Below are positions 1 through 64,000 of a stretch of 64,000 nt of DNA, piece by piece. The stretch's first letter is position 1. Every line of letters starts with the position of its first letter. Below the pieces are notes generated by a model. It ran no database searches. It had not been told where the DNA came from and saw nothing but the letters and a program-made list of their open reading frames with translations. The stretch lies in the NCBI GenBank assembly GCA_016788585.1, contig JAEURP010000006.1:1-64000 (forward strand). Direction: 5' to 3'. A program made the position numbers and the translations under genes. The DNA comes from Chthonomonas sp. Its GTDB lineage: Bacteria > Armatimonadota > Fimbriimonadia > Fimbriimonadales > Fimbriimonadaceae.

Positions 1-51
1 GTCTCGTGAATTTGGGAAGTTGGCTCCACTCAGCTATTTTGACCGATTCAG

Positions 52-693
52 CTAGGCAGCATGAGCGCTCTCGGCCGGAGCCGCAGAGGGCCAGACGACG
101 ATTGGCGAACTCGCAACCGAGGTGACGCCGCCGCGCACTGCCGCAACGCGATACAAAACCTGCTCGCCAACATTTGAGTGCAAAGTGGCTTTGCTCGCTG
201 TTGTCGTTCTCACGATCTGCCATGTCCGAGTGCGGTCGTACGAGGCCTCAATTTGAAAGATCGTGCCGCGCGTATTGCCATTTCTGTCCCACTTCAGCCG
301 GATGTTGCCTTGGGCGTCGGCTCGGAAAACCAAAGCCCTGGGCGTGGTGACGGCCGTAAAGGTTGGCGGGGTCTCGTGGGGAGCGACTCGCAACTCTGCC
401 AGCAGAGAGTCATCAATCGTGTCTTTGGCGCGCCAAGTTTTGGACAACCGCCCAAGTTCCTTTCGAAGGTCGGCTGCAGATTCATCCTTGGCAGTTACTG
501 AAGCATGGTAAGCGGCGCGCTGGGCATTGACGCTGGCCATTCGCGCCTTGAAATCTGTTATCTTGATGCCCAGTTCCTCGATGGCCTCGGGCGACATGCC
601 CAGTGCATCGGCGTTATCGGCAGCGGCGCTGAGAAATGAACCGAGGACGTTGCTCAGCTCGACGTCGCTTTGAATGGCTGTGATGTAAGGCAT
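52..693 (-). CDS. Helical plus fibronectin type III-like protein (paralogue A)
   Basis: 213 residues. Roughly residues 1-105 are charged and look alpha-helical. Residues ~115-200 look like a beta-sandwich Fn3 domain carrying KWDRNGN and a later TWQIV. The protein at 31306-31938 has the same two-part layout and the matching string LRWDRNGN, so the two are paralogues. No signal peptide or membrane segment is visible. The start at 693 is chosen because AGAGGGTG lies just upstream, although the frame stays open to 747. Similar short helical+Fn3 proteins occur in several environmental phyla. Their function is unknown to me and I assign none. Confidence 0.75.
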   Translation of the reverse strand: MPYITAIQSDVELSNVLGSFLSAAADNADALGMSPEAIEELGIKITDFKARMASVNAQRAAYHASVTAKDESAADLRKELGRLSKTWRAKDTIDDSLLAELRVAPHETPPTFTAVTTPRALVFRADAQGNIRLKWDRNGNTRGTIFQIEASYDRTRTWQIVRTTTASKATLHSNVGEQVLYRVAAVRGGVTSVASSPIVVWPSAAPAESAHAA

Positions 694-883
694 GAAGAAC
701 ACCCTCTTTGGAGCCATCCCACGCGGCCCCATAGTCATTGTCGGCACGCCGCCGCTGACACTTTAGGGTCTGAATTGCGCACGCGCCGCACCAACAATTG
801 GACATGACTCAGGAGAATCGGCACTTCGCACGCCTCCAGGGGTTCCTCGTTGGGTGCCAACCGTGCCCGCAATGATTACACGC

Positions 884-908
884 GTGCAATTCTTGCCCGG
901 AATTGCAC
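884..908. terminator. Perfect 9-bp stem hairpin between genes
   Basis: GTGCAATTC and GAATTGCAC are separated by 7 bases. It lies just beyond the 3' end of the glycosyltransferase gene on the minus strand. There is no clear T-run, so terminator is only the likeliest reading. The rest of the 694-933 gap shows nothing else I can assign. Confidence 0.35.
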
Positions 909-924
909 CATTCCTTTCCCTTCG

Positions 925-956
925 GGTACCCGGCTAATTCTCCCCGGTACCCGGCT
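925..956. repeat. 11-bp direct repeat, 21-bp period, around a stop codon
   Basis: GGTACCCGGCT occurs exactly at 925-935 and 946-956, on either side of the minus-strand stop codon at 934-936. The 21-bp period matches the period of the larger array at 31091-31243. With only two units this could be chance or a local duplication. Confidence 0.5.
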
Positions 957-2868
957 CCTTGGGAACCTCAAGAAGTATCGCGAAAGGTTGCTCCCAATTG
1001 TGAACATGCCTCAACTCGTTCTTCGCGAGCGCGTCGGACAGGAGCCAAATCCACTTGATGTCAAGGTTGTCGTAGTGGTTGTAAGAGAAATCGGTCGGGT
1101 CAATGATGAGCGCTCTGTGCTCGCGCGAGAGGGCGCCGATGTTTAGATACACATGCGTCACGCCGATGTCCTGTAAGCCGCGAACAAGGTCCGCCCCTGA
1201 CTCCATTTTCTCGTAAGGAAGGAGCATGCTATGTCCAGGATTGGCCCATATGTACGGTACATCAAGGAAGTAGCCGAAGACCTCGTTGTAGAGGGCGACT
1301 TTGCCTTGTTTTCCGACCTCTTGATTGATGTTGATTGCGGCCTTGCTGAAGGGGACGACGGCGTGCTGATACTCCTCACGCGGGAAGATGCCGGTGACGA
1401 CCTTGAACTGGTTTTCGGCTTGCGTCGTCCAGAGGAGCCAGACCGTGTAGGCGGCTTGGAGGGCAACGGCGACGCGCAAAATCTCGCGCCATTTGGGCAC
1501 GGCGATGCCCGCGAGCATGATCGCCCAGATCGGGGCGAGGGACGTGACGTAGCGAACCTGCTGGCTAAGGAGGAAGAACATGACGAGCAGGAGCCCGGTC
1601 ATGGCCAGGCATTGATTGAGCGACCGGAGCGCCGAGTTGTACTCGGCTTGAGGGACAGTTGAACTGTCCCTCGGGTCGAGTGCAACTCGACGCTCCTTTC
1701 CGAAACACAACCAAGCGAGAGGGCCGAGGAGTAGGGCGAAGCCGATCGCGCCCATGGGGACGCCCTGGCCCTCGGTGGGGGCGGGGTTGATGTAGCGGCC
1801 GGGTTGGTAGGCGAGGCCGAGGATGCTGGAGCCGATCGCGGAGAGGTCGCGCTTCCCTTCGGTGCGACCGACGCCGAAGGTTTGCTGCTCATTGCGATAG
1901 ATGTCGGCGCGCCACTGATCCCAGCCGCGTCCGCCGAGTTGCTCATAGAAAAAAGGGAAGACGGGGTTGCCGGTGTTAGCGTAGGTGCGGACGTACCAGG
2001 GGCAGGCGATCAGAATGGCGAGGGCGCCCGCGAGGGCGAGGGGCTTGGCGGTGACCTTCCACTGCCTCTCGCGGGTGGTCATGAAAACCACGACCAGGAA
2101 TGCGGCAAGCGCGACCTGGAGCCCGGTGTACTTGCTCGCCATCGCCGCGCCGAGGCCGAATCCGCTAAGCCAATAGCTACGCTCAGCGGCATAAAGCATC
2201 CCCATCGCGGCGAAGAGGCCATGGGCGACGTCGACGTAGCCGGAACCGCTGCTCCAGAGGATGAGGGGAGCGGAGAGGAACGCGAGAGCGGCCCAAGGCG
2301 CGGTAGTTTCGCCGAAGTAGCGCCGCGCGACGCCGAACACCCACATGCCGCCCATGATCCAGTAGAAGACCGTGAAGGACTTGGCGAAACTTTCAATGCC
2401 AACGGAGGTGAGGAACAGATTGTCGACGATGCCAGGAAAATTGCTCTGGTGGATAAAGGGGACGTGCGTCATCTTTCCTGCTTCGATCCACATTTTCGGC
2501 ACCGCGAAGTGATAAGCGATCGTGTCCCAGTCGAGCATGTCACTTGGAGTCCATGCTTTGAGGAGGGGAAATGCCAGTAGGAGCGCCCATACTGCCCACC
2601 ACCTGTTGGGCTTCGCCCATGGCTGTTTGTTAAAGAAGAGACTGCCGCTGAAGATGGCGCCAGTAATCAGAATGATCCCCGGGTCCTTATACAATTGCCC
2701 GGCTCCACCTGCGACTCCAACGCCCCAACCAATGAAGCATAGAAACATGCAGCCGCCAAAAGCCGTCGCTTCGCTTGGATCAAGCCATTCCAACCTCTCT
2801 CTGATCTGCCTGCCTAGGCCAATGGCGGGGCCAAGGCAGATAAGCAATGCGACAAGCGACCAGACCAT
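934..2868 (-). CDS. GT-C fold membrane glycosyltransferase (ArnT/PMT-like)
   Basis: 644 residues with about a dozen hydrophobic segments. The first luminal loop has LDWDTIAYHFAVPK, the acidic-plus-YH pattern of lipid-linked sugar glycosyltransferases of the PMT/ArnT/GT39 type, with the Asp as likely metal or sugar ligand. The expected reaction is transfer of a sugar from a polyprenyl-phosphate donor to an envelope acceptor; the substrate cannot be told. Residues ~390-412 lie in a loop between membrane segments and are encoded by a 69-bp palindrome (1627-1695). The start ATG is preceded by TATACT, then GAGGCGGC. It is divergent from an ABC permease only 30 bp away. Confidence 0.7.
   Translation of the reverse strand: MVWSLVALLICLGPAIGLGRQIRERLEWLDPSEATAFGGCMFLCFIGWGVGVAGGAGQLYKDPGIILITGAIFSGSLFFNKQPWAKPNRWWAVWALLLAFPLLKAWTPSDMLDWDTIAYHFAVPKMWIEAGKMTHVPFIHQSNFPGIVDNLFLTSVGIESFAKSFTVFYWIMGGMWVFGVARRYFGETTAPWAALAFLSAPLILWSSGSGYVDVAHGLFAAMGMLYAAERSYWLSGFGLGAAMASKYTGLQVALAAFLVVVFMTTRERQWKVTAKPLALAGALAILIACPWYVRTYANTGNPVFPFFYEQLGGRGWDQWRADIYRNEQQTFGVGRTEGKRDLSAIGSSILGLAYQPGRYINPAPTEGQGVPMGAIGFALLLGPLAWLCFGKERRVALDPRDSSTVPQAEYNSALRSLNQCLAMTGLLLVMFFLLSQQVRYVTSLAPIWAIMLAGIAVPKWREILRVAVALQAAYTVWLLWTTQAENQFKVVTGIFPREEYQHAVVPFSKAAININQEVGKQGKVALYNEVFGYFLDVPYIWANPGHSMLLPYEKMESGADLVRGLQDIGVTHVYLNIGALSREHRALIIDPTDFSYNHYDNLDIKWIWLLSDALAKNELRHVHNWEQPFAILLEVPKEPGTGEN
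1627..1695. repeat. 69-bp in-frame palindromic element inside a coding region
   Basis: The two 34-base arms match at 29 positions as an inverted repeat around a single central base; the core is GAGGGACAGTT G AACTGTCCCTC. Its length is exactly 23 codons and it begins and ends on codon boundaries of the glycosyltransferase (peptide from ERRVALD to YNSAL). The GAGGGACAGTT word recurs at the inverted-repeat locus 28487-28514. It resembles in principle the in-frame palindromic elements known from Rickettsia. Confidence 0.85.
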
Positions 2869-2876
2869 GCCGCCTC

Positions 2877-2892
2877 AGTATAGCGGTACGAT
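2877..2892. promoter_or_regulatory. Divergent -10-like hexamers in a 30-bp gap
   Basis: On the minus strand TATACT ends 8 nt before the glycosyltransferase ATG at 2868. On the plus strand TACGAT (2887-2892) ends 6 nt before the GTG at 2899. No room exists for long leaders, so near-leaderless transcripts are inferred in both directions. Confidence 0.4.
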
Positions 2893-2898
2893 CATGGC

Positions 2899-3684
2899 GT
2901 GGGGCGATACCTGCGCATCTACCGCCATTTCGTTGCGAGTTCCTTTGCCCGGGAGCTCGAGTTTCGGGCGAACTTCGTGGCTAAGGTCGCTCAGGCACTT
3001 GTGTGGCTCGGATTCTCGGCCCTCGTGCTCATTGTCATCTACAGCAACACCGATTCGGTGGCGGGGTGGAACCAGGGCGCGGCGTTCATTCTGGCCGCGA
3101 CGAGCTTCCTCATGTATCACCTCGTGATGGCGTTCTGTTTCAGCCTGATCGAGATTCCCGAGCTTGTGCGAAAAGGCACGCTGGACTTTGTCGTAACGAA
3201 ACCGGTGGACAGTCAGTTCTGGGTGAGCTTGCGGCGGTTTAACTTCGACCAGATCGGGGCATGCCTCGGCGGAATCGCGATGCTCGCCGTCGGCGTTGTG
3301 CAGTCGGGCTCGCACCCCAATGGCCTGCAATTCCTGGCATATTTCATCCTGCTCCTTTGCGCGACGGTTCTGTACTACAGCATCCAATTCGCGCTGATGA
3401 CCCTTGGCATTTGGCTCGTGCGCGTGGACAACCTTTGGGTTCTCGGCGAGACGATCATGTCGGTTGCGCGATATCCCAACGACATTTACTCCGCCGGACT
3501 GCAGCGGTTCTTCATATTCGTACTACCGGTCGCATTCCTGGCCACCGTTCCCTCGCGCCAGTTGATTGGTGCGGTCCAATGGGAATGGGTTCTTGGCGGA
3601 ATGGCTTGGGCAGCCGCTACCTTTTTTGCCTCGAGATTCTTCTGGGTCCGGAGCATGAAGGCGTATTCGTCGGCATCCTCCTAG
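2899..3684 (+). CDS. ABC-2 family transporter permease
   Basis: 261 residues with six hydrophobic segments. The N-terminus (YLRIYRHFVASSFARELEFR) and the middle stretch RKGTLDFVVTKPVD are typical of the ABC-2 permease group that includes COG3694. Such permeases normally act with a second permease and an ATPase, but none is next to it here, so its partners must lie elsewhere. The start is GTG (2899); an ATG five bases earlier is in another frame. TACGAT sits 6 nt before the GTG. The substrate is unknown. Confidence 0.75.
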   Translation: MGRYLRIYRHFVASSFARELEFRANFVAKVAQALVWLGFSALVLIVIYSNTDSVAGWNQGAAFILAATSFLMYHLVMAFCFSLIEIPELVRKGTLDFVVTKPVDSQFWVSLRRFNFDQIGACLGGIAMLAVGVVQSGSHPNGLQFLAYFILLLCATVLYYSIQFALMTLGIWLVRVDNLWVLGETIMSVARYPNDIYSAGLQRFFIFVLPVAFLATVPSRQLIGAVQWEWVLGGMAWAAATFFASRFFWVRSMKAYSSASS

Positions 3685-3782
3685 AACCAAGATTTGTCGA
3701 ACATTTCCGCCCAGAAGACGTCTAATTTTCGTCTCCGGCCTTTGGGTTGGAGGCAGAGAGCAAAACCTCCCAAGGAGTACAG

Positions 3783-3821
3783 GGGCCTGCGTTTCGGCGT
3801 GGGTTCCTCTGTTTCAGGCCC
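3783..3821. terminator. Weak hairpin at the convergent gene ends
   Basis: GGGCCTG (3783-3789) and CAGGCCC (3815-3821) could pair around a 25-base loop, next to the stop codon of the minus-strand gene ending at 3814. There is no T-run. The rest of 3685-3813 holds nothing I can support. Confidence 0.2.
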
Positions 3822-4260
3822 GATGATAGACGGCGCTAACTGCCCATTCTTCGGTGCCATCGGGTGAGATGTTCGTCATCGTCAGCATCAGTTCACCGTG
3901 CGCCGGATTTGAGAGTTCGATGCGCCACCCCCATGGCGGAGACCCTTCCCATGAATACTCGCCCGTGACGCTTAGGTGGGTCGTGCCCTCACCTTGCAGC
4001 CGCATGACTTCTCCACCTTGGTGCCAAGTATCCGTCCACCCAGCCGTGCCCCCATTGATGAGCATGGCGCCAAACTGGGGCTCACCTTCGTGGGACCACG
4101 TGTAAGCAAGGTTGGCAAACTTTTCTTGATCCTCAAAAGCGATTTGAAGAGTCGAGTCGCATTCGAAGACCTGTTGCCCTTCTGGCTTCCAAGAGATGTG
4201 CAACTTGGACTTACCCTGCCAATTGCCGCGCGAATTCTTAATGACTTCGGGAAGTGCCAT
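3814..4260 (-). CDS. DUF1579-like hypothetical protein
   Basis: 148 residues, soluble, rich in beta-strand-like segments and tryptophan. Phrases such as GNWQGKSKLHISWKPEGQQ and the end pattern (MTNISPDGTEEWAVSAVYHRA) resemble the DUF1579 group, whose role is unknown. The start ATG is directly preceded by GAGGA. It lies 26 bases downstream of rqcH on the same strand and may be co-transcribed with it. Confidence 0.55.
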   Translation of the reverse strand: MALPEVIKNSRGNWQGKSKLHISWKPEGQQVFECDSTLQIAFEDQEKFANLAYTWSHEGEPQFGAMLINGGTAGWTDTWHQGGEVMRLQGEGTTHLSVTGEYSWEGSPPWGWRIELSNPAHGELMLTMTNISPDGTEEWAVSAVYHRA

Positions 4261-4286
4261 TCCTCATTTTGACCGGCATTCCGGAA

Positions 4287-5780
4287 TCATGTGACATGCA
4301 ACGTCTTTTCGTTTGTGTACGTGACAAACCCCTTGGCCGAACCTCGTGGGCGGCGAACGTATTTCTTGAGCGTGTAATCCACCGGTACCATGCTCGAGTT
4401 CTTTAGCGGCGAGTGCCGTGCCGAAACCTCTGCGCCAAACATCAACACGTCGTGCGGTACTCGGTCGGGCCGATTGTGGGTCGGAATCAAAACATGAGCG
4501 CTGGTATTGCCGCGAACGTGCATCCAAATGTCATTGGGCTTACCCATGCGCATGGTCAAGTAGTCATTTGCCTCAGCGTTTTCGCCGTAAAAAACCGTGT
4601 AGCCATGAGGAGCGGCAAGTTCCTTAACCCGATATCCTGAGAATGGCCGCTCTTCCTTTTTAAGGGGTGTGCCTGCCTTATGCAGCCAATGGCGACTTTC
4701 GGCGAACTGTCGCGCCTTCTCGATTTCCAGCATGGACTCGTAATTCGGCAGGTTCGCGAGGAGCCGTTCGACCTCTTCGAGGTCTTCCGTTTGCCGCACG
4801 AGTTGGTCGCGGACCTCTCCGATGCCGTCCTTTGCGCGACGCGCCTTCCTGAACCACTTCTCCGCGTTCTGCGGAGGTGTCAGGTCAGGTTGCAAGGCAA
4901 TTGTCCTGTGCACTCCAGCATAGTCAGTTACATCTATCTGGGCGGCCCCTGGCGATTGAAATCCGTAGGCCAGAATGAGTTCGCCTAGCATCTGATATTC
5001 CGCAGCCCTGGCCGCATGATCTGCGGCACGAGTCAGTGATTCAACAGCCTCTCGGCGAGCCGTTGCGATTCGGATCAGCTGGGCGTGCAGAGCGCTTCGC
5101 TGATGCTCGATGGCGCGCCCCGATTCGGCTGCGGCAAACCACTCTCCGGCCGCCTCGGCGAAACTCGGTACCCTGATTTCGTCCACGAGTCCAAGGGCAA
5201 TCGGATAGATGCCGTTGGCAGACCGAAAAGGTGTCAATGCACCAGAAAAGACTGCTTCGGCCTGTGCCAATCGTTCGGGGAACTTCTTGATGAATGGCGA
5301 TAGCGACCCATCAGTTGGGGGGGACTCATAAACTTTACCGGGCAAAACCGGCCGAATCGACTGCGCCGCGCCGACCCACTTTGCGGCCGCCACTTGCTTA
5401 CCACCAGCTTCGACGAGGATGGCATTCCCGTGCCGCCCCATCATCTCGACAAAAAGCGACAGGCCTGAATGAAAGGTGAGCCGCGCAATTCGATCGCGAT
5501 CAACCTGCTTGATTGAATCCAATCGATCACCATCGAGCTGCTTCTTTAGGGCGAGCAGGAACGGCGTTGATTCTATCGAGTCGCTAGGCGTTGGACCGAG
5601 CGTGATCCGTCCAAACTCTTGATCCCAAGAAATCCAAAGCCAGCCCGGCTTTTGCCAGTAAAGTTGAACCGCAATCGACCGAGGTGAAACCTGAACCCAC
5701 CGTTGAGCCTTGGCTCCAAGCCATGCCTGTAGCTCCGTTACAGAAGCCGCTACACATATGCTGTCGAACGGAATACGCAC
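4287..5780 (-). CDS. rqcH: RqcH / NFACT family ribosome quality control protein
   Basis: 497 residues. The N-terminal NFACT-N part has NAILVE and an Asp-Arg pair in QVDRDRIARL, as in Rqc2/RqcH proteins. The C-terminal NFACT-R domain has NDYLTMRMGKPNDIWMHVRG followed by SAHVLI. RqcH binds stalled 50S-peptidyl-tRNA complexes and recruits tRNA-Ala to add alanine tails. The protein is shorter than the usual ~570 residues, mainly in the central coiled coil. The start is GTG, six bases after a TAGAAT hexamer shared with the divergent SDR gene. Confidence 0.88.
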   Translation of the reverse strand: MRIPFDSICVAASVTELQAWLGAKAQRWVQVSPRSIAVQLYWQKPGWLWISWDQEFGRITLGPTPSDSIESTPFLLALKKQLDGDRLDSIKQVDRDRIARLTFHSGLSLFVEMMGRHGNAILVEAGGKQVAAAKWVGAAQSIRPVLPGKVYESPPTDGSLSPFIKKFPERLAQAEAVFSGALTPFRSANGIYPIALGLVDEIRVPSFAEAAGEWFAAAESGRAIEHQRSALHAQLIRIATARREAVESLTRAADHAARAAEYQMLGELILAYGFQSPGAAQIDVTDYAGVHRTIALQPDLTPPQNAEKWFRKARRAKDGIGEVRDQLVRQTEDLEEVERLLANLPNYESMLEIEKARQFAESRHWLHKAGTPLKKEERPFSGYRVKELAAPHGYTVFYGENAEANDYLTMRMGKPNDIWMHVRGNTSAHVLIPTHNRPDRVPHDVLMFGAEVSARHSPLKNSSMVPVDYTLKKYVRRPRGSAKGFVTYTNEKTLHVT

Positions 5781-5786
5781 CGCGAT

Positions 5787-5796
5787 ATTCTAGAAT
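5787..5796. promoter_or_regulatory. Symmetric two-way -10 element (ATTCTAGAAT)
   Basis: A perfect 10-bp palindrome gives TAGAAT on both strands. On the plus strand it ends 5 nt before the ATG at 5802. On the minus strand it ends 6 nt before the GTG at 5780. The gap between the two genes is only 21 bp. Bidirectional transcription from one symmetric -10 region is inferred, with little or no leader on either RNA. Confidence 0.55.
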
Positions 5797-5801
5797 AGGG
5801 A

Positions 5802-6545
5802 ATGGCTTCTAAGCGAGTCTTGGTTACAGGCGGGTCCCGAGGAATCGGAAAGGCTATCGCCCTCGAGTTGGCACGCGAGGGCTGGGACGTCGCCATCCAC
5901 TTTGGGCGCGATCGTGCCGCCGCAGAGGAGACCGTGAAGGAACTTGGTCACCGATTCGCAGGATCGTACATGGCTGAGTTGGAAAAGCCAAACGAAGCAT
6001 CAAGCCTATGGGAGAAAGCGGCAAAGGATGGACCCATACATGCAATTGTCAATAATGCAGGCGTGTATATGCCCCTGAATTGGCTTGAGGCAACCGATGC
6101 CCAATTCGAGGCCAATTATGCAAAGACGATGGCAGTCAACTTCGACGCGCCTTTGCGGCTATGCCGATTCGCTGCGCGGGCCTTTGCCAAAAGCGGAGGC
6201 GGAAGGATTCTAAATGTCTGCAGCCGGGTTGGCTTTCGCGGCGAGGCGGGCGCAGCGCTTTACTCGGCGAGTAAGGCGGCGCTCATCAATGTCACGAGAG
6301 CGTTAGCCGTCGAACTTGCACCTGCCAATGTACGTCTTTTCGGTATCGCGCCGGGGTGGGTTGAAACCGCGATGGCGCGCGAAGGTATGGAGACCCGCCT
6401 AGAATCTATTTTGAAAGACATCCCCCTGGGTCGAATGGCAAAACCCCAAGACTGCGCCGCAGCCGCCGCATTTCTTCTCAGCGACAAGGCGGACTACCTG
6501 AGCGGGGTTGTCATCGATATCAATGGAGCGAGCTACTTCCACTAA
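5802..6545 (+). CDS. Short-chain dehydrogenase/reductase
   Basis: 247 residues, classical SDR. It has the NAD(P)-binding TGGSRGIG near the N-terminus, NNAG at ~90, a catalytic Ser in VCSRVG and the YSASK Tyr/Lys pair. It is FabG-like, but with no fatty-acid genes nearby the substrate is open. Its stop overlaps the start of the M16 peptidase gene by one base (TAATG), so the two are coupled. Confidence 0.88.
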   Translation: MASKRVLVTGGSRGIGKAIALELAREGWDVAIHFGRDRAAAEETVKELGHRFAGSYMAELEKPNEASSLWEKAAKDGPIHAIVNNAGVYMPLNWLEATDAQFEANYAKTMAVNFDAPLRLCRFAARAFAKSGGGRILNVCSRVGFRGEAGAALYSASKAALINVTRALAVELAPANVRLFGIAPGWVETAMAREGMETRLESILKDIPLGRMAKPQDCAAAAAFLLSDKADYLSGVVIDINGASYFH

Positions 6546-7684
6546 TGGTGCGACCGTTTGCCGCCACACTCGGCTTTCTCTTGATGTCGACAATCCACGC
6601 TCAAGTGCGGTTGCTTGAGCGACTTCCCAGTGGCTCTCGGGTCTTCGCCGAGCAAATTGATGGCACTAACTCCGTAAGCGTTCAGCTTTGGATTTCCGCA
6701 AAAGGAACCGAAGAAACACCGCTCACGAATGGCTGGAGGCACCTGGTCGAGCACTTCATGGCCAAGCGTCTTGACACATTCACCGACGAACGGGGCATCT
6801 TTTTGTCGGCGGAAACCAGTCGTGAAGCGATGTCCTTTAAGTTTGAGGCGCCAGCTGACAAGCTCAGTGCGTGCCTCGAAGGAGCCGCCAAGCTCTTCGA
6901 GCCTATCGACACAAATGGAGATGCAATTGCCAAAGAAGCGCAGCTGATTCGCCATGAAGAGTCCGGGCTGGGAGTCGCCCGACGGTTTTCGAGAGCCGGC
7001 TGGGCACAGGCCTTTGAGAACTCGCGCCCCGACCCCGTAGGCGAGTTGTCTGCCATTGCCCAGGCAACTCCCGACGCCCTAAAGGCGATTCAGCGTCGGA
7101 TGTTGGCGGCGGACAATCTGGTGCTCACCATTTGCGGTGCCGTCGAACCAAACGTCGCCGTTCCCAAATTCCGCCAACTGCTTTCAAGGCAACTCGCCAG
7201 CTCCGAACTGCCTGCATTCTCGCCTCCAACGGGAGCAACTGACACCGTGAAGACGAGTACACCCAGTTCCGTCGGTAGCGCCGTGTGCCTAAAATTAGAG
7301 GGGATTGATCGCGGCCCATCGCTCGCGCGTATTGCGTTTGCGCTTGCCGTCGCTCAGGCTTTTCCAGAGGTCCAGCCGCTGTACACAGTTTCTTCGAAAT
7401 CCGGACTGCTTACTCTGGCATCCTCACGCCCCGGGGTATGGGACCTGACGCAGAGCATCACGGACCGGCAACTTTCTCAAGGGCCTGTGCTTCTTAAACG
7501 TTGGATCGCCGATACGGGCCGCGTTCCATCACGTTTGGCGGCATTTCGTGGCGCGCTGTTGAGCGAGGGTTCGGGACTGACCTTGGAAATGGTCCAATTG
7601 GCGGCGGCCCCCATCGGTTTTGAAGAGGTGAAGCAAGCGCGCGGCGAAGCCATGACCGCGCACCGCGTGGAGGGTTTCCGGTGA
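6545..7684 (+). CDS. M16 family zinc peptidase, catalytic subunit
   Basis: 379 residues. HLVEH is the inverted zinc motif HxxEH of the pitrilysin/processing-protease family, and the second zinc-ligand Glu probably lies in AQLIRHEESG. A short hydrophobic N-terminus ending in HAQ looks like a signal peptide, so export is likely. It is shorter than a typical ~430-residue bacterial M16B subunit. It overlaps the next gene by four bases (GTGA), and the two products probably form a heterodimer. Confidence 0.8.
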   Translation: MVRPFAATLGFLLMSTIHAQVRLLERLPSGSRVFAEQIDGTNSVSVQLWISAKGTEETPLTNGWRHLVEHFMAKRLDTFTDERGIFLSAETSREAMSFKFEAPADKLSACLEGAAKLFEPIDTNGDAIAKEAQLIRHEESGLGVARRFSRAGWAQAFENSRPDPVGELSAIAQATPDALKAIQRRMLAADNLVLTICGAVEPNVAVPKFRQLLSRQLASSELPAFSPPTGATDTVKTSTPSSVGSAVCLKLEGIDRGPSLARIAFALAVAQAFPEVQPLYTVSSKSGLLTLASSRPGVWDLTQSITDRQLSQGPVLLKRWIADTGRVPSRLAAFRGALLSEGSGLTLEMVQLAAAPIGFEEVKQARGEAMTAHRVEGFR

Positions 7685-8841
7685 AAGCCGCTGCGCTCTG
7701 GCTGATGATTGGCTTGGGTGCCATCACCCATGGCCAGATTCGCCGTACAGAGATTTCCACGACTTCCGACCAAACAGAGGTGCTGCAAGCGCTGATTGCC
7801 GCGCCGGAACCCATGAACGCAAGAGAAATCGGCGCGTGGCAATTGATCTGTAGCGGGATTCTGGAAGGTAACGACGTCTTTGTCAAAGAAGACATCTTTT
7901 CATTCGGCGGCCAAGCGGGAATTGCGCCAAAGCTGAGCTGGTCTAATGAGGCGCTTTGCTTGCAGTTTGTGGCCCCTCGCGGCGGTGAATCTACGGTTGC
8001 CCGCCTCGTCGAATCGCTCCTCTCAAATTTGAAACTCGATGATGAGCGTCTGCAAATGTTACGCGCACGCCTCGCCGCTCCGCTGCCCGATGACTGGTCA
8101 GCTCGGCTCATGGGAGAGCGAGGCGACCTGTCTATTCCGACTGAGTTCGTTCAGAGATTCGCCGACCGCGCGCTCCGGCCCGAGAACCTCATTCTAGTCG
8201 GCACAGCGGGAACCCTCAAGGCCACGGAGGGTCGCTTTCAAGATTGGAGGCCACGGCGCGTAAGCCCCGACATTCGCGTCACGAATAGCGCTCTTTTTCG
8301 AGGGCCGGACAATGCCAAAACTATGGCACTCGTTGCTGGCCCCTTTCGGCCATCAACCAGCGAAGCAGCCACTTGTCTGGCGATGGTTGCGCTTGGAGGC
8401 GGTAAGAGCGCACTCCTCCACCAAGTATTGCGAGAGAGTAAAGGTTGGACTTACCGCCAAGAGGCCCTTTTGAGACCGGAAACAGCGGGATGGCGACCGA
8501 TGATCGTGATTCAAAGCACCGAATCATTGCCGACCAGGACTGAAGTAGTACAAGCGCTAATGGATGCAACAGACAAGATCTCAACTATCGATCTTGAGCG
8601 CTTCAAGACCCTTGCCGGCAGTGCCATCGATGGCTTCAATCCAATGAGCCCTTTTCGCTTCTTCGAGACGTATCAGGGCACGCCTCAGCACCGGGCGACG
8701 TGGATGGCATTCGCAACCCTTTGGGGAACGCAAAACACAACGCCAGAGTCTTTGCTGAGCGATTGCAAGCGAGTGACGCTCGATGAGTTAAAGGACGCGA
8801 TCAAGAAGCTACTTGGTCAGCTTATGGATCGTGATCCATAG
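7681..8841 (+). CDS. M16-like peptidase, non-catalytic partner
   Basis: 386 residues. It lacks HxxEH but keeps the M16 C-terminal-domain pattern LLHQVLRESKGWTYRQEA, the Arg/Tyr substrate-binding motif of inactive M16 halves. The N-terminus (LWLMIGLGAITHG) is signal-peptide-like. The GTG start overlaps the stop of the catalytic subunit, so stoichiometric coupled translation is expected. Its 3' end overlaps the convergent nuclease gene by 20 bp. Confidence 0.78.
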   Translation: MKAAALWLMIGLGAITHGQIRRTEISTTSDQTEVLQALIAAPEPMNAREIGAWQLICSGILEGNDVFVKEDIFSFGGQAGIAPKLSWSNEALCLQFVAPRGGESTVARLVESLLSNLKLDDERLQMLRARLAAPLPDDWSARLMGERGDLSIPTEFVQRFADRALRPENLILVGTAGTLKATEGRFQDWRPRRVSPDIRVTNSALFRGPDNAKTMALVAGPFRPSTSEAATCLAMVALGGGKSALLHQVLRESKGWTYRQEALLRPETAGWRPMIVIQSTESLPTRTEVVQALMDATDKISTIDLERFKTLAGSAIDGFNPMSPFRFFETYQGTPQHRATWMAFATLWGTQNTTPESLLSDCKRVTLDELKDAIKKLLGQLMDRDP

Positions 8842-9610
8842 TCTCTTCGGGCTCGCTCCAGTCCTCATGGGATCGGCATAGCGGCAGGAAATCGCAGGCC
8901 GGACAAAGATCGCGATAAATCGGCGCCATGTGCTCATAGTCCCGGTTCAGAATCTCGATCCCTAGTGTTCGAAGTTCCTCCTTGAACTCCTTTGCTTCGC
9001 GATCAGTTAATTCTGCCGTGCCACGGGAATTCGTTTGGATCGCGTGGATCACGGCGCGTATCTTTCGCCCTGGGAATGCCTCGCGAAGAAGCAGTTGATA
9101 GCAACTCATTGCTATATCGTCGCGCACTTCCTCGTCGGTAACCCCGGCGCGTCGAGTTTTGTAATCGACGATCTCCAGGGTTCCATTCTCATATTCATCC
9201 ACCCGATCGATACGACCAATCAGGTCGAATTCCCCCATATCGAGGCGAAAGAGCTTCTCAACGAAGATCGTCTTCGCATTCTTGGCTCGAATCACCTCAT
9301 GTTGGATATAGGTCGCGACGATCCGCTTGCCTTCACCGAGAGCCTCTTGCATTTCTTGAGCGCTACCGTAGCCCGCCTCGATCCAACTTTCGTCGAGCGC
9401 GGCCGCGGCCTCATCGATGGTCTGTACGCCCATGTCTCCCGAGTCATGGAAGCGTTCGAGCACCCGGTGCAAACTAGTCCCAAAAGAAAAATAGCTTTTA
9501 GACCGGATGTACCATCGACCCCTGAGGTCCGCGTAAGACCATTTGTACTTTGCCGCGCAGGCTAGGTACGTGGAGATTTTGCTGGGGCTAAGGCTCGGTT
9601 TGCGGTCCAC
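8822..9610 (-). CDS. PD-(D/E)XK nuclease with Fe-S cysteines (Cas4/AddB-like)
   Basis: About 262 residues. It has SPSKISTYLACAAKYKW at the N-terminus, GRIDRVD, then LEIVDYKT, the D...(D/E)xK core of RecB-type nucleases. A C-terminal CPACDFLPLC together with the N-terminal Cys can hold a 4Fe-4S cluster as in Cas4 and AddB. No cas genes are near, so a role in DNA repair is more likely than CRISPR adaptation. The start is GTG 9610, or TTG 9613. The last 20 bases overlap the M16 partner gene on the other strand. Confidence 0.82.
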   Translation of the reverse strand: MDRKPSLSPSKISTYLACAAKYKWSYADLRGRWYIRSKSYFSFGTSLHRVLERFHDSGDMGVQTIDEAAAALDESWIEAGYGSAQEMQEALGEGKRIVATYIQHEVIRAKNAKTIFVEKLFRLDMGEFDLIGRIDRVDEYENGTLEIVDYKTRRAGVTDEEVRDDIAMSCYQLLLREAFPGRKIRAVIHAIQTNSRGTAELTDREAKEFKEELRTLGIEILNRDYEHMAPIYRDLCPACDFLPLCRSHEDWSEPEETMDHDP

Positions 9611-9642
9611 CAAAGTCGTTGTACCCGGTAAACTTTCAATTA

Positions 9643-10488
9643 ATGGTGAAAATTCGCTTGGGCCACTCGCCCGACTCCGACGACGCGTTCATGTTTTGGG
9701 GTTTGGCATCGGGATATGTCAAGACCGACTACGATTTCGAGCACATCCTGCGCGACATTCAGACCCTGAACGACTGGGCAATGGATGGCAAGCTCGAGTC
9801 CAGCGCCGTCAGCGTTCACGCCTTCGCCTATATCGCCGATAAGTACGCTTTGCTTCGCCATGGCGGCAGTTGGGGCGATAACTACGGCCCGATGATCGTC
9901 GCGGCCAGTCAGCTTTCCGACGAGGAACTCAAGAACACTGTCATTGCTGTCCCTGGGCTTCTCACAAGTGCCTTTCTTCAGCTCAATCTATGGTGGATGG
10001 ACAAATTCGGCGAGCGCGAATCGCTCAAGTACGAGGTGGTTCCATTTGATGAGATCATCCCAAGCATTCAAGAAAGCAAGTACAAAGCCGGCCTCATTAT
10101 TCACGAGGGCCAGTTGACCTATGAGCGCGAAGGCATGAAGGAAATTGCCAATATGGGTAAGTGGTGGAAGGAAAAGACTGGCCTGCCGCTACCTCTCGGC
10201 GTCAATGTAGTGCGCAAGGATTTGGGCGAGGACGCCGTGAACGAGGTCAGCCGATGCATGCGCGAGAGCATTCAGGGCGGACTCGACAACCGCGAGAAAG
10301 CCCTCGAGTACGCGCTCACCTTTGCGCGCGGTATGGACGTCGAGACGAGCGACGAGTTTGTCGGCATGTACGTGAACGAGCGCACCGTGGATATGAAGGA
10401 CGAAGGCGTGAAGGCCATCCGCCTCATGCTCAAAATGGGCGCCGATATCGGTATGGTGCCGGCGGTCGAGATTGCCGTGGTCGACTAA
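9643..10488 (+). CDS. mqnD: 1,4-dihydroxy-6-naphthoate synthase
   Basis: 281 residues, full length for the family. The N-terminal HSPDSDDAFMFWGL is the MqnD signature, followed by a periplasmic-binding-protein-like fold. MqnD makes 1,4-dihydroxy-6-naphthoate from cyclic dehypoxanthinyl futalosine, so the organism probably makes menaquinone by the futalosine route. Other mqn genes are not in the window. The ATG at 9643 is chosen since the conserved region starts seven residues later; the frame is open upstream. Confidence 0.9.
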   Translation: MVKIRLGHSPDSDDAFMFWGLASGYVKTDYDFEHILRDIQTLNDWAMDGKLESSAVSVHAFAYIADKYALLRHGGSWGDNYGPMIVAASQLSDEELKNTVIAVPGLLTSAFLQLNLWWMDKFGERESLKYEVVPFDEIIPSIQESKYKAGLIIHEGQLTYEREGMKEIANMGKWWKEKTGLPLPLGVNVVRKDLGEDAVNEVSRCMRESIQGGLDNREKALEYALTFARGMDVETSDEFVGMYVNERTVDMKDEGVKAIRLMLKMGADIGMVPAVEIAVVD

Positions 10489-10491
10489 CGC

Positions 10492-12297
10492 CTAGAGCTT
10501 GATCTGTCCCAGCCAGCCATCACCAATTCGCTTTGCGTTTGGCGTGGCATTTGGGCTCCGCTTGACAGCAACACTATCTCGCATGCCCTGAGTGGGGATG
10601 AGATCAAAAGTAAGCTGCGCCCCTGCGCGCTCGACGACGACTTTCATCGGCTCGCCAACCTTGGTCGTCGCGATGGCGGTAGTTAACGCGTCTGCGAGCC
10701 CGCGTCGCCCTTCGCCCTTGATTTCTTTGCCATTAATGCTCACCAATGTGTCCCGCGCCATGAGCTTGCCTTCGGCACCCTTCCTGACTTCGGTGACAAC
10801 AAGAGCGGTAACGCCCTGCCCGGGCTGACTCCAAGAAAATCCATGATCCACAAATGGAACTTGTATAGTTCCTATCTCGAATCCTCCAAGAGCCAATGAT
10901 TCTGCAACGGGCATAGATGGCTGATGAATGATCCGATCGTAGATGGGCCCCATGGTCGGTCCGCCAAACTTGATCACTTGATTTCGAATCTCGTCTTCAC
11001 GGAATCCTGGCTGTCCGTCCCGATTTTGAACCCACAGGGCCCGAGTTACATCATCGAGACTGTGCTTCCCTCCTGACGCGCTTCGAATATTGAGATCGAG
11101 ACACATGCCCGCGAGCCAACCAAGCGTGTAATAACTGATGAGATAGCCGTTACTGTTGCCTCGCCCATTGCTCGTTTCGGGCATGCGCCATGATGACTCG
11201 TGGGGTGAGACGGTACTAAACGGCTGTGATCGGCTCACGCCTTGGTAAGTGCTGTTCACCTCCGCGAATAATTCTCCTTCGGTCGACCAGCCGTAACGAT
11301 ACAAGAGGTAGCTGGCGTAGTAGTCGGTAACTCCTTCCAGCCACCACAAGGCACCTGTGGTCGGCAACTTTGTGTAATCGAAAGGTCCGAGCACGCTCGA
11401 GCGAATTCGTTTGACATTCCATAGATGGAAGAATTCGTGGCTGAGAACGCTAACGGCTCGAGGGCCAACGCCAGCGGCAAGGGTGATTTGAGTACTACTA
11501 AGATGCTCTAGACCCCCAGCTCCATCGGGCGCACCATTGACGTCGAAGTGCCAAACGTATTTGCTAAATGGCAGTTCATTGCCAAAAAAGTGACCCTGGG
11601 CATCACTCACGTGCTTGCAAGCCTTGATCAGATAGTCGCGCTTGACTTGGCTCTTTGGGGCACCACGCATCACGATTGTATGCGGCTTGCCATGAGACGT
11701 GTAGTGGTCTACGAGAACATCCTTTCCTACTGTAACCGGGTTGTCTGCTAGAGTGTCGTAGTCTGGCGAATCAAAGACTCCTTCGGCCTTTTCGTCCAGC
11801 CCGGTAAAGATGTTCCAACCGCTCGGCGCCCGGACCGCTAACTCAGTCTCTTCGTCCTTCCGGTTCATCTCGTACATGTAGGTGCTAGGACCAGACCAGT
11901 GCACCACCTCTCCGCTAAAACGGACAGGAATGTCGTACTCCACGACCGTCTCACTAGCCGGTGCAACGCTCCACGTAGAGACCTCGTTGAGGGCGACGTC
12001 TTGGCGAGTTGGCAAAGTGAAGAAGCGCCTGGCGATCGTAATGTCCTGCTTGATCGCAAGATCTTTGCCCGACTGATCGGTTGCTTTAAGGTTCTGAACG
12101 GACTTGAAATTATCTCTTAATATGTAGGCCCCGGGCGCCCAATTCGGAATCAGTAACTTGGCGCCACCGGTGGTGTTTGGAATTCGCATCGTGACATGCA
12201 ACGTGTTGCTGTCAGGCCGGACATCGACGGTGTAATGAATCTTGGCTTGGGCGAAAGCCGTAGCGAGTACGAAACCAAGAGTGCAGGTTCGCTTCAT
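10492..12297 (-). CDS. M61 family metallopeptidase with PDZ domain
   Basis: About 601 residues. A signal peptide (CTLGFVLATAFAQA) is followed by the M61 N-terminal beta domain. The catalytic SHEFFHLWNVKRIR holds zinc ligands HExxH, with the third ligand in WLEGVTDYY. A PDZ domain lies at the C-terminus (VTALVVTEVRKGAEGK). Members are glycyl-aminopeptidase-like and act in the cell envelope. The start at 12297 is supported by TAAGAT seven bases upstream; an ATG three codons earlier is the alternative. The stop is 3 bases from the mqnD stop on the other strand. Confidence 0.88.
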   Translation of the reverse strand: MKRTCTLGFVLATAFAQAKIHYTVDVRPDSNTLHVTMRIPNTTGGAKLLIPNWAPGAYILRDNFKSVQNLKATDQSGKDLAIKQDITIARRFFTLPTRQDVALNEVSTWSVAPASETVVEYDIPVRFSGEVVHWSGPSTYMYEMNRKDEETELAVRAPSGWNIFTGLDEKAEGVFDSPDYDTLADNPVTVGKDVLVDHYTSHGKPHTIVMRGAPKSQVKRDYLIKACKHVSDAQGHFFGNELPFSKYVWHFDVNGAPDGAGGLEHLSSTQITLAAGVGPRAVSVLSHEFFHLWNVKRIRSSVLGPFDYTKLPTTGALWWLEGVTDYYASYLLYRYGWSTEGELFAEVNSTYQGVSRSQPFSTVSPHESSWRMPETSNGRGNSNGYLISYYTLGWLAGMCLDLNIRSASGGKHSLDDVTRALWVQNRDGQPGFREDEIRNQVIKFGGPTMGPIYDRIIHQPSMPVAESLALGGFEIGTIQVPFVDHGFSWSQPGQGVTALVVTEVRKGAEGKLMARDTLVSINGKEIKGEGRRGLADALTTAIATTKVGEPMKVVVERAGAQLTFDLIPTQGMRDSVAVKRSPNATPNAKRIGDGWLGQIKL

Positions 12298-12304
12298 GGA
12301 CTGC

Positions 12305-12310
12305 ATCTTA
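12305..12310 (-). promoter_or_regulatory. -10-like TAAGAT for the M61 gene
   Basis: On the minus strand TAAGAT is followed by seven bases and then the ATG at 12297. This fits a leaderless transcript. Confidence 0.35.
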
Positions 12311-12327
12311 CCGCCGGTTGGTATCCT

Positions 12328-12990
12328 TTGGACATCTCTCCTCTTCTCCAAAAGAACCTAGACACGATCCGTCGCAACCTAGCGCCTATGCTGCTCATTC
12401 AGGTTGCGGCGGCTTTCTTGGTTTGGGCTTATCACAACCTTGCGAATGTTCAGGATTTGGCCAGAGCCATCGGAGAATCGAAAACCAAGGGCGGTCTTCC
12501 GGCGGCATTTCTCGCCGGCTTCATCGCTGGAGCTGTCGTTGCAGAAGCGGCGAAACTAGTCACCAAGCGTGCCACGTTCAATGGAGTTCGCCTGCTCTGG
12601 GTGGGCTTTGTCTATGGAGTCGTCGGTATCCTTATCGACCTACTCTACCGATTTCAAGCTCACTGGTTCGGACACGGCACGGACATTGGAACTTTGACGA
12701 CCAAGATGCTCGTGGACATGCTCATCTTCTCGCCTTTCCTGAGCTTCCCTTTCGCTTCGGCGATGTTCGGCTGGTGGAAGGCGGGGTTCAAATCCTCGTT
12801 TTGGAAGCGCGCGTTGACCTGGGCGTACTATCGCGACGAGGTATTGCCGACTCTGCCACTTGGTTGGGCGTTCTGGGTGCCGATGGTGTACTTGACTTAC
12901 AGCCTGCCGTTGGCGCTGCAGTTTCCCTTTTCGATGCTCGCAGAGGCGGCGTGGTGCGTCCTGTTTGTGTTTATGGTCGCGGGAGAATAG
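12328..12990 (+). CDS. Membrane protein, possibly Mpv17/PMP22-like
   Basis: About 220 residues with four or five hydrophobic segments. The second half, with TTKMLVDMLIFSPFLSFPF and later WAFWVPMVYLTYSLP then a Trp near the end, follows the order of conserved residues in the Mpv17/PMP22 family (K..DQ..faP..., W.P......vP). This match is by eye and tentative. The start is uncertain: TTG 12328 is the first candidate not overlapping the divergent M61 gene. It is followed by a strong bidirectional hairpin. Confidence 0.5.
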   Translation: MDISPLLQKNLDTIRRNLAPMLLIQVAAAFLVWAYHNLANVQDLARAIGESKTKGGLPAAFLAGFIAGAVVAEAAKLVTKRATFNGVRLLWVGFVYGVVGILIDLLYRFQAHWFGHGTDIGTLTTKMLVDMLIFSPFLSFPFASAMFGWWKAGFKSSFWKRALTWAYYRDEVLPTLPLGWAFWVPMVYLTYSLPLALQFPFSMLAEAAWCVLFVFMVAGE

Positions 12991-13024
12991 AATCGCCCCT
13001 TCCAGTTCTGGAAGAGGCGATTCT
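12989..13024. terminator. Bidirectional terminator hairpin before gyrA 3' end
   Basis: AGAATCGCC-CTTCCAG pairs with CTGGAAG-GGCGATTCT, nearly perfect, with a two-base loop. It sits between convergent genes and begins inside the stop codon of the upstream gene. Confidence 0.7.
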
Positions 13025-13038
13025 GGGTTGCGCTTCCG

Positions 13039-15588
13039 TTAGTTACTCTCTTCTTCCATGGGAAGCGTCGCTTCGGCGGGCTCGACATCGGACTCGACTG
13101 TCGCGCCTTGGATGCCTTCGTCGGTGACGGTCTCGCCGACCTCGATTTCGCCATCATCCGCTTCCTTCACCACGCGGGCGAGGGAGACGACGAGGTCACC
13201 GGCAGCGAGCGTGATGAGTTTGACGCCTTGGGCGACGCGGCCCGTCTTTCGGATCGTGTTCACGGCGAGGCGGACGGACTTGCCTTTCTCAGTGAGGACC
13301 ATCAGGCGGTCGTCTTCGTCAACAATCTCGGCGCCAACGATTGGGCCGGTCTTGTCGGTAACGTTCATCGTGAGGATGCCGCTACCGCCGCGACCTTGGA
13401 CGCGGTATTCGTCAACATCAGTGCGCTTGCCAAAGCCGTTCGAGCCCACCACGAGGAGCGATGAGCCTTCGCGAGCGATGCCGGCAGAGACCACGCAATC
13501 TTCAGGATTGCCTTCCTTGAACCGCATCGCCTTGACGCCCCCAGCCTGTCGGCCTCGGCCTCGGGCTTCGGTTTCGTGGAACTTGATGCTCTGGCCTTCG
13601 CGGGTGACGAGCAAGACATGGTCGTCGCCGGTCGTCTTAAGCACCCACTTGAGGTCGTCGCCTTCCTCAATGTCAAAGGCGACCAAGCCGTTCGAGCGGA
13701 TGTTCGAGAACTTCTCCATCTCGGTTCGCTTGATCTCGCCCATGCGGGTGATCATCGTGAGGTAGCCAGGGTCCTTTATGCTCTTGACGCTGACGGTCGC
13801 CGTCACCTTCTCTTCGCTTTCGATAGCGATGTAGTTGATGACCGGCATACCCTTGGCGTAGCGACCCGTTTCCGGAATGTCGTAGGCGCGGAGGCGATAG
13901 ACGCGGCCGCGGTCGGTGAAGAACAAGATGAAGTGGTGCGTGTTGACCTGGAAGAGGTGCGCGGGCTCATCGTCGACCTTGAGCACATCCTTGACACCCT
14001 TGCCGCCGCGCTTTTGCTCGCGGTAGGCATCAATGCTGACGCGCTTGATGTAGCCGTCGCGGCTGATGCTGATGATCGCTTCTTCTTCGGGGATCAGGTC
14101 CTCGTCGCTAAAGTCGCCAGCCTCGCGGGCGATGATCTTGGTACGGCGCTCGTCGCCAAACTTGTCGCGGAGGTAGACGATCTCAGCTTCGATCTCGCGC
14201 TGCATGCGGACCGGATCGCTGAGAATATCCATCAGGTTTTGCACCTTGAGAAGCGCGGTCTTGTACTCTTCTTCGAGGCGGGTTTGTTCGAGCTGCGTGA
14301 GTCGGCGAAGCGGCATCGCGAGGATGGCTTCTGCCTGAATTGGCGACATGCCGAAGTTTCGGATCAACGCCAGGCGAGCTGAATTCGGGCTCTCGCTTTC
14401 GCGGATCGTCTTAATGACTTCATCGAGGAAGCGGCGCGCGATCTGATAGCCCTCGTTGAGGTGGGCATTCAGGAGTTCGCGATAGAGTTCGAACTTGGTG
14501 CGTCGCTCGATGACGCCACGGCGGTGCTTGAGGTGCTCGTCGAGCAGAAGCAAGACCGGCGCCGTTCGCGGAGCGCCTTCTACGAGCGAAAGCATGATCG
14601 CGCCGAATGTTGTGCGCAGATTGGTGTGCTTTAGGAGGTAGTTGAGCGCCTTGTTTGGATTGACGTCGCGGCGGATCTCGATTTCGATTCGCATGCCGCG
14701 CTTGTCGCTGAAGTCGTCAACGCGCAGGATGCCGTCGAATTTTCGATCCTTAGCAATGGAGGCGATAGACTTGATCAAGGTCTCCTTGTTGACCTGATAA
14801 GGAATCTCGGTGACGACGATGAGGCTCTTGCCCATGTCGCCGGGCTCGATCATCGTCTTTGCCTGCATGATGATGCTGCCGCGACCGGTGAGGTAAGCAT
14901 TCTTGATGCCCTGGGTGCCCATGATGATGCCGTAGGTCGGAAAGTCCGGCCCTGGCATGATGTTCATGATTTCCTCGGCTTCGCTCTCCGGATTGTGGAG
15001 GCGATGCAAGAGAGCGTTGCAAACCTCAGTGAGGTTGTGCGGCGGCAGGTTGGTCGCCATACCAACGGCGATGCCCTGCGAACCATTGCAAAGCAGGTTG
15101 GGAAACTTGGATGGGAGAACGGTAGGTTCGTTCAGAGTTTGCGAGTAATTTGGCTGCCAGTCGACCGTTTCTTTGTCGAGGTCCTCCAGCATTTCCATCG
15201 CCAGCGGCGTGAGACGGCATTCTGTATATCGTTGGGCGGCCGGAGAGTCGCCGTCGATGCTTCCGAAGTTGCCTTGTCCGTCAATCAGCGGATACCGAAG
15301 ACTCCATGGCTGAGCCATTCGGACGAGGGTTGGGTAGATCACTTGGTCGCCGTGTGGGTGGTAGTCACCGCTGGTTTGGCCGGTGACCTTGGCGCACTTC
15401 ACATGCTGGCTGTCCGGCGTGACGTTAAGCATGCGCATGGCATAGAGAATGCGGCGCTGAACAGGCTTCAATCCGTCGCGAACATCGGGCAGCGCGCGCG
15501 CGATGATGACCGACATTGCGTAGTTGACATAGCTACGCGACATCTCGTCTTCGACATTAACTAAGGAAATTGTTGGATCGTCTGCCAT
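13039..15588 (-). CDS. gyrA: DNA gyrase subunit A
   Basis: 849 residues, full length. The breakage-reunion domain has the catalytic Tyr121 in [10 protein letters not shown]. The GyrA box is QKRGGKG, which marks it as gyrase rather than topoisomerase IV, and a beta-pinwheel C-terminal domain and acidic tail follow. In the quinolone region, the usual HGDSAVYD reads HGDQVIYP: Gln82 stands where E. coli has Ser83, and Pro86 where it has Asp87. Both Ser and Asp anchor the quinolone water-metal bridge, so low intrinsic quinolone sensitivity is inferred. gyrB is not adjacent. Confidence 0.97.
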
Positions 15589-15620
15589 GCGGATATTACA
15601 GGTTCAAAGTGTACCTGGGA

Positions 15621-15660
15621 AGGGCTTTAGTTTTCAGGGTTTAGGTTTCAGGTTTCAGGG
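15621..15660. repeat. Left inverted-word arm of four-helix cassette B
   Basis: A degenerate tandem of TTTCAGG/TTTAGG words (for example CAGGTTTCAGGG). Its reverse complement recurs at 16046-16078 on the other side of the frameshifted four-helix-bundle gene. Confidence 0.7.
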
Positions 15661-15669
15661 ACGTAAGAG

Positions 15670-16031
15670 CTACATTTGCTCCATAGCCTTACGACGAGAA
15701 TGATCTAGCTTTGTGATCATCTTTGCAATCTGCATCAGCTCGTCTTTCAGAGAATCGGCGTCGGTTTTGGAAATGAGTCCGACCTCTGCGGCAATGGTCA
15801 GTTGGCTCCGGAGTTCAGCATTCGAGCCACGAGCAATTCTGAGGAAGCGACAAAAATCCTTGCCTCCCCATTCATATCCTTCGGCAATGTTGGAACTGAT
15901 GGAGACGGCAGCCGATTGCATTTGGTTTCTGAAGTCGAAGTCTCGGCAGTCCTTAGTAGCTCGTAAATGCGAACTGCAACTGCCTTGGAGCGTTGCCACA
16001 CTTGCAAGTCTTCAAATGATTGAAACCCCAT
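15670..16031 (-). pseudogene. Frameshifted four-helix-bundle (S23/IVS/Avd-like) gene
   Basis: From ATG 16031 the frame reads MGFQSFEDLQVWQRSKAVAV and then RIYE, the family's first helix. It then leaves the family pattern. Near 15960 the family resumes in another frame (CRDFDFRNQMQSAAVSISS, then NIAEGYEWGGKDFCRF) and runs to the stop at 15670. A one-base loss, or two-base gain, at about 15960 explains this. The total of ~120 codons fits the family. Homologues include 23S rRNA intervening-sequence proteins and the Avd protein of diversity-generating retroelements. An intact relative lies at 38060-38407. Confidence 0.8.
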
Positions 16032-16045
16032 TTTCGAATCACATT

Positions 16046-16078
16046 CTGAAACCTGAACCCAGCAACCTGAACCCTTAG
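16046..16078. repeat. Right inverted-word arm of four-helix cassette B
   Basis: CTGAAACCTGAACCC followed by AACCTGAACCCTTAG is the reverse complement of the word run at 15621-15660. The arm begins exactly at the proS stop codon: on the minus strand TAA is followed by GGGTTCAGG. Confidence 0.7.
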
Positions 16079-17586
16079 TAGGCTCTGGCAAACACAACGC
16101 GCTGCTTCGACGGTTTACCCGTCAGTACGCAAACACCTGGCTCATCGTCGCCTGGCTCCAACGGGTTGAGAGGAATGCAACGAATGGTCGCTTTCGTTTT
16201 CTCGGCGATTGCGTCCTCAGTCTCGGTCGTTCCGTCCCAGTGCGCGAGGACAAAGCCCGCGCCGCCTTCGCCTTCGAAGACCTTTTCAAACTCTGCCCAA
16301 GTATCTACGCGTTGGGTGCTTGCGACGCGTCGCTCCATCGCCGCCGCGTAGAGGTCGCTTTGCATACCAGTAAGTGCTTGATTGACGTAGCTCGGCAGGT
16401 CGGCGAGTGCAACGGTTTCCTTGCCTTCGCGATGGCGAATCGCGGCCGGGCATGCGCCGGAATCGAGGTCGCGTGGGCCGAGTTCGACACGAACGCAGGC
16501 ACCCTTCAGCTCCCAGTCATTGAACTTGAAGCCAGGCGATTCCTTCTCGCGCTTGTCCACCTTGACGCGGACCCGAACTCCATCCCAACCGGCGGTCTTA
16601 ATCTTGTCGGCAAGCTCATCGGCAGCGGCGATAACGCGGTCGCGATCTTCGCCTTTACCGATCGGCACGATGACGACTTGGACAGGCGCGAGACGCGGCG
16701 GCAAGACGAGGCCGCGGTCGTCGGAGTGGGCCATGATGACGGTGCCGATCAGACGCGTAGAAACGCCCCAACTGGTCGCGTAAACGTGCTCCAACTCGCC
16801 TTCCTTGTTTTGAAACTTCACGTCGAATGCCTTGGCAAAGTTCTGGCCAAGGTGGTGCGACGTACCCGCCTGAATCGCGCGGCCGTCTTGAACTAGCGCT
16901 TCGATGCAATAGGTGTGCTCGGCGCCGGCGAATTTTTCACCTTCACTCTTCGTGCCAGTGAGAACCGGAACGGCCATGAAATCTTCGGCAAAGCGGCGAT
17001 AAACGTCGAGCATCGTGCGCGCTTCCTCTTCGGCTTCGTCCCACGTTGCGTGTGCGGTATGTCCTTCTTGCCAGAGAAACTCAGCCGTGCGCAGGAATAG
17101 CCGTGTGCGGCGCTCCCAGCGCATGACGTTCGCCCATTGGTTGATGAGAATCGGCAGGTCGCGATAGCTCTGAATCCAGCCCTTATACGTGTTCCAAATG
17201 ATCGTCTCGCTGGTCGGCCGAATGATGTATTCCTCTTCCAGCTTTGCCGTCGGATCAACCGTTACACCCGAGCCGTCCTCGGCATTCTTGAGGCGGTAAT
17301 GCGTGACGACGGCGCACTCTTTGGCAAAGCCTTCGACGTGCTCGGCTTCGCGGCTCATGAAGGACTTCGGCACGAGAAGCGGGAAGTAGGCATTCTCGTG
17401 TCCGGTCTCCTTAAACATATCGTCCAAAGCACGCTGCATCAGCTCCCAAATGGCATAGCCGTGCGGCTTGATAACCATGCAGCCACGCGTGGCGGAGTGC
17501 TCGGCCAGTCCGGCCTTTTCTACGAGTTCGTTATACCAAGCAGAATAGTCTTGATCCCGCGAGGTGACGCCTAAATTACTTCCCAC
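16075..17586 (-). CDS. proS: Prolyl-tRNA synthetase, archaeal/eukaryotic type
   Basis: 503 residues, the length of the short ProRS form lacking the bacterial editing insertion. Class II motifs are visible: RPTSETIIW (motif 2 region), [20 protein letters not shown] and the C-terminal [20 protein letters not shown]. The C-terminal zinc-like domain ends in RAY, as in this subtype. It charges tRNA-Pro. GTG start, six bases after the GH26-like gene, so it is probably in that operon. The stop codon touches the right arm of four-helix cassette B. Confidence 0.95.
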
Positions 17587-17592
17587 AGGGGG

Positions 17593-18960
17593 CTAGTTTG
17601 ACACAGCGGGCTCGATGACCACGGGGACTTCCTGCTCAGCCAGCTTCTCGCCGGTCGAACTAAAGGCTTCCGCGCCGACTACGCAGCGACCAGTGCCGTG
17701 GGCTGCTGGATCGAGGACAAAGCTCCAATCACGAACATTGGTCGCGGTAAACACCGGTTTGCCATTAACTGAAAAGCGAATGATGCCTACAGTCTTATCC
17801 GCTTGGGCCCAAGCCGATATCCGCGTAATGTCGGTGATCTTCATGTATGGCTTCAGCGAAACCGACACGGGTTCTGCCTGGCGACTCTCATTTGGGTCGC
17901 TGATAAAGTACTTGTCCGCGATGGACTTCCTGTAAGCCTCGAGTACCACCGGATCCTCGAGCAGCGAGTAATTGTTGTTACGGCGATGCGCGAGGCTTAG
18001 GTTGTTGCTACTGAAATAGTAGATCGCTTTGACCCGCGGGAACTCCTTCTGCAGACTGCCATAGAGTTCCATGATGTTGTTCGCCGCGAAGTAGGAAACA
18101 GACTTCTTCTCAACAGCTGAAAAGTGTGTCGTGGCGTATTCGCAAATCATGATCGGCTTTCGCCAGGCAAACTTCTCGTAGACTGGCTCTAATAACGCCT
18201 TGGGGCCAACTTCCTTCGCTGGCGAGTTTGTGTCCTGATTGAAGAACGTGACGTTATACATGTTCACGCCAACCCAATCCACCCACTCATCGCCAGGGTA
18301 ATAGTCTTGAATATTGCCAAGGGGAAGTGCATAGGGGCACCAAACCATCGCGACGTTCGGCGCCCTTTCGCGCATCACGCGAGTGACGAGTCGCCACTTT
18401 TCAATGTACTTCTCCGGGTCACCATGGTAAGCCACCCAATCGCCGTTCATTTCGCTGGCAAATCGCAGAAAGACCTTTGCGCCGCAGTCTCTCAAGTCGT
18501 CGGCCAATTGCCAAAGCGTTTCGTTATCGGAGACGCTATCGAGGCCATTATTGGGCTCCAAGGCAATCTGAACGTACTTCCCTTCGCTCGATAGAAACCG
18601 GAGGTAATCCATTGCGACCGGACGACCGTAGCCCATGTAAAAGAAATACATCGAGTGCTTCTGGCCGATCGCCTTTTCAAAGTCCTCGGGGCGCTTACGT
18701 TTCGTGCCGTACTCGTCCGTAAAACTGGCTTTCAACTGGGGATCGAGATCGATATATGCGCCAAGATAGCAACCGTCGAGTGGCTCGTATTTTGCCAATC
18801 CTGTGCTGGGGTTTGATGATTCAGGCTCGAAGTTTGCGGTCAACGTAAGGAAAGCAGAGGAGGTCTCGTAGGAACGACTCGGGCGCGCAATATCAAGTGC
18901 GCCGAGCGTTAAGCCCACCGCCAAGATGACCGCCGAGATTATCCATGAGCCAATATTCAT
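17593..18960 (-). CDS. GH26-like glycoside hydrolase, membrane anchored
   Basis: About 455 residues. An N-terminal hydrophobic segment (WIISAVILAVGLTLGAL) should act as a signal or anchor. The (beta/alpha)8 core has RFASEMNGDW, whose Glu would be the acid/base, and MICEYATT, whose Glu would be the nucleophile, both in GH26 positions. A beta-rich C-terminal domain of ~80 residues follows. Beta-mannan or another beta-glycan is a plausible substrate, not shown. The frame is open to a GTG at 19005, but ATG 18960 starts right before the hydrophobic segment. Confidence 0.75.
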   Translation of the reverse strand: MNIGSWIISAVILAVGLTLGALDIARPSRSYETSSAFLTLTANFEPESSNPSTGLAKYEPLDGCYLGAYIDLDPQLKASFTDEYGTKRKRPEDFEKAIGQKHSMYFFYMGYGRPVAMDYLRFLSSEGKYVQIALEPNNGLDSVSDNETLWQLADDLRDCGAKVFLRFASEMNGDWVAYHGDPEKYIEKWRLVTRVMRERAPNVAMVWCPYALPLGNIQDYYPGDEWVDWVGVNMYNVTFFNQDTNSPAKEVGPKALLEPVYEKFAWRKPIMICEYATTHFSAVEKKSVSYFAANNIMELYGSLQKEFPRVKAIYYFSSNNLSLAHRRNNNYSLLEDPVVLEAYRKSIADKYFISDPNESRQAEPVSVSLKPYMKITDITRISAWAQADKTVGIIRFSVNGKPVFTATNVRDWSFVLDPAAHGTGRCVVGAEAFSSTGEKLAEQEVPVVIEPAVSN

Positions 18961-19032
18961 GCTAGCTAGCCCATTTGCTTGATTCCATATTTTGCCTGGA
19001 ATCACTCAAATTATAGGTCAATTAGGCTCAAA

Positions 19033-19560
19033 TCACCAGATGTGTTGCGGGTCAGACGCCTTTGCCGAGGCCAGATCCTTAAACTCGCCAGCCTTTACCT
19101 TAAGAACTCTTTCTAGTTCACTCATCGATGTCGCGTCGCACCCTTCGACCTTTGAACCCCAAGTTCCGCCCTTTCCAACGAGTTGAAAAGTAGGGCTGAT
19201 CTGCGCCTTGTATCTCATCGCAGTCCTCGCACCCAAGTCAGCCACGACCGGAATAGGAGACCTGCTTGCCCACGCCCTGATCTTGGTCGGATCCTCAGAG
19301 ACAGCCGCAATAGCGACAACCTTATCGCTTCCGAGTCGTTCCTCAATAGTCTTTGCGATCTTTAGCGCTATTGGACCAACCGTTCCTTCTGGCGAAAAGA
19401 AGACGATCAAGACATCACGATCCTTGCTAAGACTCAATAGGTTCACTTCACGCCCATCTGAAGACTCCAGGACGAAGGGAGGGGCGAGCGGGGTCCTGTC
19501 GGGAATCGCATTGCGACATCCCGCCACTAGTAGCAGGGCCAGAAAGCTACTGCGTCGCAA
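19033..19560 (-). CDS. Redoxin-like lipoprotein lacking catalytic cysteines
   Basis: About 175 residues. Lipobox LLVAGC gives a lipid-anchored protein. A thioredoxin/AhpC-like fold follows with PPFVLESSDGREV, VLIVFFSPEGTVGP and a cis-Pro region ISPTFQLV. Where thiol-active relatives have Cys after FFSPE, this protein has Gly-Thr-Val-Gly, so redox catalysis looks lost. The start is TTG 19560: AGGAGG lies five bases upstream. The frame is open to 19581, but that start lacks a site. It overlaps the DUF423 gene by 14 bp, so the two are coupled. Confidence 0.7.
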   Translation of the reverse strand: MRRSSFLALLLVAGCRNAIPDRTPLAPPFVLESSDGREVNLLSLSKDRDVLIVFFSPEGTVGPIALKIAKTIEERLGSDKVVAIAAVSEDPTKIRAWASRSPIPVVADLGARTAMRYKAQISPTFQLVGKGGTWGSKVEGCDATSMSELERVLKVKAGEFKDLASAKASDPQHIW

Positions 19561-19918
19561 TTCGGCCTCCTCGGTAGGCAAGAACTATATAACCGGAGAT
19601 CAGGCACACGCCACCGATCGGTGTGATTGCCCCTAGCCAGCGTACGCCGGTTATGGCCAACAGGTAGAGCGAGCCTCCAAAAACCAGTGTTCCGGTTAGG
19701 AGCAGGATTGATGGGACTACTCCAATTTTGGCAGAGAAGAAAGCCGCCAATAGCGCCCCCAGCCCGTGCAATTGATGATAGAGGCCTCCCGTTCGGTAAG
19801 TCTCAAGCGCGCTCGAAGACAGGTGGTTTGCCAAACTATGGGTTCCAAAGGCGGCGAGTCCAACGGCGATGGCGAGATTCAATCCACAAACTGCAACTAG
19901 GTGCTTCAACAAGTCCAA
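19547..19918 (-). CDS. DUF423 family membrane protein
   Basis: 123 residues, four hydrophobic segments. Family marks are AAFGTHSL near the N-terminus, YHQLHGLGALL, and GGSLYLLAITGVRWLGAITP then GG near the end. DUF423 proteins are small inner-membrane proteins of unknown function. The start is one of several TTG codons at 19918-19910. It follows the gene ending at 19928 by nine bases and overlaps the redoxin-like gene downstream. Confidence 0.85.
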   Translation of the reverse strand: MDLLKHLVAVCGLNLAIAVGLAAFGTHSLANHLSSSALETYRTGGLYHQLHGLGALLAAFFSAKIGVVPSILLLTGTLVFGGSLYLLAITGVRWLGAITPIGGVCLISGYIVLAYRGGRIATQ

Positions 19919-19927
19919 GTCTACCGG

Positions 19928-21451
19928 CTATGCCGCAGCTCGAAAGTCGCTGGGCCAGTTATTGAAGAGTTCGATCGAGGCATCCGCCTGCTGAAGTAGC
20001 TTTCTTGCCTCTTTTGCAATTTTGAGCACCGCTTCACTATCTTCTTGATATGTTGCTTCTATGTCGTTCACACGAGCGAGTTGAGCCGCTTCAAGCTCGC
20101 GACTTCGCCGAGAATAGTTGGTCCTTGCCATGCGATGCGATTGGAATGCGATCGATGCCATCAGAAACCCCAGTAAGAGTGGCGCGAGAGCTCCCGCCAG
20201 GGGAAGGTAGAGTGCGAGCGCAGCCGAGCTTATGCTGGCAAAGGCGATCCCACCCATCCATAGGCCAAACGCAAATGTAGGCGGTGGTTCATCCATTGGC
20301 TCTGGTGCTACCTGGAGAAGCTGCTCATCGCGCCAAACCTGAAGACTCTGCAGGTCTCGCTCGGCTCGCAGGGCCGTTTCTTGCAGGCGACGAGTCGAAC
20401 CGCGCAATACGGACCTTGCCGCTCCGGCGACATTAGCCATTCCTCTCTGAGACTCGGCGATTACCCAATGGGCTACAAAAATATCCCCCATTGCCGAGAG
20501 TCTCTGAGCTGCGTCGAGTTCCTGCATCCGCCCCTCCGGCATTTCCAAGCTTGAATCGACGAGCATCAGTGTTCTCTTCGCCTCTTCAAGCGACCGCGAC
20601 CATTGCATTACACTGTCTCGCGCAGCCAACTGCATATCGGTTGCCAGTTGCTCCAAAGCAGGCCGCCAAGCGCTTACTTTTGCCAAGACAGCTTGGTCAC
20701 AGTAGAGTCCTAGAATTGCCACTGGCCAAGTTGGAATCAGCATTGCCATGTCGGCAAGGGCATCGGCTTCTTCTCCATTTAGGATGGCAAGTCGAAATTG
20801 CTCGAATCGAAGCATCGGGTCGTTCGAATGGTCCCTTCGAATGGTCTGCAATGCTCCTTTCGCATTCCCTTGAGCCAACTGAACCGCGGCTAGGAGCCGA
20901 CTTGCTTCTTCAAAAATAGGCCCCTCACAGTACAAACAGGCCTGCGAAAATGCGCTCTTCGCTTGTTCAAGCTCACCCCGGCGATGGTGCAACCACCCGC
21001 TCAGGATAAGTGTGTAGGCATCTCGCCGAGCGATGGGCTGCTCAAGCAGCTCGACGAGCAACTCCCGAGCGGAGTCGAAGTCCTCATCTGCCAGCGCCTT
21101 CCCAGCATGCTGCCGTTGCGCCAATAGCCGTTTAGGTATTCGGTGGTCACTTTCAAGAACGGCCTCATAAAAGCGCCCAACCGCCAGGTGGAGACGCCGA
21201 GTTTCATCGTGGAGCAGGTCTTGCCAAACGACGTCTCGCTCGGCAAGTTTGGTGAGACCAGTTTTGATGGCAGAACGCCGCCCGCCGGTAAGTTGGTTGC
21301 ACTGATCAGGCGGGAGCTGACGCAGCATCTCTTGAATCCGCCCGAGGGTCGCGGTCAAGTTCTTACGCACAAATGACGCCAGCTCCGACTCCCCGCATTC
21401 TTGCAGGGTGAGCTCAAACAGCGGTGTATCAAAAAATCGGCCGCGCATCAT
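19928..21451 (-). CDS. Helical repeat protein with C-terminal membrane segments
   Basis: 507 residues. Residues ~110-300 look like TPR-type helical hairpins (for example GWLHHRRGELEQAKSAFSQA). A coiled stretch follows, then two membrane segments at ~405-455 (FASISSAALALYLPLAGALA) and a cytosolic coiled-coil tail. No family recognised. It heads a probable operon with DUF423, redoxin, GH26-like and proS genes. The start is only 13 bp from divergent fabI; AGGGG lies upstream of the double ATG. Confidence 0.65.
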   Translation of the reverse strand: MMRGRFFDTPLFELTLQECGESELASFVRKNLTATLGRIQEMLRQLPPDQCNQLTGGRRSAIKTGLTKLAERDVVWQDLLHDETRRLHLAVGRFYEAVLESDHRIPKRLLAQRQHAGKALADEDFDSARELLVELLEQPIARRDAYTLILSGWLHHRRGELEQAKSAFSQACLYCEGPIFEEASRLLAAVQLAQGNAKGALQTIRRDHSNDPMLRFEQFRLAILNGEEADALADMAMLIPTWPVAILGLYCDQAVLAKVSAWRPALEQLATDMQLAARDSVMQWSRSLEEAKRTLMLVDSSLEMPEGRMQELDAAQRLSAMGDIFVAHWVIAESQRGMANVAGAARSVLRGSTRRLQETALRAERDLQSLQVWRDEQLLQVAPEPMDEPPPTFAFGLWMGGIAFASISSAALALYLPLAGALAPLLLGFLMASIAFQSHRMARTNYSRRSRELEAAQLARVNDIEATYQEDSEAVLKIAKEARKLLQQADASIELFNNWPSDFRAAA

Positions 21452-21452
21452 T

Positions 21453-21458
21453 CATAAT
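21453..21458 (+). promoter_or_regulatory. -10-like CATAAT for fabI
   Basis: CATAAT is followed by six bases (CCCCTC) and the ATG at 21465. The gap between the divergent starts is only 13 bp, so the -35 must lie inside the opposite gene. Confidence 0.4.
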
Positions 21459-21464
21459 CCCCTC

Positions 21465-22229
21465 ATGCTGCTAGAAGGCAAGAAAGGTCTCGTTCTAAAC
21501 GTTGTCAATAAGAACAGTATCGGTTGGGCGATAGCAGAAGCTGCAGCCGCTCATGGTGCCCAAGTTGGAGTTGGCGCCCAAAACGACCGGATGCTCGAAG
21601 GAGTGAACAAACTCATTGGCGACAATTCTGCCTTCACGCCATTTGTTGTGGACTTCACTGATGACGGGCAACTCGAGGCATTAGCTGAGCAGGTCAAAAA
21701 GGTCTATGGCAAGGTGGACTTTGTCGTTCACTCGGCGGCCTATGCCAACCGTGAAGACTTGGCCGGACGATTCATCGAGACTTCCCGCGATGGGTTTGCA
21801 ACCGCACTCGACATTTCCGCTTTTTCACTCGTCGCGCTCTGCCGCGTACTTGAGCCAGTCATGAACGACGGTGGTTCGGTCACAGCTCTTTCCTACCTTG
21901 GATCAACGCGAGCAGCCGGAAATTACAATGTGATGGGCGTGGCCAAGGCAGCTCTAGAGTCGGCCGTTCGCTACCTGGCCCAAGACTTGGGTGGTCGGGA
22001 CATCCGCGTAAATACGCTTTCGCCAGGGCCGATCAACACGGTGGCCGCTCGCGGAGTCAAGGATCTCGGCAAGATGATTGAGCACGTGCAGGAAAAGGGT
22101 TTCTTGGCATCGCCCTTTGGCCAAGCCGAAGTAGGTGGTTCTGCGGTCTACCTCATGAGCGATTTGAGCAAGGGTGTAACCGGACAGATCATCTTCATCG
22201 ACAATGGTTACAATGTTGCCGCTCTTTGA
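21465..22229 (+). CDS. fabI: Enoyl-[acyl-carrier-protein] reductase
   Basis: 254 residues, normal for FabI. The N-terminal LVLNVVNKNSIGWAIA is the FabI-type dinucleotide-binding loop, SAAY replaces the usual NAG, SYLGST carries a conserved Tyr, and YNVMGVAKAALE gives the catalytic Tyr-(6)-Lys. C-terminal GQIIFIDNGYN is typical. It performs the last reduction in each fatty-acid elongation cycle. The start at 21465 fits both the -10-like CATAAT and the family N-terminus. Confidence 0.93.
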   Translation: MLLEGKKGLVLNVVNKNSIGWAIAEAAAAHGAQVGVGAQNDRMLEGVNKLIGDNSAFTPFVVDFTDDGQLEALAEQVKKVYGKVDFVVHSAAYANREDLAGRFIETSRDGFATALDISAFSLVALCRVLEPVMNDGGSVTALSYLGSTRAAGNYNVMGVAKAALESAVRYLAQDLGGRDIRVNTLSPGPINTVAARGVKDLGKMIEHVQEKGFLASPFGQAEVGGSAVYLMSDLSKGVTGQIIFIDNGYNVAAL

Positions 22230-22288
22230 GCTATGAATTTGCGGTTAATTCGACCTTTCGGGACTCGCTTATTGCCAGGTAAATGAAC

Positions 22289-22294
22289 TAGAAT
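22289..22294 (+). promoter_or_regulatory. -10-like TAGAAT before the glycosyltransferase
   Basis: TAGAAT is followed by six bases and the GTG at 22301. No clear -35 is seen. Confidence 0.35.
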
Positions 22295-22300
22295 TCTTGG

Positions 22301-23377
22301 GTGCGCGCGCTCTTCGTGAGTTGGCCCTGTTCCCTTGACCCGTCGAATCCGGCGGCGATCGGACTGCGCACTCTCTCGCATTGGCTGGCCGATGCCGGTC
22401 ACGAGGTAACCGCCCTCTCCGGAGGCACTCTGGGTGGACCAATCGACTTCACCGAAGAACTAAGACGCGTAGGTGTTACCGGTGCAGGGCGATTCCGACC
22501 GGGCTCCCGTTCCCTGGTGATGTACAGCGACCGTAAGGTGAAGGGGAATCTCATTTGTACGGTGACCGATGGTGCTTCCGTCGAAGCAACGGATATTCGC
22601 ACCTTTGTGAGCCATGGGCAGCGGCTGATTCGAGATTTCCGGCCTCATCTTTTGGTCTATGCGGGTGGCGAGCGTGGAGTCGCTGAGGTCGTGAGGCTTG
22701 GCAGAAACGGATCATGCCGGATTCTGGCCACGGCATGGGAATTTGGCTGGGAGAACCGGGAAACCTTCATGCATGCCCACCAGGTCGTTAGCATTTCGAA
22801 GTTTTTGGCCCGGCATTACAAGGACCGAATTGGTCTGAATTCGTTAGGCTTTCCTCCGCCGATTTCGGGTGTTGAGAAAGCCCCCTTGGGTAAGACCGTT
22901 CTGGTAACTCAAACGCGACCTGAGTTCGGCTTACCGGCCGTTCTGGCAATGCTTTCGAATGGGGAGCGAGTGCGAGTTGAAGGCTGGAAGCATGAATGGC
23001 CGGACGCTGACGGGGCAGATTTCATCGCTCCTTCCACGGATCGGGGCGGGGCGTACGAAGATGTTGGCGCCGTTCTTTCTATCTCGGTCGACGCCTCTGG
23101 CTTGGCAGGAGCGGAGTCTGTCCTGCGTGGCATTCCAATCGTCGCCGATTCGAACAGCCCAATCGAAGAAACATCGGGGGGCTACGGTCGCTTTTTGAGC
23201 GACCCTGCCCAAAATGGCGAGGCGTGGGCGGCGGCTGTTCGAGAAACGATGATCAACCCCCCGGACCGCGAGGAAGCAACCAAGATTGCCTTGAAACTTT
23301 ACGCGCCTGAGGTACAGCGGCAAGCTTACGTAAGTTTATTTGAACGTGTTCAAGCTGCTTCGCTACTTACCGCCTAG
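22301..23377 (+). CDS. GT-B fold glycosyltransferase-like protein
   Basis: 358 residues. The N-terminus (RALFVSWPCSLDPSNPAAIG then HWLADAGHEVTALSGG) and the C-terminal part with SGLAGAESVLRGIPIVADSN look like a GT4-type glycosyltransferase with a short, diverged sequence. The donor-binding E-x7-E motif is not clear, so activity is uncertain. GTG start. The 3' end overlaps the RseP-like gene by 15 bp on the other strand. Confidence 0.6.
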   Translation: MRALFVSWPCSLDPSNPAAIGLRTLSHWLADAGHEVTALSGGTLGGPIDFTEELRRVGVTGAGRFRPGSRSLVMYSDRKVKGNLICTVTDGASVEATDIRTFVSHGQRLIRDFRPHLLVYAGGERGVAEVVRLGRNGSCRILATAWEFGWENRETFMHAHQVVSISKFLARHYKDRIGLNSLGFPPPISGVEKAPLGKTVLVTQTRPEFGLPAVLAMLSNGERVRVEGWKHEWPDADGADFIAPSTDRGGAYEDVGAVLSISVDASGLAGAESVLRGIPIVADSNSPIEETSGGYGRFLSDPAQNGEAWAAAVRETMINPPDREEATKIALKLYAPEVQRQAYVSLFERVQAASLLTA

Positions 23378-24931
23378 CAATTTGCCGGCATCTTGGCTGA
23401 AGACCAATAGCATCAGCATCATCACGAGCCCCATTCCGACCGTTGTCAAGGTGGCCTGAGTGTCGAGGCTCAGGCGCTTGCCACGCCGAAACATCTCGGC
23501 TATTGCGACGACCATCTGGCCTCCGTCGAGCGGAGGAATTGGCAACAAATTCATGAACCCAAGGCTTGTAGACAAGATCGCCGCTAAGTAGAGCAAGTAA
23601 TTGAGGCCGCCTTCCGACGCCCCGTGAGTTTTCTTGGCGATCGTGGCGGGCCCAGAGAGGCTCCCCGCCGCCTCTTGCGGCTTACTCAAGAGCGTAGCTA
23701 AACCGGCTCCATAGGCAACAGGAGCTGAAATGGCTCTGAGGGCGGCTTCCCGGGTCGAAACGGGGATGTATTTCTTCGGTGGCCCGGCCTGCAACTTATA
23801 TTGCATTTGCGGCTCCTTTTTCGAGTCCTTCATTCCGGCGGCAAAAACGATACTTGGCTCTGAATCCATTTCCGGCACAACACTCGCCTTTCGAACTTCG
23901 CCATTTCGCACGTACTCGACTGAAAGTGACTTACCCTTAGATTCTCGTACAGACAGGACGATATCGTAGAAGGTCTTTACGGGTTTTCCGTCAATGGAAA
24001 CAACCTTGTCGCCTTCGATAAGGCCCGCTCGAGATGCTGGTCCGCCCGTGCTCACTGAGTCAAGAACAGGAACGTCAATGAGTTCTGGATCGCCATAGGT
24101 GGCAAATGCGGTGAAGAAGAGCACGCATCCAAGAAGGATGCTAAAGAGTGGACCTGCGAAGAGCACGACCAACCTGGCCAAGGGAGATTTCGAGTAGAAG
24201 CCGCCCTCAATCTTGGTTTCCGAGCCATCGGCATGGGGCTCCATGCCACGCATGCGAGCAAATCCGCCAAGAGGGAGCGCGAGCAGACTGAATTCAGTAC
24301 CGGCTTTGGTCGTAAAGGAAGCAACTGGGCGGAACCGAACCTCCTTCACTTCGCCGCCTTCAATCACCGCCCCGTGTCCCATCTTGCCCTCCTCGGGCCG
24401 ATTTGTTAGCGGACTGTAGTAAACAACCAAAAGGCCGACGAGGCTCGCATAAAACGACATCAGCAAGAAGTCTGCCGGGCGTCCAAACCCAACACCTTTG
24501 GTGGAAACACCTAACATCAGCCACGCGACCGCGTAGGCGATGCCGATAGGTTTGATCCACTGAAGGGGCCGCTGTCGATACAGTGTTCCAATTCGTGAGG
24601 CAATCCAGATGGGGAACACAAAGGCAACGAGAGCTAGACCGATCAAGTACAAGGTGGCTTGGTTCTGGATGGCGGCAAAGACAGACATCAGAAGTGCAAG
24701 TCCGTAAAGAATGCCAACGATTCTCGACGACATCAGCTGCTTCGAAAGGCCCGAGCTGAGGTCGGTCTTTCGAATGCCACCGACCATCACGGCAAAAGCC
24801 TCAACATGCATCCCCATGGCTTTGGCGGCAAGGAAGTGCCCAAGTTCATGGACAAACACCAAAACCGTGATGATAATCAGGAAGTTAAGCCCTGACCACG
24901 CATACTGTATAAAAGTTTGAACGCTATCCAT
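23363..24931 (-). CDS. RseP-like site-2 (M50) metalloprotease with large insertion
   Basis: 522 residues, longer than the usual 420-450. The first membrane helix has VHELGH (zinc ligands, ~28-32). A PDZ domain lies near ~295-375. The last metal-ligand motif is NLLPIPPLDGGQ, near the C-terminus. Between HELGH and the conserved LPLGGFARM (~219-226) there is an extra ~150 residues with three or four more hydrophobic segments. It should cut membrane-bound regulators such as anti-sigma factors. The start overlaps the dxr stop by 8 bp, a gene pairing common in bacteria. Confidence 0.88.
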   Translation of the reverse strand: MDSVQTFIQYAWSGLNFLIIITVLVFVHELGHFLAAKAMGMHVEAFAVMVGGIRKTDLSSGLSKQLMSSRIVGILYGLALLMSVFAAIQNQATLYLIGLALVAFVFPIWIASRIGTLYRQRPLQWIKPIGIAYAVAWLMLGVSTKGVGFGRPADFLLMSFYASLVGLLVVYYSPLTNRPEEGKMGHGAVIEGGEVKEVRFRPVASFTTKAGTEFSLLALPLGGFARMRGMEPHADGSETKIEGGFYSKSPLARLVVLFAGPLFSILLGCVLFFTAFATYGDPELIDVPVLDSVSTGGPASRAGLIEGDKVVSIDGKPVKTFYDIVLSVRESKGKSLSVEYVRNGEVRKASVVPEMDSEPSIVFAAGMKDSKKEPQMQYKLQAGPPKKYIPVSTREAALRAISAPVAYGAGLATLLSKPQEAAGSLSGPATIAKKTHGASEGGLNYLLYLAAILSTSLGFMNLLPIPPLDGGQMVVAIAEMFRRGKRLSLDTQATLTTVGMGLVMMLMLLVFSQDAGKLLGGK

Positions 24932-25997
24932 GTACAAATCGACGCGCTTCAACGTCGGCCGCCAGAATGGAATCTAGCGTTAATGAGTTTACTACGTGGC
25001 GGCTCAAGGCCCGTTCCACCAGTGAGTAGATTTCCGTAAATCCGACCTCACCTTTAAGAAACCGCGCCACTGCCGCCTCGTTGGCAGCGTTGAAGGCGGT
25101 CGGCGCAGTACCACCGAGCCGCTCGGCCTCACGCGCCATGCCCAGAGACGGGAACACGTTTTCGTCCACTTTCTCAAAAGAAAGGTTTGGGGTCTCGGTT
25201 GGGTTCCAGGGCTTCATCTGATTGGGGACTTTGTCCGGCCATAGCAGGGCGATTTGGATGGGGAGCCGCATGTCGGGCCAGCCCAATTGACCGAGCATCG
25301 TGCCGTCGTGGAACTCGACTAGGCTGTGCAATACGCTCTGCGGATGTACGCAGACTTTGACCTGATCCATCGTGACGTCGAACAGCCACTTCGCTTCGAT
25401 CATCTCCAGCGCCTTGTTCATTAGCGTGGCGCTGTCGATCGTGATCTTCCCTCCCATCGTCCACGTCGGGTGATTTAGGGCTTCGGCGACTGTGATCCCT
25501 TCTAAGCTCTTGCGCCCACGGAATGGACCGCCGCTGGCGGTGAGGGTCAGCGTTCGAATTTGATCGTGCGAGTAGCCGCGCAGGCATTGGAATATTGCGC
25601 TGTGCTCGGAGTCGATCGGGATCAATTTGACGCCATGCTTTTGGCAGAGCGGCATGACCAGCTCACCAGCGGCGACTAAGACTTCCTTTGTTGCCAGAGC
25701 GACTTCCTTCCCGGCTTCTATCGCCGCGATGGTTGGGAGCAGGGCCGCGGCTCCGGAGATGGCGACGACGACCATGTCTACGTCATCGGCTTGTGCCATG
25801 TCAACTAGAGGCTCGACGCCCTTCGAGGCCAGTGCCGTGCGCGGAGAGCCATGTTGGGAGGCCAAATGATTCAGCGATGCCTCGTTCGCGTAGGCCGCCA
25901 TCGCCGTGACGCTCAGTCGCGAAGGATGCTGGCTGACGATGTCGAGGGCCTGAGTGCCAATGCTTCCCGTTACCCCAAGGATCGCCAGCCGCTTCAT
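24924..25997 (-). CDS. dxr: 1-deoxy-D-xylulose 5-phosphate reductoisomerase
   Basis: 357 residues, slightly short of the usual ~390. The NADPH loop is LGVTGSIGTQALD, metal-site residues lie in PIDSEHSAIFQCL, and the substrate loop has ASGGPFR. The flexible loop with HPTWTMGGKITIDSATLMNK is intact. The usual ANKE reads ATKE, an Asn to Thr change next to the conserved Lys. It carries out the committed step of MEP isoprenoid synthesis. CATAAT ends seven bases before its ATG; lysA diverges 21-30 bp away. Confidence 0.96.
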   Translation of the reverse strand: MKRLAILGVTGSIGTQALDIVSQHPSRLSVTAMAAYANEASLNHLASQHGSPRTALASKGVEPLVDMAQADDVDMVVVAISGAAALLPTIAAIEAGKEVALATKEVLVAAGELVMPLCQKHGVKLIPIDSEHSAIFQCLRGYSHDQIRTLTLTASGGPFRGRKSLEGITVAEALNHPTWTMGGKITIDSATLMNKALEMIEAKWLFDVTMDQVKVCVHPQSVLHSLVEFHDGTMLGQLGWPDMRLPIQIALLWPDKVPNQMKPWNPTETPNLSFEKVDENVFPSLGMAREAERLGGTAPTAFNAANEAAVARFLKGEVGFTEIYSLVERALSRHVVNSLTLDSILAADVEARRFVHG

Positions 25998-26004
25998 CCT
26001 CTCG

Positions 26005-26020
26005 ATTATGCGGCTAAAAT
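26005..26020. promoter_or_regulatory. Divergent -10-like hexamers between dxr and lysA
   Basis: Minus strand: CATAAT ends 7 nt before the dxr ATG at 25997. Plus strand: TAAAAT (26015-26020) ends 7 nt before the ATG at 26028. Both suggest leaderless messages. Confidence 0.45.
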
Positions 26021-26027
26021 GAGCGCG

Positions 26028-27290
26028 ATGTCCGACGATCGCTTTGTCTTAGATGACTCGCTGGCGATCCGTTTGGCCGAGGAGTTCGGCACGCCGCTCT
26101 ATGTCGTGAGTGAGGAGGCGTTTCGGTCTCGGCTACGCCGCTACCGCAAAGCTTTCTCTGCGGCTTATCCTGCAACGCGGCTTTCCTACGCCAGTAAGGC
26201 GAACTCGATTCTGGCTGTGTTAAGAATCGCCCACGACGAGGGGTTTGATATTGATGTGGCGAGCGAAGGTGAGTTGCGGGCGGCTCTGCTGGCCGGAGTG
26301 CCAGCATCGGATTGCCATTTGCACGGCAACGCAAAGACCGAGCGTGAGATTGACTTTGCCTTAGAACAAGGCATCGGCGAGATTCTGGTTGACAATTTTC
26401 GGGAGTTAGATCGGTTGGCTGCCCGCAACTTGGGCGCGACAAAGCTGATGTTGCGGCTAGCGCCGGGCGTTGATCCAAAGACGCATCGCGCAATCAGTAC
26501 CGGTCAAGCGGATACCAAATTTGGCTTCAATATCGCCGATGGCTCGGCGGAAAAGGCGGTTGAGATTTGCTTTGAGAAGAGGCTTCCCTTGCATGGATTT
26601 CACTGCCATGTTGGATCGCAGCTCCTCGACCCAGAAGCGCAACGCGCGGGCGGGGCGCAGATTGCTTCCTTTGCGATCGAGATGGAGCAGAAGCATGGTT
26701 TCGTTGCCGAATTGTTGAATGTTGGCGGTGGCCTTGGCGTGCGATATTTGGCTGACTATCAGCCGATGCAAGTCGACGAGTACTGCCAACTCATCGTGGA
26801 TGCCGTGCTGAGCCATCTCGGCGACCGCCGACCGACGCTTGCCCAGGAGCCGGGCCGCTCGATGATTGCCGAAGCCGGCGTCACTCTGTATCGGGTCGAA
26901 GTCATCAAGGAAGTGCCAACCATGAGAGGACGCAAGCGTTATGTCGTCGTTGATGGCGGCCTGAGCGATAATCCGCGCTCGGCGATGTACGAGGCGAAGT
27001 ATGAGGTGCGCTCGATAAATGGTGCTGGCGGACCGGCCACCTGCACCATCTCCGGAAAGCACTGCGAGACAGACACCTTGTTTGCTGACATCGACCTTCC
27101 CGGCGACCTGAAGGAAGGACACCTGATTCAGGTGCTTTGCACAGGCGCCTACAACGCGAGCATGGCGAGCAACTACAACCGCTACCCGCGGCCCGCGTGT
27201 GTCCTCATTGGACTCGATGGCGAGCCAATGTTGATTCAGCGACGAGAAAATTGGGACGAGGTCTTTAGCTCGCAGGTTCTGCCCGACTAG
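26028..27290 (+). CDS. lysA: Diaminopimelate decarboxylase
   Basis: 420 residues. PLP-binding Lys in YASKANS, HCHVGSQ, GGGLGVRY, EPGRSMIAEAG and the C-terminal CTGAYNASMASNYNR mark LysA of fold type III. It makes lysine from meso-diaminopimelate. ATG 26028 is preferred because TAAAAT lies seven bases upstream; ATG 26019 in the same frame is the alternative. The last 26 bases overlap the convergent MFS gene. Confidence 0.94.
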   Translation: MSDDRFVLDDSLAIRLAEEFGTPLYVVSEEAFRSRLRRYRKAFSAAYPATRLSYASKANSILAVLRIAHDEGFDIDVASEGELRAALLAGVPASDCHLHGNAKTEREIDFALEQGIGEILVDNFRELDRLAARNLGATKLMLRLAPGVDPKTHRAISTGQADTKFGFNIADGSAEKAVEICFEKRLPLHGFHCHVGSQLLDPEAQRAGGAQIASFAIEMEQKHGFVAELLNVGGGLGVRYLADYQPMQVDEYCQLIVDAVLSHLGDRRPTLAQEPGRSMIAEAGVTLYRVEVIKEVPTMRGRKRYVVVDGGLSDNPRSAMYEAKYEVRSINGAGGPATCTISGKHCETDTLFADIDLPGDLKEGHLIQVLCTGAYNASMASNYNRYPRPACVLIGLDGEPMLIQRRENWDEVFSSQVLPD

Positions 27291-28407
27291 TCCCCAGTGC
27301 GAGAGCCCCGACCGCAATGCATGCGTGGACTGCGAGCACGATCCACGGCAATTGTTCGTACCGAGTGGCCATGCCTGCCGACACTAACGCAGGAAATGCC
27401 ACGCCGGTGAAGCACGGCCCAAGCACCATGATGGCGGTCGAGCGGTGTGGTGCATGCCCCATGCTCGTGCCCCACTGGATAACCGATGGAAACACCGGCC
27501 CCATGGCAACTCCGATCATTACGTATCCGATCCACCCCAGCCCAGGGTGCGAGGTTAAGAAGGCTCCAACCACGGCGAGAACAGCCGCGCCAGCAACTAT
27601 CCGCGAAGGATGCACGCGCAACGCAATGGCCCCGCTACCAAATCGTGCGATCATGAACGCGAACCAAAGTGAGCTTGCGATCGCCGAGACGGTTGCCAGC
27701 GTCATCTCGTGAACCTGCATCAGGTGCCGCGACATGAACGTGAGCGTGGTGATCTCAACCCCGACATAGAGACCGAGGAGCACCATCAACCCATAGGTCT
27801 TTCTTGGCAGCGCCTCTCTTGCCTCTTCTTGAGCCTCTTTAGGAGGTGGGGCGGGAACAATCCAGGCAAACACAAGGCAAGCCAAACCAAGAGCCCAAAT
27901 GACCTGAACGGGCCAGCGCCAAGCTCCGCCACTTTGCCCAACCAATAACGGCCCGGTCATCGCACCAACTGCCCAAAAGCCGTTTAGCGCGCTCAGCCAA
28001 GCACCCACGCCGCGATCCCGAAAGACCCGTGCGATCTCGGCGTTGTACCAAAAGCTGTTTCCGCCATTGCCAAGCCCGATGAGCCCATAGCCAAGGAGCA
28101 ATTGCGTCCAAGACTGCGCGGTCCAGATCACGGTCGCGCCGGCAATGAAAGCCACAGCACAATACCGCGCGACCCATCGCCCCGTGAACCAATGCGAGAA
28201 GAACCCATTGAGCCCAACAATAATCGCCGAGCCGGTGAAGAGTGCCACTCCAATCTGCGATTCATTCGAGCTGGGCTGCCCAAGACCTGAGCTCATCAAC
28301 GATGAAATTGGCCCCGTCATAGTGACCGACATCCCCATGAGCACAAACCACAAGAAGCCCGAGAGGGCGAGGAGCGAAGCTGGACGTGGAGGGAGGTGGA
28401 GGGACAT
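27265..28407 (-). CDS. MFS transporter
   Basis: 380 residues with about 12 hydrophobic segments and a central cytosolic loop (PAPPPKEAQEEAREALPRK). The layout fits the FucP/YbfB-like part of the major facilitator superfamily. The substrate is unknown. Its first nine codons lie within one arm of an inverted repeat shared with the end of purB. It is 95 bp downstream of purB on the same strand and may be co-transcribed. The 3' end overlaps lysA. Confidence 0.78.
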   Translation of the reverse strand: MSLHLPPRPASLLALSGFLWFVLMGMSVTMTGPISSLMSSGLGQPSSNESQIGVALFTGSAIIVGLNGFFSHWFTGRWVARYCAVAFIAGATVIWTAQSWTQLLLGYGLIGLGNGGNSFWYNAEIARVFRDRGVGAWLSALNGFWAVGAMTGPLLVGQSGGAWRWPVQVIWALGLACLVFAWIVPAPPPKEAQEEAREALPRKTYGLMVLLGLYVGVEITTLTFMSRHLMQVHEMTLATVSAIASSLWFAFMIARFGSGAIALRVHPSRIVAGAAVLAVVGAFLTSHPGLGWIGYVMIGVAMGPVFPSVIQWGTSMGHAPHRSTAIMVLGPCFTGVAFPALVSAGMATRYEQLPWIVLAVHACIAVGALALGTSRAEPAS

Positions 28408-28514
28408 AGCTGGACGGTTGCCTACGACGAATTCTTGATGAGTTTAGAATTTAGAACTCTGAGTTTAGAATCTGACAAGAGCAATCGTCCCTCAACTGTC
28501 CCTCAACGTCCAGC
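28379..28514. repeat. Inverted G-rich word pair without a gene inside (locus C)
   Basis: 28379-28405 (GCTGGACGTGGAGGGAGG then TGGAGGGAC) is repeated in inverse, with a few changes, at 28487-28514 (GTCCCTCAACTGTCCCTC then AACGTCCAGC). The right arm contains the purB stop, since TGA of CGT-TGA opens the GAGGGACA word. Between the arms, 28440-28472 has GAGTTTAGAA twice plus TTTAGAA. The GAGGGACAGTT word is also the core of the palindrome at 1627-1695. Confidence 0.75.
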
Positions 28515-29813
28515 AGGCGCCTTTGGCGCGTTCCGCAGGTGATGCTTCAGATCAAAAATCTCTTCCACCTGCTCCTTGCTTAGCCTCGCCACGACATCTT
28601 CGTCCTGCGAGACGCTCGTCTTGAAGTCCGCACCTTCCCAGGTCTTCGCGGCGTTGCGTTGGGCGACTTTGTAGGCGGCCTCGCGGCTCATGCCGGCGTG
28701 GATCAGCGCCACCATCACGTGCTCGCTGAAGACCAAATCGCCCATCTGGCGCATGTTGCGCAGCATGTTTTCGGGCATGATCACGAGGCCGCTCAGGATG
28801 CGCGTCATGCGGTTCAGCATGAAGTCCACCAAGTAGAACGTGTCGGGCAACACGATGCGCTCCAGCGAGGAATTCGTGAGGTCGCGCTCGTGCCAGGTCA
28901 TCACGCTCTCCAGCATCGCGTGCGCGTTGGCGCGCACCAGGCGCGAGAGGCCGCAGACCGTTTCGCTGTTCCACGGGTTGCGCTTGTGGGGCATCGCGCT
29001 GCTGCCGGTTTGGCCCTTCGCGAACTCCTCTTGAACTTCTAGGATTTCGGTTCTTTGCAGGTTTCGCAGTTCGGTCGCGATGCGTTCGAGGCTTCCGGCG
29101 AGGACGGCCATCGTCGTCAGCACGTTAGCGTGGCGGTCACGCGCGACGATCTGGGTGCTGCTCGGGTCGGCCCGCAGGCCGAGCTTCGCGCAAATCTTCG
29201 CTTCGAGGTCGGGGGCAACGTGCGCGTGAATTCCCACAGGGCCGCTGATCTTGCCCACCGCGATCTCTTCCTTCGCCGCCGTCAACCTTGCTTCGCTACG
29301 ACTAAGTTCTTCCCACCAACCTTGACATTTGTGGCCAAAAGTGATCGGCTCCGCGTGAATGCCGTGCGTGCGACCGATGCACGGATGATGCCCATGCTCA
29401 CGCCAGAGACTCTCAATCGCGCCCTTCGTTTTCGCCAAAGAATCCAGCAGAACCTGCACAGAATCGCGCATCATCACGCCGAGCGCGGTATCGATGCAGT
29501 CATAGCTCGTCACGCCGAAGTGCACCCACCGTGCGGGCGTGTTCTCTTGGCTAAAGCCGCCCTTTTGGGTGATGTTCTCGCTCACGCAGCGCACAAAGGC
29601 CATGAGGTCGTGGCGCGTTTCGAGCTCCAATTCGTCGCAGCGCTCGAGGGTAAAGGCGGCATGCTTCCGAATCGCCTCGGCGTCCTCGGTCGGAATCACC
29701 CCCGCCTCCGCATACGCATCACAAATCGCCACCTCGACATCGAGCCAGGTCTGGTACTTCGCCTCTCGGCTCCAAATAGCGCCCATCGCGGGGGTGGTGT
29801 AGCGGTCGATCAT
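28503..29813 (-). CDS. purB: Adenylosuccinate lyase
   Basis: 436 residues. N-terminal MIDRYTTPAMGAIWS, the conserved TSYDCIDTA, IGRTHGIHAEPITFG with the catalytic His, and the superfamily signature GSSAMPHKRNP. It acts twice in purine synthesis, splitting fumarate from SAICAR and from adenylosuccinate. The start at 29813 fits family alignments and has AGGG just upstream. The stop codon lies inside an inverted repeat. Confidence 0.96.
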   Translation of the reverse strand: MIDRYTTPAMGAIWSREAKYQTWLDVEVAICDAYAEAGVIPTEDAEAIRKHAAFTLERCDELELETRHDLMAFVRCVSENITQKGGFSQENTPARWVHFGVTSYDCIDTALGVMMRDSVQVLLDSLAKTKGAIESLWREHGHHPCIGRTHGIHAEPITFGHKCQGWWEELSRSEARLTAAKEEIAVGKISGPVGIHAHVAPDLEAKICAKLGLRADPSSTQIVARDRHANVLTTMAVLAGSLERIATELRNLQRTEILEVQEEFAKGQTGSSAMPHKRNPWNSETVCGLSRLVRANAHAMLESVMTWHERDLTNSSLERIVLPDTFYLVDFMLNRMTRILSGLVIMPENMLRNMRQMGDLVFSEHVMVALIHAGMSREAAYKVAQRNAAKTWEGADFKTSVSQDEDVVARLSKEQVEEIFDLKHHLRNAPKAPAGR

Positions 29814-29882
29814 CCGCCCTAGAAGGTACCAGTTTGGGCGGCCCAACCCGCGACGCCGATTAGTCGTATTATTGTTGAAGAA

Positions 29883-30209
29883 ATGGTTTGGCTCGACCTG
29901 TTCCTGATTGGTTTCGTCGCCGCACTTGGCTTCGGGTTGTGCATGATGCCAAGGCCCAAGAAGTACCCATGGCTGATCATTCTGATGATCTTCCCTGCTT
30001 GGCTCGCTGGGACAAAGACGTACTTGATTCTTATGGGACTAATGGTGTCGAACAAACCCTACGTGAACATGTTTATGGAATGGCCACTTACGATTGGGGC
30101 GGGTGGTGTGTGCGGAATCATTGCCGCGCGCTTTATCCTTGCGAAGGCGGCAGTTACTAAAGCATATAAAGAAGTAGCACCCGAACCTATCCAACCCCTA
30201 CAGGGTTGA
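29883..30209 (+). CDS. Small three-helix membrane protein, unknown
   Basis: 108 residues, with hydrophobic stretches at ~4-22, 29-52 and 66-86 and a short basic/acidic tail. No family recognised. TATTAT lies 10 bases before the ATG. Its end (30192-30208) forms a small hairpin, CAACCC/GGGTTG, overlapping the stop codon. It stands alone between purB (divergent) and a second small membrane protein. Confidence 0.5.
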   Translation: MVWLDLFLIGFVAALGFGLCMMPRPKKYPWLIILMIFPAWLAGTKTYLILMGLMVSNKPYVNMFMEWPLTIGAGGVCGIIAARFILAKAAVTKAYKEVAPEPIQPLQG

Positions 30210-30252
30210 AATAAATCCGCATTCTCCCCTATCATTTACGTGAGTGCGTCAG

Positions 30253-30708
30253 ATGGAGCGACGAGTTTTCTATCGTAATACCCACCGCAAAGTAGGTGTC
30301 TTTTTGGCCATCTGGGCACTCGCCATGATCGCCCTCATACCTTTCAACCTTACGAATCCAACAGTTGACTCGCTCTATGGAATGATCGCAACACTCCTAC
30401 TATTGTCTGGCTGGACGTTTCTTTCCAAGAGGCTCTGGCCTGTTGCCGTAACCAGTAAAGGCGTCGAGGCGCGCAATTTCTTTGGTCAATCGAGGTTCAT
30501 TGCGTGGGAGGATATTGATCAATGCCGCTCGTTTCAACAAGTCGTTCATTACTGGTCGAAGTTGAATCCAAAGAAGTGGATTACAACTACGCTGCGCTTA
30601 GAAGATCTGGCGGGATTCAAGCAAGCCCTTATCGAGCTCTCACCGCCAGATAACCCGGCCCACCAATGGGCGCTAAGTCATGGAGGGACACTGGATCCGA
30701 GGGGTTGA
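30253..30708 (+). CDS. Small membrane protein, possible bacterial PH-like domain
   Basis: About 151 residues. Two hydrophobic helices (VGVFLAIWALAMIALIPF and a second near 45-65) are followed by a soluble part with GVEARNFFGQSRFIAWEDID, the pattern of a membrane-anchored bacterial PH-like domain. The start is either ATG 30253 or GTG 30244; neither has a good ribosome site. The function is unknown. Confidence 0.5.
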   Translation: MERRVFYRNTHRKVGVFLAIWALAMIALIPFNLTNPTVDSLYGMIATLLLLSGWTFLSKRLWPVAVTSKGVEARNFFGQSRFIAWEDIDQCRSFQQVVHYWSKLNPKKWITTTLRLEDLAGFKQALIELSPPDNPAHQWALSHGGTLDPRG

Positions 30709-30719
30709 ACGTGACGGCT

Positions 30720-31064
30720 CTACGTCTTCCCCAGCAACACCGTCGTCACCTTCCCGTCGCGGACGAAGAAGTAGACGACGTCGAAGCCTTCCCCATCAAA
30801 GTACACCTTTGGAGCGTAGGGGGCGCTGAGCCTCACCGAAGTTCGGTTATCGCGTTGGTGGCGTTCGTAGTCCTCTTTCGAAAGGAGTTGCGGCTTGAAC
30901 TCGCGGATCAGCTCGGCCTCTGAAGCGCCGACGATTGCATTTGCCCGCGCCTCGTAGTCCTGAGATACATGGTCCAAGTACTTGTTGCCAAGCAAGAAGC
31001 AACCCAAGACGATCGCGACCACGACGACCGTCTCGATGATCCATTTGCCTCGCACCAATCTCAT
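30720..31064 (-). CDS. Hypothetical protein with N-terminal membrane anchor
   Basis: 114 residues. One hydrophobic helix (IIETVVVVAIVLGCFLLG) precedes a soluble part rich in charged residues, ending in VYFDGEGFDVVYFFVRDGKV. No family recognised. ATG 31064 is chosen, with GGGAAAGAG upstream; a TTG at 31085 is in frame. It diverges from the Fn3 gene across the 21-bp repeat array. Confidence 0.55.
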   Translation of the reverse strand: MRLVRGKWIIETVVVVAIVLGCFLLGNKYLDHVSQDYEARANAIVGASEAELIREFKPQLLSKEDYERHQRDNRTSVRLSAPYAPKVYFDGEGFDVVYFFVRDGKVTTVLLGKT

Positions 31065-31090
31065 CTCTTTCCCAAAGGACGCCAAATCCC

Positions 31091-31243
31091 CCGCGGGGAG
31101 TGCGGGGTTGCCCGCGGGGAAAGTCCTTTACACCGCGGAGGAAATGATTTCTCCCGCGGTTGTTTTCGATTTGTCCGCGGCGAAACTAATTTCTCCCGCG
31201 GGTGAAATTGGCAACGCCGCGGGGGATTTCAAGTTCACCGCGG
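31091..31243. repeat. Array of eight CCGCGG sites at exact 21-bp spacing
   Basis: CCGCGG starts at 31091, 31112, 31133, 31154, 31175, 31196, 31217 and 31238: eight palindromes, each 21 bp apart, with variable 15-bp spacers. Several spacers resemble each other (GGAAATGATTTCT and CGAAACTAATTTCT). It lies between divergent genes and ends 63 bp before the start of the Fn3 gene. 21 bp equals two turns of B-DNA and also seven codons. In the frame of the Fn3 gene it would read as heptapeptides of the type (S/L/F)(P/T)AGxxx. Confidence 0.95.
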
Positions 31244-31305
31244 GTTTTTTCGCATCACATCATCAAGATTCCCGCCGTGTTGACCGAAATCATAGAGAGG
31301 AAGCG

Positions 31306-31938
31306 ATGAAAGACTTTCGGAGTAAGAAGGATTCGGACCTGCGGCAAGATGTAGCAGGCACGTTGGCGGCTTTGCAAGGTCGGTTTGAGGAATTTGGGCT
31401 CACAGAGTCGGACTTAGAGATTTTGCGACAGGCGAACGATCAATTCGGTGCCGACATTCAGAAGGCATTGGTCATGGAGTCCAAAAAGCGCAGCGCCGTT
31501 GCACAGAAGAATGAGTCGCGCGCGGACGTGGTCTTTGCGATCAATACGGTTGCGAAGAAAATCTATGCCGACCCATCGGTGGATAATGAGATGCTGGTTA
31601 GCATAGGCCTCGCCGTGCGTCCAAACTACAGCACCCGCACCCATCCGGTCGCCCCGACCGCCTTGGTTGCGCTTCCCCAAGGGGATGGTGGCGTGGTCAC
31701 GCTGCGATGGGATCGGAATGGTAACTCCGAGCACGCGATTTTCACGATCTGGGCCATCGGTTACGACGAAAACTGGCGTATTGTCGGCAGCACGAAGTCC
31801 ACGAAGATCCAGCTAGACGGCTTTACCCCCGGTGTCCCGCAGACTTTCCGGGTTACGGCCTCGGTGAATGGGCGAACGTCGGGTTACTCGAACACAGGTG
31901 CGATCTACTCGGGGCTGTTCTTTCACAAGGCGGCGTAA
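31306..31938 (+). CDS. Helical plus fibronectin type III-like protein (paralogue B)
   Basis: 210 residues. Residues ~1-110 are helical and charged, with SVDNEMLVSIGLAVRP at the boundary, and ~118-205 form an Fn3-like domain with LRWDRNGN and NWRIVGST. It shares this layout and the WDRNGN block with the protein at 52-693. ATG 31306 has AGAGGAAG in good position. The frame stays open upstream through the CCGCGG array to 30982, so a longer form cannot be excluded. Function unknown. Confidence 0.75.
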   Translation: MKDFRSKKDSDLRQDVAGTLAALQGRFEEFGLTESDLEILRQANDQFGADIQKALVMESKKRSAVAQKNESRADVVFAINTVAKKIYADPSVDNEMLVSIGLAVRPNYSTRTHPVAPTALVALPQGDGGVVTLRWDRNGNSEHAIFTIWAIGYDENWRIVGSTKSTKIQLDGFTPGVPQTFRVTASVNGRTSGYSNTGAIYSGLFFHKAA

Positions 31939-31944
31939 CCCGCG

Positions 31945-32541
31945 TTACGGGACGCGAAGGTACTTCATCTTCTTTGAGTTCTTTGGGTAGTCGATAAGGG
32001 TGTTGTCATCGGCATACTCGAGGTACCAAGTCACGACTCCGTCGCTTGCAGGGGGAAGGTCGAGCATTCGAAAGAACTTCTGCTCAGGCAATTGAATGGC
32101 GATGGATCGACCTGATTGCGTCCACGTGCCCGCGATCGTAAGGTACTTGCATGTGCCGCCTTCGAAGAGTTCGAGAGGCACTGAACTCCCCCCTCTTTGG
32201 AGCGCCGGGGCAAGAGCTGACATATCCATCGTCCATTTACCCACAGGACTCCGCTTCGGCACCTCCGCATTGCATCCTAAGGCTAGGGCGCAGGCGACCA
32301 GAACCCATAGAATTGCTCTCGGCATGTAGTGGAAGCCTCCGGTGCCTGGTTCAGGAATCCAACTATCGTCCTCAATGAGGTCCTCCCACCTTTCATCCTG
32401 ATCGATGTAGTCAACAAACTTCTCCTGGCCGTAGAAGTCATCGATTTCCGCTTGACGCCACGAGACTCCCCCTTCGCGTGACACGCCGGCGAACTCGCGA
32501 TAAATCTTCCCAATGAGTTCTTCACTCTCCGGGGCATTCAT
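31945..32541 (-). CDS. Chimeric ORF: DUF6714-like N-terminus joined to a lipoprotein
   Basis: 198 residues. Residues 1-82 (with REGGVSWRQAEIDDFYG, DERWEDL and GGFHYMPRAILW) follow the DUF6714 pattern, up to its usual Y-x-P-A segment. From Met73, MPRAILWVLVACALALGC is a textbook lipoprotein signal with lipobox, followed by a ~108-residue small lipoprotein (SPVGKWTMDMS to YLRVP). The reading frame is continuous. Either two genes have fused, or the real product is the lipoprotein starting at Met73 (about 32325) with a DUF6714 remnant upstream. Confidence 0.55.
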   Translation of the reverse strand: MNAPESEELIGKIYREFAGVSREGGVSWRQAEIDDFYGQEKFVDYIDQDERWEDLIEDDSWIPEPGTGGFHYMPRAILWVLVACALALGCNAEVPKRSPVGKWTMDMSALAPALQRGGSSVPLELFEGGTCKYLTIAGTWTQSGRSIAIQLPEQKFFRMLDLPPASDGVVTWYLEYADDNTLIDYPKNSKKMKYLRVP

Positions 32542-32578
32542 GGGATGTAGTTTGCCCCATCGCTGGGCTCGCTACGCC

Positions 32579-32657
32579 GTCCCTTCGGGACTCTTGCATT
32601 GTGCGGACCGCCTTCTAGGACTTCGTCCTTCGCTAAGATACGCCACCCCTTGGGGGT
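32579..32657. repeat. Three small hairpins in tandem
   Basis: GTCCC-TTCG-GGAC (32579-32591), AGGAC-TTCG-TCCT (32617-32629) and ACCCC-TT-GGGGT (32645-32657) lie in the 154-bp gap between divergent genes. Two have TTCG tetraloops, which are very stable in RNA. It could be a leader structure for the downstream gene or a degenerate intergenic repeat. Nothing else is seen in this gap apart from GATAATAT near 32677. Confidence 0.5.
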
Positions 32658-32694
32658 TTATGAGCGTGCGCGAGGGATAATATGCGTCACACAC

Positions 32695-33570
32695 ATGCGA
32701 TTCACCAAGTCCGACCTGCATCCGGTGATCTTCGAGGCCGTGAACACTTGGCACGACGCCATGATCGCCTCGATGACCACGACTGGGTGGAACAAGGGCT
32801 CGGAGAAGAAGGTTTACGACGACCACCAGGTGGCGTGGTGGAAGCACTATGGGGCCAAGCTGCTTTGGGGCATGGCGGGATGGTCAACGGCGATTGCCGC
32901 GCCGATCATGGTGGCGGCGGCGAGCAACCAAAAGATGTTTGCGCTGGGTTCAGTGGTGATGGCGCTGGGGGCTACGGGGCATGGCATTTACGCCTACGTG
33001 GAAAACCGCAAGCAGATCACGATTGACGAGTTGAAGGTGTTGCATCCGGCGCTGGAGATGGCGCCGCTGCACCACAGCTATTGCGATGCGTTTATTGACC
33101 TTTACAGCAATCCCTCGCTGGAGGAGGGGCATCGCAAGGAGATTTTGGGGCAGCTGAACACGCTGATCGACGAGGACCTGCGCCTGCGCGCGCAGAAGAA
33201 GAACCTGAGCGAGAACCTGGCGACCGAGGACTACCGCGTGAAGGTGGACGCCGAGATCGCGCGGTTGACCGAGCGTGTTTCGGCGAGCCGCGACGAGGTC
33301 GCGCGGAAGACTTTGGAGACTTCGCTGGAGATTGCCCAGAAGCGGCGCGACCGCCTCGGCGCGAGCGAGCCGATGATCGAACGCCTCGACGCGCAAATGG
33401 AGCTCGTGGCGCAGACGATGGACTCGATGCGCGAGGTCTTGATCAAGATGCGCAACGCGCCGCGCTTCGAGGAGAGCGATGTGGACACGCTGCGCTCGCG
33501 CGTTGCGCAGGTTCAGCAGCAGGGCCAGGCGCTTGAGTCGGCGTACGACGAGATTCAGTCGCTCACGTAG
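32695..33570 (+). CDS. Membrane protein with long coiled-coil tail
   Basis: About 291 residues. Two adjacent hydrophobic helices at ~57-100 (LLWGMAGWSTAIAAPIMVAA, then FALGSVVMALGATGHGIYAY) are followed by ~180 residues of strongly charged heptad-type helix (e.g. RLTERVSASRDEVARKTLE). No family recognised; the shape suggests a membrane-tethered scaffold or signalling helper. The start is uncertain: ATG 32695 lacks a ribosome site. A better-placed GAGGG precedes an ATG at 32682 in another frame that gives an implausible protein. Confidence 0.6.
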   Translation: MRFTKSDLHPVIFEAVNTWHDAMIASMTTTGWNKGSEKKVYDDHQVAWWKHYGAKLLWGMAGWSTAIAAPIMVAAASNQKMFALGSVVMALGATGHGIYAYVENRKQITIDELKVLHPALEMAPLHHSYCDAFIDLYSNPSLEEGHRKEILGQLNTLIDEDLRLRAQKKNLSENLATEDYRVKVDAEIARLTERVSASRDEVARKTLETSLEIAQKRRDRLGASEPMIERLDAQMELVAQTMDSMREVLIKMRNAPRFEESDVDTLRSRVAQVQQQGQALESAYDEIQSLT

Positions 33571-33579
33571 CATCGGCTA

Positions 33580-34131
33580 CTAATACTGAATCGTGATATC
33601 GTCGGCCACTTTCACCCAGCGACCGCCTTCCTTTTTCATCGTAAGATAGCCGCCACCGCCCCACAAAGGACCCTCGATGACTTCGTAATAGAGGTATGCC
33701 ATGTCACCTCTCGGCGAATAGATCGGAAGCGAGAAGTAGAGCGAACCGGCGAGATCAGGATGTTTCATTTTGAGGTCTTGCCACCTCTTGTCCCACATGG
33801 ATTCGTCTTCGGGCGGTCTCTCGTTCCACGAAATGATATTGGGTGCTGATGGCACACCGATGTTGAATTCGGTCCAGTTACGAGCAACCAGGCAAAATCC
33901 GCCTGGTTTGAGATCCATTAGCCGCAGAGTCCTCCCCGATTCTGTGCTGAACCCCATGTAAACGCCGCCTTTCGTGTAGGCAACCGCCATCGCGGCATCG
34001 GCAATAACCTCTGAGTCGGCTCGCGAAACTCGCCGAGCATTAATCGCAAGTAGGGTGAGGATGGCCAGAGAAATTCCGGTCCATTTCAAGAAGCGCTTTG
34101 CCTTTGGCTTCATAGACGCAAGACGCTGCAT
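33580..34131 (-). CDS. Hypothetical protein with N-terminal anchor
   Basis: 183 residues. A basic N-terminus and one hydrophobic helix (WTGISLAILTLLAI) suggest an inner-membrane anchor or uncleaved signal. The rest is soluble and beta-rich, with an unusual WGGGGYLTMKKEGGRWVKVA near the end. No family recognised. It begins 14 bases after the xerC-like stop, so it is probably the last gene of the acpP-fabF-xerC unit. ATG 34113 is an alternative start. Confidence 0.55.
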   Translation of the reverse strand: MQRLASMKPKAKRFLKWTGISLAILTLLAINARRVSRADSEVIADAAMAVAYTKGGVYMGFSTESGRTLRLMDLKPGGFCLVARNWTEFNIGVPSAPNIISWNERPPEDESMWDKRWQDLKMKHPDLAGSLYFSLPIYSPRGDMAYLYYEVIEGPLWGGGGYLTMKKEGGRWVKVADDITIQY

Positions 34132-34145
34132 TAGACACCATTTGT

Positions 34146-35033
34146 TCAGCGACTCTTCGGGTGTGCCTTCTCGACCGTGTCCTTCAGCCTCTCGATGCTG
34201 ATATGGGTGTAGACCTGCGTGGTCGCGAGGGATTCGTGGCCGAGGAGTTGCTGCACGGTCTTGAGGTCCGCGCCGCCATCAAGCAGGTGCGTCGCGAAGG
34301 AATGTCGGAGGGTGTGGGGCGAGGTCTCGGGAGGCAGACCAGAACTCACGGCCCAGCGCTTGATGATGTTTTGCACCGTGCGCGTGGTGAGGGCTTTGCC
34401 CCACTTGTTGGTGAAAAGAGCGTCGTCGGGGCGCGGGCTCGTGGGCGTTTCGCGCTCGGATTGGAGGTACTTTTCGATCGCCCGCGCGCAGGTGCGGCCA
34501 AAGAGCGTGACTCGCTGCTTACTTCCCTTTCCTTCGACCTGGACGAGGCCATTGCCGAGGTCGAGGGCGTTCATCTTGACGCTCACGACCTCCGCGGCGC
34601 GGAGGCCGGCGGAGTACATGAGCTCGAGGATCGCGCGATCCCGGAGCGGGGTCTTGCCGGGCGGGTCTTGATCAAGGAGATCTTCAGCTTGGTGCTTGCT
34701 GATGACCTTGGGGAGTTTCTTGCGGCGGATGGGGGCTTCGAGCTGCTCGGTAGGGTCGTGGTCAAGCTTTCCTACACGCTTCAAGTAGCGCGTGAAAGCG
34801 CGAAGCGTGCTGAGCTTACGCGCGCGGGTGACGGAGGAGCCTCCGTGTTGGCGGAGGTACTTGCTGAGGGTGGCTGGGGATAGCTGGGAGGTGGCTTGGA
34901 CGTGCTGGGAGAGTTGCCGTAGATCAGCACCGTAGGCTCGCACGGTTTGGGGCGATTTGGTCGCGGCGAGCCACTTCAGGAAGTCGTCAATCTGGTCGTC
35001 GAGCTCAGACTTTCTTGAAGATGAGGCAGGCAT
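34146..35033 (-). CDS. Tyrosine recombinase, XerC/XerD type
   Basis: 295 residues. N-terminal SAM-like core-binding domain (TVRAYGADLRQLSQHV), then the catalytic set: Arg in SAGLRAAEVV, Lys in EGKGSKQR, HTLRHSFATHLL, and the final His with nucleophile Tyr in LGHESLATTQVYTH. Size and sequence fit chromosome-dimer resolution recombinases rather than phage integrases. GGAGG lies five bases before ATG 35033, inside fabF, so translation is coupled with a 29-bp overlap. XerC versus XerD cannot be decided here. Confidence 0.9.
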   Translation of the reverse strand: MPASSSRKSELDDQIDDFLKWLAATKSPQTVRAYGADLRQLSQHVQATSQLSPATLSKYLRQHGGSSVTRARKLSTLRAFTRYLKRVGKLDHDPTEQLEAPIRRKKLPKVISKHQAEDLLDQDPPGKTPLRDRAILELMYSAGLRAAEVVSVKMNALDLGNGLVQVEGKGSKQRVTLFGRTCARAIEKYLQSERETPTSPRPDDALFTNKWGKALTTRTVQNIIKRWAVSSGLPPETSPHTLRHSFATHLLDGGADLKTVQQLLGHESLATTQVYTHISIERLKDTVEKAHPKSR

Positions 35034-36258
35034 TGTGGCCTCCGAATCCGAACGAGTTGGTGAGCGCGACATTGACTTCTTGGTTACGGCCTACATTCGG
35101 GACGTAATCGAGGTCGCAATCGGGGTCGGGATTCTCGTAATTGATCGTCGGCGGCACGAAGCTGTCGCGAATCGCGAGGAGGCAGAAGATTGCTTCGACT
35201 GCGCCGGTTGCTCCAAGCGAGTGCCCAAGCATGGACTTGGTGGACGACACCGGAATCTTGTACGCGTGCTCGCCGAAGGCTTGCTTGATCGCGCCGGTTT
35301 CCTGCTTGTCGTTGTAGAACGTCGAGGTGCCGTGAGCATTGATGTAGCTCACGTCTTCGGGATTGAGGTCGGCCTTTTGCAGGGCCATGCGCATCACGCG
35401 AGTTGCGCCCGCGCCGTCGGGGTCGGGCTGAGTGATGTGGAAGGCGTCAGCGGTCATGCCGTAGCCGACGAGTTCGCCATAAATCTTCGCACCGCGAGCG
35501 ACGGCGTGATCATAGTCTTCGAGGACCAAGACACCGGCGCCCTCGCCAATGACAAAGCCATCGCGCTCCTTATCGAAGGGACGACTGGCGCGCTTGGGAT
35601 CGTCGTTGCGCGTGGTCATGGCTCGCGCGGCGCAGAAACCAGCCAGGCCGATTTCGTTGATGGGAGCCTCGGCTCCACCAGCGACCATTGCGATCGCGTC
35701 GCCACGGCGGATGATCTCGTAGGCGTCGCCGATTGAGTTCGCGCCGGTCGCGCAAGCCGTCACGACGCAGGAATTCGGCCCTTTGAGGCCATAAGAAATC
35801 GAGACCCAACCGCTCGCCATATCGGGAATCATGTACGGAACCAAGAAGGGCGACACTCGCGACGGGCCACTTTCGAGGTGACGCTTGTGCTGTTCGCCGA
35901 GCGTTTGCAGTCCGCCAATGCCGGCGCCGATGAGCACACCGATTCCCTCGCGGTTGTCGTCGGTGACGACAAGGCCACTGTCTTCGAGAGCCATCGAGGC
36001 ACCGGCTTGGGCAAATGCGATGAAACGGTCAACCTTGCGCGCGTCTTTTTTGTCGAGCCAGTCTTCGGGGTTGAAGTCTTTGACTTCGGCGGCGATCTGC
36101 GTCGAGTAGTCGCTGACATCAAAAGAAGCGATGCGATCGACGGGATTACCTCCCGCTCTCACACCGCTCCAAGTCTTTTCAACACCAGTGCCGAGCGCGG
36201 TAACGAGACCAATGCCCGTTACGACAACACGCCCCGACGACCGGTAAGGCGCAGCCAT
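35005..36258 (-). CDS. fabF: 3-oxoacyl-[acyl-carrier-protein] synthase II
   Basis: 417 residues. Thiolase fold with nucleophile Cys in VVTACATGANSIGDA, first His in NAHGTSTFYND, Lys and second His in TKSMLGHSLGATGA. It condenses malonyl-ACP with acyl-ACP. The start overlaps the acpP stop by one base (TAATG), the classic acpP-fabF arrangement, so the two are co-translated. Confidence 0.97.
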   Translation of the reverse strand: MAAPYRSSGRVVVTGIGLVTALGTGVEKTWSGVRAGGNPVDRIASFDVSDYSTQIAAEVKDFNPEDWLDKKDARKVDRFIAFAQAGASMALEDSGLVVTDDNREGIGVLIGAGIGGLQTLGEQHKRHLESGPSRVSPFLVPYMIPDMASGWVSISYGLKGPNSCVVTACATGANSIGDAYEIIRRGDAIAMVAGGAEAPINEIGLAGFCAARAMTTRNDDPKRASRPFDKERDGFVIGEGAGVLVLEDYDHAVARGAKIYGELVGYGMTADAFHITQPDPDGAGATRVMRMALQKADLNPEDVSYINAHGTSTFYNDKQETGAIKQAFGEHAYKIPVSSTKSMLGHSLGATGAVEAIFCLLAIRDSFVPPTINYENPDPDCDLDYVPNVGRNQEVNVALTNSFGFGGHNACLIFKKV

Positions 36259-36497
36259 TACTTCTTGGCTTTGATGTAGTTGACGGCGTCGCCGACCGTC
36301 TTGAGTTGTGCGACATCATCGTCTGGAATATCAATTCCAAACTCTTCTTCAAACGCCATCACGAGTTCGACGACATCGAGCGAATCCGCGCCGAGATCTT
36401 CGGTAAAGCTAGCCGCTTCGGTCACTTCTTCTTCTTTTACGCTCAATTCTTCAACGGTGACCTTGGTCACCTTGGCGAGGATTTCTTGATCCGTCAT
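36258..36497 (-). CDS. acpP: Acyl carrier protein
   Basis: 79 residues, acidic. The phosphopantetheine Ser lies in [13 protein letters not shown]. The family ending [12 protein letters not shown] is present. It carries growing acyl chains for FabF and FabI. There is no ribosome site, but TATCGT ends seven bases before the ATG with TTGCGG 18 bp further up, so a leaderless message is likely. First gene of an acpP-fabF-xerC-hypothetical operon. Confidence 0.97.
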
Positions 36498-36504
36498 GGG
36501 GCGA

Positions 36505-36534
36505 ACGATACCCAGCAATGGCACATTGCCGCAA
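36505..36534 (-). promoter_or_regulatory. Likely acpP promoter
   Basis: On the minus strand -35-like TTGCGG (36529-36534), an 18-bp spacer and -10-like TATCGT (36505-36510) end seven bases before the acpP ATG. Confidence 0.5.
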
Positions 36535-36621
36535 GACCCAAGACTTTTCGCGAACTGCAAACAATTACCAGTTGTCTGACTAGGGGCGGCATGTCAAAAT
36601 GAAGCTGTTCTCCCATTTGTA

Positions 36622-38028
36622 ATGCGACGCCGTTCCCTCTTGCCTCTGTTCTGCCTCGCAGGATTGTCCTGTTCCTCTCACGCCCAGCTTCGCGTGTCGG
36701 CTTGGAACATCACAAATTGGAACCAGACTGACCAGAATTCGGTCCGGTCAAACGCCGTAAAGACTGCGGTCTTTGAGACCTTTCAGGGCCGGAGCATGAA
36801 TCCGGACATCATTTTCCTCACCGAGATTATCAACCAGACCTCGCTGAACACGTTGGTCAATGTATTCAACAATGCATTCGGCAGCCCGGGGGACTTTGCG
36901 GCGTATCAATTCTTGACCGGCCCGGATACTCAGGCGGCCTGCCTCTACCGCACCTCGATGGTTGTGCCAATGGGGAATCCGGTACTGATTTCGGCGGGTG
37001 GTTCCGCGCCCGAACCGCCGCGCAATACCTACCGCTACGACTTCTGCCCCGTAGGCTACGTGAACAGTGCAACTACGATCAGCGTTTACAATGTGCACCT
37101 TAAGGCGGGCGATGCTTCCGGCGATCGGTCGCGCCGGTTGCTTGAATGCCAGCGGATCCGACTTGATGCCAATAATCTCTCCCAGCGTGCCGGGATCATG
37201 GTCGTGGGCGATTTCAATATCGATAGTAGTAGCGAATCGTCGTACCAAGAGTTGATCGGCAACCAGGCCGACAACTCGGGCCGATTTTTTGATCCGATTA
37301 ATACACCGGGCAATTGGAGTGGCAACGCGAGTTTTAAGTATGTTCATACCCAGGATCAATACGCCTCAGATGGAATAGGCGCCGGTATTGGCATTGACGA
37401 CCGCTACGACTTTATCATCATGGACGGCGGCTTGCTCGATGGCATTGGGATGCACTACTTGGGCAACTCGAACATTCCATACAGCACCTCCACGTGGAAC
37501 GATCCAAATCATAGTTACCGCTCATGGGGCAATGATGGTTCGTCTTGGTATAGCGGAACGAGCCATATGCTCACAATCGCTGGCAACACGATGGTCGGCC
37601 CGACGATTGCTCAGGCGCTAGTCACTTCGACCGGCAACCAAAGCGGCCACCTTCCGCTGTTTGCCGATGTTCGCGTGCCGGCTGTGGCCTCGACCGACGT
37701 TTTGAACCTCGACTTTGGCCTGATCGGTCCGGGATTCACTTACCAATTGCCTCTTCAGGTCGCAAACACGGGCGATACGATCAAATGGGGCATGAATGGC
37801 GTGGCTGACCTATCCTATTCTTTCAACACAACTGGCAGCTTTTTCGGCCCCGCTGGCACCTTCACCGACCGCGCGGATGACGGGCCAAAGACTCACCAAA
37901 TCACGGCGAGCACGGCAACACCGGGACGAATCAACGGCACGGTGACGATTACAACAAACGACCCTCTGAGGCCGACGTTGACGATCAACTGCACGGCGCT
38001 GATTGTGGGGACGGTGTCGCCTCCGTAG
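36622..38028 (+). CDS. Secreted endonuclease/exonuclease/phosphatase-family protein
   Basis: 468 residues. Signal peptide (PLFCLAGLSCSSHAQ). The EEP core has WNITNWN, IIFLTEI (metal-ligand Glu), YNVHLKAG, VVGDFNID and a final SGHLPLFADV with the catalytic His, all in order. A C-terminal ~100-residue beta domain (with LQVANTGDTIKWG) resembles choice-of-anchor or Ig-like modules. It probably cleaves phosphodiesters outside the cell; the substrate is not known. The stop codon is followed immediately by the left arm of four-helix cassette A. Confidence 0.82.
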   Translation: MRRRSLLPLFCLAGLSCSSHAQLRVSAWNITNWNQTDQNSVRSNAVKTAVFETFQGRSMNPDIIFLTEIINQTSLNTLVNVFNNAFGSPGDFAAYQFLTGPDTQAACLYRTSMVVPMGNPVLISAGGSAPEPPRNTYRYDFCPVGYVNSATTISVYNVHLKAGDASGDRSRRLLECQRIRLDANNLSQRAGIMVVGDFNIDSSSESSYQELIGNQADNSGRFFDPINTPGNWSGNASFKYVHTQDQYASDGIGAGIGIDDRYDFIIMDGGLLDGIGMHYLGNSNIPYSTSTWNDPNHSYRSWGNDGSSWYSGTSHMLTIAGNTMVGPTIAQALVTSTGNQSGHLPLFADVRVPAVASTDVLNLDFGLIGPGFTYQLPLQVANTGDTIKWGMNGVADLSYSFNTTGSFFGPAGTFTDRADDGPKTHQITASTATPGRINGTVTITTNDPLRPTLTINCTALIVGTVSPP

Positions 38029-38065
38029 CGGGTCTCGGGTCTGGGGTCTCGGGTCTCGATTAGGA
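38029..38065. repeat. Left inverted-word arm of four-helix cassette A
   Basis: Tandem copies of GGGTCTC (CGGGTCTCGGGTCTGGGG then TCTCGGGTCTC and TTAGG), starting on the base after the stop codon of the EEP gene. The reverse complement recurs at 38420-38452. Confidence 0.85.
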
Positions 38066-38407
38066 GGTGCGAAGGGATTCGCGGAGCTTCCATAACATGG
38101 CACCTACTCTAGTAGTCAACTCCATCTCCCGAGTAACATCAAGTTTGTAAAGGCGATCACATAGGATGAGCAGCGTCTCAACTTCGCAGCAACTCCCATA
38201 TGCAATTCCAACAAACTGAACATATTCTTTTCGATTGTTTCGGCCATATCCTTCGGCGACATTGATTGGAATCGAGTTTGCGGCTCGCCGAATCTGATTC
38301 GTCAATCCAAAGAGTTCCTCCTTTGGCAATTGCTTGGTTAGCGTGTAGATTCCAACTGAATTCTCGATTCCCATTTGCCATACATCCAACTTCTGATACG
38401 ACTGCAT
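38060..38407 (-). CDS. Four-helix-bundle protein (S23/IVS/Avd-like)
   Basis: 115 residues, family length. YQKLDVWQMGIENSVGIYTL forms the first helix, then GLTNQIRRAANSIPINVAEG with the hallmark Q-I-R-R-A and N-V-A-E-G, then KEYVQFVGIAYGSCCEVET. Such proteins are encoded inside 23S rRNA intervening sequences in some bacteria, resemble Avd of diversity-generating retroelements, and bind nucleic acid. Here it sits between protein genes, bracketed by inverted GGGTCTC runs. The frame is intact, unlike the copy at 15670-16031. Confidence 0.88.
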   Translation of the reverse strand: MQSYQKLDVWQMGIENSVGIYTLTKQLPKEELFGLTNQIRRAANSIPINVAEGYGRNNRKEYVQFVGIAYGSCCEVETLLILCDRLYKLDVTREMELTTRVGAMLWKLRESLRTS

Positions 38408-38419
38408 TGATTAGTTCTA

Positions 38420-38452
38420 CCTAAGACCCGAGACCCGAGACCCGAAACCCCA
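38420..38452. repeat. Right inverted-word arm of four-helix cassette A
   Basis: CTAAGACCCGAGACCCGAG, then ACCCGAAACCCC: reverse complement of the GGGTCTC run at 38029-38065, including the TTAGG at the inner end. RNA across the locus could fold into a ~33-bp stem with the four-helix gene in its loop. Confidence 0.85.
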
Positions 38453-38564
38453 GAAGGTAAACTACAACCGTCCGATGAGTCCAACCACGAAGCAGAAGGC
38501 CAACATTACCGGCCTCATTGCCGATATCAACGCGATCACCGCGGACACCCCCCAAGAACAGCCC

Positions 38565-39977
38565 ATGGCACAAGAAAACTTTGATGCAGATGTCGTCGTG
38601 ATCGGCGCCGGCCCTGGAGGCTATGTTGCCGCCATCCGAGCCGCCCAATATGGAGCCAAGGTCATCGTCGTCGAGAAGCAGTATCTCGGCGGAACCTGTC
38701 TCAATTGGGGCTGTATTCCCTCCAAAGCCATGATCGCAAGCGCGGAGAACTACCAGCACGCGCAGCACCTTGCCGACTACGGCGTCAATGTCGAAGGCAA
38801 GATCAGTTTTGATTTCGAGAAGATCTCGGCGCGACGAGACAAAATCGTCACGACACTACGCGGCGGCGTCGGAATGCTTCTCAAGAAGAATAAGATCGAG
38901 CACGTTGAGGGCTTTGCCAAGTTCACCGACAAGAACACGATCGAAGTCGAAAAGGACGGTCAGAAGCGCTCCATCAAGGCTAAGAACTTTATCCTCGCGA
39001 TGGGTAGCACGATCATCGTTCCTCCGATTCCTGGCCTGAAGGGCGGGCGCGACGAAGGCATCTGGACGAGCGATGACGCGGTCACTGCGCCCTTCCAGCC
39101 CAAGAAGATGCTCATCATCGGCGGCGGCGTGATCGGCGTCGAATTCGGTTACGTCTTTAATGCCCTCGGCACGGAGGTCCACGTGGTCGAAATGCTCCCT
39201 CGCGTCATCCCGATGATGGATGAGGAACTCGGAACCGAGCTCGGAAAACTCATGACCAAGCAGGGCGTCAAGTTGCACATGGGCACAGCCGTCGAGAAAC
39301 TCGAGAAGGTGAAGGACGGCTGGAAGGTCACGATGAAGAGCGGTGGCAACACTGAAGAAGTCACCGTGGACGTCGTGCTCGTAGCCGTTGGGCGACGCGC
39401 GTTCACCGACGAGATGAACCTCGAGAAGATCGGCGTCAAGCTCCAGCGCAGCGGCGTCGAGGTCAATGGCCAGATGCAGACCAGCGTGGACAACATCTAC
39501 GCGATCGGCGATGTCACTCAGCGCATTCAGCTCGCGCATGTGGCTTCCTATGAGGGCGCAATCGCGGCCGAGAACATCGTGAAGGGCAAGAAGAAAGAGG
39601 CTGACTATCGAGCCGTTCCGAATTGCATCTACACGAATCCGGAGGTCGCCAGTGTCGGCATGACCGAAGGCGAAGCCAAGGAGAAGGGCTACGACGTGAT
39701 GACCGGCAAGTTCGCCTTCCGCCCGCTCGGCAAGGCCATGGCCGCCGGAACGCAGGATGGTTTTGTAAAGGTCGTCGCCGAGAAGAAGTACGGCGAAGTT
39801 CTTGGCGTCCACATGATCGGCGCCCACGTGACCGACATGATCGCCCAAGCGGTCGTCGCGATCAAGCTTGAGGCCACCGTAGACGTCATGGTGGACACCA
39901 TCCACGCGCACCCGACCATGAGCGAAGCAATGCTCGAAGCGTATGAAGATACGCACGGCATGGCAATTCATAAATAA
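38565..39977 (+). CDS. lpd: Dihydrolipoamide dehydrogenase
   Basis: About 470 residues. FAD loop VVIGAGPGGYVAA, redox disulfide GGTCLNWGCIPSK, NAD loop IGGGVIGVEFG, second FAD site YAIGDVT and the dimer-interface HAHPTMSEAMLEAYED with the catalytic His-Glu. It is the E3 part of pyruvate, 2-oxoglutarate or glycine-cleavage complexes; no E1/E2 gene is adjacent. ATG 38565 places the FAD motif at the usual distance. The frame extends 30 codons upstream to ATG 38475. Confidence 0.96.
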   Translation: MAQENFDADVVVIGAGPGGYVAAIRAAQYGAKVIVVEKQYLGGTCLNWGCIPSKAMIASAENYQHAQHLADYGVNVEGKISFDFEKISARRDKIVTTLRGGVGMLLKKNKIEHVEGFAKFTDKNTIEVEKDGQKRSIKAKNFILAMGSTIIVPPIPGLKGGRDEGIWTSDDAVTAPFQPKKMLIIGGGVIGVEFGYVFNALGTEVHVVEMLPRVIPMMDEELGTELGKLMTKQGVKLHMGTAVEKLEKVKDGWKVTMKSGGNTEEVTVDVVLVAVGRRAFTDEMNLEKIGVKLQRSGVEVNGQMQTSVDNIYAIGDVTQRIQLAHVASYEGAIAAENIVKGKKKEADYRAVPNCIYTNPEVASVGMTEGEAKEKGYDVMTGKFAFRPLGKAMAAGTQDGFVKVVAEKKYGEVLGVHMIGAHVTDMIAQAVVAIKLEATVDVMVDTIHAHPTMSEAMLEAYEDTHGMAIHK

Positions 39978-39987
39978 CAAAGATTGC

Positions 39988-40016
39988 TTGGCACCTGCCG
40001 GGATCTTTTGTAAAAT
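39988..40016 (+). promoter_or_regulatory. Strong sigma-70-like promoter for a leaderless gene
   Basis: -35 TTGGCA (39988-39993), a spacer of exactly 17 bp and -10 TAAAAT (40011-40016), followed by six bases and the ATG at 40023. This is the clearest promoter in the window and implies a message that starts at or next to the start codon. Confidence 0.7.
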
Positions 40017-40022
40017 GGAGTC

Positions 40023-40982
40023 ATGCGGACAACTCTTCTCTTTGCGGCATTAGCCATCGGTGCGCAAGTTCATGCCTCTTTTGACCTAATGTACCTTCCC
40101 TCGATTTCGACATCGAAGGTCTTGCGCTACGACCCCGTCAACCGGGTCAGCCTCGGTGGATTTGTCGCCCCGGGAGCAGCTTCTGTTTACTATGGCGGCG
40201 GCCAAAACGGGGCCGTCAGGCTGAGTTCCGGCCCCTATGCTTATAACATGTACTCAGGTACCAATCTCGGGTTCTTGGGCAGCTACCCGAATGGGGTGGC
40301 AAATAATGGACAACCTTTCATCATGTCGGGCTCAACGCTCTACGATATGAACTTACCGACCGGCACATTAACTGGTGGCGTATCGTTGACGGTGACGGGA
40401 TCTGTTCTGTCCGCCCAGCGGCTCTCGGGCGGCAAGATTGCGCTGTTCACATTCAATTCCGGTGCAATCAACCTTGCCGTCTACAACTCTGGTGGAGGCC
40501 TACTGAGCACAACCACAAACATTTTGACCGGAGCTACCCTGACGTCATATTCATCGGCGATTAGTATCATCAATCGTAATGGACAGGATGTCGTGGCCTT
40601 CTCCCTGAAGAACTCCGCCAGCGCTTTCCATTCACTGATTAGAGGAACCATAAACCCGAGCGGCGTAGTGGCAACTACAAGCAGTGTAAACCTGTCTCAG
40701 TTCAGCGCCAACTATGCCGTCGGACTTGCCCCTGCTCACGCTGGGTATTACGTTATTGGGGCAGATGGCACAGTGAACACAACGGGGCGGTTCATTGCGT
40801 ACGACAATGACGGAGCCGGGTTCTCCTACGACAATTGGACCGAAGCTGGACTCGATCTTCGAAATGCGCAAACGTCCAACTATAGCGTCGGCATGGTGTT
40901 GGCCCCTGAGCCCGGCGAATGGCTGGCGATGAGCATGGGCGTCGGCGCCCTTCTCTTGAGAAGAAGGCGCAAACTCAATTGA
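40023..40982 (+). CDS. PEP-CTERM sorting-signal protein
   Basis: 319 residues. Signal peptide (TTLLFAALAIGAQVHAS) and a beta-rich, Gly/Ser/Thr-rich body. The C-terminal tripartite sorting signal is PEPGEWLAMSMGVGALLL followed by RRRRK. Such proteins are processed by an exosortase and delivered to the surface or matrix; no exosortase is in the window. It is transcribed from the promoter at 39988-40016 and ends at a strong hairpin. Confidence 0.88.
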   Translation: MRTTLLFAALAIGAQVHASFDLMYLPSISTSKVLRYDPVNRVSLGGFVAPGAASVYYGGGQNGAVRLSSGPYAYNMYSGTNLGFLGSYPNGVANNGQPFIMSGSTLYDMNLPTGTLTGGVSLTVTGSVLSAQRLSGGKIALFTFNSGAINLAVYNSGGGLLSTTTNILTGATLTSYSSAISIINRNGQDVVAFSLKNSASAFHSLIRGTINPSGVVATTSSVNLSQFSANYAVGLAPAHAGYYVIGADGTVNTTGRFIAYDNDGAGFSYDNWTEAGLDLRNAQTSNYSVGMVLAPEPGEWLAMSMGVGALLLRRRRKLN

Positions 40983-40988
40983 ATCTGG

Positions 40989-41016
40989 CCCCTCCCCACC
41001 AAAGAAAGGGGAGGGG
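40989..41016. terminator. Hairpin between convergent genes
   Basis: CCCCTCCCC and GGGGAGGGG pair perfectly around a 10-base A-rich loop, between the PEP-CTERM gene and the convergent GYF-domain gene. Confidence 0.6.
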
Positions 41017-41025
41017 AAGTATTAC

Positions 41026-41973
41026 CTAGACGCCTGTTGCGCTGGGCGCATTCTCAGGGAAGAGGACTCGGTACTGCTGCGCAATCGAAATATGCAGAAT
41101 TGGAGCAGTAACCAAGATGCCAATGCAACATGCGAAAATGCCGAGGCTCGCGAGGATGCTGGCGACAAAGTAGAACCCAAACATTGCCCAAGCAAAAGGA
41201 GCCATGGTTTCCCAGCTTTTGTTCAGACCCTCGCCGGCGGTGAGCTTCTGCTCGGTAATGAGGACATTAACGAAGGCAAGCCGCCCCATGAGGTAGATGC
41301 CAGGCACGATGCAGCAAAGAAATCCTAGCATGATCGCCATCATGTAGGCGATTCCAGCGATCGCATTGGGAATGAAGTTTGAAAACGGTTTGAACATGGT
41401 CGCGATGTTCAGTGGTTTGCCATCGATTTGCTCCAGCGCCATGCTCACCATTCCCGCCGACAGGGGAAAAACGACGGCCCCTTGGACCGCATAGCTCAGC
41501 AGTTGGAACCCAATGTATGCCACCCAATTGACTTGACCAGCCGCGCCACCCATCGTCGTTCCAAGTCCAAAGATCTCGGCCATGAATGAAAAGGGCATGC
41601 TGACCGCCATCGCCGCCGCATAGAACACGATAGTTGCCACCGCCCACATGCCCATGTTGACTTTGATATAGTCCCAACTCTTGGTGATGAATTCGAAGTA
41701 GATGCCTGGCGGATATTGACTGAAGGCCGAACCGCCAACGCCAGCCCTGGGATAAGGCGACTGAAACTCGCCATACGATCCCGAAGCTGGTGCGGCTGGG
41801 CCCACGCTCAGGCCCTGCACCATGTGGGCAACAATCCGCTCACCTGTTTCGGCGTCTTCAAGAGTGGACTGGGCATTCATGCGCCCTTCGGCGATCCACG
41901 CATTAAGGGTAGGAACGTCCGCCGGGCCGTATTTCTGGCCTGACGCCGTATCCACGACGAAGTACTTCTTCAC
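41026..41973 (-). CDS. GYF_2-domain multi-pass membrane protein
   Basis: 315 residues. Residues 1-50 (KKYFVVDTASGQKYGPADVP then LNAWIAEGRM) are a GYF_2/DUF4339 domain. A Gly/Pro/Ser linker follows, then five or six membrane helices with the DUF975-like look of glycerophosphoryl-diester-type membrane domains (CCIVPGIYLMGRLAFVNVLI). Such proteins are common in Planctomycetes and Armatimonadota; their function is unknown. It is preceded by the zinc ribbon gene in the opposite order. Confidence 0.75.
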   Translation of the reverse strand: MKKYFVVDTASGQKYGPADVPTLNAWIAEGRMNAQSTLEDAETGERIVAHMVQGLSVGPAAPASGSYGEFQSPYPRAGVGGSAFSQYPPGIYFEFITKSWDYIKVNMGMWAVATIVFYAAAMAVSMPFSFMAEIFGLGTTMGGAAGQVNWVAYIGFQLLSYAVQGAVVFPLSAGMVSMALEQIDGKPLNIATMFKPFSNFIPNAIAGIAYMMAIMLGFLCCIVPGIYLMGRLAFVNVLITEQKLTAGEGLNKSWETMAPFAWAMFGFYFVASILASLGIFACCIGILVTAPILHISIAQQYRVLFPENAPSATGV

Positions 41974-42018
41974 ATGGAATACGACGGAAGAAAGGGCGAT
42001 ATGGATTTTTGGTCCTAG

Positions 42019-42330
42019 CTAGAAGTCGAACAGATCGCTCAGGAAGTCGCCGCGTTTCTTCTTCTTACGGTACCGATCGTCGTCGTCGTCGTCATCGCGG
42101 TCGCGGTAGCGCTCTGGCTCCTTGTACCGGGCCGGTTCAATGCGCGGCGCGGGCGGGATGGTCTGAGGAATGAAACCGGGTTGGCTAGGGTCATTCTGGG
42201 CGGACTTTTGGATGATCTTATCGAGCTCGCCTCGATCGAGCCACACGCCGCGGCAGGTCTGGCAGAAGTCGATCTCGACGCCTAGGCGTTCGGCAATATG
42301 GAGAGGTGTATTGCAGTTCGGACAATTCAC
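42019..42330 (-). CDS. Zinc-ribbon (TFIIB-type) protein
   Basis: 103 residues. The N-terminus CPNCNTPLHI and then DFCQTCRGVWLDRGELDKII form the zf-TFIIB zinc ribbon with four Cys. The tail is low complexity: proline-rich, then RDRDDDDDDDRYRKKKKRG and the end FLSDLFDF. Probably a small nucleic-acid or protein-binding factor. GTG start six bases after TAGTCT. Confidence 0.85.
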   Translation of the reverse strand: MNCPNCNTPLHIAERLGVEIDFCQTCRGVWLDRGELDKIIQKSAQNDPSQPGFIPQTIPPAPRIEPARYKEPERYRDRDDDDDDDRYRKKKKRGDFLSDLFDF

Positions 42331-42393
42331 GATTTCAGACTACGAGCGGTTTTGCATTGGAGTTTCAATCCAAGGCGCCCCTTAACCCAGAAA

Positions 42394-42421
42394 ATCGCCC
42401 GGGCAAGCCTGCCCGGGCGAT
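42394..42421 (-). terminator. Rho-independent terminator of the DUF4382 lipoprotein gene
   Basis: A perfect 12-bp stem (ATCGCCCGGGCA / TGCCCGGGCGAT) with a 4-base loop is followed on the minus strand by TTTT. It lies 22 bp beyond the stop codon at 42444. Confidence 0.75.
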
Positions 42422-42443
42422 CACTAGAGATAGAGCCTAAATG

Positions 42444-44123
42444 CTAGTCGTCATCGAGCTTGGCTTTAACTCCAACCATGCTCGAACCAGTCACGAGGCC
42501 ATCAACCTCGACAAGACCGCCATTTTGAAGGGCGGCAAAGAACTGCCCTTCTGTGAGGGAGTTACCATTGTCGTCGCGATACGTTGCATTGCTGTTCATT
42601 GTCACCTGGATTTGGTCGCCGAAGCTCCCGTCAAATCCCACCCAACTCACGAGCGTAACCGTGAAGCTGCGTGCGCCTGCGTTGATATTGCTAACCGTGC
42701 CGTTGGCGTCGTGCGGATCATTGCCGCCCCCACCTCCGCCTCCGCCAGATGAGCGAATTTCCATCCGCTTCGCAACGAGAACAGAACCTTCGAAGGTGCC
42801 CTCTGCCTTGACGGTGTTACCCAAAGCGAGAGCGGCGAAGAATGCTTGCTTGGTGACGTTATCGCCATTGGCATTGCGATACTGAGTTGAACCGTTTGAG
42901 GCGATGGTGAGCGATTGGCCGGCAGCTCCGGCAAATCCCTCCCACTCTTGCACGGTAATGACCACTTGCCCAGCGTCAGGGTCGAAGGACGTGGCAGGGC
43001 CTCTCGCTTCGGGATAGAAGTTATCGTCACCATCCTCAAGCTTAACTTTCGTCGCATCGAGCGTGGTGCCATTGTAGGTGCCTTCCACCTCGACCTGGCT
43101 GCCTGCGATGCTCTCGAAAAAAGTGGTCGACGAGATGACGACGCCAAAACGATTATAGAATCGGGTGCTTGCGCTGGTCGTGACGGGAACGTATAGGTTT
43201 GTTGGAACAAAGCCTCGTACGTAGTCCGCACGGACCTCGAAGGTGCCGGCCCCAGCATTTACATTCTGAACGGGACCCTTCACCTTGGGCTCCTGACTAA
43301 CTCCTGGACCGTCCTCGATCTTAACGCTGGACGCCACAAAGGTTCCGGCGACAGGATCGAATTTGCCTCGCACCTCGACGGTTTCGCCATTCGCAAGAAC
43401 GGGCGATGGCGCTCCATTCGAGTTAAAAATGGCCGTGTTTGCGTTCGTCACGACTGCAAGTGTGCCGCGCGAGGTCGTCAGGACGAACGAGCGATCCGGA
43501 GCCGTTCCCGTGAGACCACTGACCGTTCCCTTTACATCTTCGCCACGTTGGTTGTCGAGGTTGTTCACCGCAGGGCCGTTGAAAATGACGCCGACCGGTG
43601 TCACTTGCCCGCCACTGAGATTCCATTGCGAGAGATCGAAGTCAAACGTTACGGAATCCGCGGCACTGAGATTGATCCCGCCTGGAACCGCAATCTCGAA
43701 CCGAGACTTACCGCCTCCAACACTAAGGCTAGGCACAAAAGCTGCCGTCGTTGCCGTGGTTGCTCCGGTTGCCATGAGCGACAAGTCGGTATCAACCGTG
43801 AACTTGAAATTGACAATCGGCTGACTCGGCGCGTCTACAACGCCAAGAAACTGAAACAGATTGTTACCAGCGTTGTTTAGGGCACGAACATCAATGACTT
43901 TGCCTTCGCTGGAATTGAAAATCACCTGCGAGCCCGAGGCAAATTCAGCCTCGATCTCGTAAAGCTGGATCCAAACGTGGTCATAGCCGGTCGCGAGATC
44001 ATCGGTTAGGAAGATCGCCGTTTCGCCGGGAGTACTTGATGAGCCGCCGCCCCCGCCACACCCAGCAATGAATGCCAAAGTAACGCTAGCGACGAAGATT
44101 GTTAGGAAATGCCAGAGCTTCAT
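42444..44123 (-). CDS. DUF4382/DUF5666-type lipoprotein
   Basis: About 559 residues. Lipoprotein signal FIAGCGGGGGSSS. Residues ~30-170 follow DUF4382 (TAIFLTDDLATGYDHVWIQL). They are followed by four OB-like DUF5666 repeats, each with a V-x-G-x-F/Y or V-x-V-x-G pattern (for example NGETVEVRGKFDPVAGTFVA). A poly-Gly linker (SSGGGGGGGGN) precedes the last repeat. Surface-exposed; function unknown. ATG 44123 has TAAGAT eight bases upstream; a TTG lies one codon before. Confidence 0.8.
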   Translation of the reverse strand: MKLWHFLTIFVASVTLAFIAGCGGGGGSSSTPGETAIFLTDDLATGYDHVWIQLYEIEAEFASGSQVIFNSSEGKVIDVRALNNAGNNLFQFLGVVDAPSQPIVNFKFTVDTDLSLMATGATTATTAAFVPSLSVGGGKSRFEIAVPGGINLSAADSVTFDFDLSQWNLSGGQVTPVGVIFNGPAVNNLDNQRGEDVKGTVSGLTGTAPDRSFVLTTSRGTLAVVTNANTAIFNSNGAPSPVLANGETVEVRGKFDPVAGTFVASSVKIEDGPGVSQEPKVKGPVQNVNAGAGTFEVRADYVRGFVPTNLYVPVTTSASTRFYNRFGVVISSTTFFESIAGSQVEVEGTYNGTTLDATKVKLEDGDDNFYPEARGPATSFDPDAGQVVITVQEWEGFAGAAGQSLTIASNGSTQYRNANGDNVTKQAFFAALALGNTVKAEGTFEGSVLVAKRMEIRSSGGGGGGGGNDPHDANGTVSNINAGARSFTVTLVSWVGFDGSFGDQIQVTMNSNATYRDDNGNSLTEGQFFAALQNGGLVEVDGLVTGSSMVGVKAKLDDD

Positions 44124-44166
44124 CAATGACCATCTTACAAACTCAAATGCCCGTAAACAATGCTAG

Positions 44167-44184
44167 TTGGTCAATCTTGGTCAA
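44167..44184. promoter_or_regulatory. Two TTGGTCAA boxes 10 bp apart
   Basis: TTGGTCAA at 44167-44174 and 44177-44184, one helical turn apart, 44-61 bp upstream of the DUF4382 lipoprotein start. The position suits an operator near a promoter. No regulator can be named. The rest of the 44127-44256 gap shows nothing further. Confidence 0.3.
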
Positions 44185-44256
44185 CATTGCCTTAATATCG
44201 GCAATGTTTGCTTGCGCAACTATGTAGTCCCGGCTAAAACGTGCTGGTTTTTGCAA

Positions 44257-45213
44257 TCACTGCAAGAAGAACTGCATCACCTTATCCGTAATCCCAATCA
44301 GGCCCTCGTGGCCGAAATCCGGATAGATCACCACGTCCTTCTCGCCGCCCAGCTTGTTGTAGGCCGCGAATTGCGTGCTTGGCGGGCAGGTGGTGTCCAT
44401 CAATCCTGTGGCCATCAGGGTTGGGCAGGTGATCCGCGGGGCAAGATGTTGGCAGTCGATATAACCAAGTTTGTCGAACACTTCCTGCTCTCTTTCGTGC
44501 AGAGGATCTTGGATCCGGAAGAAGAGCTTGAGCTCCTCATAAGCCGCATTCGCGAGGTCCATTTCCCACACGCGCTGGTAGTCGCACAGAAACGGATAGA
44601 CCGGCGCGCACTTTTTGATGAGCGGGCTCAGTGCCGCGCAGGCGAGCGTCAAACCTCCGCCTTGGCTCGCGCCATGGGCGTAGATTCGGTGCTCATCCAC
44701 CGCTGGGAAGCTGGCAGCAAGTCGGGCTTGCAAGACGGTATCCAGGTACGCCGCGCGATAGAAAAGCTTGTCTGGGTGATCGTCGAGGCCGCGCACGATA
44801 TGACCGCGCAGGGTGTTCCCCACCACGCTGCCTGGGTCGGTGCTCTGCCCGCCTTGCCCCCTCACATCGGGCGCGAGAATGGCAAAACCCGCCGCCGTCC
44901 ACGCCGCGAGGCTGGCCCAATCCGTGCTCTTCCAGTAGTAGCCGTGAAAGTGAAGGACGCACGGATGAGGACCGGGGCGCCACGTCGGAATCGCGAGCTT
45001 GGCGTAGAGCTTCGCGCCACCGATACCGTCAAATGTGAGCTCGCGGAACTCGGCGCCGGGAATTTGAATGCCCGGATCTTTGAACTCGACCTTGCTTTCG
45101 AACGCGTCGAGCTCCGCCAGCGCGCGATCCCAGTAAGCATCAAAATCCGCCGGGCGCGGATTGCGGCCCTGGTATTCGAAAAGTTTGGCTAAGGGGAGAT
45201 CAACGAGGGGCAT
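44257..45213 (-). CDS. Acetyl-xylan esterase / cephalosporin-C deacetylase family (AXE1)
   Basis: 318 residues, the family length. Alpha/beta-hydrolase with nucleophile Ser in HGASQGGGLTLA, Asp in GLMDTTCPPST and His in DFGHEGL. PADFDAYWDRALAEL at the start and the RGQGGQS loop are AXE1 marks. It removes acetyl groups from short sugars or xylan. No signal peptide, so it acts in the cytosol. It overlaps speE by 14 bp, as last gene of a four-gene unit. Confidence 0.9.
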   Translation of the reverse strand: MPLVDLPLAKLFEYQGRNPRPADFDAYWDRALAELDAFESKVEFKDPGIQIPGAEFRELTFDGIGGAKLYAKLAIPTWRPGPHPCVLHFHGYYWKSTDWASLAAWTAAGFAILAPDVRGQGGQSTDPGSVVGNTLRGHIVRGLDDHPDKLFYRAAYLDTVLQARLAASFPAVDEHRIYAHGASQGGGLTLACAALSPLIKKCAPVYPFLCDYQRVWEMDLANAAYEELKLFFRIQDPLHEREQEVFDKLGYIDCQHLAPRITCPTLMATGLMDTTCPPSTQFAAYNKLGGEKDVVIYPDFGHEGLIGITDKVMQFFLQ

Positions 45214-46045
45214 GGAAGGGCAATTCTTGGAACGCGAGGGAGTGCGTCGTCGGGTTCAAGTATTGCAAGTCCAGACTATTTTCGCTCCACGTTCGATTCA
45301 CCTCGGGGCCATTCGAGGCCCAGCAATAAGCGCTCGACCCGCCAAAGCTCGGCACATTCGCATGATACGACCCGACCTTCGCGAAGACCTTGCTATATTG
45401 CGCGGAGATTTCTTCAAGCGAATAGGGGCAGAAAACAGGGTTATCGGCCTGGGTCACGACGAAACCGTTGGGCGAAAGGAGCCCGGCGCAGTCGCGGAAG
45501 AACTCTTGCGTGAAGAGCATCGCGCTGATCTCGCCTTCCTCGTCCTCATAGGTGTCCGTCGAGTCCATGACGATGAGATCATAGGGTCCGCGGGTTTTGT
45601 CTTTCACGAAAGGAAAAGCATCCTGCAGATAGAGATTGACGCGCGGGCTCTCGAAGCAACCTTCATTCAAGAAAGGTAACTGCGCCCGGGCGGCATCGAT
45701 GACGCCGGAGTCGATCTCGACCATGTCAATCTCGAGACCGGGGTGCTTCAGCAGTTCGCGAAGTACGCCGCCATCGCCGCCGCCGACCACGAGCGCCTTC
45801 TTAGGCTCACTAATACTGAGCAAAGGGATATGCACGAGGCACTCATGGTACGCGCGCTCATCGAGTTCGGCAAGCTGGATGTGCCCATCTAGGAGAAGCA
45901 TCCGGCCGAAGCAGTCGGTGTCGAACACTTCGATCAGCTGGAACTCGGTCTGGCTGCGGTGAAGCACCTCTTTGATCTTGATTTCGTAGCGGAACTTGTC
46001 GCTGCGAATGGGATACGAGAGGGTGTCGCCCGCCTGAAGGGTCAT
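45200..46045 (-). CDS. speE: Spermidine synthase
   Basis: 281 residues. Dinucleotide-like loop ALVVGGGDGGVLRELLKH, DMVEID, and the catalytic Asp in IVMDSTDTYE; FGRMLLLDGHIQLAE is also typical. It transfers aminopropyl groups from decarboxylated AdoMet to putrescine. It overlaps the upstream FAD oxidoreductase by four bases and the downstream esterase by 14, so translation is coupled. Confidence 0.94.
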   Translation of the reverse strand: MTLQAGDTLSYPIRSDKFRYEIKIKEVLHRSQTEFQLIEVFDTDCFGRMLLLDGHIQLAELDERAYHECLVHIPLLSISEPKKALVVGGGDGGVLRELLKHPGLEIDMVEIDSGVIDAARAQLPFLNEGCFESPRVNLYLQDAFPFVKDKTRGPYDLIVMDSTDTYEDEEGEISAMLFTQEFFRDCAGLLSPNGFVVTQADNPVFCPYSLEEISAQYSKVFAKVGSYHANVPSFGGSSAYCWASNGPEVNRTWSENSLDLQYLNPTTHSLAFQELPFHAPR

Positions 46046-47556
46046 TGAGCGAGGGTACCTAGCTCAAACATCACCTTGTAATGCCGATACCAGTCGCTTT
46101 CAAATCTCTCGGCAGGATCGTACTTTCGCTTCAGAGCGAGAAACTCGGGAAATTGGGGATAGCACCCAAGCACTTGTTCTTTCGTCGCCCAGCGGTGGTA
46201 GGTCAAATAATAGCTGCCTTGCCGCTCTAGCGCCAAGTCGATCAATCTCCGGAATGCAATTGCGGCATCCGACATTCCCTTTTCTGTGTGATCCATATGA
46301 AGGTTGAAGATCACGCATGCAAACTGCCCTTTAGCCCAATTGAGAAAAGTCTCGGTGTCAGGCTCGATCAGGCGGACCGTGCCGTAAATGACATTTGCCT
46401 TCACTTCCCGAAGAGCCTCGGCGCAAGCCGCCAAAAAGTCGGAAAGTCGCTCGCGAGGCACATTGACTTCGGTAATCATCTCGCTGCCAGTCGTTGCGCT
46501 CTGCGTCCGGCGATCGACAACGCGATGATAGCCATCATCATAGGCACCTAATTGAGATTGATCGGACCAATAAACCTGGTCCGTGGTGCGCATATAGAAG
46601 TCGGAGTAAAGTTTGAATGCTCTGGCCTTATCGACATGGGCTAGGTACACCAATTCCTGCCATGCCCGCATACTGACCGTTTCTTGCTTCTTTGGAATCT
46701 CCTTCGCATCGGGGACCGGCCTGTAACAAGAGAACACGCCGCGCGATAGAAAGTCCGGCGATTTCTCGTCCGTAACGTACTGAAAATCACCGAGGGTGAA
46801 GCCCTGGTCGATCTTCTCCTGAAAGGCCTCCGCAAGACCTTCCCTATTGATTAGAGAGACTTTGCGCTGAATAACCCCCCGCCGTTCCAGCCTCAAAACG
46901 ACCGAGTGGATCACCCCAAACAGGCCGTACCCGCCCACGACCAGCGAGAATAGCTCTGGATTTTCGGTTCGACTGCAGGTGGCGATCTCGCCGTCAGCAA
47001 GCACGACTCTGAGTGACTCGATGTTCGAGACAAAGGGCGCGCGAGTTAGGGATCGACCGTGCGCATTGGCTGATATTGCGCCACCCAAGCTCAGGCGATC
47101 CGCTCCGGTTTGCTTGACTGGAATCGACCACGCGTCGCTGGCGTAGTTTTGGACTTCGAGCAGGTACTCCACCAACTCTGGCCACTCGATACCCGCTTCG
47201 ACCTCGACTAGCCCGGTTTGCCGATCGAAATCGAGCACTTGGCACATGCCTCGGGTGTCGATCAGTACACCGCCATCGACAAACTGCTGGCCACCCATTG
47301 CATGTCGAGAAGCGGCAATGGCCACGGGCTCGTTGTTCCTGGTGGCTTCTCTAAGAACTTTTAGGAGATCATCGAGACCCTTTGGGTGCTCGATGCGTTT
47401 GACGCGGGTTGCATTGATTTGCGAGTGCAGATCATTGACGATGAGGCTCTCTCTCTGTCCCCAGCCAGTCATGGCGGGGATTTGGCTCCCCAGCGCAAGC
47501 CCACCGACCATTCCGAGGCCACCAAGAACAAATTCGCGCCGAGAGAGATCGCTCAC
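46042..47556 (-). CDS. Tat-exported FAD-binding oxidoreductase (FAD_binding_4)
   Basis: 504 residues. A twin-Arg signal (LSRREFVLGGLGMVGGLALG) predicts Tat export. The PCMH-type FAD domain has SRHAMGGQQFVDGGVLIDTR and SLGGAISANAHGRS. The C-terminal half resembles aldonolactone/sugar-alcohol oxidases, with WATKEQVLGCYPQFPEFLALK near the end. The substrate is unknown. The GTG start directly follows the stop of the DinB gene (TAAGTG). Confidence 0.85.
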   Translation of the reverse strand: MSDLSRREFVLGGLGMVGGLALGSQIPAMTGWGQRESLIVNDLHSQINATRVKRIEHPKGLDDLLKVLREATRNNEPVAIAASRHAMGGQQFVDGGVLIDTRGMCQVLDFDRQTGLVEVEAGIEWPELVEYLLEVQNYASDAWSIPVKQTGADRLSLGGAISANAHGRSLTRAPFVSNIESLRVVLADGEIATCSRTENPELFSLVVGGYGLFGVIHSVVLRLERRGVIQRKVSLINREGLAEAFQEKIDQGFTLGDFQYVTDEKSPDFLSRGVFSCYRPVPDAKEIPKKQETVSMRAWQELVYLAHVDKARAFKLYSDFYMRTTDQVYWSDQSQLGAYDDGYHRVVDRRTQSATTGSEMITEVNVPRERLSDFLAACAEALREVKANVIYGTVRLIEPDTETFLNWAKGQFACVIFNLHMDHTEKGMSDAAIAFRRLIDLALERQGSYYLTYHRWATKEQVLGCYPQFPEFLALKRKYDPAERFESDWYRHYKVMFELGTLAQ

Positions 47557-48000
47557 TTAGTAACTCGTGTCGCCGTGCATCAACTGGATGTACCCAAGCT
47601 GGCCCACGTGGTACATCGGATTCCAGTACGCATAAGCCATGAAGCTCATCCAGGTAAAGGTTCCCCAGGGCGTCTCTATCTTGTCTTTCAGCTTGTCTTG
47701 CGGAAAACTCTTGATCGCGTCGTAGAGGTCACCCTTGACCGATTCAAAGTGGGCCCTACAAGCCTCAATGGTCTTGAGCTCGGGGTAGGAATGATCGCCT
47801 TCCATTGACGCCAACTCCCGATTTCGAATGGTAGGGGCAAGGAATCCCGGTACCGTAGAGCACTCAACCAGCATCTCCATGGGAGTTCGGTTCGAATCGG
47901 AAGGTTTGAAATCCAGTTTTCCCTCGAGTTTTGTCGCATTCTCCCAAAGCTCAGAGTAAGCCTCTTCAATCAAATCAATAAGCGCATCGGTATACAGCAT
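47557..48000 (-). CDS. DinB-like four-helix protein
   Basis: About 147 residues, helical. MLVECSTVPGFLAPTI, the FTWMSFMAYAYWNPMYHVGQ region and overall spacing fit the DinB/YfiT metal-binding superfamily; a HVGQL-type His near the C-terminus could be a ligand. Members include small thiol transferases and unknowns. ATG 48000 is used; ATG 48015 is possible. First gene of the unit with FAD oxidoreductase, speE and AXE1. Divergent from the amidotransferase gene 37 bp away. Confidence 0.7.
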   Translation of the reverse strand: MLYTDALIDLIEEAYSELWENATKLEGKLDFKPSDSNRTPMEMLVECSTVPGFLAPTIRNRELASMEGDHSYPELKTIEACRAHFESVKGDLYDAIKSFPQDKLKDKIETPWGTFTWMSFMAYAYWNPMYHVGQLGYIQLMHGDTSY

Positions 48001-48037
48001 GGTGCCGACGAGCATACCAGTGTGCCAAAACAACTCT

Positions 48038-48610
48038 GTGCTCCTCCTGATCGACAATTTCGACAGCTTTACCTTCAATCTAGCGCAACTCATTCGCCAG
48101 GCTGGAGCGGAAGTAACGGTCGTGCGGAATGATCAAATAAGCCTGCAGGAGATTGAGCAAATGGATCCGAGCCAGATCGTGTTCTCGCCTGGACCGGGCA
48201 GTCCCTCTAATTCAGGTCTTTGTTTGGCTGTCGCCGTAGCTTGCCTAACCGGAGAACTGTGCGTCCCCCTGCTGGGAGTGTGCCTGGGGCATCAGGTGAT
48301 TGCTCAAGTAGCAGGGGCTCCCATACGATTTGCGAAGGAGGTTCGCCATGGTAAGACCAGTTCTGTCGCGCACGAGGGCCTCGGCATGTTCGTCGGCTTG
48401 CCTTCACCGCTAACGGTCGTTCGTTATCACTCTCTTAGTGTCGAAGCAGCCCCGCTAGATTTTGTCGTTACGGCCCGAGCGGTGGATGACGGCGAAATTA
48501 TGGGCCTCAAGCATGTTTCCCTGCCCATCGAGAGTGTTCAGTTTCACCCCGAGTCCATCTTGACTGAGGGTGGGTTATCGATGATCACTCAGTTTCTAAT
48601 GGCGCAATAG
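48038..48610 (+). CDS. Glutamine amidotransferase of anthranilate or aminodeoxychorismate synthase
   Basis: 190 residues, class I GATase. LLLIDNFDSFTFNLAQ, FSPGPGSP, nucleophile Cys in LLGVCLGHQVIAQ, and His-Glu in SVQFHPESILTEGG. It supplies ammonia to TrpE or PabB. Neither partner is next to it, so TrpG versus PabA cannot be decided, and it may serve both as in Bacillus. GTG 48038 gives the family N-terminus; the frame is open upstream. Confidence 0.9.
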   Translation: MLLLIDNFDSFTFNLAQLIRQAGAEVTVVRNDQISLQEIEQMDPSQIVFSPGPGSPSNSGLCLAVAVACLTGELCVPLLGVCLGHQVIAQVAGAPIRFAKEVRHGKTSSVAHEGLGMFVGLPSPLTVVRYHSLSVEAAPLDFVVTARAVDDGEIMGLKHVSLPIESVQFHPESILTEGGLSMITQFLMAQ

Positions 48611-48653
48611 CGGAATCCTAAAGAAGTACGAACCAAGAGCCGAAAATAATCTC

Positions 48654-49304
48654 ATGGCAACTGTGCGGCCAAACCCCCTCTTGACCGACCTTCGAGGCAG
48701 ATTGGGCAATGTGGTCTTCGTCCCTCAACCAAATGGGATTATCCAGCTTCGAGAGCACGTCCCGGCGCGCAACCCAAGGTCCGTTGCTCAAATGGCATGG
48801 CGCGACGCTATGCGGTTGGCAGGTCGGGCGTACCAAGATCTGACGCAAGACGAGCATGCCCAATGGAAGGCTTACGTCGAGTCTTTGCCAACCGAGCAAG
48901 AGCGCGCCCTCCGAACCGTAAATGTTTTTATTAAACTTTCAGCACGATTCTTGCTCATTAACCCCGAAGGCAAGATTCCTCGCCTCCCACCCAAGAAAGA
49001 GTTTCTTGGCGACAATCTGCAGATCAGCATTTGCGAAACCCGTAGCGGAGTCATATTTGAGTCTTGTTCATCGAATAGCGAAGATACGATGACTGAGCTA
49101 CTAGTTCACAAAATCGCCTCCGCGAACAATCGAACTTACGATGAGAAGTTTCGATCCAAGGGATTTACTTCCTTTCAGGATTCCGAGTTTGTGGAGTTGC
49201 CGGCAGGCTGGTTCGTTTGCGCTTGCCGGTATGTGAGGCCGTCGACGGGGCAATTCGGCGCGATTACAGAAGTCGGTAGAGTCCGAGTCCTTGGTCAAAG
49301 CTAG
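48654..49304 (+). CDS. Uncharacterised protein with RLGNVVF-type N-terminus
   Basis: 216 residues, soluble, no signal peptide. The first 80 residues follow a pattern seen in small proteins of environmental phyla: LRGRLGNVVFVPQPNG, then REHVPARNPRSVAQMAWRDA, then YQDLTQDEHAQWKAYV. The rest is beta-rich. I know no function. It stands alone and ends at a strong bidirectional hairpin. Confidence 0.65.
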   Translation: MATVRPNPLLTDLRGRLGNVVFVPQPNGIIQLREHVPARNPRSVAQMAWRDAMRLAGRAYQDLTQDEHAQWKAYVESLPTEQERALRTVNVFIKLSARFLLINPEGKIPRLPPKKEFLGDNLQISICETRSGVIFESCSSNSEDTMTELLVHKIASANNRTYDEKFRSKGFTSFQDSEFVELPAGWFVCACRYVRPSTGQFGAITEVGRVRVLGQS

Positions 49305-49331
49305 AGGACGCAAGCCTTCGCCTGCGTCCTC
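49304..49331. terminator. Bidirectional hairpin between convergent genes
   Basis: GAGGACGCA and TGCGTCCTC pair perfectly around a 10-base loop, starting at the last base of the upstream gene and 18 bp before the metalloprotease stop. Confidence 0.6.
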
Positions 49332-49348
49332 TCGCTGTTTACAGTTAA

Positions 49349-51865
49349 CTAGTTACTGGCGTGTTCGTGCCTTGTCCAAAAGCCACAGTCGCGATTCTCT
49401 GACTCGGTGATCGGCAAGCCGAGCAATTGCGCCAAGGTCTGCTGGGGCGCTGGAGCCGCAGCCGGTGCTGGGAATTTTAGTGCAAGGTCGATCATCTGCG
49501 AAAGATCTTCCATGTGTTGGCGAGTGACCGTGTCCATTGCATTTGGCGACTTGGCATCAAGAACCTTTTGCGTCGTTCGCAACTCTGCGAGAACGTAAGC
49601 GCGAAGCTCGCTGCCAGTTGCCGTGCCTAGCTTCGCGATCAGCGTGTTCACCCAGAATCGCTGCATGTTTCGGCGCTGGGCCCCAACCGAGAATCGGTTG
49701 GCATCGAGTTCTGTCCATATCCCTTCGCGAAGGTCAGTGAACATCTCTTGCACCGTGTAGACCGGACCAGTTCGATACATGAGTTGGTTGTCCATCATGC
49801 GACCGACGCGCCCATCTTGGAGCAAGCCATTGATGGCTCTGCGTTGAGCAGCCGAGACCCGGCTCGCGCCGCTGGCTGGGCCGATCTTGGCCAACACATT
49901 TGTCGGCGTCAGGTAGTCCGGCGATGCCAGGACATGGTCAATGAGCCATTGAGTTGCGGCTCGTTGACGTCCGGCAGGTACTGGTGCATAGACGTTTCCA
50001 CCTCGGCCGCCGAGGTAGTTGGTTTGGACAACGCCGCCGACCATTGTCAGAACGTGACCGATGTACAGGTTGTACTGATCCCAAACGGCGCCATACATGC
50101 GGTTGAGGTCTTCGTACTCTTCCCCGAGTTTGACCGTTGCCGGCATCAAGAAGCCCATGATGCGCTCGAGGTTCATCATGCCGTAGGTGCTGGCGATGAC
50201 AGCGTCGTCACCAAGAGCTTCGCTTTGGGCCGTTGGATCGCTACCGTTGAAGTTGTCATAGAACCTTAGGAGCGGATTGGTGACCATTTGCGAAGCGAGC
50301 GCATCGAGCACCGGCCTCTCATCCGAAGAGTTCGAGACGCCGTCAATCGGCATGTAGCCCCACTTGATGCTGAACTTGTCGTACGGGCCAACGATCGGAA
50401 TCAGGTTCGCGCCGTCGCCTGGCTGGGCAACGTAGTTGAACCGGGCGTAGTCCATGATCGAACCGGCCGTGCCGTTGGTGTTTGTCCATTCCTTGTTGCG
50501 CAGGAGTTCAGTCGGAACCATCGCGCTGGACTTGCCATTGTGGGGCAATCCTAACGTGTGCCCAACCTCGTGAGCCACAACGAACTGAAGGCACGGGCCA
50601 ATGACGTCGAGCGGAAGTGGAATCTTCTGGGCTCGCGGATCATTGGGTGAAGCCTGAGCGAAGTACCACTCTTCAGCGAGCTGAAGCACGTCGTGCCACA
50701 TGATCACGTGGGCGCTGAGAATCTCGCCCGAACGAGGGTCGTTGACGTGCGGGCCCATTGCGTTGGCGATCTGAAGGGGTGCCCACCGAATCGTGCTGTA
50801 GCGAACGTCTTCCGCGCTCCAATTAGGATCGTTCGGAGCGGGTTCGCATCGGATTGCATTCTTGAAGCCAGCGGCTTCAAATGCGACATTCCACTCTTCG
50901 ACACCGGCCTTAACGTATGGGTGCCACTTGGCCGGAACTTCCTTGGCAATGTAGTAGATGATCGGCTTGACCGGTTCGCTAAGCGCTTCGCGCGGGTTCT
51001 TCTTTTCGAGGCGATACCGTGTGATGAACTCGAACTCCTTGGCTCGGTTCTGCTCGGCGCCAAAGTCTACGTAGCCATTGCTGAAGTAGCCCACGCGCGA
51101 GTCCTTGATTCGGCCCTGCATCGGCTTTTCGGGCAATAGAACCATGCTGTGGTGTAGCACGCCGGTGTTGCTTGGCCGCCCACCTACCCCGCCGCCGCCG
51201 AAAGGATTTCTGGCCGCACCGCCGCCGCCGCTCGCCGTTGCCGTCACCTCCACATTGACATTGTCTGGGAAAGCGACGACTCGATCGATAAAGGTGCGCG
51301 ATGAGTCAAACGCTGCCCCGCCAATCGAGCCGGCCATTGGGAATTCGGGAAGTCCACTTCGGAAGAGCCGCGAAACATCAACAAGAACAGTTCCGTCGGA
51401 TGAGGTCGCGCGGGGGTCGAATGCCTGAATGATTGGCATCACATTGGACTGCTCGACGGCAGTTTTTGTGTTGCCCGGATCGCTCGATTGAACGTTATAG
51501 AAAATTTGTCGCAGAAGCACCTTGTCGCCGCGCTTCTCAAATCGAACGACCCCTTCGCCAACGCTACTGCCGCTGTAGCCCCCATTGGGCGTCGCTTTAA
51601 GTTCGATGTACCAAAGAAAATCGCGACCGAACTTATCCTTTGGGATGGCAAAGTAGAGTTGCTCGCCCTTTAAATACGTATCAAGCGCGCCCTTCTTGGC
51701 TTCGAAGTCCTTAATAGCTGTAGCAAAGGCATCGTTGTCGGGTGCCTTTGCTTCCGCGCTGGCTGGAGCGGTTGGTTGTTGACCACGCCCCCCTCGCGGG
51801 CCAGGACCCTCTTGGATTAACGAAGGTGAAGCTGCTAGTGCAATGAGCAAAGTAAAAGTATTCAT
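49349..51865 (-). CDS. Secreted zinc metalloprotease (DUF5117/DUF5118 type)
   Basis: 838 residues. Signal peptide TFTLLIALAASPSLIQ. A long N-terminal beta region matches the DUF5118/DUF5117 layout and contains FDSSRTFIDRVVAFPDNVNV. The metzincin-like site is HEVGHTLGLPHN. The C-terminal region is helical (LDANRFSVGAQRRNMQRFWV). Such enzymes are large exported proteases in Bacteroidota and other phyla. ATG 51865 has GAGGG five bases upstream; the frame runs to 51973. Divergent from a CPBP protease. Confidence 0.88.
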   Translation of the reverse strand: MNTFTLLIALAASPSLIQEGPGPRGGRGQQPTAPASAEAKAPDNDAFATAIKDFEAKKGALDTYLKGEQLYFAIPKDKFGRDFLWYIELKATPNGGYSGSSVGEGVVRFEKRGDKVLLRQIFYNVQSSDPGNTKTAVEQSNVMPIIQAFDPRATSSDGTVLVDVSRLFRSGLPEFPMAGSIGGAAFDSSRTFIDRVVAFPDNVNVEVTATASGGGGAARNPFGGGGVGGRPSNTGVLHHSMVLLPEKPMQGRIKDSRVGYFSNGYVDFGAEQNRAKEFEFITRYRLEKKNPREALSEPVKPIIYYIAKEVPAKWHPYVKAGVEEWNVAFEAAGFKNAIRCEPAPNDPNWSAEDVRYSTIRWAPLQIANAMGPHVNDPRSGEILSAHVIMWHDVLQLAEEWYFAQASPNDPRAQKIPLPLDVIGPCLQFVVAHEVGHTLGLPHNGKSSAMVPTELLRNKEWTNTNGTAGSIMDYARFNYVAQPGDGANLIPIVGPYDKFSIKWGYMPIDGVSNSSDERPVLDALASQMVTNPLLRFYDNFNGSDPTAQSEALGDDAVIASTYGMMNLERIMGFLMPATVKLGEEYEDLNRMYGAVWDQYNLYIGHVLTMVGGVVQTNYLGGRGGNVYAPVPAGRQRAATQWLIDHVLASPDYLTPTNVLAKIGPASGASRVSAAQRRAINGLLQDGRVGRMMDNQLMYRTGPVYTVQEMFTDLREGIWTELDANRFSVGAQRRNMQRFWVNTLIAKLGTATGSELRAYVLAELRTTQKVLDAKSPNAMDTVTRQHMEDLSQMIDLALKFPAPAAAPAPQQTLAQLLGLPITESENRDCGFWTRHEHASN

Positions 51866-51921
51866 GAATCCCTCGCTACGCATTATCGCCCTTTTCTGCG
51901 CCAGAGTTCCCGAAGCTGACG

Positions 51922-53358
51922 ATGTCCCAAGTATCATCAGCTTCATTGAACGAGCCAGCAGCCACGCCTCCAATCATCGACCCCGCACAATCAACCGCCA
52001 TCTTGTGGCGCTGGGCGCTCGTTCTTTCCTTTTTCCTGCTGGTAATCGCGATGACGTTCGATGCACGCGCCCGCAGAACGGCAAAAGCCGAAGAAGGAGT
52101 CTCTTCCACCGATCTTTTGCCGGTCCAACTCGCGCTTCAGATGGAGAGCCTCGCCCGGTTTAGCGAATCAAATGGCAGCCCGGAGGGGGCAGCGAGCTAT
52201 CGAAGTTCATCGACGCAGGCCCTAACCGAATCACTTGAATCAGCCTCCAAGCAACGCACGAAGAGCTTTCAAAATGCGGCGTTTTATGCGGCGATTGCCA
52301 CCTCACTGAAGCAGACTATTCCGAACGATGTCATCCAGAAACTGAGCAAGGAACAATCGCCGCAAGGCAAGGCAGTTTTGGAACTCTACACCTCGCCTAA
52401 GCTTTCCGAAAAACGCTCCCGTGAATTGGCAAATCAGGTCACCAAGGTCAATGGGATTGGCTCGATACTAGCGTATCAAGCGCTGGAAAAAGGGGGTGAC
52501 AAACATGCCATCGAGCAGGCATATCCCAAGGAAAAGTTCCTCATTCTGTTCGGGCTCGGCATGATCATGGTCGCCGGATTGGTTGGTGGCGTCGCTGCTT
52601 GGATTTATTACTTCAACAACCGAGACCACGAGGCTTGGAAGGTACTCGACCACCCTTTCTCGTTCGCTACAAACAGCCAAGCTTCAACTCTTGGCGTTCT
52701 CGCCGCAGGCCTTTTTGGCCTGTTCATGGTGAATAGCGAAATGTTCGCAAGTGCTTTTGAAGGACAGCCTGAGCACATTATCGTCTTTGGGAGTTCTTTC
52801 ATCTTTATGCTGATGCTCTTGGGCATCATCTCAGTTCTTCGACTGGGCGGTCGAACCCTATACGCGGGGCTTAATCAAAGCCCATTTTCACTTGGAAAGC
52901 AAGTCTTCCTTGGACTGGCCGGCTGGGCCGCCAATTTGCCAGTGATCGTGGTTCTTATCGGCCTGCTATCAAACTGGATCAAGAATAGCAATGCTGATCA
53001 TCCGATCAACGAAATGCTCTCCGCCGGAGGCGGGCCAGCCGCTGCATTCGCACTCCTCTTTGCCGGTGCGGTCGTTGCGCCAGTTTGGGAAGAGATCGCT
53101 TTTCGGGGTGCCCTCTTTGGGGGTCTGCGCGTGGCGCTAAGTCGCTTCAAATTTGGCCTGCCTCTAGCGATCTTCCTGACCAGTTTTGCCTTTGCAGCCA
53201 TCCATCCGCAGGGGCCAGCTCTTTGGCTGATGCTCGGCTGGCTTAGCGTGACCGGCTGCTTTCTTACCTACCGGACCCGATCGATCGTGCCCGCAATCGT
53301 CATGCATGCGGTACACAACGGGATGCTGTTCTTGATGAGCATGACGCTAATGAGCTGA
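51922..53358 (+). CDS. CPBP family intramembrane glutamic protease
   Basis: 478 residues. An N-terminal anchor at ~30-50 precedes a long soluble helical region, then about eight membrane helices. Catalytic motifs are in order: PVWEEIAFRGALFGGL (EExxxR), FAAIHPQGP and HAVHNG near the end. It belongs to the CAAX-protease/bacteriocin-processing (Abi/CPBP) group. The stop overlaps the cysteine desulfurase start by one base (TGATG), so the two are translationally coupled. Confidence 0.88.
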   Translation: MSQVSSASLNEPAATPPIIDPAQSTAILWRWALVLSFFLLVIAMTFDARARRTAKAEEGVSSTDLLPVQLALQMESLARFSESNGSPEGAASYRSSSTQALTESLESASKQRTKSFQNAAFYAAIATSLKQTIPNDVIQKLSKEQSPQGKAVLELYTSPKLSEKRSRELANQVTKVNGIGSILAYQALEKGGDKHAIEQAYPKEKFLILFGLGMIMVAGLVGGVAAWIYYFNNRDHEAWKVLDHPFSFATNSQASTLGVLAAGLFGLFMVNSEMFASAFEGQPEHIIVFGSSFIFMLMLLGIISVLRLGGRTLYAGLNQSPFSLGKQVFLGLAGWAANLPVIVVLIGLLSNWIKNSNADHPINEMLSAGGGPAAAFALLFAGAVVAPVWEEIAFRGALFGGLRVALSRFKFGLPLAIFLTSFAFAAIHPQGPALWLMLGWLSVTGCFLTYRTRSIVPAIVMHAVHNGMLFLMSMTLMS

Positions 53359-54479
53359 TGGAGCGCATTTACCTCGATCATGCCGCTACGACCCCGTTGG
53401 ACCCACGCGTCCGCGAGGCAATGTTGCCTTGGCTATCGGAGTTTGGAAATCCCTCCAGTTTGAGTTTGGAGGGCAGACGGGCTCGGGCCGCAATCGATGA
53501 AGCACGCGAAATCTCCGCCTCACGCTTAGGCTGCTTGTTCGGCGAAGTTCACTTTTTGGCGTCTGGAACAGAGTCATGCAATTTGGCTTTGCTCGGATGC
53601 GCTAGGGCAGCCTTACAGAAGGGGATCGGGCGGCCGCGCATTCTGGCAAGTGCAGTTGAGCACCATGCTGTCCTGCATACGGCCCCCATCCTGGCTGAAC
53701 TCGGGTTCACGCTTGAAACGGTCGCGGTAGATAGGCTCGGACGAGTCGATCTCGATGCACTTTCGGATGCCCTTCGCGACGACGTCCTTTTGGTGAGCGT
53801 GATGACGGCCAACAACGAACTGGGAACCCGTCAACCCATCGAAGAGATTTCGCGGTTGACTCGAGAAGTTGGGGCGTACTTCCATACCGATGCCATCCAG
53901 ACGCTGGGGTGCGACTCAGCCACCGCAGACCAATTGGGCTGCGACCTTCTGTCAGCGACGGCGCACAAGTTCTATGGGCCAAAAGGGGCAGCGCTTCTGT
54001 ATGTTCGCTCCGGGACTCCGATGTCTCCTATTGTCGTCGGGGGAGGGCAAGAGCGCGAGCAACGAGCCGGCACAGAGAATGTGATGGCAATTGTTGGCCT
54101 TGGGGAGGCAATTAAGGTTTCCGGTCCAGACGCCCATGTCTCTGAAGCCCGGGATGCTTTTTACGAGAACTTGGATTGCGATTGGGTTCGGAGTGTGCTG
54201 GCGGAAATTCCATGCTTGGCGGGACACGCGCATGTCCGATTCCCCAGTGTCTCTGCAGAAACTCTACTGATAAAGCTGGACCGGATGGGAATCAGTGCGA
54301 GCAGTGGGGCGGCTTGTAGCAGCGGTTCAATCGAGCCAAGCCACGTCCTGCTTGCTTGCGGACTACCGGAATCGGAAGCGCGCGAATGCGTCCGGTTTAC
54401 CTTTGGGAAAGGGCAAGATGCCGAAATCGGTGCAAGAGCCGCGAAGATCGTGAGTGCCGCGCTTGCAGAACTAAATTAG
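53358..54479 (+). CDS. Cysteine desulfurase, NifS/IscS type
   Basis: 373 residues. PLP enzyme with LDHAATTPLDPRV at the N-terminus, VEHHAVL, HTDAIQTLG, PLP Lys in SATAHKFYGPKG, and the persulfide Cys in SSGAACSSGSIEPSHVL. It donates sulfur for Fe-S clusters or tRNA thiolation. No iscU or thiI is adjacent. It overlaps the CPBP protease gene by one base. Confidence 0.92.
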   Translation: MERIYLDHAATTPLDPRVREAMLPWLSEFGNPSSLSLEGRRARAAIDEAREISASRLGCLFGEVHFLASGTESCNLALLGCARAALQKGIGRPRILASAVEHHAVLHTAPILAELGFTLETVAVDRLGRVDLDALSDALRDDVLLVSVMTANNELGTRQPIEEISRLTREVGAYFHTDAIQTLGCDSATADQLGCDLLSATAHKFYGPKGAALLYVRSGTPMSPIVVGGGQEREQRAGTENVMAIVGLGEAIKVSGPDAHVSEARDAFYENLDCDWVRSVLAEIPCLAGHAHVRFPSVSAETLLIKLDRMGISASSGAACSSGSIEPSHVLLACGLPESEARECVRFTFGKGQDAEIGARAAKIVSAALAELN

Positions 54480-54569
54480 CCGCCATAACGTTCTCGCTGC
54501 AAGGAATTGACGAGAATTGCGCTGTATAAGATCAAATTCTGGGCCGTACCACACGAAGGTTAAGAAAAG

Positions 54570-54597
54570 TTGCACAAAAGCGATTTTTCGCGTGCAA
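54570..54597. other. Stem-loop in the gap before the prepilin gene
   Basis: TTGCAC...GTGCAA encloses GCGA-TTTT-TCGC, with an AAAA bulge. It may end transcription from the desulfurase gene or be part of the prepilin control region. Downstream, TATAAA (54615-54620) ends five bases before the ATG at 54626 and is a likely -10. Nothing else is seen in 54480-54625. Confidence 0.35.
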
Positions 54598-54625
54598 AGC
54601 GTCCGAAAGTCCTGTATAAAGAAAT

Positions 54626-55597
54626 ATGCTTGAACGTCAAGCTAGAACTAATAAAAAAGCGTTTACGCTTATTGAGCTTCTCGTAGTCATCGCGATTATC
54701 GCGATTCTGGCCGCTATTCTGTTCCCCGTGTTTGCTCAGGCAAGGGCCGCGGCCATGAAAACTATCGACATTAGCAACATGCGTCAGATCACCATGGCAC
54801 ACAACATGTATGCCACCGATAATGACGACCATATGCCACGCTCCAACAGCGGGGGATATGTCGGTTGTTGGGGATGCGGGCCACCCGATACCGTCCCTGG
54901 CGTCGTCATGATGCCTTACGTCAAGAATGAAGATGTCTTTTACAGTGCTCTAGAACCCTGGGGCAAAGACAAGATGAGAATCATTCGTGACCACGCTTCT
55001 GATATGGGTTGGAATGTCAACAACTTGACCGCAGCGCAACGCCTTTACGCGTTGATGGTGCGATCGAATGTTGGATACAACTATCTGTTCTTTAGCCCGT
55101 GGCGCAATTTGCCGCAGGCTCAGGGCGGACAGACCTCCTACTCACTCTCCTTGGGTGAGATTGGAAATCCATCAGCCACTCTTCAATGGGCATCAAGCAT
55201 TTGGTGGCGACTTCCGAGCGGACAGATCTCGGGTGCCGGCAACTGGGTGATCGAAGCACCATGCGACCGCGACATCAACAACAATGTTTTGAAGCCTCGA
55301 AACATGTTTGTTGGCCCGGGCAGCGATAACTCAGGCTATCAGTACACCAGCGGTTGGTGTCTGAATACTTGCTCCGTAGCGAACTACTGGTTGGCATACG
55401 GCGGCATGTGGCCATTCCACAATCAGCAAAAGACAGGAACGCAACCTGGCCTGAAAGACGGACACGTTGTCGCTGGATTTGCTGACGGTAGTGTGAAGTC
55501 CATTTGGGTACGACGAACTATGATGGGTTGCAACCCGTTGGGAACCTTGCAGGGCCGCGTGTTCGACAAGGAAGCCTACATTTGGGATCTCGAATGA
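54626..55597 (+). CDS. Type IV prepilin-like (H-X9-DG/DUF1559-type) protein
   Basis: 323 residues. The prepilin cleavage site and N-helix are KKA-FTLIELLVVIAIIAIL, followed by FPVFAQAR, a string very common in Armatimonadota pseudopilins. A C-terminal H-x-DGHVVAGFADGSVKS fits the H-X9-DG end motif of this family. It would be processed by a prepilin peptidase and assembled or displayed at the envelope. The start has TATAAA five bases upstream. It overlaps the following lipoprotein gene by four bases (ATGA). Confidence 0.92.
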   Translation: MLERQARTNKKAFTLIELLVVIAIIAILAAILFPVFAQARAAAMKTIDISNMRQITMAHNMYATDNDDHMPRSNSGGYVGCWGCGPPDTVPGVVMMPYVKNEDVFYSALEPWGKDKMRIIRDHASDMGWNVNNLTAAQRLYALMVRSNVGYNYLFFSPWRNLPQAQGGQTSYSLSLGEIGNPSATLQWASSIWWRLPSGQISGAGNWVIEAPCDRDINNNVLKPRNMFVGPGSDNSGYQYTSGWCLNTCSVANYWLAYGGMWPFHNQQKTGTQPGLKDGHVVAGFADGSVKSIWVRRTMMGCNPLGTLQGRVFDKEAYIWDLE

Positions 55598-55782
55598 ACT
55601 TTCGCTGGACTATCGCAATAGCGCTGGTGGCGGGCTGTTTGGCGGGATGCGGCGATGCCCCTCCCAAAAAGGAGGAGTCGCTCGACCAGTGGATGAAGGA
55701 GAATCCTGATGCGTCGGGTGAAAAGGCTGTGAAAGAAAAACCCGCCGAAGGTGAGCCAGCACCAGTCAAAAAGGGCAAATAA
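55594..55782 (+). CDS. Small lipoprotein
   Basis: 62 residues. Signal TIAIALVAGCLAGC with lipobox, then a short charged and Pro/Lys/Glu-rich tail ending in KKGK. The start overlaps the prepilin stop (ATGA), so the two are co-translated, as is common for small lipoproteins behind Armatimonadota/Planctomycete prepilins. Function unknown. Confidence 0.8.
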   Translation: MNFRWTIAIALVAGCLAGCGDAPPKKEESLDQWMKENPDASGEKAVKEKPAEGEPAPVKKGK

Positions 55783-55786
55783 CCAA

Positions 55787-55810
55787 ATCGCCAGCCGAAA
55801 GGCTGGCGAT
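55787..55810 (+). terminator. Terminator hairpin after the prepilin-lipoprotein pair
   Basis: ATCGCCAGCC-GAAA-GGCTGGCGAT, a perfect 10-bp stem with a GAAA tetraloop, followed by TTCCCTTT. Confidence 0.7.
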
Positions 55811-55848
55811 TCCCTTTGGTTTAGCCGATAAGTTCAATTGAGGTTGCC

Positions 55849-56649
55849 ATGGTAGACTCACCGAGCAACTTTTCAGCAAGGACAATGGGCAAAGAGAACT
55901 TCTACTGGACAATCAGAAACCTGGCCAAGAAGTGCTACCGCGCCTTCGTTCCACGAGAAGGCGACAAAGAACGACTTGCCTTCTACAAGCAGTTCATTTC
56001 GCGGGACGATGTGGTCTTCGACATCGGCGCTAACATGGGAAATCGAACTAGAATCTTCTTGCGCCTCGGAGCCAGGGTCGTTGCGGTCGAGCCTCAACAC
56101 AAGTGCTGCATGAGTTTGAGGTCCGAGTTCGGAGACCGAATTCACCTCTTTGAGGGCGGGGCAGGCAAGGAGGTTGGCGTGAAGAAGTTTTATGCCAATG
56201 AGTCCACTGTTCTTTCCTCGTTTTCCGAGGATTGGATTGAGACCATGAAGGAGAGTGGTCGCTCTAACGATGCCGCATGGAGCGCCCCCGTCGAGTTACA
56301 GATGACCACGCTCGACAAGTTGATTGAACAGCACGGCGTTCCGAAGTTCATTAAGATTGATGTCGAGGGTTATGAGCTCGAGGTGTTGAGTGGACTAACT
56401 CAGCCAGCCGAAATGATCTCCTTTGAGTACACGGTGCCCGAAAGCCTTTCGAACCTAATTGCATGTCTGCAGAGAGTGTCATCCATCTACGCGGATGACG
56501 TGGAATTCAACTATGCCGTCGCGGAAAACATGTCGTTCGAATCGGACTCATGGCTCTCAGCGGATGACATTATCAAGATCATGAGCGCGGACGACTTCGC
56601 GGTAAAAGGATCTGGAGATGTGTACGTTCGGCGACGCAGAACCCACTAA
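55849..56649 (+). CDS. FkbM family methyltransferase
   Basis: 266 residues. AdoMet site VFDIGANMGNRTRIF, then ARVVAVEPQ, and the family mark IKIDVEGYELEVLSGL. FkbM-type enzymes O-methylate sugars or polyketides; the substrate is unknown. GAGG lies six bases before the ATG. It ends one base before the CCA end of the convergent tRNA-Gln gene. Confidence 0.88.
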   Translation: MVDSPSNFSARTMGKENFYWTIRNLAKKCYRAFVPREGDKERLAFYKQFISRDDVVFDIGANMGNRTRIFLRLGARVVAVEPQHKCCMSLRSEFGDRIHLFEGGAGKEVGVKKFYANESTVLSSFSEDWIETMKESGRSNDAAWSAPVELQMTTLDKLIEQHGVPKFIKIDVEGYELEVLSGLTQPAEMISFEYTVPESLSNLIACLQRVSSIYADDVEFNYAVAENMSFESDSWLSADDIIKIMSADDFAVKGSGDVYVRRRRTH

Positions 56650-56650
56650 G

Positions 56651-56724
56651 TGGCTGCCCGAGATGGATTCGAACCACCGTTACCTGGGCCAGAACCAGGC
56701 GTCCTGCCACTAGACGATCGGGCA
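56651..56724 (-). tRNA. tRNA-Gln (anticodon CUG)
   Basis: On the minus strand: acceptor TGCCCGA pairs with TCGGGCA, anticodon stem CCTGG/CCAGG encloses loop TTCTGGC (CTG at 34-36), T-loop GGTTCGAATCC, discriminator G and encoded CCA. 74 bases including CCA. It starts 31 bases after the stop of the half-length carB, on the same strand, so it may be in the same transcript. Confidence 0.95.
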
Positions 56725-56755
56725 ATGCAGGTTCCTTACGATACCATTTTTGAGC

Positions 56756-58645
56756 TTATTGACTCACAAGGTCACTTTCAATCCCAGTTGTACTGTAGAA
56801 GTACGGAGTTTGAGATTCGAACTCGCCAGCACAGGTGTCGACCATTTTAAACACGGCCCCGCCGGAGTGCTCCTTCAGCTTGCCAACGGCAAAGAACCGA
56901 GCCAAGAACACTGGATCATTGGCATCGTATTTCGACCAGAAGGCATCGAACTCTGATTTTGCGACTGGGTTGCTGGCAATTGCTACACCAAGGGCCTCGA
57001 TGCCTCGATCGAATTGCCCTGCTTGAATGGCCTCGGGATTGGCGAGGCCAGACAGCGCTTCCTTCTGCCTCTCCATGTCGGCCACGAGTTCGCCCGTTAC
57101 ACCAAGGTAGCTCGCAATCTGATCATAGCTAAACCCAAGCTCAAACGCGCGACGCAAGACGCTGTCCATGATCTCAGGCGTTGTTGAAAAGCTCTCGAAG
57201 TGAAGTAGCGCTTGCTCCACGGCGACCAACTCCTTCATCTTTTCCAAGAACCACGTATCAACCCGACATAGGCGATTGATGCGGCCGATATCCCATCCGC
57301 GGCGAAGACCTTCTGCAATAGCCCACAGCCGTTCATCTGTTGGCACACGAATGGCCTGCTCAAGTTCTTCATCGCTTAGGGGTGAGTCAGCAGGCGGCCC
57401 ACCCATTACAGAACGTCGTCCAGCGAATTTCTCGTGCCAGAGGTCCTTTTGCCGAACCTCAAGTCCTCGAATCGCTTTGAGAAAGGCTGTCTCGAACGAT
57501 CTATCGATGGCCATGACCTCGCCAGTCGCCTTCATCTGGGTAAAGAGAGTACGGTCACCTGACTCAAACTTATCAAATGGCCATCGAGGAATCTTGACCA
57601 CGCAGTAATCGAGTGCTGGCTCGAAACAGGCCTTTGTCGTGCCCGTGACCTGGTTCTCGATTTCATCAAGGGTTTTGCCAACCGCGATCTTTGCGGCGAC
57701 TCGTGCGATGGGATAGCCCGTCGCCTTCGAGGCGAGAGCTGACGACCTGGAAACCCTAGGGTTCACTTCGATGATGTAATAGTCAAAGCTCTCCGGAGAA
57801 AGGGCCAACTGAACATTGCATCCTCCCTCGATCTTGAGTGCGCGGATAATCTTCAGTGCCGCGGTTCGCAACATGTGGTATTCAATATCGCTGAGCGTTT
57901 GGCTCGGGGCGATCACGATGGAATCCCCAGTGTGAACGCCCATCGGGTCGAAGTTCTCCATGTTGCAGATCGTAATGCAGTTGCCTGCGCCGTCACGCAT
58001 TACTTCGTACTCGACTTCCTTCCAGCCCAGCAAAGAGCGCTCTACCATGATTTGGGAGCGCATCGAGAGCTTGAGCCCGTTGCTACCAATGGCTCTCAAG
58101 TCCTCCCGCGTGGTCGCGATTCCGCCGCCAGTACCACCGAGCGTGTATGCGGGGCGAACGATGCATGGATATGGAACTTCATCCAGAATTGCCTCAAGTT
58201 GCTCTTCGGATTCTACGATCCAACTCTCGGGGACGGGTTCGTTCAATTCACGCATAAGGGCCCGAAAAGCCTCTCGATCCTCAGCCTGTTGAATGGCCGA
58301 TAATGGCGTACCCAGCATCTTCACGTTGTGCTTTTCGAGCACACCCCGTTGAGCTAGAGCCGAGGCCAGATTAAGACCAGTCTGTCCCCCTAAAGTCGGC
58401 AAGAGTCCCTCTGGCTTCTCGCGCTCGATGACACGCTCGCAGAACTCGGGCGTTAGCGGCTCAATGTAAACACGATCCGCAGTTTCCTCGTCGGTCATGA
58501 TTGTTGCGGGGTTGGAATTGATGAGCACAACCTCGTGCCCCTCTTCACGCAGGGACTTGCAGGCTTGAGTTCCGGCATAGTCGAACTCTGCGGCCTGGCC
58601 AATCACGATGGGCCCCGATCCAATCACTAGGATCTTCATTCCCAT
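56756..58645 (-). CDS. carB: Carbamoyl-phosphate synthase large subunit, N-terminal half only
   Basis: 629 residues; a whole CarB has about 1070. It contains the carboxyphosphate ATP-grasp domain ([57 protein letters not shown]) and the oligomerisation domain. It stops just after [19 protein letters not shown], exactly at the linker to the second ATP-grasp domain, so this looks like a split CarB as in some archaea and Aquifex. The other half and carA are not in the window. The start may also be ATG 58639. Confidence 0.9.
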
Positions 58646-58663
58646 TGATTGTGGCAGGTAGGG

Positions 58664-60082
58664 CTACTCGCCGGTCGCGCCAAAATTCGCGATGACCACG
58701 TCAATGTCGGCTGCGTCGACCTCATTCGAAAGGTCCGCATCGCCGCCAATCCCGTCAACATTTGTCATTCCAAAGTTTGCGATGACGAGATCGATGTCAG
58801 CGGCGTCTACTTCTGCACTTAAATCGATATCGCCGTTAGACAGGAGAAGGTTTGCGGTCGTCGAGGGGCTACCTGTCGTGTTTATGACTCCAGACCGCTT
58901 GCTAAGCCAAACATTGCCTTGCACGTAACGGACGACATAGGTGCCTCCAGTCGAAGGGTTTGGGTCGGCGATAGTGTAAGTTTGCGTTGGGCTCAGGGCA
59001 ACGGTTTGCGTACTCAAAAGGGTCACGCCAGCAGCGTCAAAGACCTGAAACGTCGCGGTCTTCGGCAGACGCGAGGAATCGACTTGGTCATCAAACGTGA
59101 GCTGCCCCGTGATAACCTTCGCATTTTGGTCGACGAGAAGCGAAATCGCTGGTTGGATGATGCCGTGGCGATTGGCTGGAGTCGGGTCAGATTCTGTGTC
59201 CCCGGTATACAACTCGCAGAATGGAAAAGTCGATCCGGAAGTGTTGGTGAAATCCTCAAACGTATAGCTTGGCGTGGGCGTAAATGTGCTTGCATCATCC
59301 GCCCAGTAGAGGTCGGTTGAACGAGAAACATTGGTTCCCGGATAGCGCGGCTCGCCGGGGGCCAACATATTGCCAAAGAGCGGTGAGCACACCACTATCG
59401 GGTTAAAAGGCGCAAATGTCGATCCAGAATAAGTTCCAAGCTCGACAACGATGGAAGCTGCAGTCGTCGTGTTCATTCCGCCTGGCAGCGCGATCGAGTT
59501 GGGCGTTGCACTGAGATCAAAGGGCAGTGCCTTGTATGGGCTCGTCCCAACTGAGAGGTTGGCGATTGTTACCATCACTCCTCCCAAAGCTTGAGATACT
59601 GCAGGGCCGTCTCCCGTGTTGTCAAATTTTCGCGCCGTGTAAATCTTGGCGGCAAAGTTGAGACTTCCTGAGGCTGGGGCGGTGGCTGCGGGATTCCAAT
59701 GAAACGCGATGTATGCACCCTTCGCCAAGCCATATGCGGTACCCGTGTTGAGCGCAGTGACGTCGTTAGCCCACATATACGCCCGATAGTTGCCGGGGAT
59801 CACCCAAAGGGGCTGTAAAGTCGACGGGGTTGTGCCCGTGGCTGGCAGGGCGTTGGCCTGCGAATTCATGCTGTCGAAAGCATATTTCCAGCTTGCAGCC
59901 CGTGCGTTTGCGGGTTCTGGCAATGCTTGAATGGGGCCAATTGGATTCCCAAAGAAATCAAGTGGTGCCCAACCAGTTGCCTCAACCGTTTCGATGAGGG
60001 AGGGATCGACGGGCACTGGACTTGGCCGCTGGGCGAATGAACTCGCTGTAAGGCCGGCAATCAGAAACAATGAGGAACGCAT
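58664..60082 (-). CDS. Secreted protein with dockerin-like calcium-binding repeats
   Basis: 472 residues. Signal peptide (SLFLIAGLTASSFAQ). A long beta-rich, Thr/Ser-rich body is followed by two C-terminal repeats, NGDIDLSAEVDAADIDLVI and GDADLSNEVDAADIDVVI, of the dockerin type I / EF-hand-loop kind. Such ends may hold calcium or attach the protein to a surface partner. No enzymatic domain recognised. It lies 18 bp upstream of carB on the same strand. Confidence 0.78.
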   Translation of the reverse strand: MRSSLFLIAGLTASSFAQRPSPVPVDPSLIETVEATGWAPLDFFGNPIGPIQALPEPANARAASWKYAFDSMNSQANALPATGTTPSTLQPLWVIPGNYRAYMWANDVTALNTGTAYGLAKGAYIAFHWNPAATAPASGSLNFAAKIYTARKFDNTGDGPAVSQALGGVMVTIANLSVGTSPYKALPFDLSATPNSIALPGGMNTTTAASIVVELGTYSGSTFAPFNPIVVCSPLFGNMLAPGEPRYPGTNVSRSTDLYWADDASTFTPTPSYTFEDFTNTSGSTFPFCELYTGDTESDPTPANRHGIIQPAISLLVDQNAKVITGQLTFDDQVDSSRLPKTATFQVFDAAGVTLLSTQTVALSPTQTYTIADPNPSTGGTYVVRYVQGNVWLSKRSGVINTTGSPSTTANLLLSNGDIDLSAEVDAADIDLVIANFGMTNVDGIGGDADLSNEVDAADIDVVIANFGATGE

Positions 60083-60169
60083 GGTCTATTGGAAATCGGT
60101 GGCAAGGGTGGTGCCAAATCCACCCGTAAGTGTACACGCAGAACCCTTGTTAGACCAATCTTTCCCTTA

Positions 60170-61105
60170 CTAGGTTCTTGCGAATCGCAATGAGTTCGTT
60201 TCTTCAAGGAGGTCATCGAACCACGCCGTCAGCTCGCCTTCCGGGACTGTTCGGCGAAATACGAACCAAGACTCATAGTGGAGGACTGATTCCCCAGTCG
60301 CAAGGCGCCGCAGATGCCCTAGTGTCTCGACCTCGAGCATATCGTGCCTGGTGAATGACTCGAAGTTACAGCCGTAGTCCGGATATTGGCCTCGGAGGTC
60401 TGCGCCAAAACGCTTCACGAACAAAAATCCGTCAGTCGCATAGCAAGCGATACCCTTTTCGACCAGCGCACCAAACTTGGTGGGGCCATCGATCAGCGGA
60501 TTTTGCTGCAAACGAACGGCGTCGTTCCCCCAAGTGAACCTAGGATCATCAAAGCGAGTGTAGGGCCAAACCACGATTGGCCGCGAAGGGAGCTTTGATG
60601 CCGCCGGAATTGGGGTGGTGACATGGCCGGGAATAATGCACTCTCCGCCGGGCCTCATCACTGTGATTGCCCATGGTGCCGCCTCTTGGGCCACCGGAGA
60701 AACGTTGTGGATCTGATGGGCCAATTCCAAGCCGCCAGAAAAGGGCGAGAGATAGAGGGTCTTCTCGAGCATAGACGGCCCCAATGAAGGCCGAAATCCG
60801 TAACTCGTCGTCAGCGATGGGTTTTCATCCTGCGCCTGCCCCGTCCAAGTATCAACCTTGCCATTCTCTGGTTCGTATGTTCTGGTCGTCAATTCGGGAG
60901 CGGTCCAAAGCCGGTGTCCCCCGTACCCATGGTATCCGGTGAGATTGGTTTGTCCACGCGTTTCGGGTTTTACAAAGAATAAGTTTCCTGAATCCTCAAA
61001 CTCAAGACCAATGACCCGGGGGCCGACGTCAAGAGTGACGTAAGCCGTGAGATCTCCCGAGCGTAGAGCGGCGCACCGCCAGCCCTCGTACGTGGTTTCG
61101 TCCAT
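60170..61105 (-). CDS. DUF4380-like galactose-mutarotase-fold protein
   Basis: 311 residues. The N-terminus (AYVTLDVGPRVIGLEF then HGYGGHRLWTAPE) and later VMRPGGECIIP follow DUF4380, a beta-sandwich family related to aldose 1-epimerases. No signal peptide. It may act on a sugar; activity not known. ATG 61105 has GATAAT six bases upstream on the same strand. Divergent from sucC, 38 bp away. Confidence 0.75.
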   Translation of the reverse strand: MDETTYEGWRCAALRSGDLTAYVTLDVGPRVIGLEFEDSGNLFFVKPETRGQTNLTGYHGYGGHRLWTAPELTTRTYEPENGKVDTWTGQAQDENPSLTTSYGFRPSLGPSMLEKTLYLSPFSGGLELAHQIHNVSPVAQEAAPWAITVMRPGGECIIPGHVTTPIPAASKLPSRPIVVWPYTRFDDPRFTWGNDAVRLQQNPLIDGPTKFGALVEKGIACYATDGFLFVKRFGADLRGQYPDYGCNFESFTRHDMLEVETLGHLRRLATGESVLHYESWFVFRRTVPEGELTAWFDDLLEETNSLRFART

Positions 61106-61111
61106 CGCGTC

Positions 61112-61117
61112 ATTATC
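61112..61117 (-). promoter_or_regulatory. -10-like GATAAT for the DUF4380 gene
   Basis: On the minus strand GATAAT is followed by six bases and the ATG at 61105. Confidence 0.35.
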
Positions 61118-61143
61118 CCTCGCGGGTACCCTTTGGGGGTTAC

Positions 61144-62292
61144 ATGAAGCTCCACGAGTATCAATCCAAGGACCTCCTTGCCAAGCACGGCGTGACGGTG
61201 CCAGGCGGCGAAGTGGCCGACAATCCTGCCGACGCAAAATCTATCGCCGACAGATTTGGCGGCAAAGTGGTGGTCAAGGCTCAAGTCCTAATGGGAGGAC
61301 GGGGCAAAGCGGGCGGCGTCAAGTTGTTTACTGACTCTCAAGCTGCCTCCGACTTCACCAAGGACCTCATCGGAAAAAGGCTTGTAAGTATCCAGAATCC
61401 GGCCGGGATGGTCGTTGAGAAGGTCCTAGTCGCGGAGCAGATCGACATCGCCGAGGAGTACTACCTCAGCGTCCTCATGGATCGAGCGGCTTCAAAACTC
61501 GTGGTAATGATCAGCAAAGAAGGCGGAATGGAGATCGAAGAAGTCGCCGAGAAGAACCCAGAGGCTATTGTCAAGGTCCATGTGGATCCGGCCTGGGGGC
61601 TTTGCGATTATGAGTTACGAGAGGCCGTAGGTAGGGCAAATATCCCCAACGTGGCCCGGGGACAAATGATTTCTATGATTAAGAAATTGGTCAAAACCTA
61701 TATTGAGTCGGATGCCGACCTGATTGAGATCAATCCTTGCGCGCTGACTCCGGAAGGCAAGCTCATCGCTGCCGACGCTAAGGTTTCGATCGACGACAAT
61801 GCCTTGTTCCGGCAATTGGCTTATCAGGAAACCGCCGACGATAGCGCCGAAGACGAGATCGAAGCTGAGGCGGCTCGCCGTGGCATCGCCTACGTTCGCT
61901 TAGACGGCGAGGTAGGAATCATTGGAAACGGAGCCGGACTGGTGATGTGTTCGATGGACGAAGTAAAGGCAGCGGGCGGTCAACCCGCGGACTTCCTCGA
62001 TGTCGGCGGCGGCGCACAGGCCGAACGGGTAAAGAGCTGTGTCGAGTTGGTCATGATGGACCCCAAAGTAAAAGGAATCCTCATCAATATCTTCGGCGGC
62101 ATCACTCGCTGCGACGAAGTTGCGAAGGGGATCCTACAGGCAATTGAAGAGCTTAAGATCACGATTCCAGTGGTCGCACGCATCGAGGGCACGGCAGCAG
62201 AGGCCGGGCGAGCAATTCTTGCGGGGAGCCAAATCGTGCCAGCCCAGTCTATGCAGGAAGCGGCCCAAAAAATCGTTGCCACTACTCGGTAG
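61144..62292 (+). CDS. sucC: Succinyl-CoA synthetase beta subunit
   Basis: 382 residues. N-terminal MKLHEYQSKDLLAKHGVTVP, the ATP-grasp KAQVLMGGRGKAGGVK, LIEINPCALTPEGKLIAADA and the C-terminal power-helix region with GILINIFGGITRCDEVAKGI. It forms succinate and ATP/GTP from succinyl-CoA together with SucD. sucD does not follow: the next gene is on the other strand and overlaps by 11 bp. A malate-CoA ligase beta subunit is a less likely alternative. GGGGGT precedes the ATG. Confidence 0.93.
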   Translation: MKLHEYQSKDLLAKHGVTVPGGEVADNPADAKSIADRFGGKVVVKAQVLMGGRGKAGGVKLFTDSQAASDFTKDLIGKRLVSIQNPAGMVVEKVLVAEQIDIAEEYYLSVLMDRAASKLVVMISKEGGMEIEEVAEKNPEAIVKVHVDPAWGLCDYELREAVGRANIPNVARGQMISMIKKLVKTYIESDADLIEINPCALTPEGKLIAADAKVSIDDNALFRQLAYQETADDSAEDEIEAEAARRGIAYVRLDGEVGIIGNGAGLVMCSMDEVKAAGGQPADFLDVGGGAQAERVKSCVELVMMDPKVKGILINIFGGITRCDEVAKGILQAIEELKITIPVVARIEGTAAEAGRAILAGSQIVPAQSMQEAAQKIVATTR

Positions 62293-63727
62293 TCGCAGCG
62301 TAACTAATCGCATCGGGGGTCTGGCGGCCCCTTAAGATGTGGTAGCGGGACTTGAGCTCCTGAGTTACCTCTGACGAGTTAGGCATCGCAAGGGCGCCGA
62401 TGGTAGCGATAACGCAGTTCATCCAAAAGTGGGTGAACCCATTGTTAAACATCATGTTGTTTAAGACAAGGCCGACGGCAAGCGCTCCGAGGAACGCCAT
62501 CTGCCGACGCTCAAAGGACAGCTTCCGATTTCTGAGGAGTTGGATGCTGGAGAGCATTCCAATCACAATGATCGGCAAGTAGAGGGCGAGCGCCGGTAAT
62601 CCCCCCCACGAAAGAAGCAAAAGGAAGCCGTTATCGATCATCGTGCCCTGCGTGTAGCGATCGGGAATAACCCGTGAGAGTGTCCAGACCAGGCGATCAT
62701 CCGGACCAATTCCCGTCCAAGGACGTTCCTCGATAATGTCATAGGCTTGCCGCCAGCCAATCTCTTGCCGATACTGTAGGGTCGTATCAGTGGCTAAGTT
62801 TGTTTGGGTGGCATAGCCCAGTCGCTCTCCTGCCACTATCACCAGACCAACCATAAGCACCACAAACGCGGTCAGATACGCCTTTCCAAATTTCGGATCG
62901 CGCTTGATAAGCATATAGAGAAAGGTTAGGGTGCAGACGCCGAGCGAAACGTACATCACACGAGACTGTGCAATTAACGCACTAAACAGGAAAAATGATG
63001 CCAGCACAAACTCCCAAGGCACGAGCGAACGTCTTAGGAGCCTCGAGCCGATAATTCCCCAACCGAGAATTCCCTGAAACGCGAGCCATTCTGGCCAACT
63101 CGCCAATCCGGTGGCCCTAACCGAACCGTATCCGTAGGCATTGGGGTCCGCTGTCAACTCGATGATTCTGGCATTGTAGATGTTCTGCAGGATTAAGGCA
63201 GGCGGGACCTTGATGAACTGCAAAACACCGATACCGCAAGACACGCCGAAGAGGACCAGCAGTGCATTCAAGAACCACTTTCGATACTCATGCCAGACGT
63301 GTCCAATCAGCGCCGCATTAATGAAACACATCACCGCCGCAATCAGGAAGTAATTTGAGGTTTCAAAGTCATTAGTTCTCGCAAGTTGAGAACTGGCCAA
63401 ATAGGAGCAAACCGTCAGCCACACTTGGAGGAGAAGTAAGAACCGAATTGGCCAAATCAGCTTGATTGGAATTCCAAGGCGCCACCATGTGATGATCGCA
63501 CATAGGATCGAGCTTAACATCAAGTACCGCAAGCTCGACGCCACGACATTGCTTGGAGGCAACATCATGAACAACAATGGAAACCCAATGTTGATGAAGT
63601 TCCAGTAAAGAAGCACTCGCGTGGAACGGAGGAGGGAAACTAACCTTCCCTCCTCCATTCGCCGACGCAATTGCTCAGGTGTCTGAGCGGCCCGATCTAT
63701 CTTCGCTCGAAGCGGAGCCTGTTCCAT
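62282..63727 (-). CDS. O-antigen ligase / polymerase family membrane protein
   Basis: 481 residues with about 12 hydrophobic segments. A large periplasmic loop (RQEIGWRQAYDIIEERPWTGIG) carries the R..W......i..rPw.G.G pattern of the WaaL/Wzy O-antigen ligase family (PF04932). It would join or polymerise surface glycans on a lipid carrier. It begins five bases after the BY-kinase-like gene, so they form one unit. The 3' end overlaps sucC. Confidence 0.88.
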   Translation of the reverse strand: MEQAPLRAKIDRAAQTPEQLRRRMEEGRLVSLLRSTRVLLYWNFINIGFPLLFMMLPPSNVVASSLRYLMLSSILCAIITWWRLGIPIKLIWPIRFLLLLQVWLTVCSYLASSQLARTNDFETSNYFLIAAVMCFINAALIGHVWHEYRKWFLNALLVLFGVSCGIGVLQFIKVPPALILQNIYNARIIELTADPNAYGYGSVRATGLASWPEWLAFQGILGWGIIGSRLLRRSLVPWEFVLASFFLFSALIAQSRVMYVSLGVCTLTFLYMLIKRDPKFGKAYLTAFVVLMVGLVIVAGERLGYATQTNLATDTTLQYRQEIGWRQAYDIIEERPWTGIGPDDRLVWTLSRVIPDRYTQGTMIDNGFLLLLSWGGLPALALYLPIIVIGMLSSIQLLRNRKLSFERRQMAFLGALAVGLVLNNMMFNNGFTHFWMNCVIATIGALAMPNSSEVTQELKSRYHILRGRQTPDAISYAATTE

Positions 63728-63732
63728 GCTAA

Positions 63733-64000
63733 TTAGGTGGCTTTTGCGTAACCTTGTGCGTTGGCAAATGGCTCGTCGTTGGCTGATGCATCCGTAAGGA
63801 CTAGGCTCACTTCCTTAGCACCGGCTCTTGTCAAGAGTTCATAGCCATTTGGAATCTGAGCATAGTTCGTTGAGTTGGCAGAAACCACCATGTAGACCTC
63901 GTCAACGTCGCCGGCCATTCTCGCCGCATCTGCAAACATATCGCAAGGCGGGAGATCGAAGACGATGATATCGGCACCTGTGCGAAGCTGGCCGAGTACT
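63733..64000 (-). CDS. C-terminus of BY-kinase/CpsD-like P-loop protein (partial)
   Basis: At least 88 residues, running off the window. ADIIVFDLPPCDMFADAARM is the Walker A'/B-like region of bacterial tyrosine kinases and MinD-type ATPases of exopolysaccharide export, followed by VDEVYMVVSANSTN. No tyrosine cluster is present at the C-terminus (ends in GYAKAT), so it may be a regulatory or inactive member. Next to an O-antigen ligase, a role in capsule or EPS chain control is likely. Confidence 0.7.
   Translation of the reverse strand, partial: VLGQLRTGADIIVFDLPPCDMFADAARMAGDVDEVYMVVSANSTNYAQIPNGYELLTRAGAKEVSLVLTDASANDEPFANAQGYAKAT

Follow-up and report, generated by a model that had tools for sequence, protein, structure and literature searches.

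A small gene bracketed by inverted runs of a seven-base word in a Chthonomonas sp. contig (JAEURP010000006.1) is probably one copy of a small mobile DNA element, the sole gene of which encodes a four-helix-bundle protein of the PF05635 family (23S_rRNA_IVP, hereafter IVP) and the ends of which are inverted arrays of tandem heptads. The locus, here called cassette A, lies in a window of 64,000 nucleotides (positions 1 to 64,000 of the contig), the whole stretch of DNA that was analysed, and is composed and bordered as follows.

36622 to 38028, + strand: flanking gene with a weak Exo_endo_phos match
38029 to 38058, + strand: left array, 4.3 copies of GGGTCTC, directly 3' of the neighbour's TAG stop
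38060 to 38407, − strand: IVP gene (PF05635), 115 amino acids, intact, four-helix bundle
about 38419 to 38454, − strand: right array, the same word inverted (GAGACCC on the + strand)
38475 to 39977, + strand: flanking gene, dihydrolipoamide dehydrogenase-like (Pyr_redox_2)

The sequence-only reading of this DNA had described an intact S23/IVS/Avd-like gene between inverted GGGTCTC runs, and the description holds: the encoded protein matched PF05635 in a Pfam scan (E 2.5e-31), the arms form an inverted repeat over 27 bp (38030-38056 versus 38424-38450, score 23), and when placements of this geometry were scored across the entire window (2540 in all) cassette A came out highest with 23, followed by a second locus, cassette B, with 16 and by the best other placement with 12. 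Also as read, the left run starts on the base after a neighbouring stop codon, the TAG of the 36622-38028 gene, and a gene of the family found in 23S rRNA intervening sequences (IVS) is located between two protein-coding genes; the sole hit of an Rfam scan of the window was a tRNA. The IVP gene is oriented opposite to its neighbours. No reverse transcriptase was seen in a Pfam scan of the flanking genes, and neither Pfam scan nor structure comparison detected a recognisable transposase encoded in cassette A.

Among the relatives examined, both neighbours of cassette A are kept only in genome G002, but at about 73% protein identity; an Exo_endo_phos-like gene also precedes Lpd there, the two being separated by an ordinary intergenic stretch with no array and no element, and no PF05635 gene was found in this genome. 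In G001 and G004, which are the closest relatives, the neighbours of cassettes A and B differ and no clean empty site was found, and comparison with all three genomes gave no nucleotide-resolved empty site for cassette A.

Cassette B and a gene-less pair of arrays lie elsewhere in the window.

15620 to 15659, + strand: left array of cassette B (TTTCAGG)
15670 to 16031, − strand: IVP gene of cassette B, frameshifted, its N-terminal third in another frame
16046 to 16076, − strand: right array of cassette B (CCTGAAA type on the + strand), abutting the prolyl-tRNA synthetase stop codon
16075 to 17586: prolyl-tRNA synthetase gene adjoining cassette B
28379 to 28411, + strand: left array of the gene-less element, GGGACRTTGA type word
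28480 to 28514, − strand: right array of the gene-less element, inverted

Cassette B had been put forward as a second cassette of the same layout with a different word. The layout with TTTCAGG was confirmed, but a frameshift separates the first third of the gene (MGFQSFEDLQVWQ...) from the remainder (15670-15999), and the latter frame matches PF05635 profile columns 22-105 only. In the gene-less element (28379-28514) the arrays are only about 70 bp apart, and its GGGACRTTGA word also surrounds two IVP genes of the same genome (L004 and L005).

Inverted arrays proved to be a property of the PF05635 family. All seven strong PF05635 genes of this genome (G000) have inverted tandem words, with an own word for each locus or close pair, and the family is present in 25 of the 61 genomes in the set of relatives. 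For each gene, the 350 bp on either side were compared for their best inverted repeat, with a score cut-off of at least 16, and placements of identical geometry elsewhere in the same loci served as controls. Within the order, such repeats occur at 90% of 49 loci (controls 2.9%), and in named genomes at 83% of 71 loci (controls 4.3%); the named genomes comprise Bacteroidota, Acidobacteriota, Planctomycetota, Chloroflexota, Pseudomonadota, Nitrospirota, Clostridia and others. Direct repeats in the order loci equal the background (4% versus 4%). In viral contigs, 33 of 36 PF05635 loci have inverted arrays, as do most loci examined by eye on cyanobacterial plasmids. These statistics leave aside the weak PF05635 matches L008, L029, L031 and L032 and three other weak or partial matches; a pattern scan built on the first profile alignment was dropped because that alignment was too divergent. 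The four named weak matches (190-290 amino acids) are without flanking inverted arrays. Three of them, L008, L031 and L032 (190-210 amino acids), form a longer subfamily that may differ in life style, and L031 has internal or C-terminal repeats.

Gene and arrays form one insertion unit with a 5-bp target duplication, resolved to the nucleotide at one site. At an IVP site on plasmid C of Trichormus variabilis, the gene and both arrays are missing in four plasmids of 97-98% identity (from Nostoc linckia, Tolypothrix, Aulosira and Nostoc carneum). The empty site reads GTTAAAAA-GTAAT-TAACAAATA with a single GTAAT, within which the upstream gene's stop codon lies, while the occupied Trichormus copy carries GTAAT on either side of a 423-bp insert. 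Since gene and both arrays are absent together and the occupied copy shows the duplication, the arrays constitute the two ends of the inserted DNA. Internal deletion gives rise to derivatives without the gene: at the same plasmid site the IVP gene is internally deleted in Nostoc sp. C052 (L323) and inverted arrays remain without a gene in Brasilonema (L325), and in Stanieria PCC 7437 the IVP gene was lost by internal deletion with the left array kept and 99% identity beside the deletion. The whole unit is also missing in relatives at nrdB/nrdA, next to an integrase and at two plasmid loci, all at lower identity; at these four sites identity is too low to fix a target duplication, which leaves a single insertion with a clear one. 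Independent variation of gene and repeats had been named as an outcome that would speak against a joint element; the two are absent together at the nucleotide-resolved site, whereas arrays without a gene, which had not been foreseen, do exist.

Two candidate sites were set aside. The Xanthomonas carA/carB gap was rejected as a target-duplication site because the slot is filled by other small genes in species without IVP; the small genes in this gap vary among Xanthomonas species (L331-L350), making it a cassette slot in an essential operon. The counterpart in this genome of an IVP site with the word ATTAGGA in G004 and G001 was rejected as an empty site because it carries a gene-less inverted pair with a different word, GAGTTTAGA (L231:13090-13330 compared with L235 and L045). 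A TTTAGAA word is common to this GAGTTTAGA pair and to the inside of the gene-less element in the window (28440-28475).

The end sequences are periodic and private to a locus or its close relatives. A best period of 7, 14 or 21 was found for 169 of 252 arms, compared with 69 of 1424 control stretches; arrays have a median length of 35 nt, a typical arm comprising four to five heptads, and on the coding strand 99 of 110 loci have a G-rich upstream arm. These 110 loci have 92 different top words, the two ends of a locus sharing theirs, and with gene and arrays absent together at one site this agrees with the earlier proposal of a mobile IVS-like element family with locus-specific ends. Loci at about 95% protein identity have heptamers in common (median 0.57), as do those around 80% (0.36), and loci below 75% hardly any. 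At sister loci in G000, G001 and G004 the GGGTGTG word is kept while copy numbers drift, and the protein has a dN/dS of 0.04-0.05, indicating that the two ends change together and that the protein is under strong purifying selection. At two loci (L014, L044) the array runs into the IVP frame, giving C-terminal amino acid repeats (PNQPNQPN, TRPPTTETRPP). A tail resembling VREExAxYG is present at the C-termini of otherwise divergent subfamilies (L009, L011, L013, L047, L050, L055, L056) and may serve to dock a partner enzyme.

Arrays without a gene are dispersed through genomes and are abundant where the IVP gene uses the same word. In this genome, 39 tandem arrays passed the threshold in about 397 kb of stretches, taken as the array background; the period was 7, 14 or 21 in 24 of these arrays, and several formed gene-less inverted pairs. 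Doubled GGGAATC gave 177 hits in G016, whose IVP gene L015 has this word, 42 in Xanthomonas codiaei, whose IVP gene has a GGGATTC/GGGAATC word, and none in G000. Doubled GTTTGCG gave 27 hits in G016, which again has an own IVP gene with the word, and 0-1 in each of 36 other genomes, while GTTGGCA was found 26 times in G008 and five times in G014, each of which has an IVP gene with this word, three times in G015 and at most once elsewhere. The four Xanthomonas species with the carA/carB element have 33-44 query matches and the others 3-29, with a query that includes the element's own arrays. For the cassette A word, genome specificity is weak at best: G000 holds just two more exact sites, and G001, G017, G020 and G035 have exact matches as well. 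In G016 and G008 most dispersed arrays are solo rather than inverted pairs (one list behind this result covers 38 of 40 loci), and some dispersed arrays abut arrays of other words; in G008, different heptad words stand side by side at L384, L385, L387 and L390, as if arrays land beside arrays.

Heptameric repeats have been reported before, namely GGGAATC in Xanthomonas and GGGGAYT in Nostoc (PMC4692102) and TAACTGA in Beggiatoaceae (PMC4679880); those of Xanthomonas, described by Rehm and colleagues, include 70 convergent pairs whose source was not named (PMC4692102). In a term search, neither paper proved to mention S23 or 23S genes. The over-representation of such repeats in many bacteria, for which no cause was named (PMC4692102), would also fit an unrelated host process, such as slippage, gene conversion or illegitimate recombination, that spreads arrays between which IVP genes merely survive best, and so would the solo arrays, the abutting arrays of different words and an IVP without catalytic fold. 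We consider this unlikely, given that inverted arrays accompany 83-90% of IVP genes and 3-4% of other places, that dispersed arrays of a word track the IVP gene with that word, and that gene and arrays were inserted together.

The cassette A product is predicted to be a four-helix bundle (AF2 pLDDT 97.4), and its closest structures are 2gsc (XCC0516) and 2rld, with five chains per entry each, and Avd (4dwl), which aligns with a TM score of 0.80 at about 10% sequence identity. Avd forms a pentamer. No nuclease or transposase fold was found in the IVP protein by structure comparison. The Avd fold, and an organisation reminiscent of REPIN and RAYT (PMC3116915), could point to a known enzyme acting in trans, either a reverse transcriptase, as with Avd in diversity-generating retroelements (DGRs), or a RAYT-type Y1 transposase. 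This is very improbable: RVT_1 matches are absent from 6 of 12 IVP genomes tested, two of these assembled in one or two contigs, and no Y1_Tnp match was found in G016, the genome with most dispersed arrays. Dependence on a reverse transcriptase or DGR and dependence on RAYT were both rejected on these grounds and, judged by absence, both enzymes are dispensable. With no nuclease fold in IVP and these enzymes missing from such genomes, we propose a role for IVP in pairing the ends, with cutting and joining left to some other enzyme.

Insertions favour the 3' ends of genes, at stop codons. In 26% of cases an arm starts no more than 5 nt from the stop codon of a gene that reads towards it, compared with 2.7% for shifted positions; for distances of up to 20 nt the figures are 49% and 8.8%. 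This excess partly reflects tolerance, as mostly intergenic insertions survive, although the peak is nonetheless sharp. Copies also lie inside operons, including carA/carB and accB/accC in Xanthomonas, nrdB/nrdA, and CRISPR operons of cyanobacterial plasmids (cas10/cmr3 and, twice, cas6/cas4; L309, L312 and L316); the Xanthomonas gene names are our own reading of the sequence and the cyanobacterial ones follow the annotation of the records.

The many copies in operons could indicate an element that, like 23S IVS, acts at the RNA level, its arrays kept as a long stem in the transcript and cut out by RNase III, so that the gene would be harmless within an operon. The protein family is the same, the Coxiella IVS has termini that form a 28-bp pairing and are cleaved by RNase III (PMC4990558), and in a predicted fold of the cassette A sense transcript, for which a long stem with the gene in its loop had been suggested, the arms can pair (z −3.6). 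The further idea that the ends persist because of this stem was not supported. Selection on an RNA stem through G:U wobble predicts the opposite of what was seen, mismatches between arms on the sense strand being A:C more often than G:U (222 versus 135; 49 loci versus 24), and the RNA stem is therefore not what keeps the arms alike. Moreover, many dispersed arrays have no partner, cassette A runs opposite to its neighbours, and the target duplication points to insertion of DNA. The data thus do not support selection for a sense-RNA hairpin and an RNA-level element appears improbable, with some role for an RNA stem being possible.

The mobile DNA element favoured here shares features with several known systems. 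The 23S rRNA IVS of Leptospira and Coxiella also have a PF05635 gene within terminal inverted repeats, a sporadic distribution and a similar size (428 nt in Coxiella, 423 bp plus duplication for the Trichormus insert). However, they sit in the 23S rRNA gene (helix 9, 25 or 45) whereas cassette A lies between protein genes, and the element differs by tandem heptad ends that vary per copy, duplication of a DNA target and dispersed gene-less arrays. PF05635 genes have been known mainly as passengers of ribosomal RNA genes. As early as 1993, IVS were proposed to be of mobile origin and to carry an ORF for mobility, a question that was then left open (quoted in PMC4990558). REPIN/RAYT systems (PMC3116915) similarly have one gene, with its own repeat both flanking it and dispersed without a gene, and one repeat type per gene, but they employ a Y1 (HUH) transposase and a conserved palindrome instead of a four-helix bundle and tandem heptads; pairs are often inverted in both, but a strict analogy fails in G016 and G008 with their mostly solo arrays. 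The heptameric simple sequence repeats (SSRs) of Xanthomonas, Nostoc and Beggiatoaceae share the period of 7 and the intergenic location and in Xanthomonas often form convergent pairs; they were described as repeats alone, whereas the X. codiaei IVP gene is flanked by the GGGATTC/GGGAATC word. Avd of DGRs is alike in fold (4dwl) but only about 10% identical, and the element needs no reverse transcriptase. Finally, insertion sequences and MITEs also have terminal inverted repeats, a 5-bp target duplication and internally deleted gene-less derivatives, while the present element is without a known transposase fold and its ends are not conserved within the family. Inverted ends, duplication and a clean empty site, by which insertion sequences are recognised, were found together at the GTAAT site and not at cassette A itself.

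To our knowledge, no described insertion sequence lets its ends vary freely while changing together. Because its ends vary within the family and it encodes no catalytic domain, the element can be regarded as a new kind; a cautious view would class it as a variant of IVS or insertion sequences. A full-text literature search, outside which most subscription journals fall, returned no paper linking PF05635 genes to heptad arrays.

We propose that the ends of the element are a tandem word, usually of 7 bp, private to a copy or its close relatives. IVP, a pentamer in its relatives, would bind the four to five heptads of each arm and bring the ends together, and such recognition would make word and protein change together, whereas cutting and joining would be left to a partner or host enzyme. 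The typical arm of four to five heptads suggests, without proof, one heptad per IVP subunit. Bacterial palindromes are unstable, and solo arrays could thus be what remains once an inverted pair loses one arm. Some observations weigh against this model: simple mobilisation in trans does not predict the mostly solo arrays of G016 and G008, the cassette A word has little genome specificity, and the catalyst is missing, as IVP has neither a nuclease nor a transposase fold. A broader reading, conceivable though short of an even chance in our estimation, is that of a very widespread new class of transposable element, in which the pentameric IVP would be all the machinery on board and would read heptads one per subunit, the ends would be copied from each other and so invent new words in each lineage, most bacterial heptameric repeats would be footprints of the element, and rRNA IVS would be a branch that landed in 23S genes.

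The analysis joins two old puzzles, the function of the S23/IVP protein and the origin of the dispersed heptanucleotide repeats of bacteria. The element that it predicts would be transposable, would lack any known transposase and would be free in its end sequence provided that both ends change jointly. Overlooked mobile DNA of this kind could account for the scattered seven-letter repeats that have been noticed in bacteria for decades.
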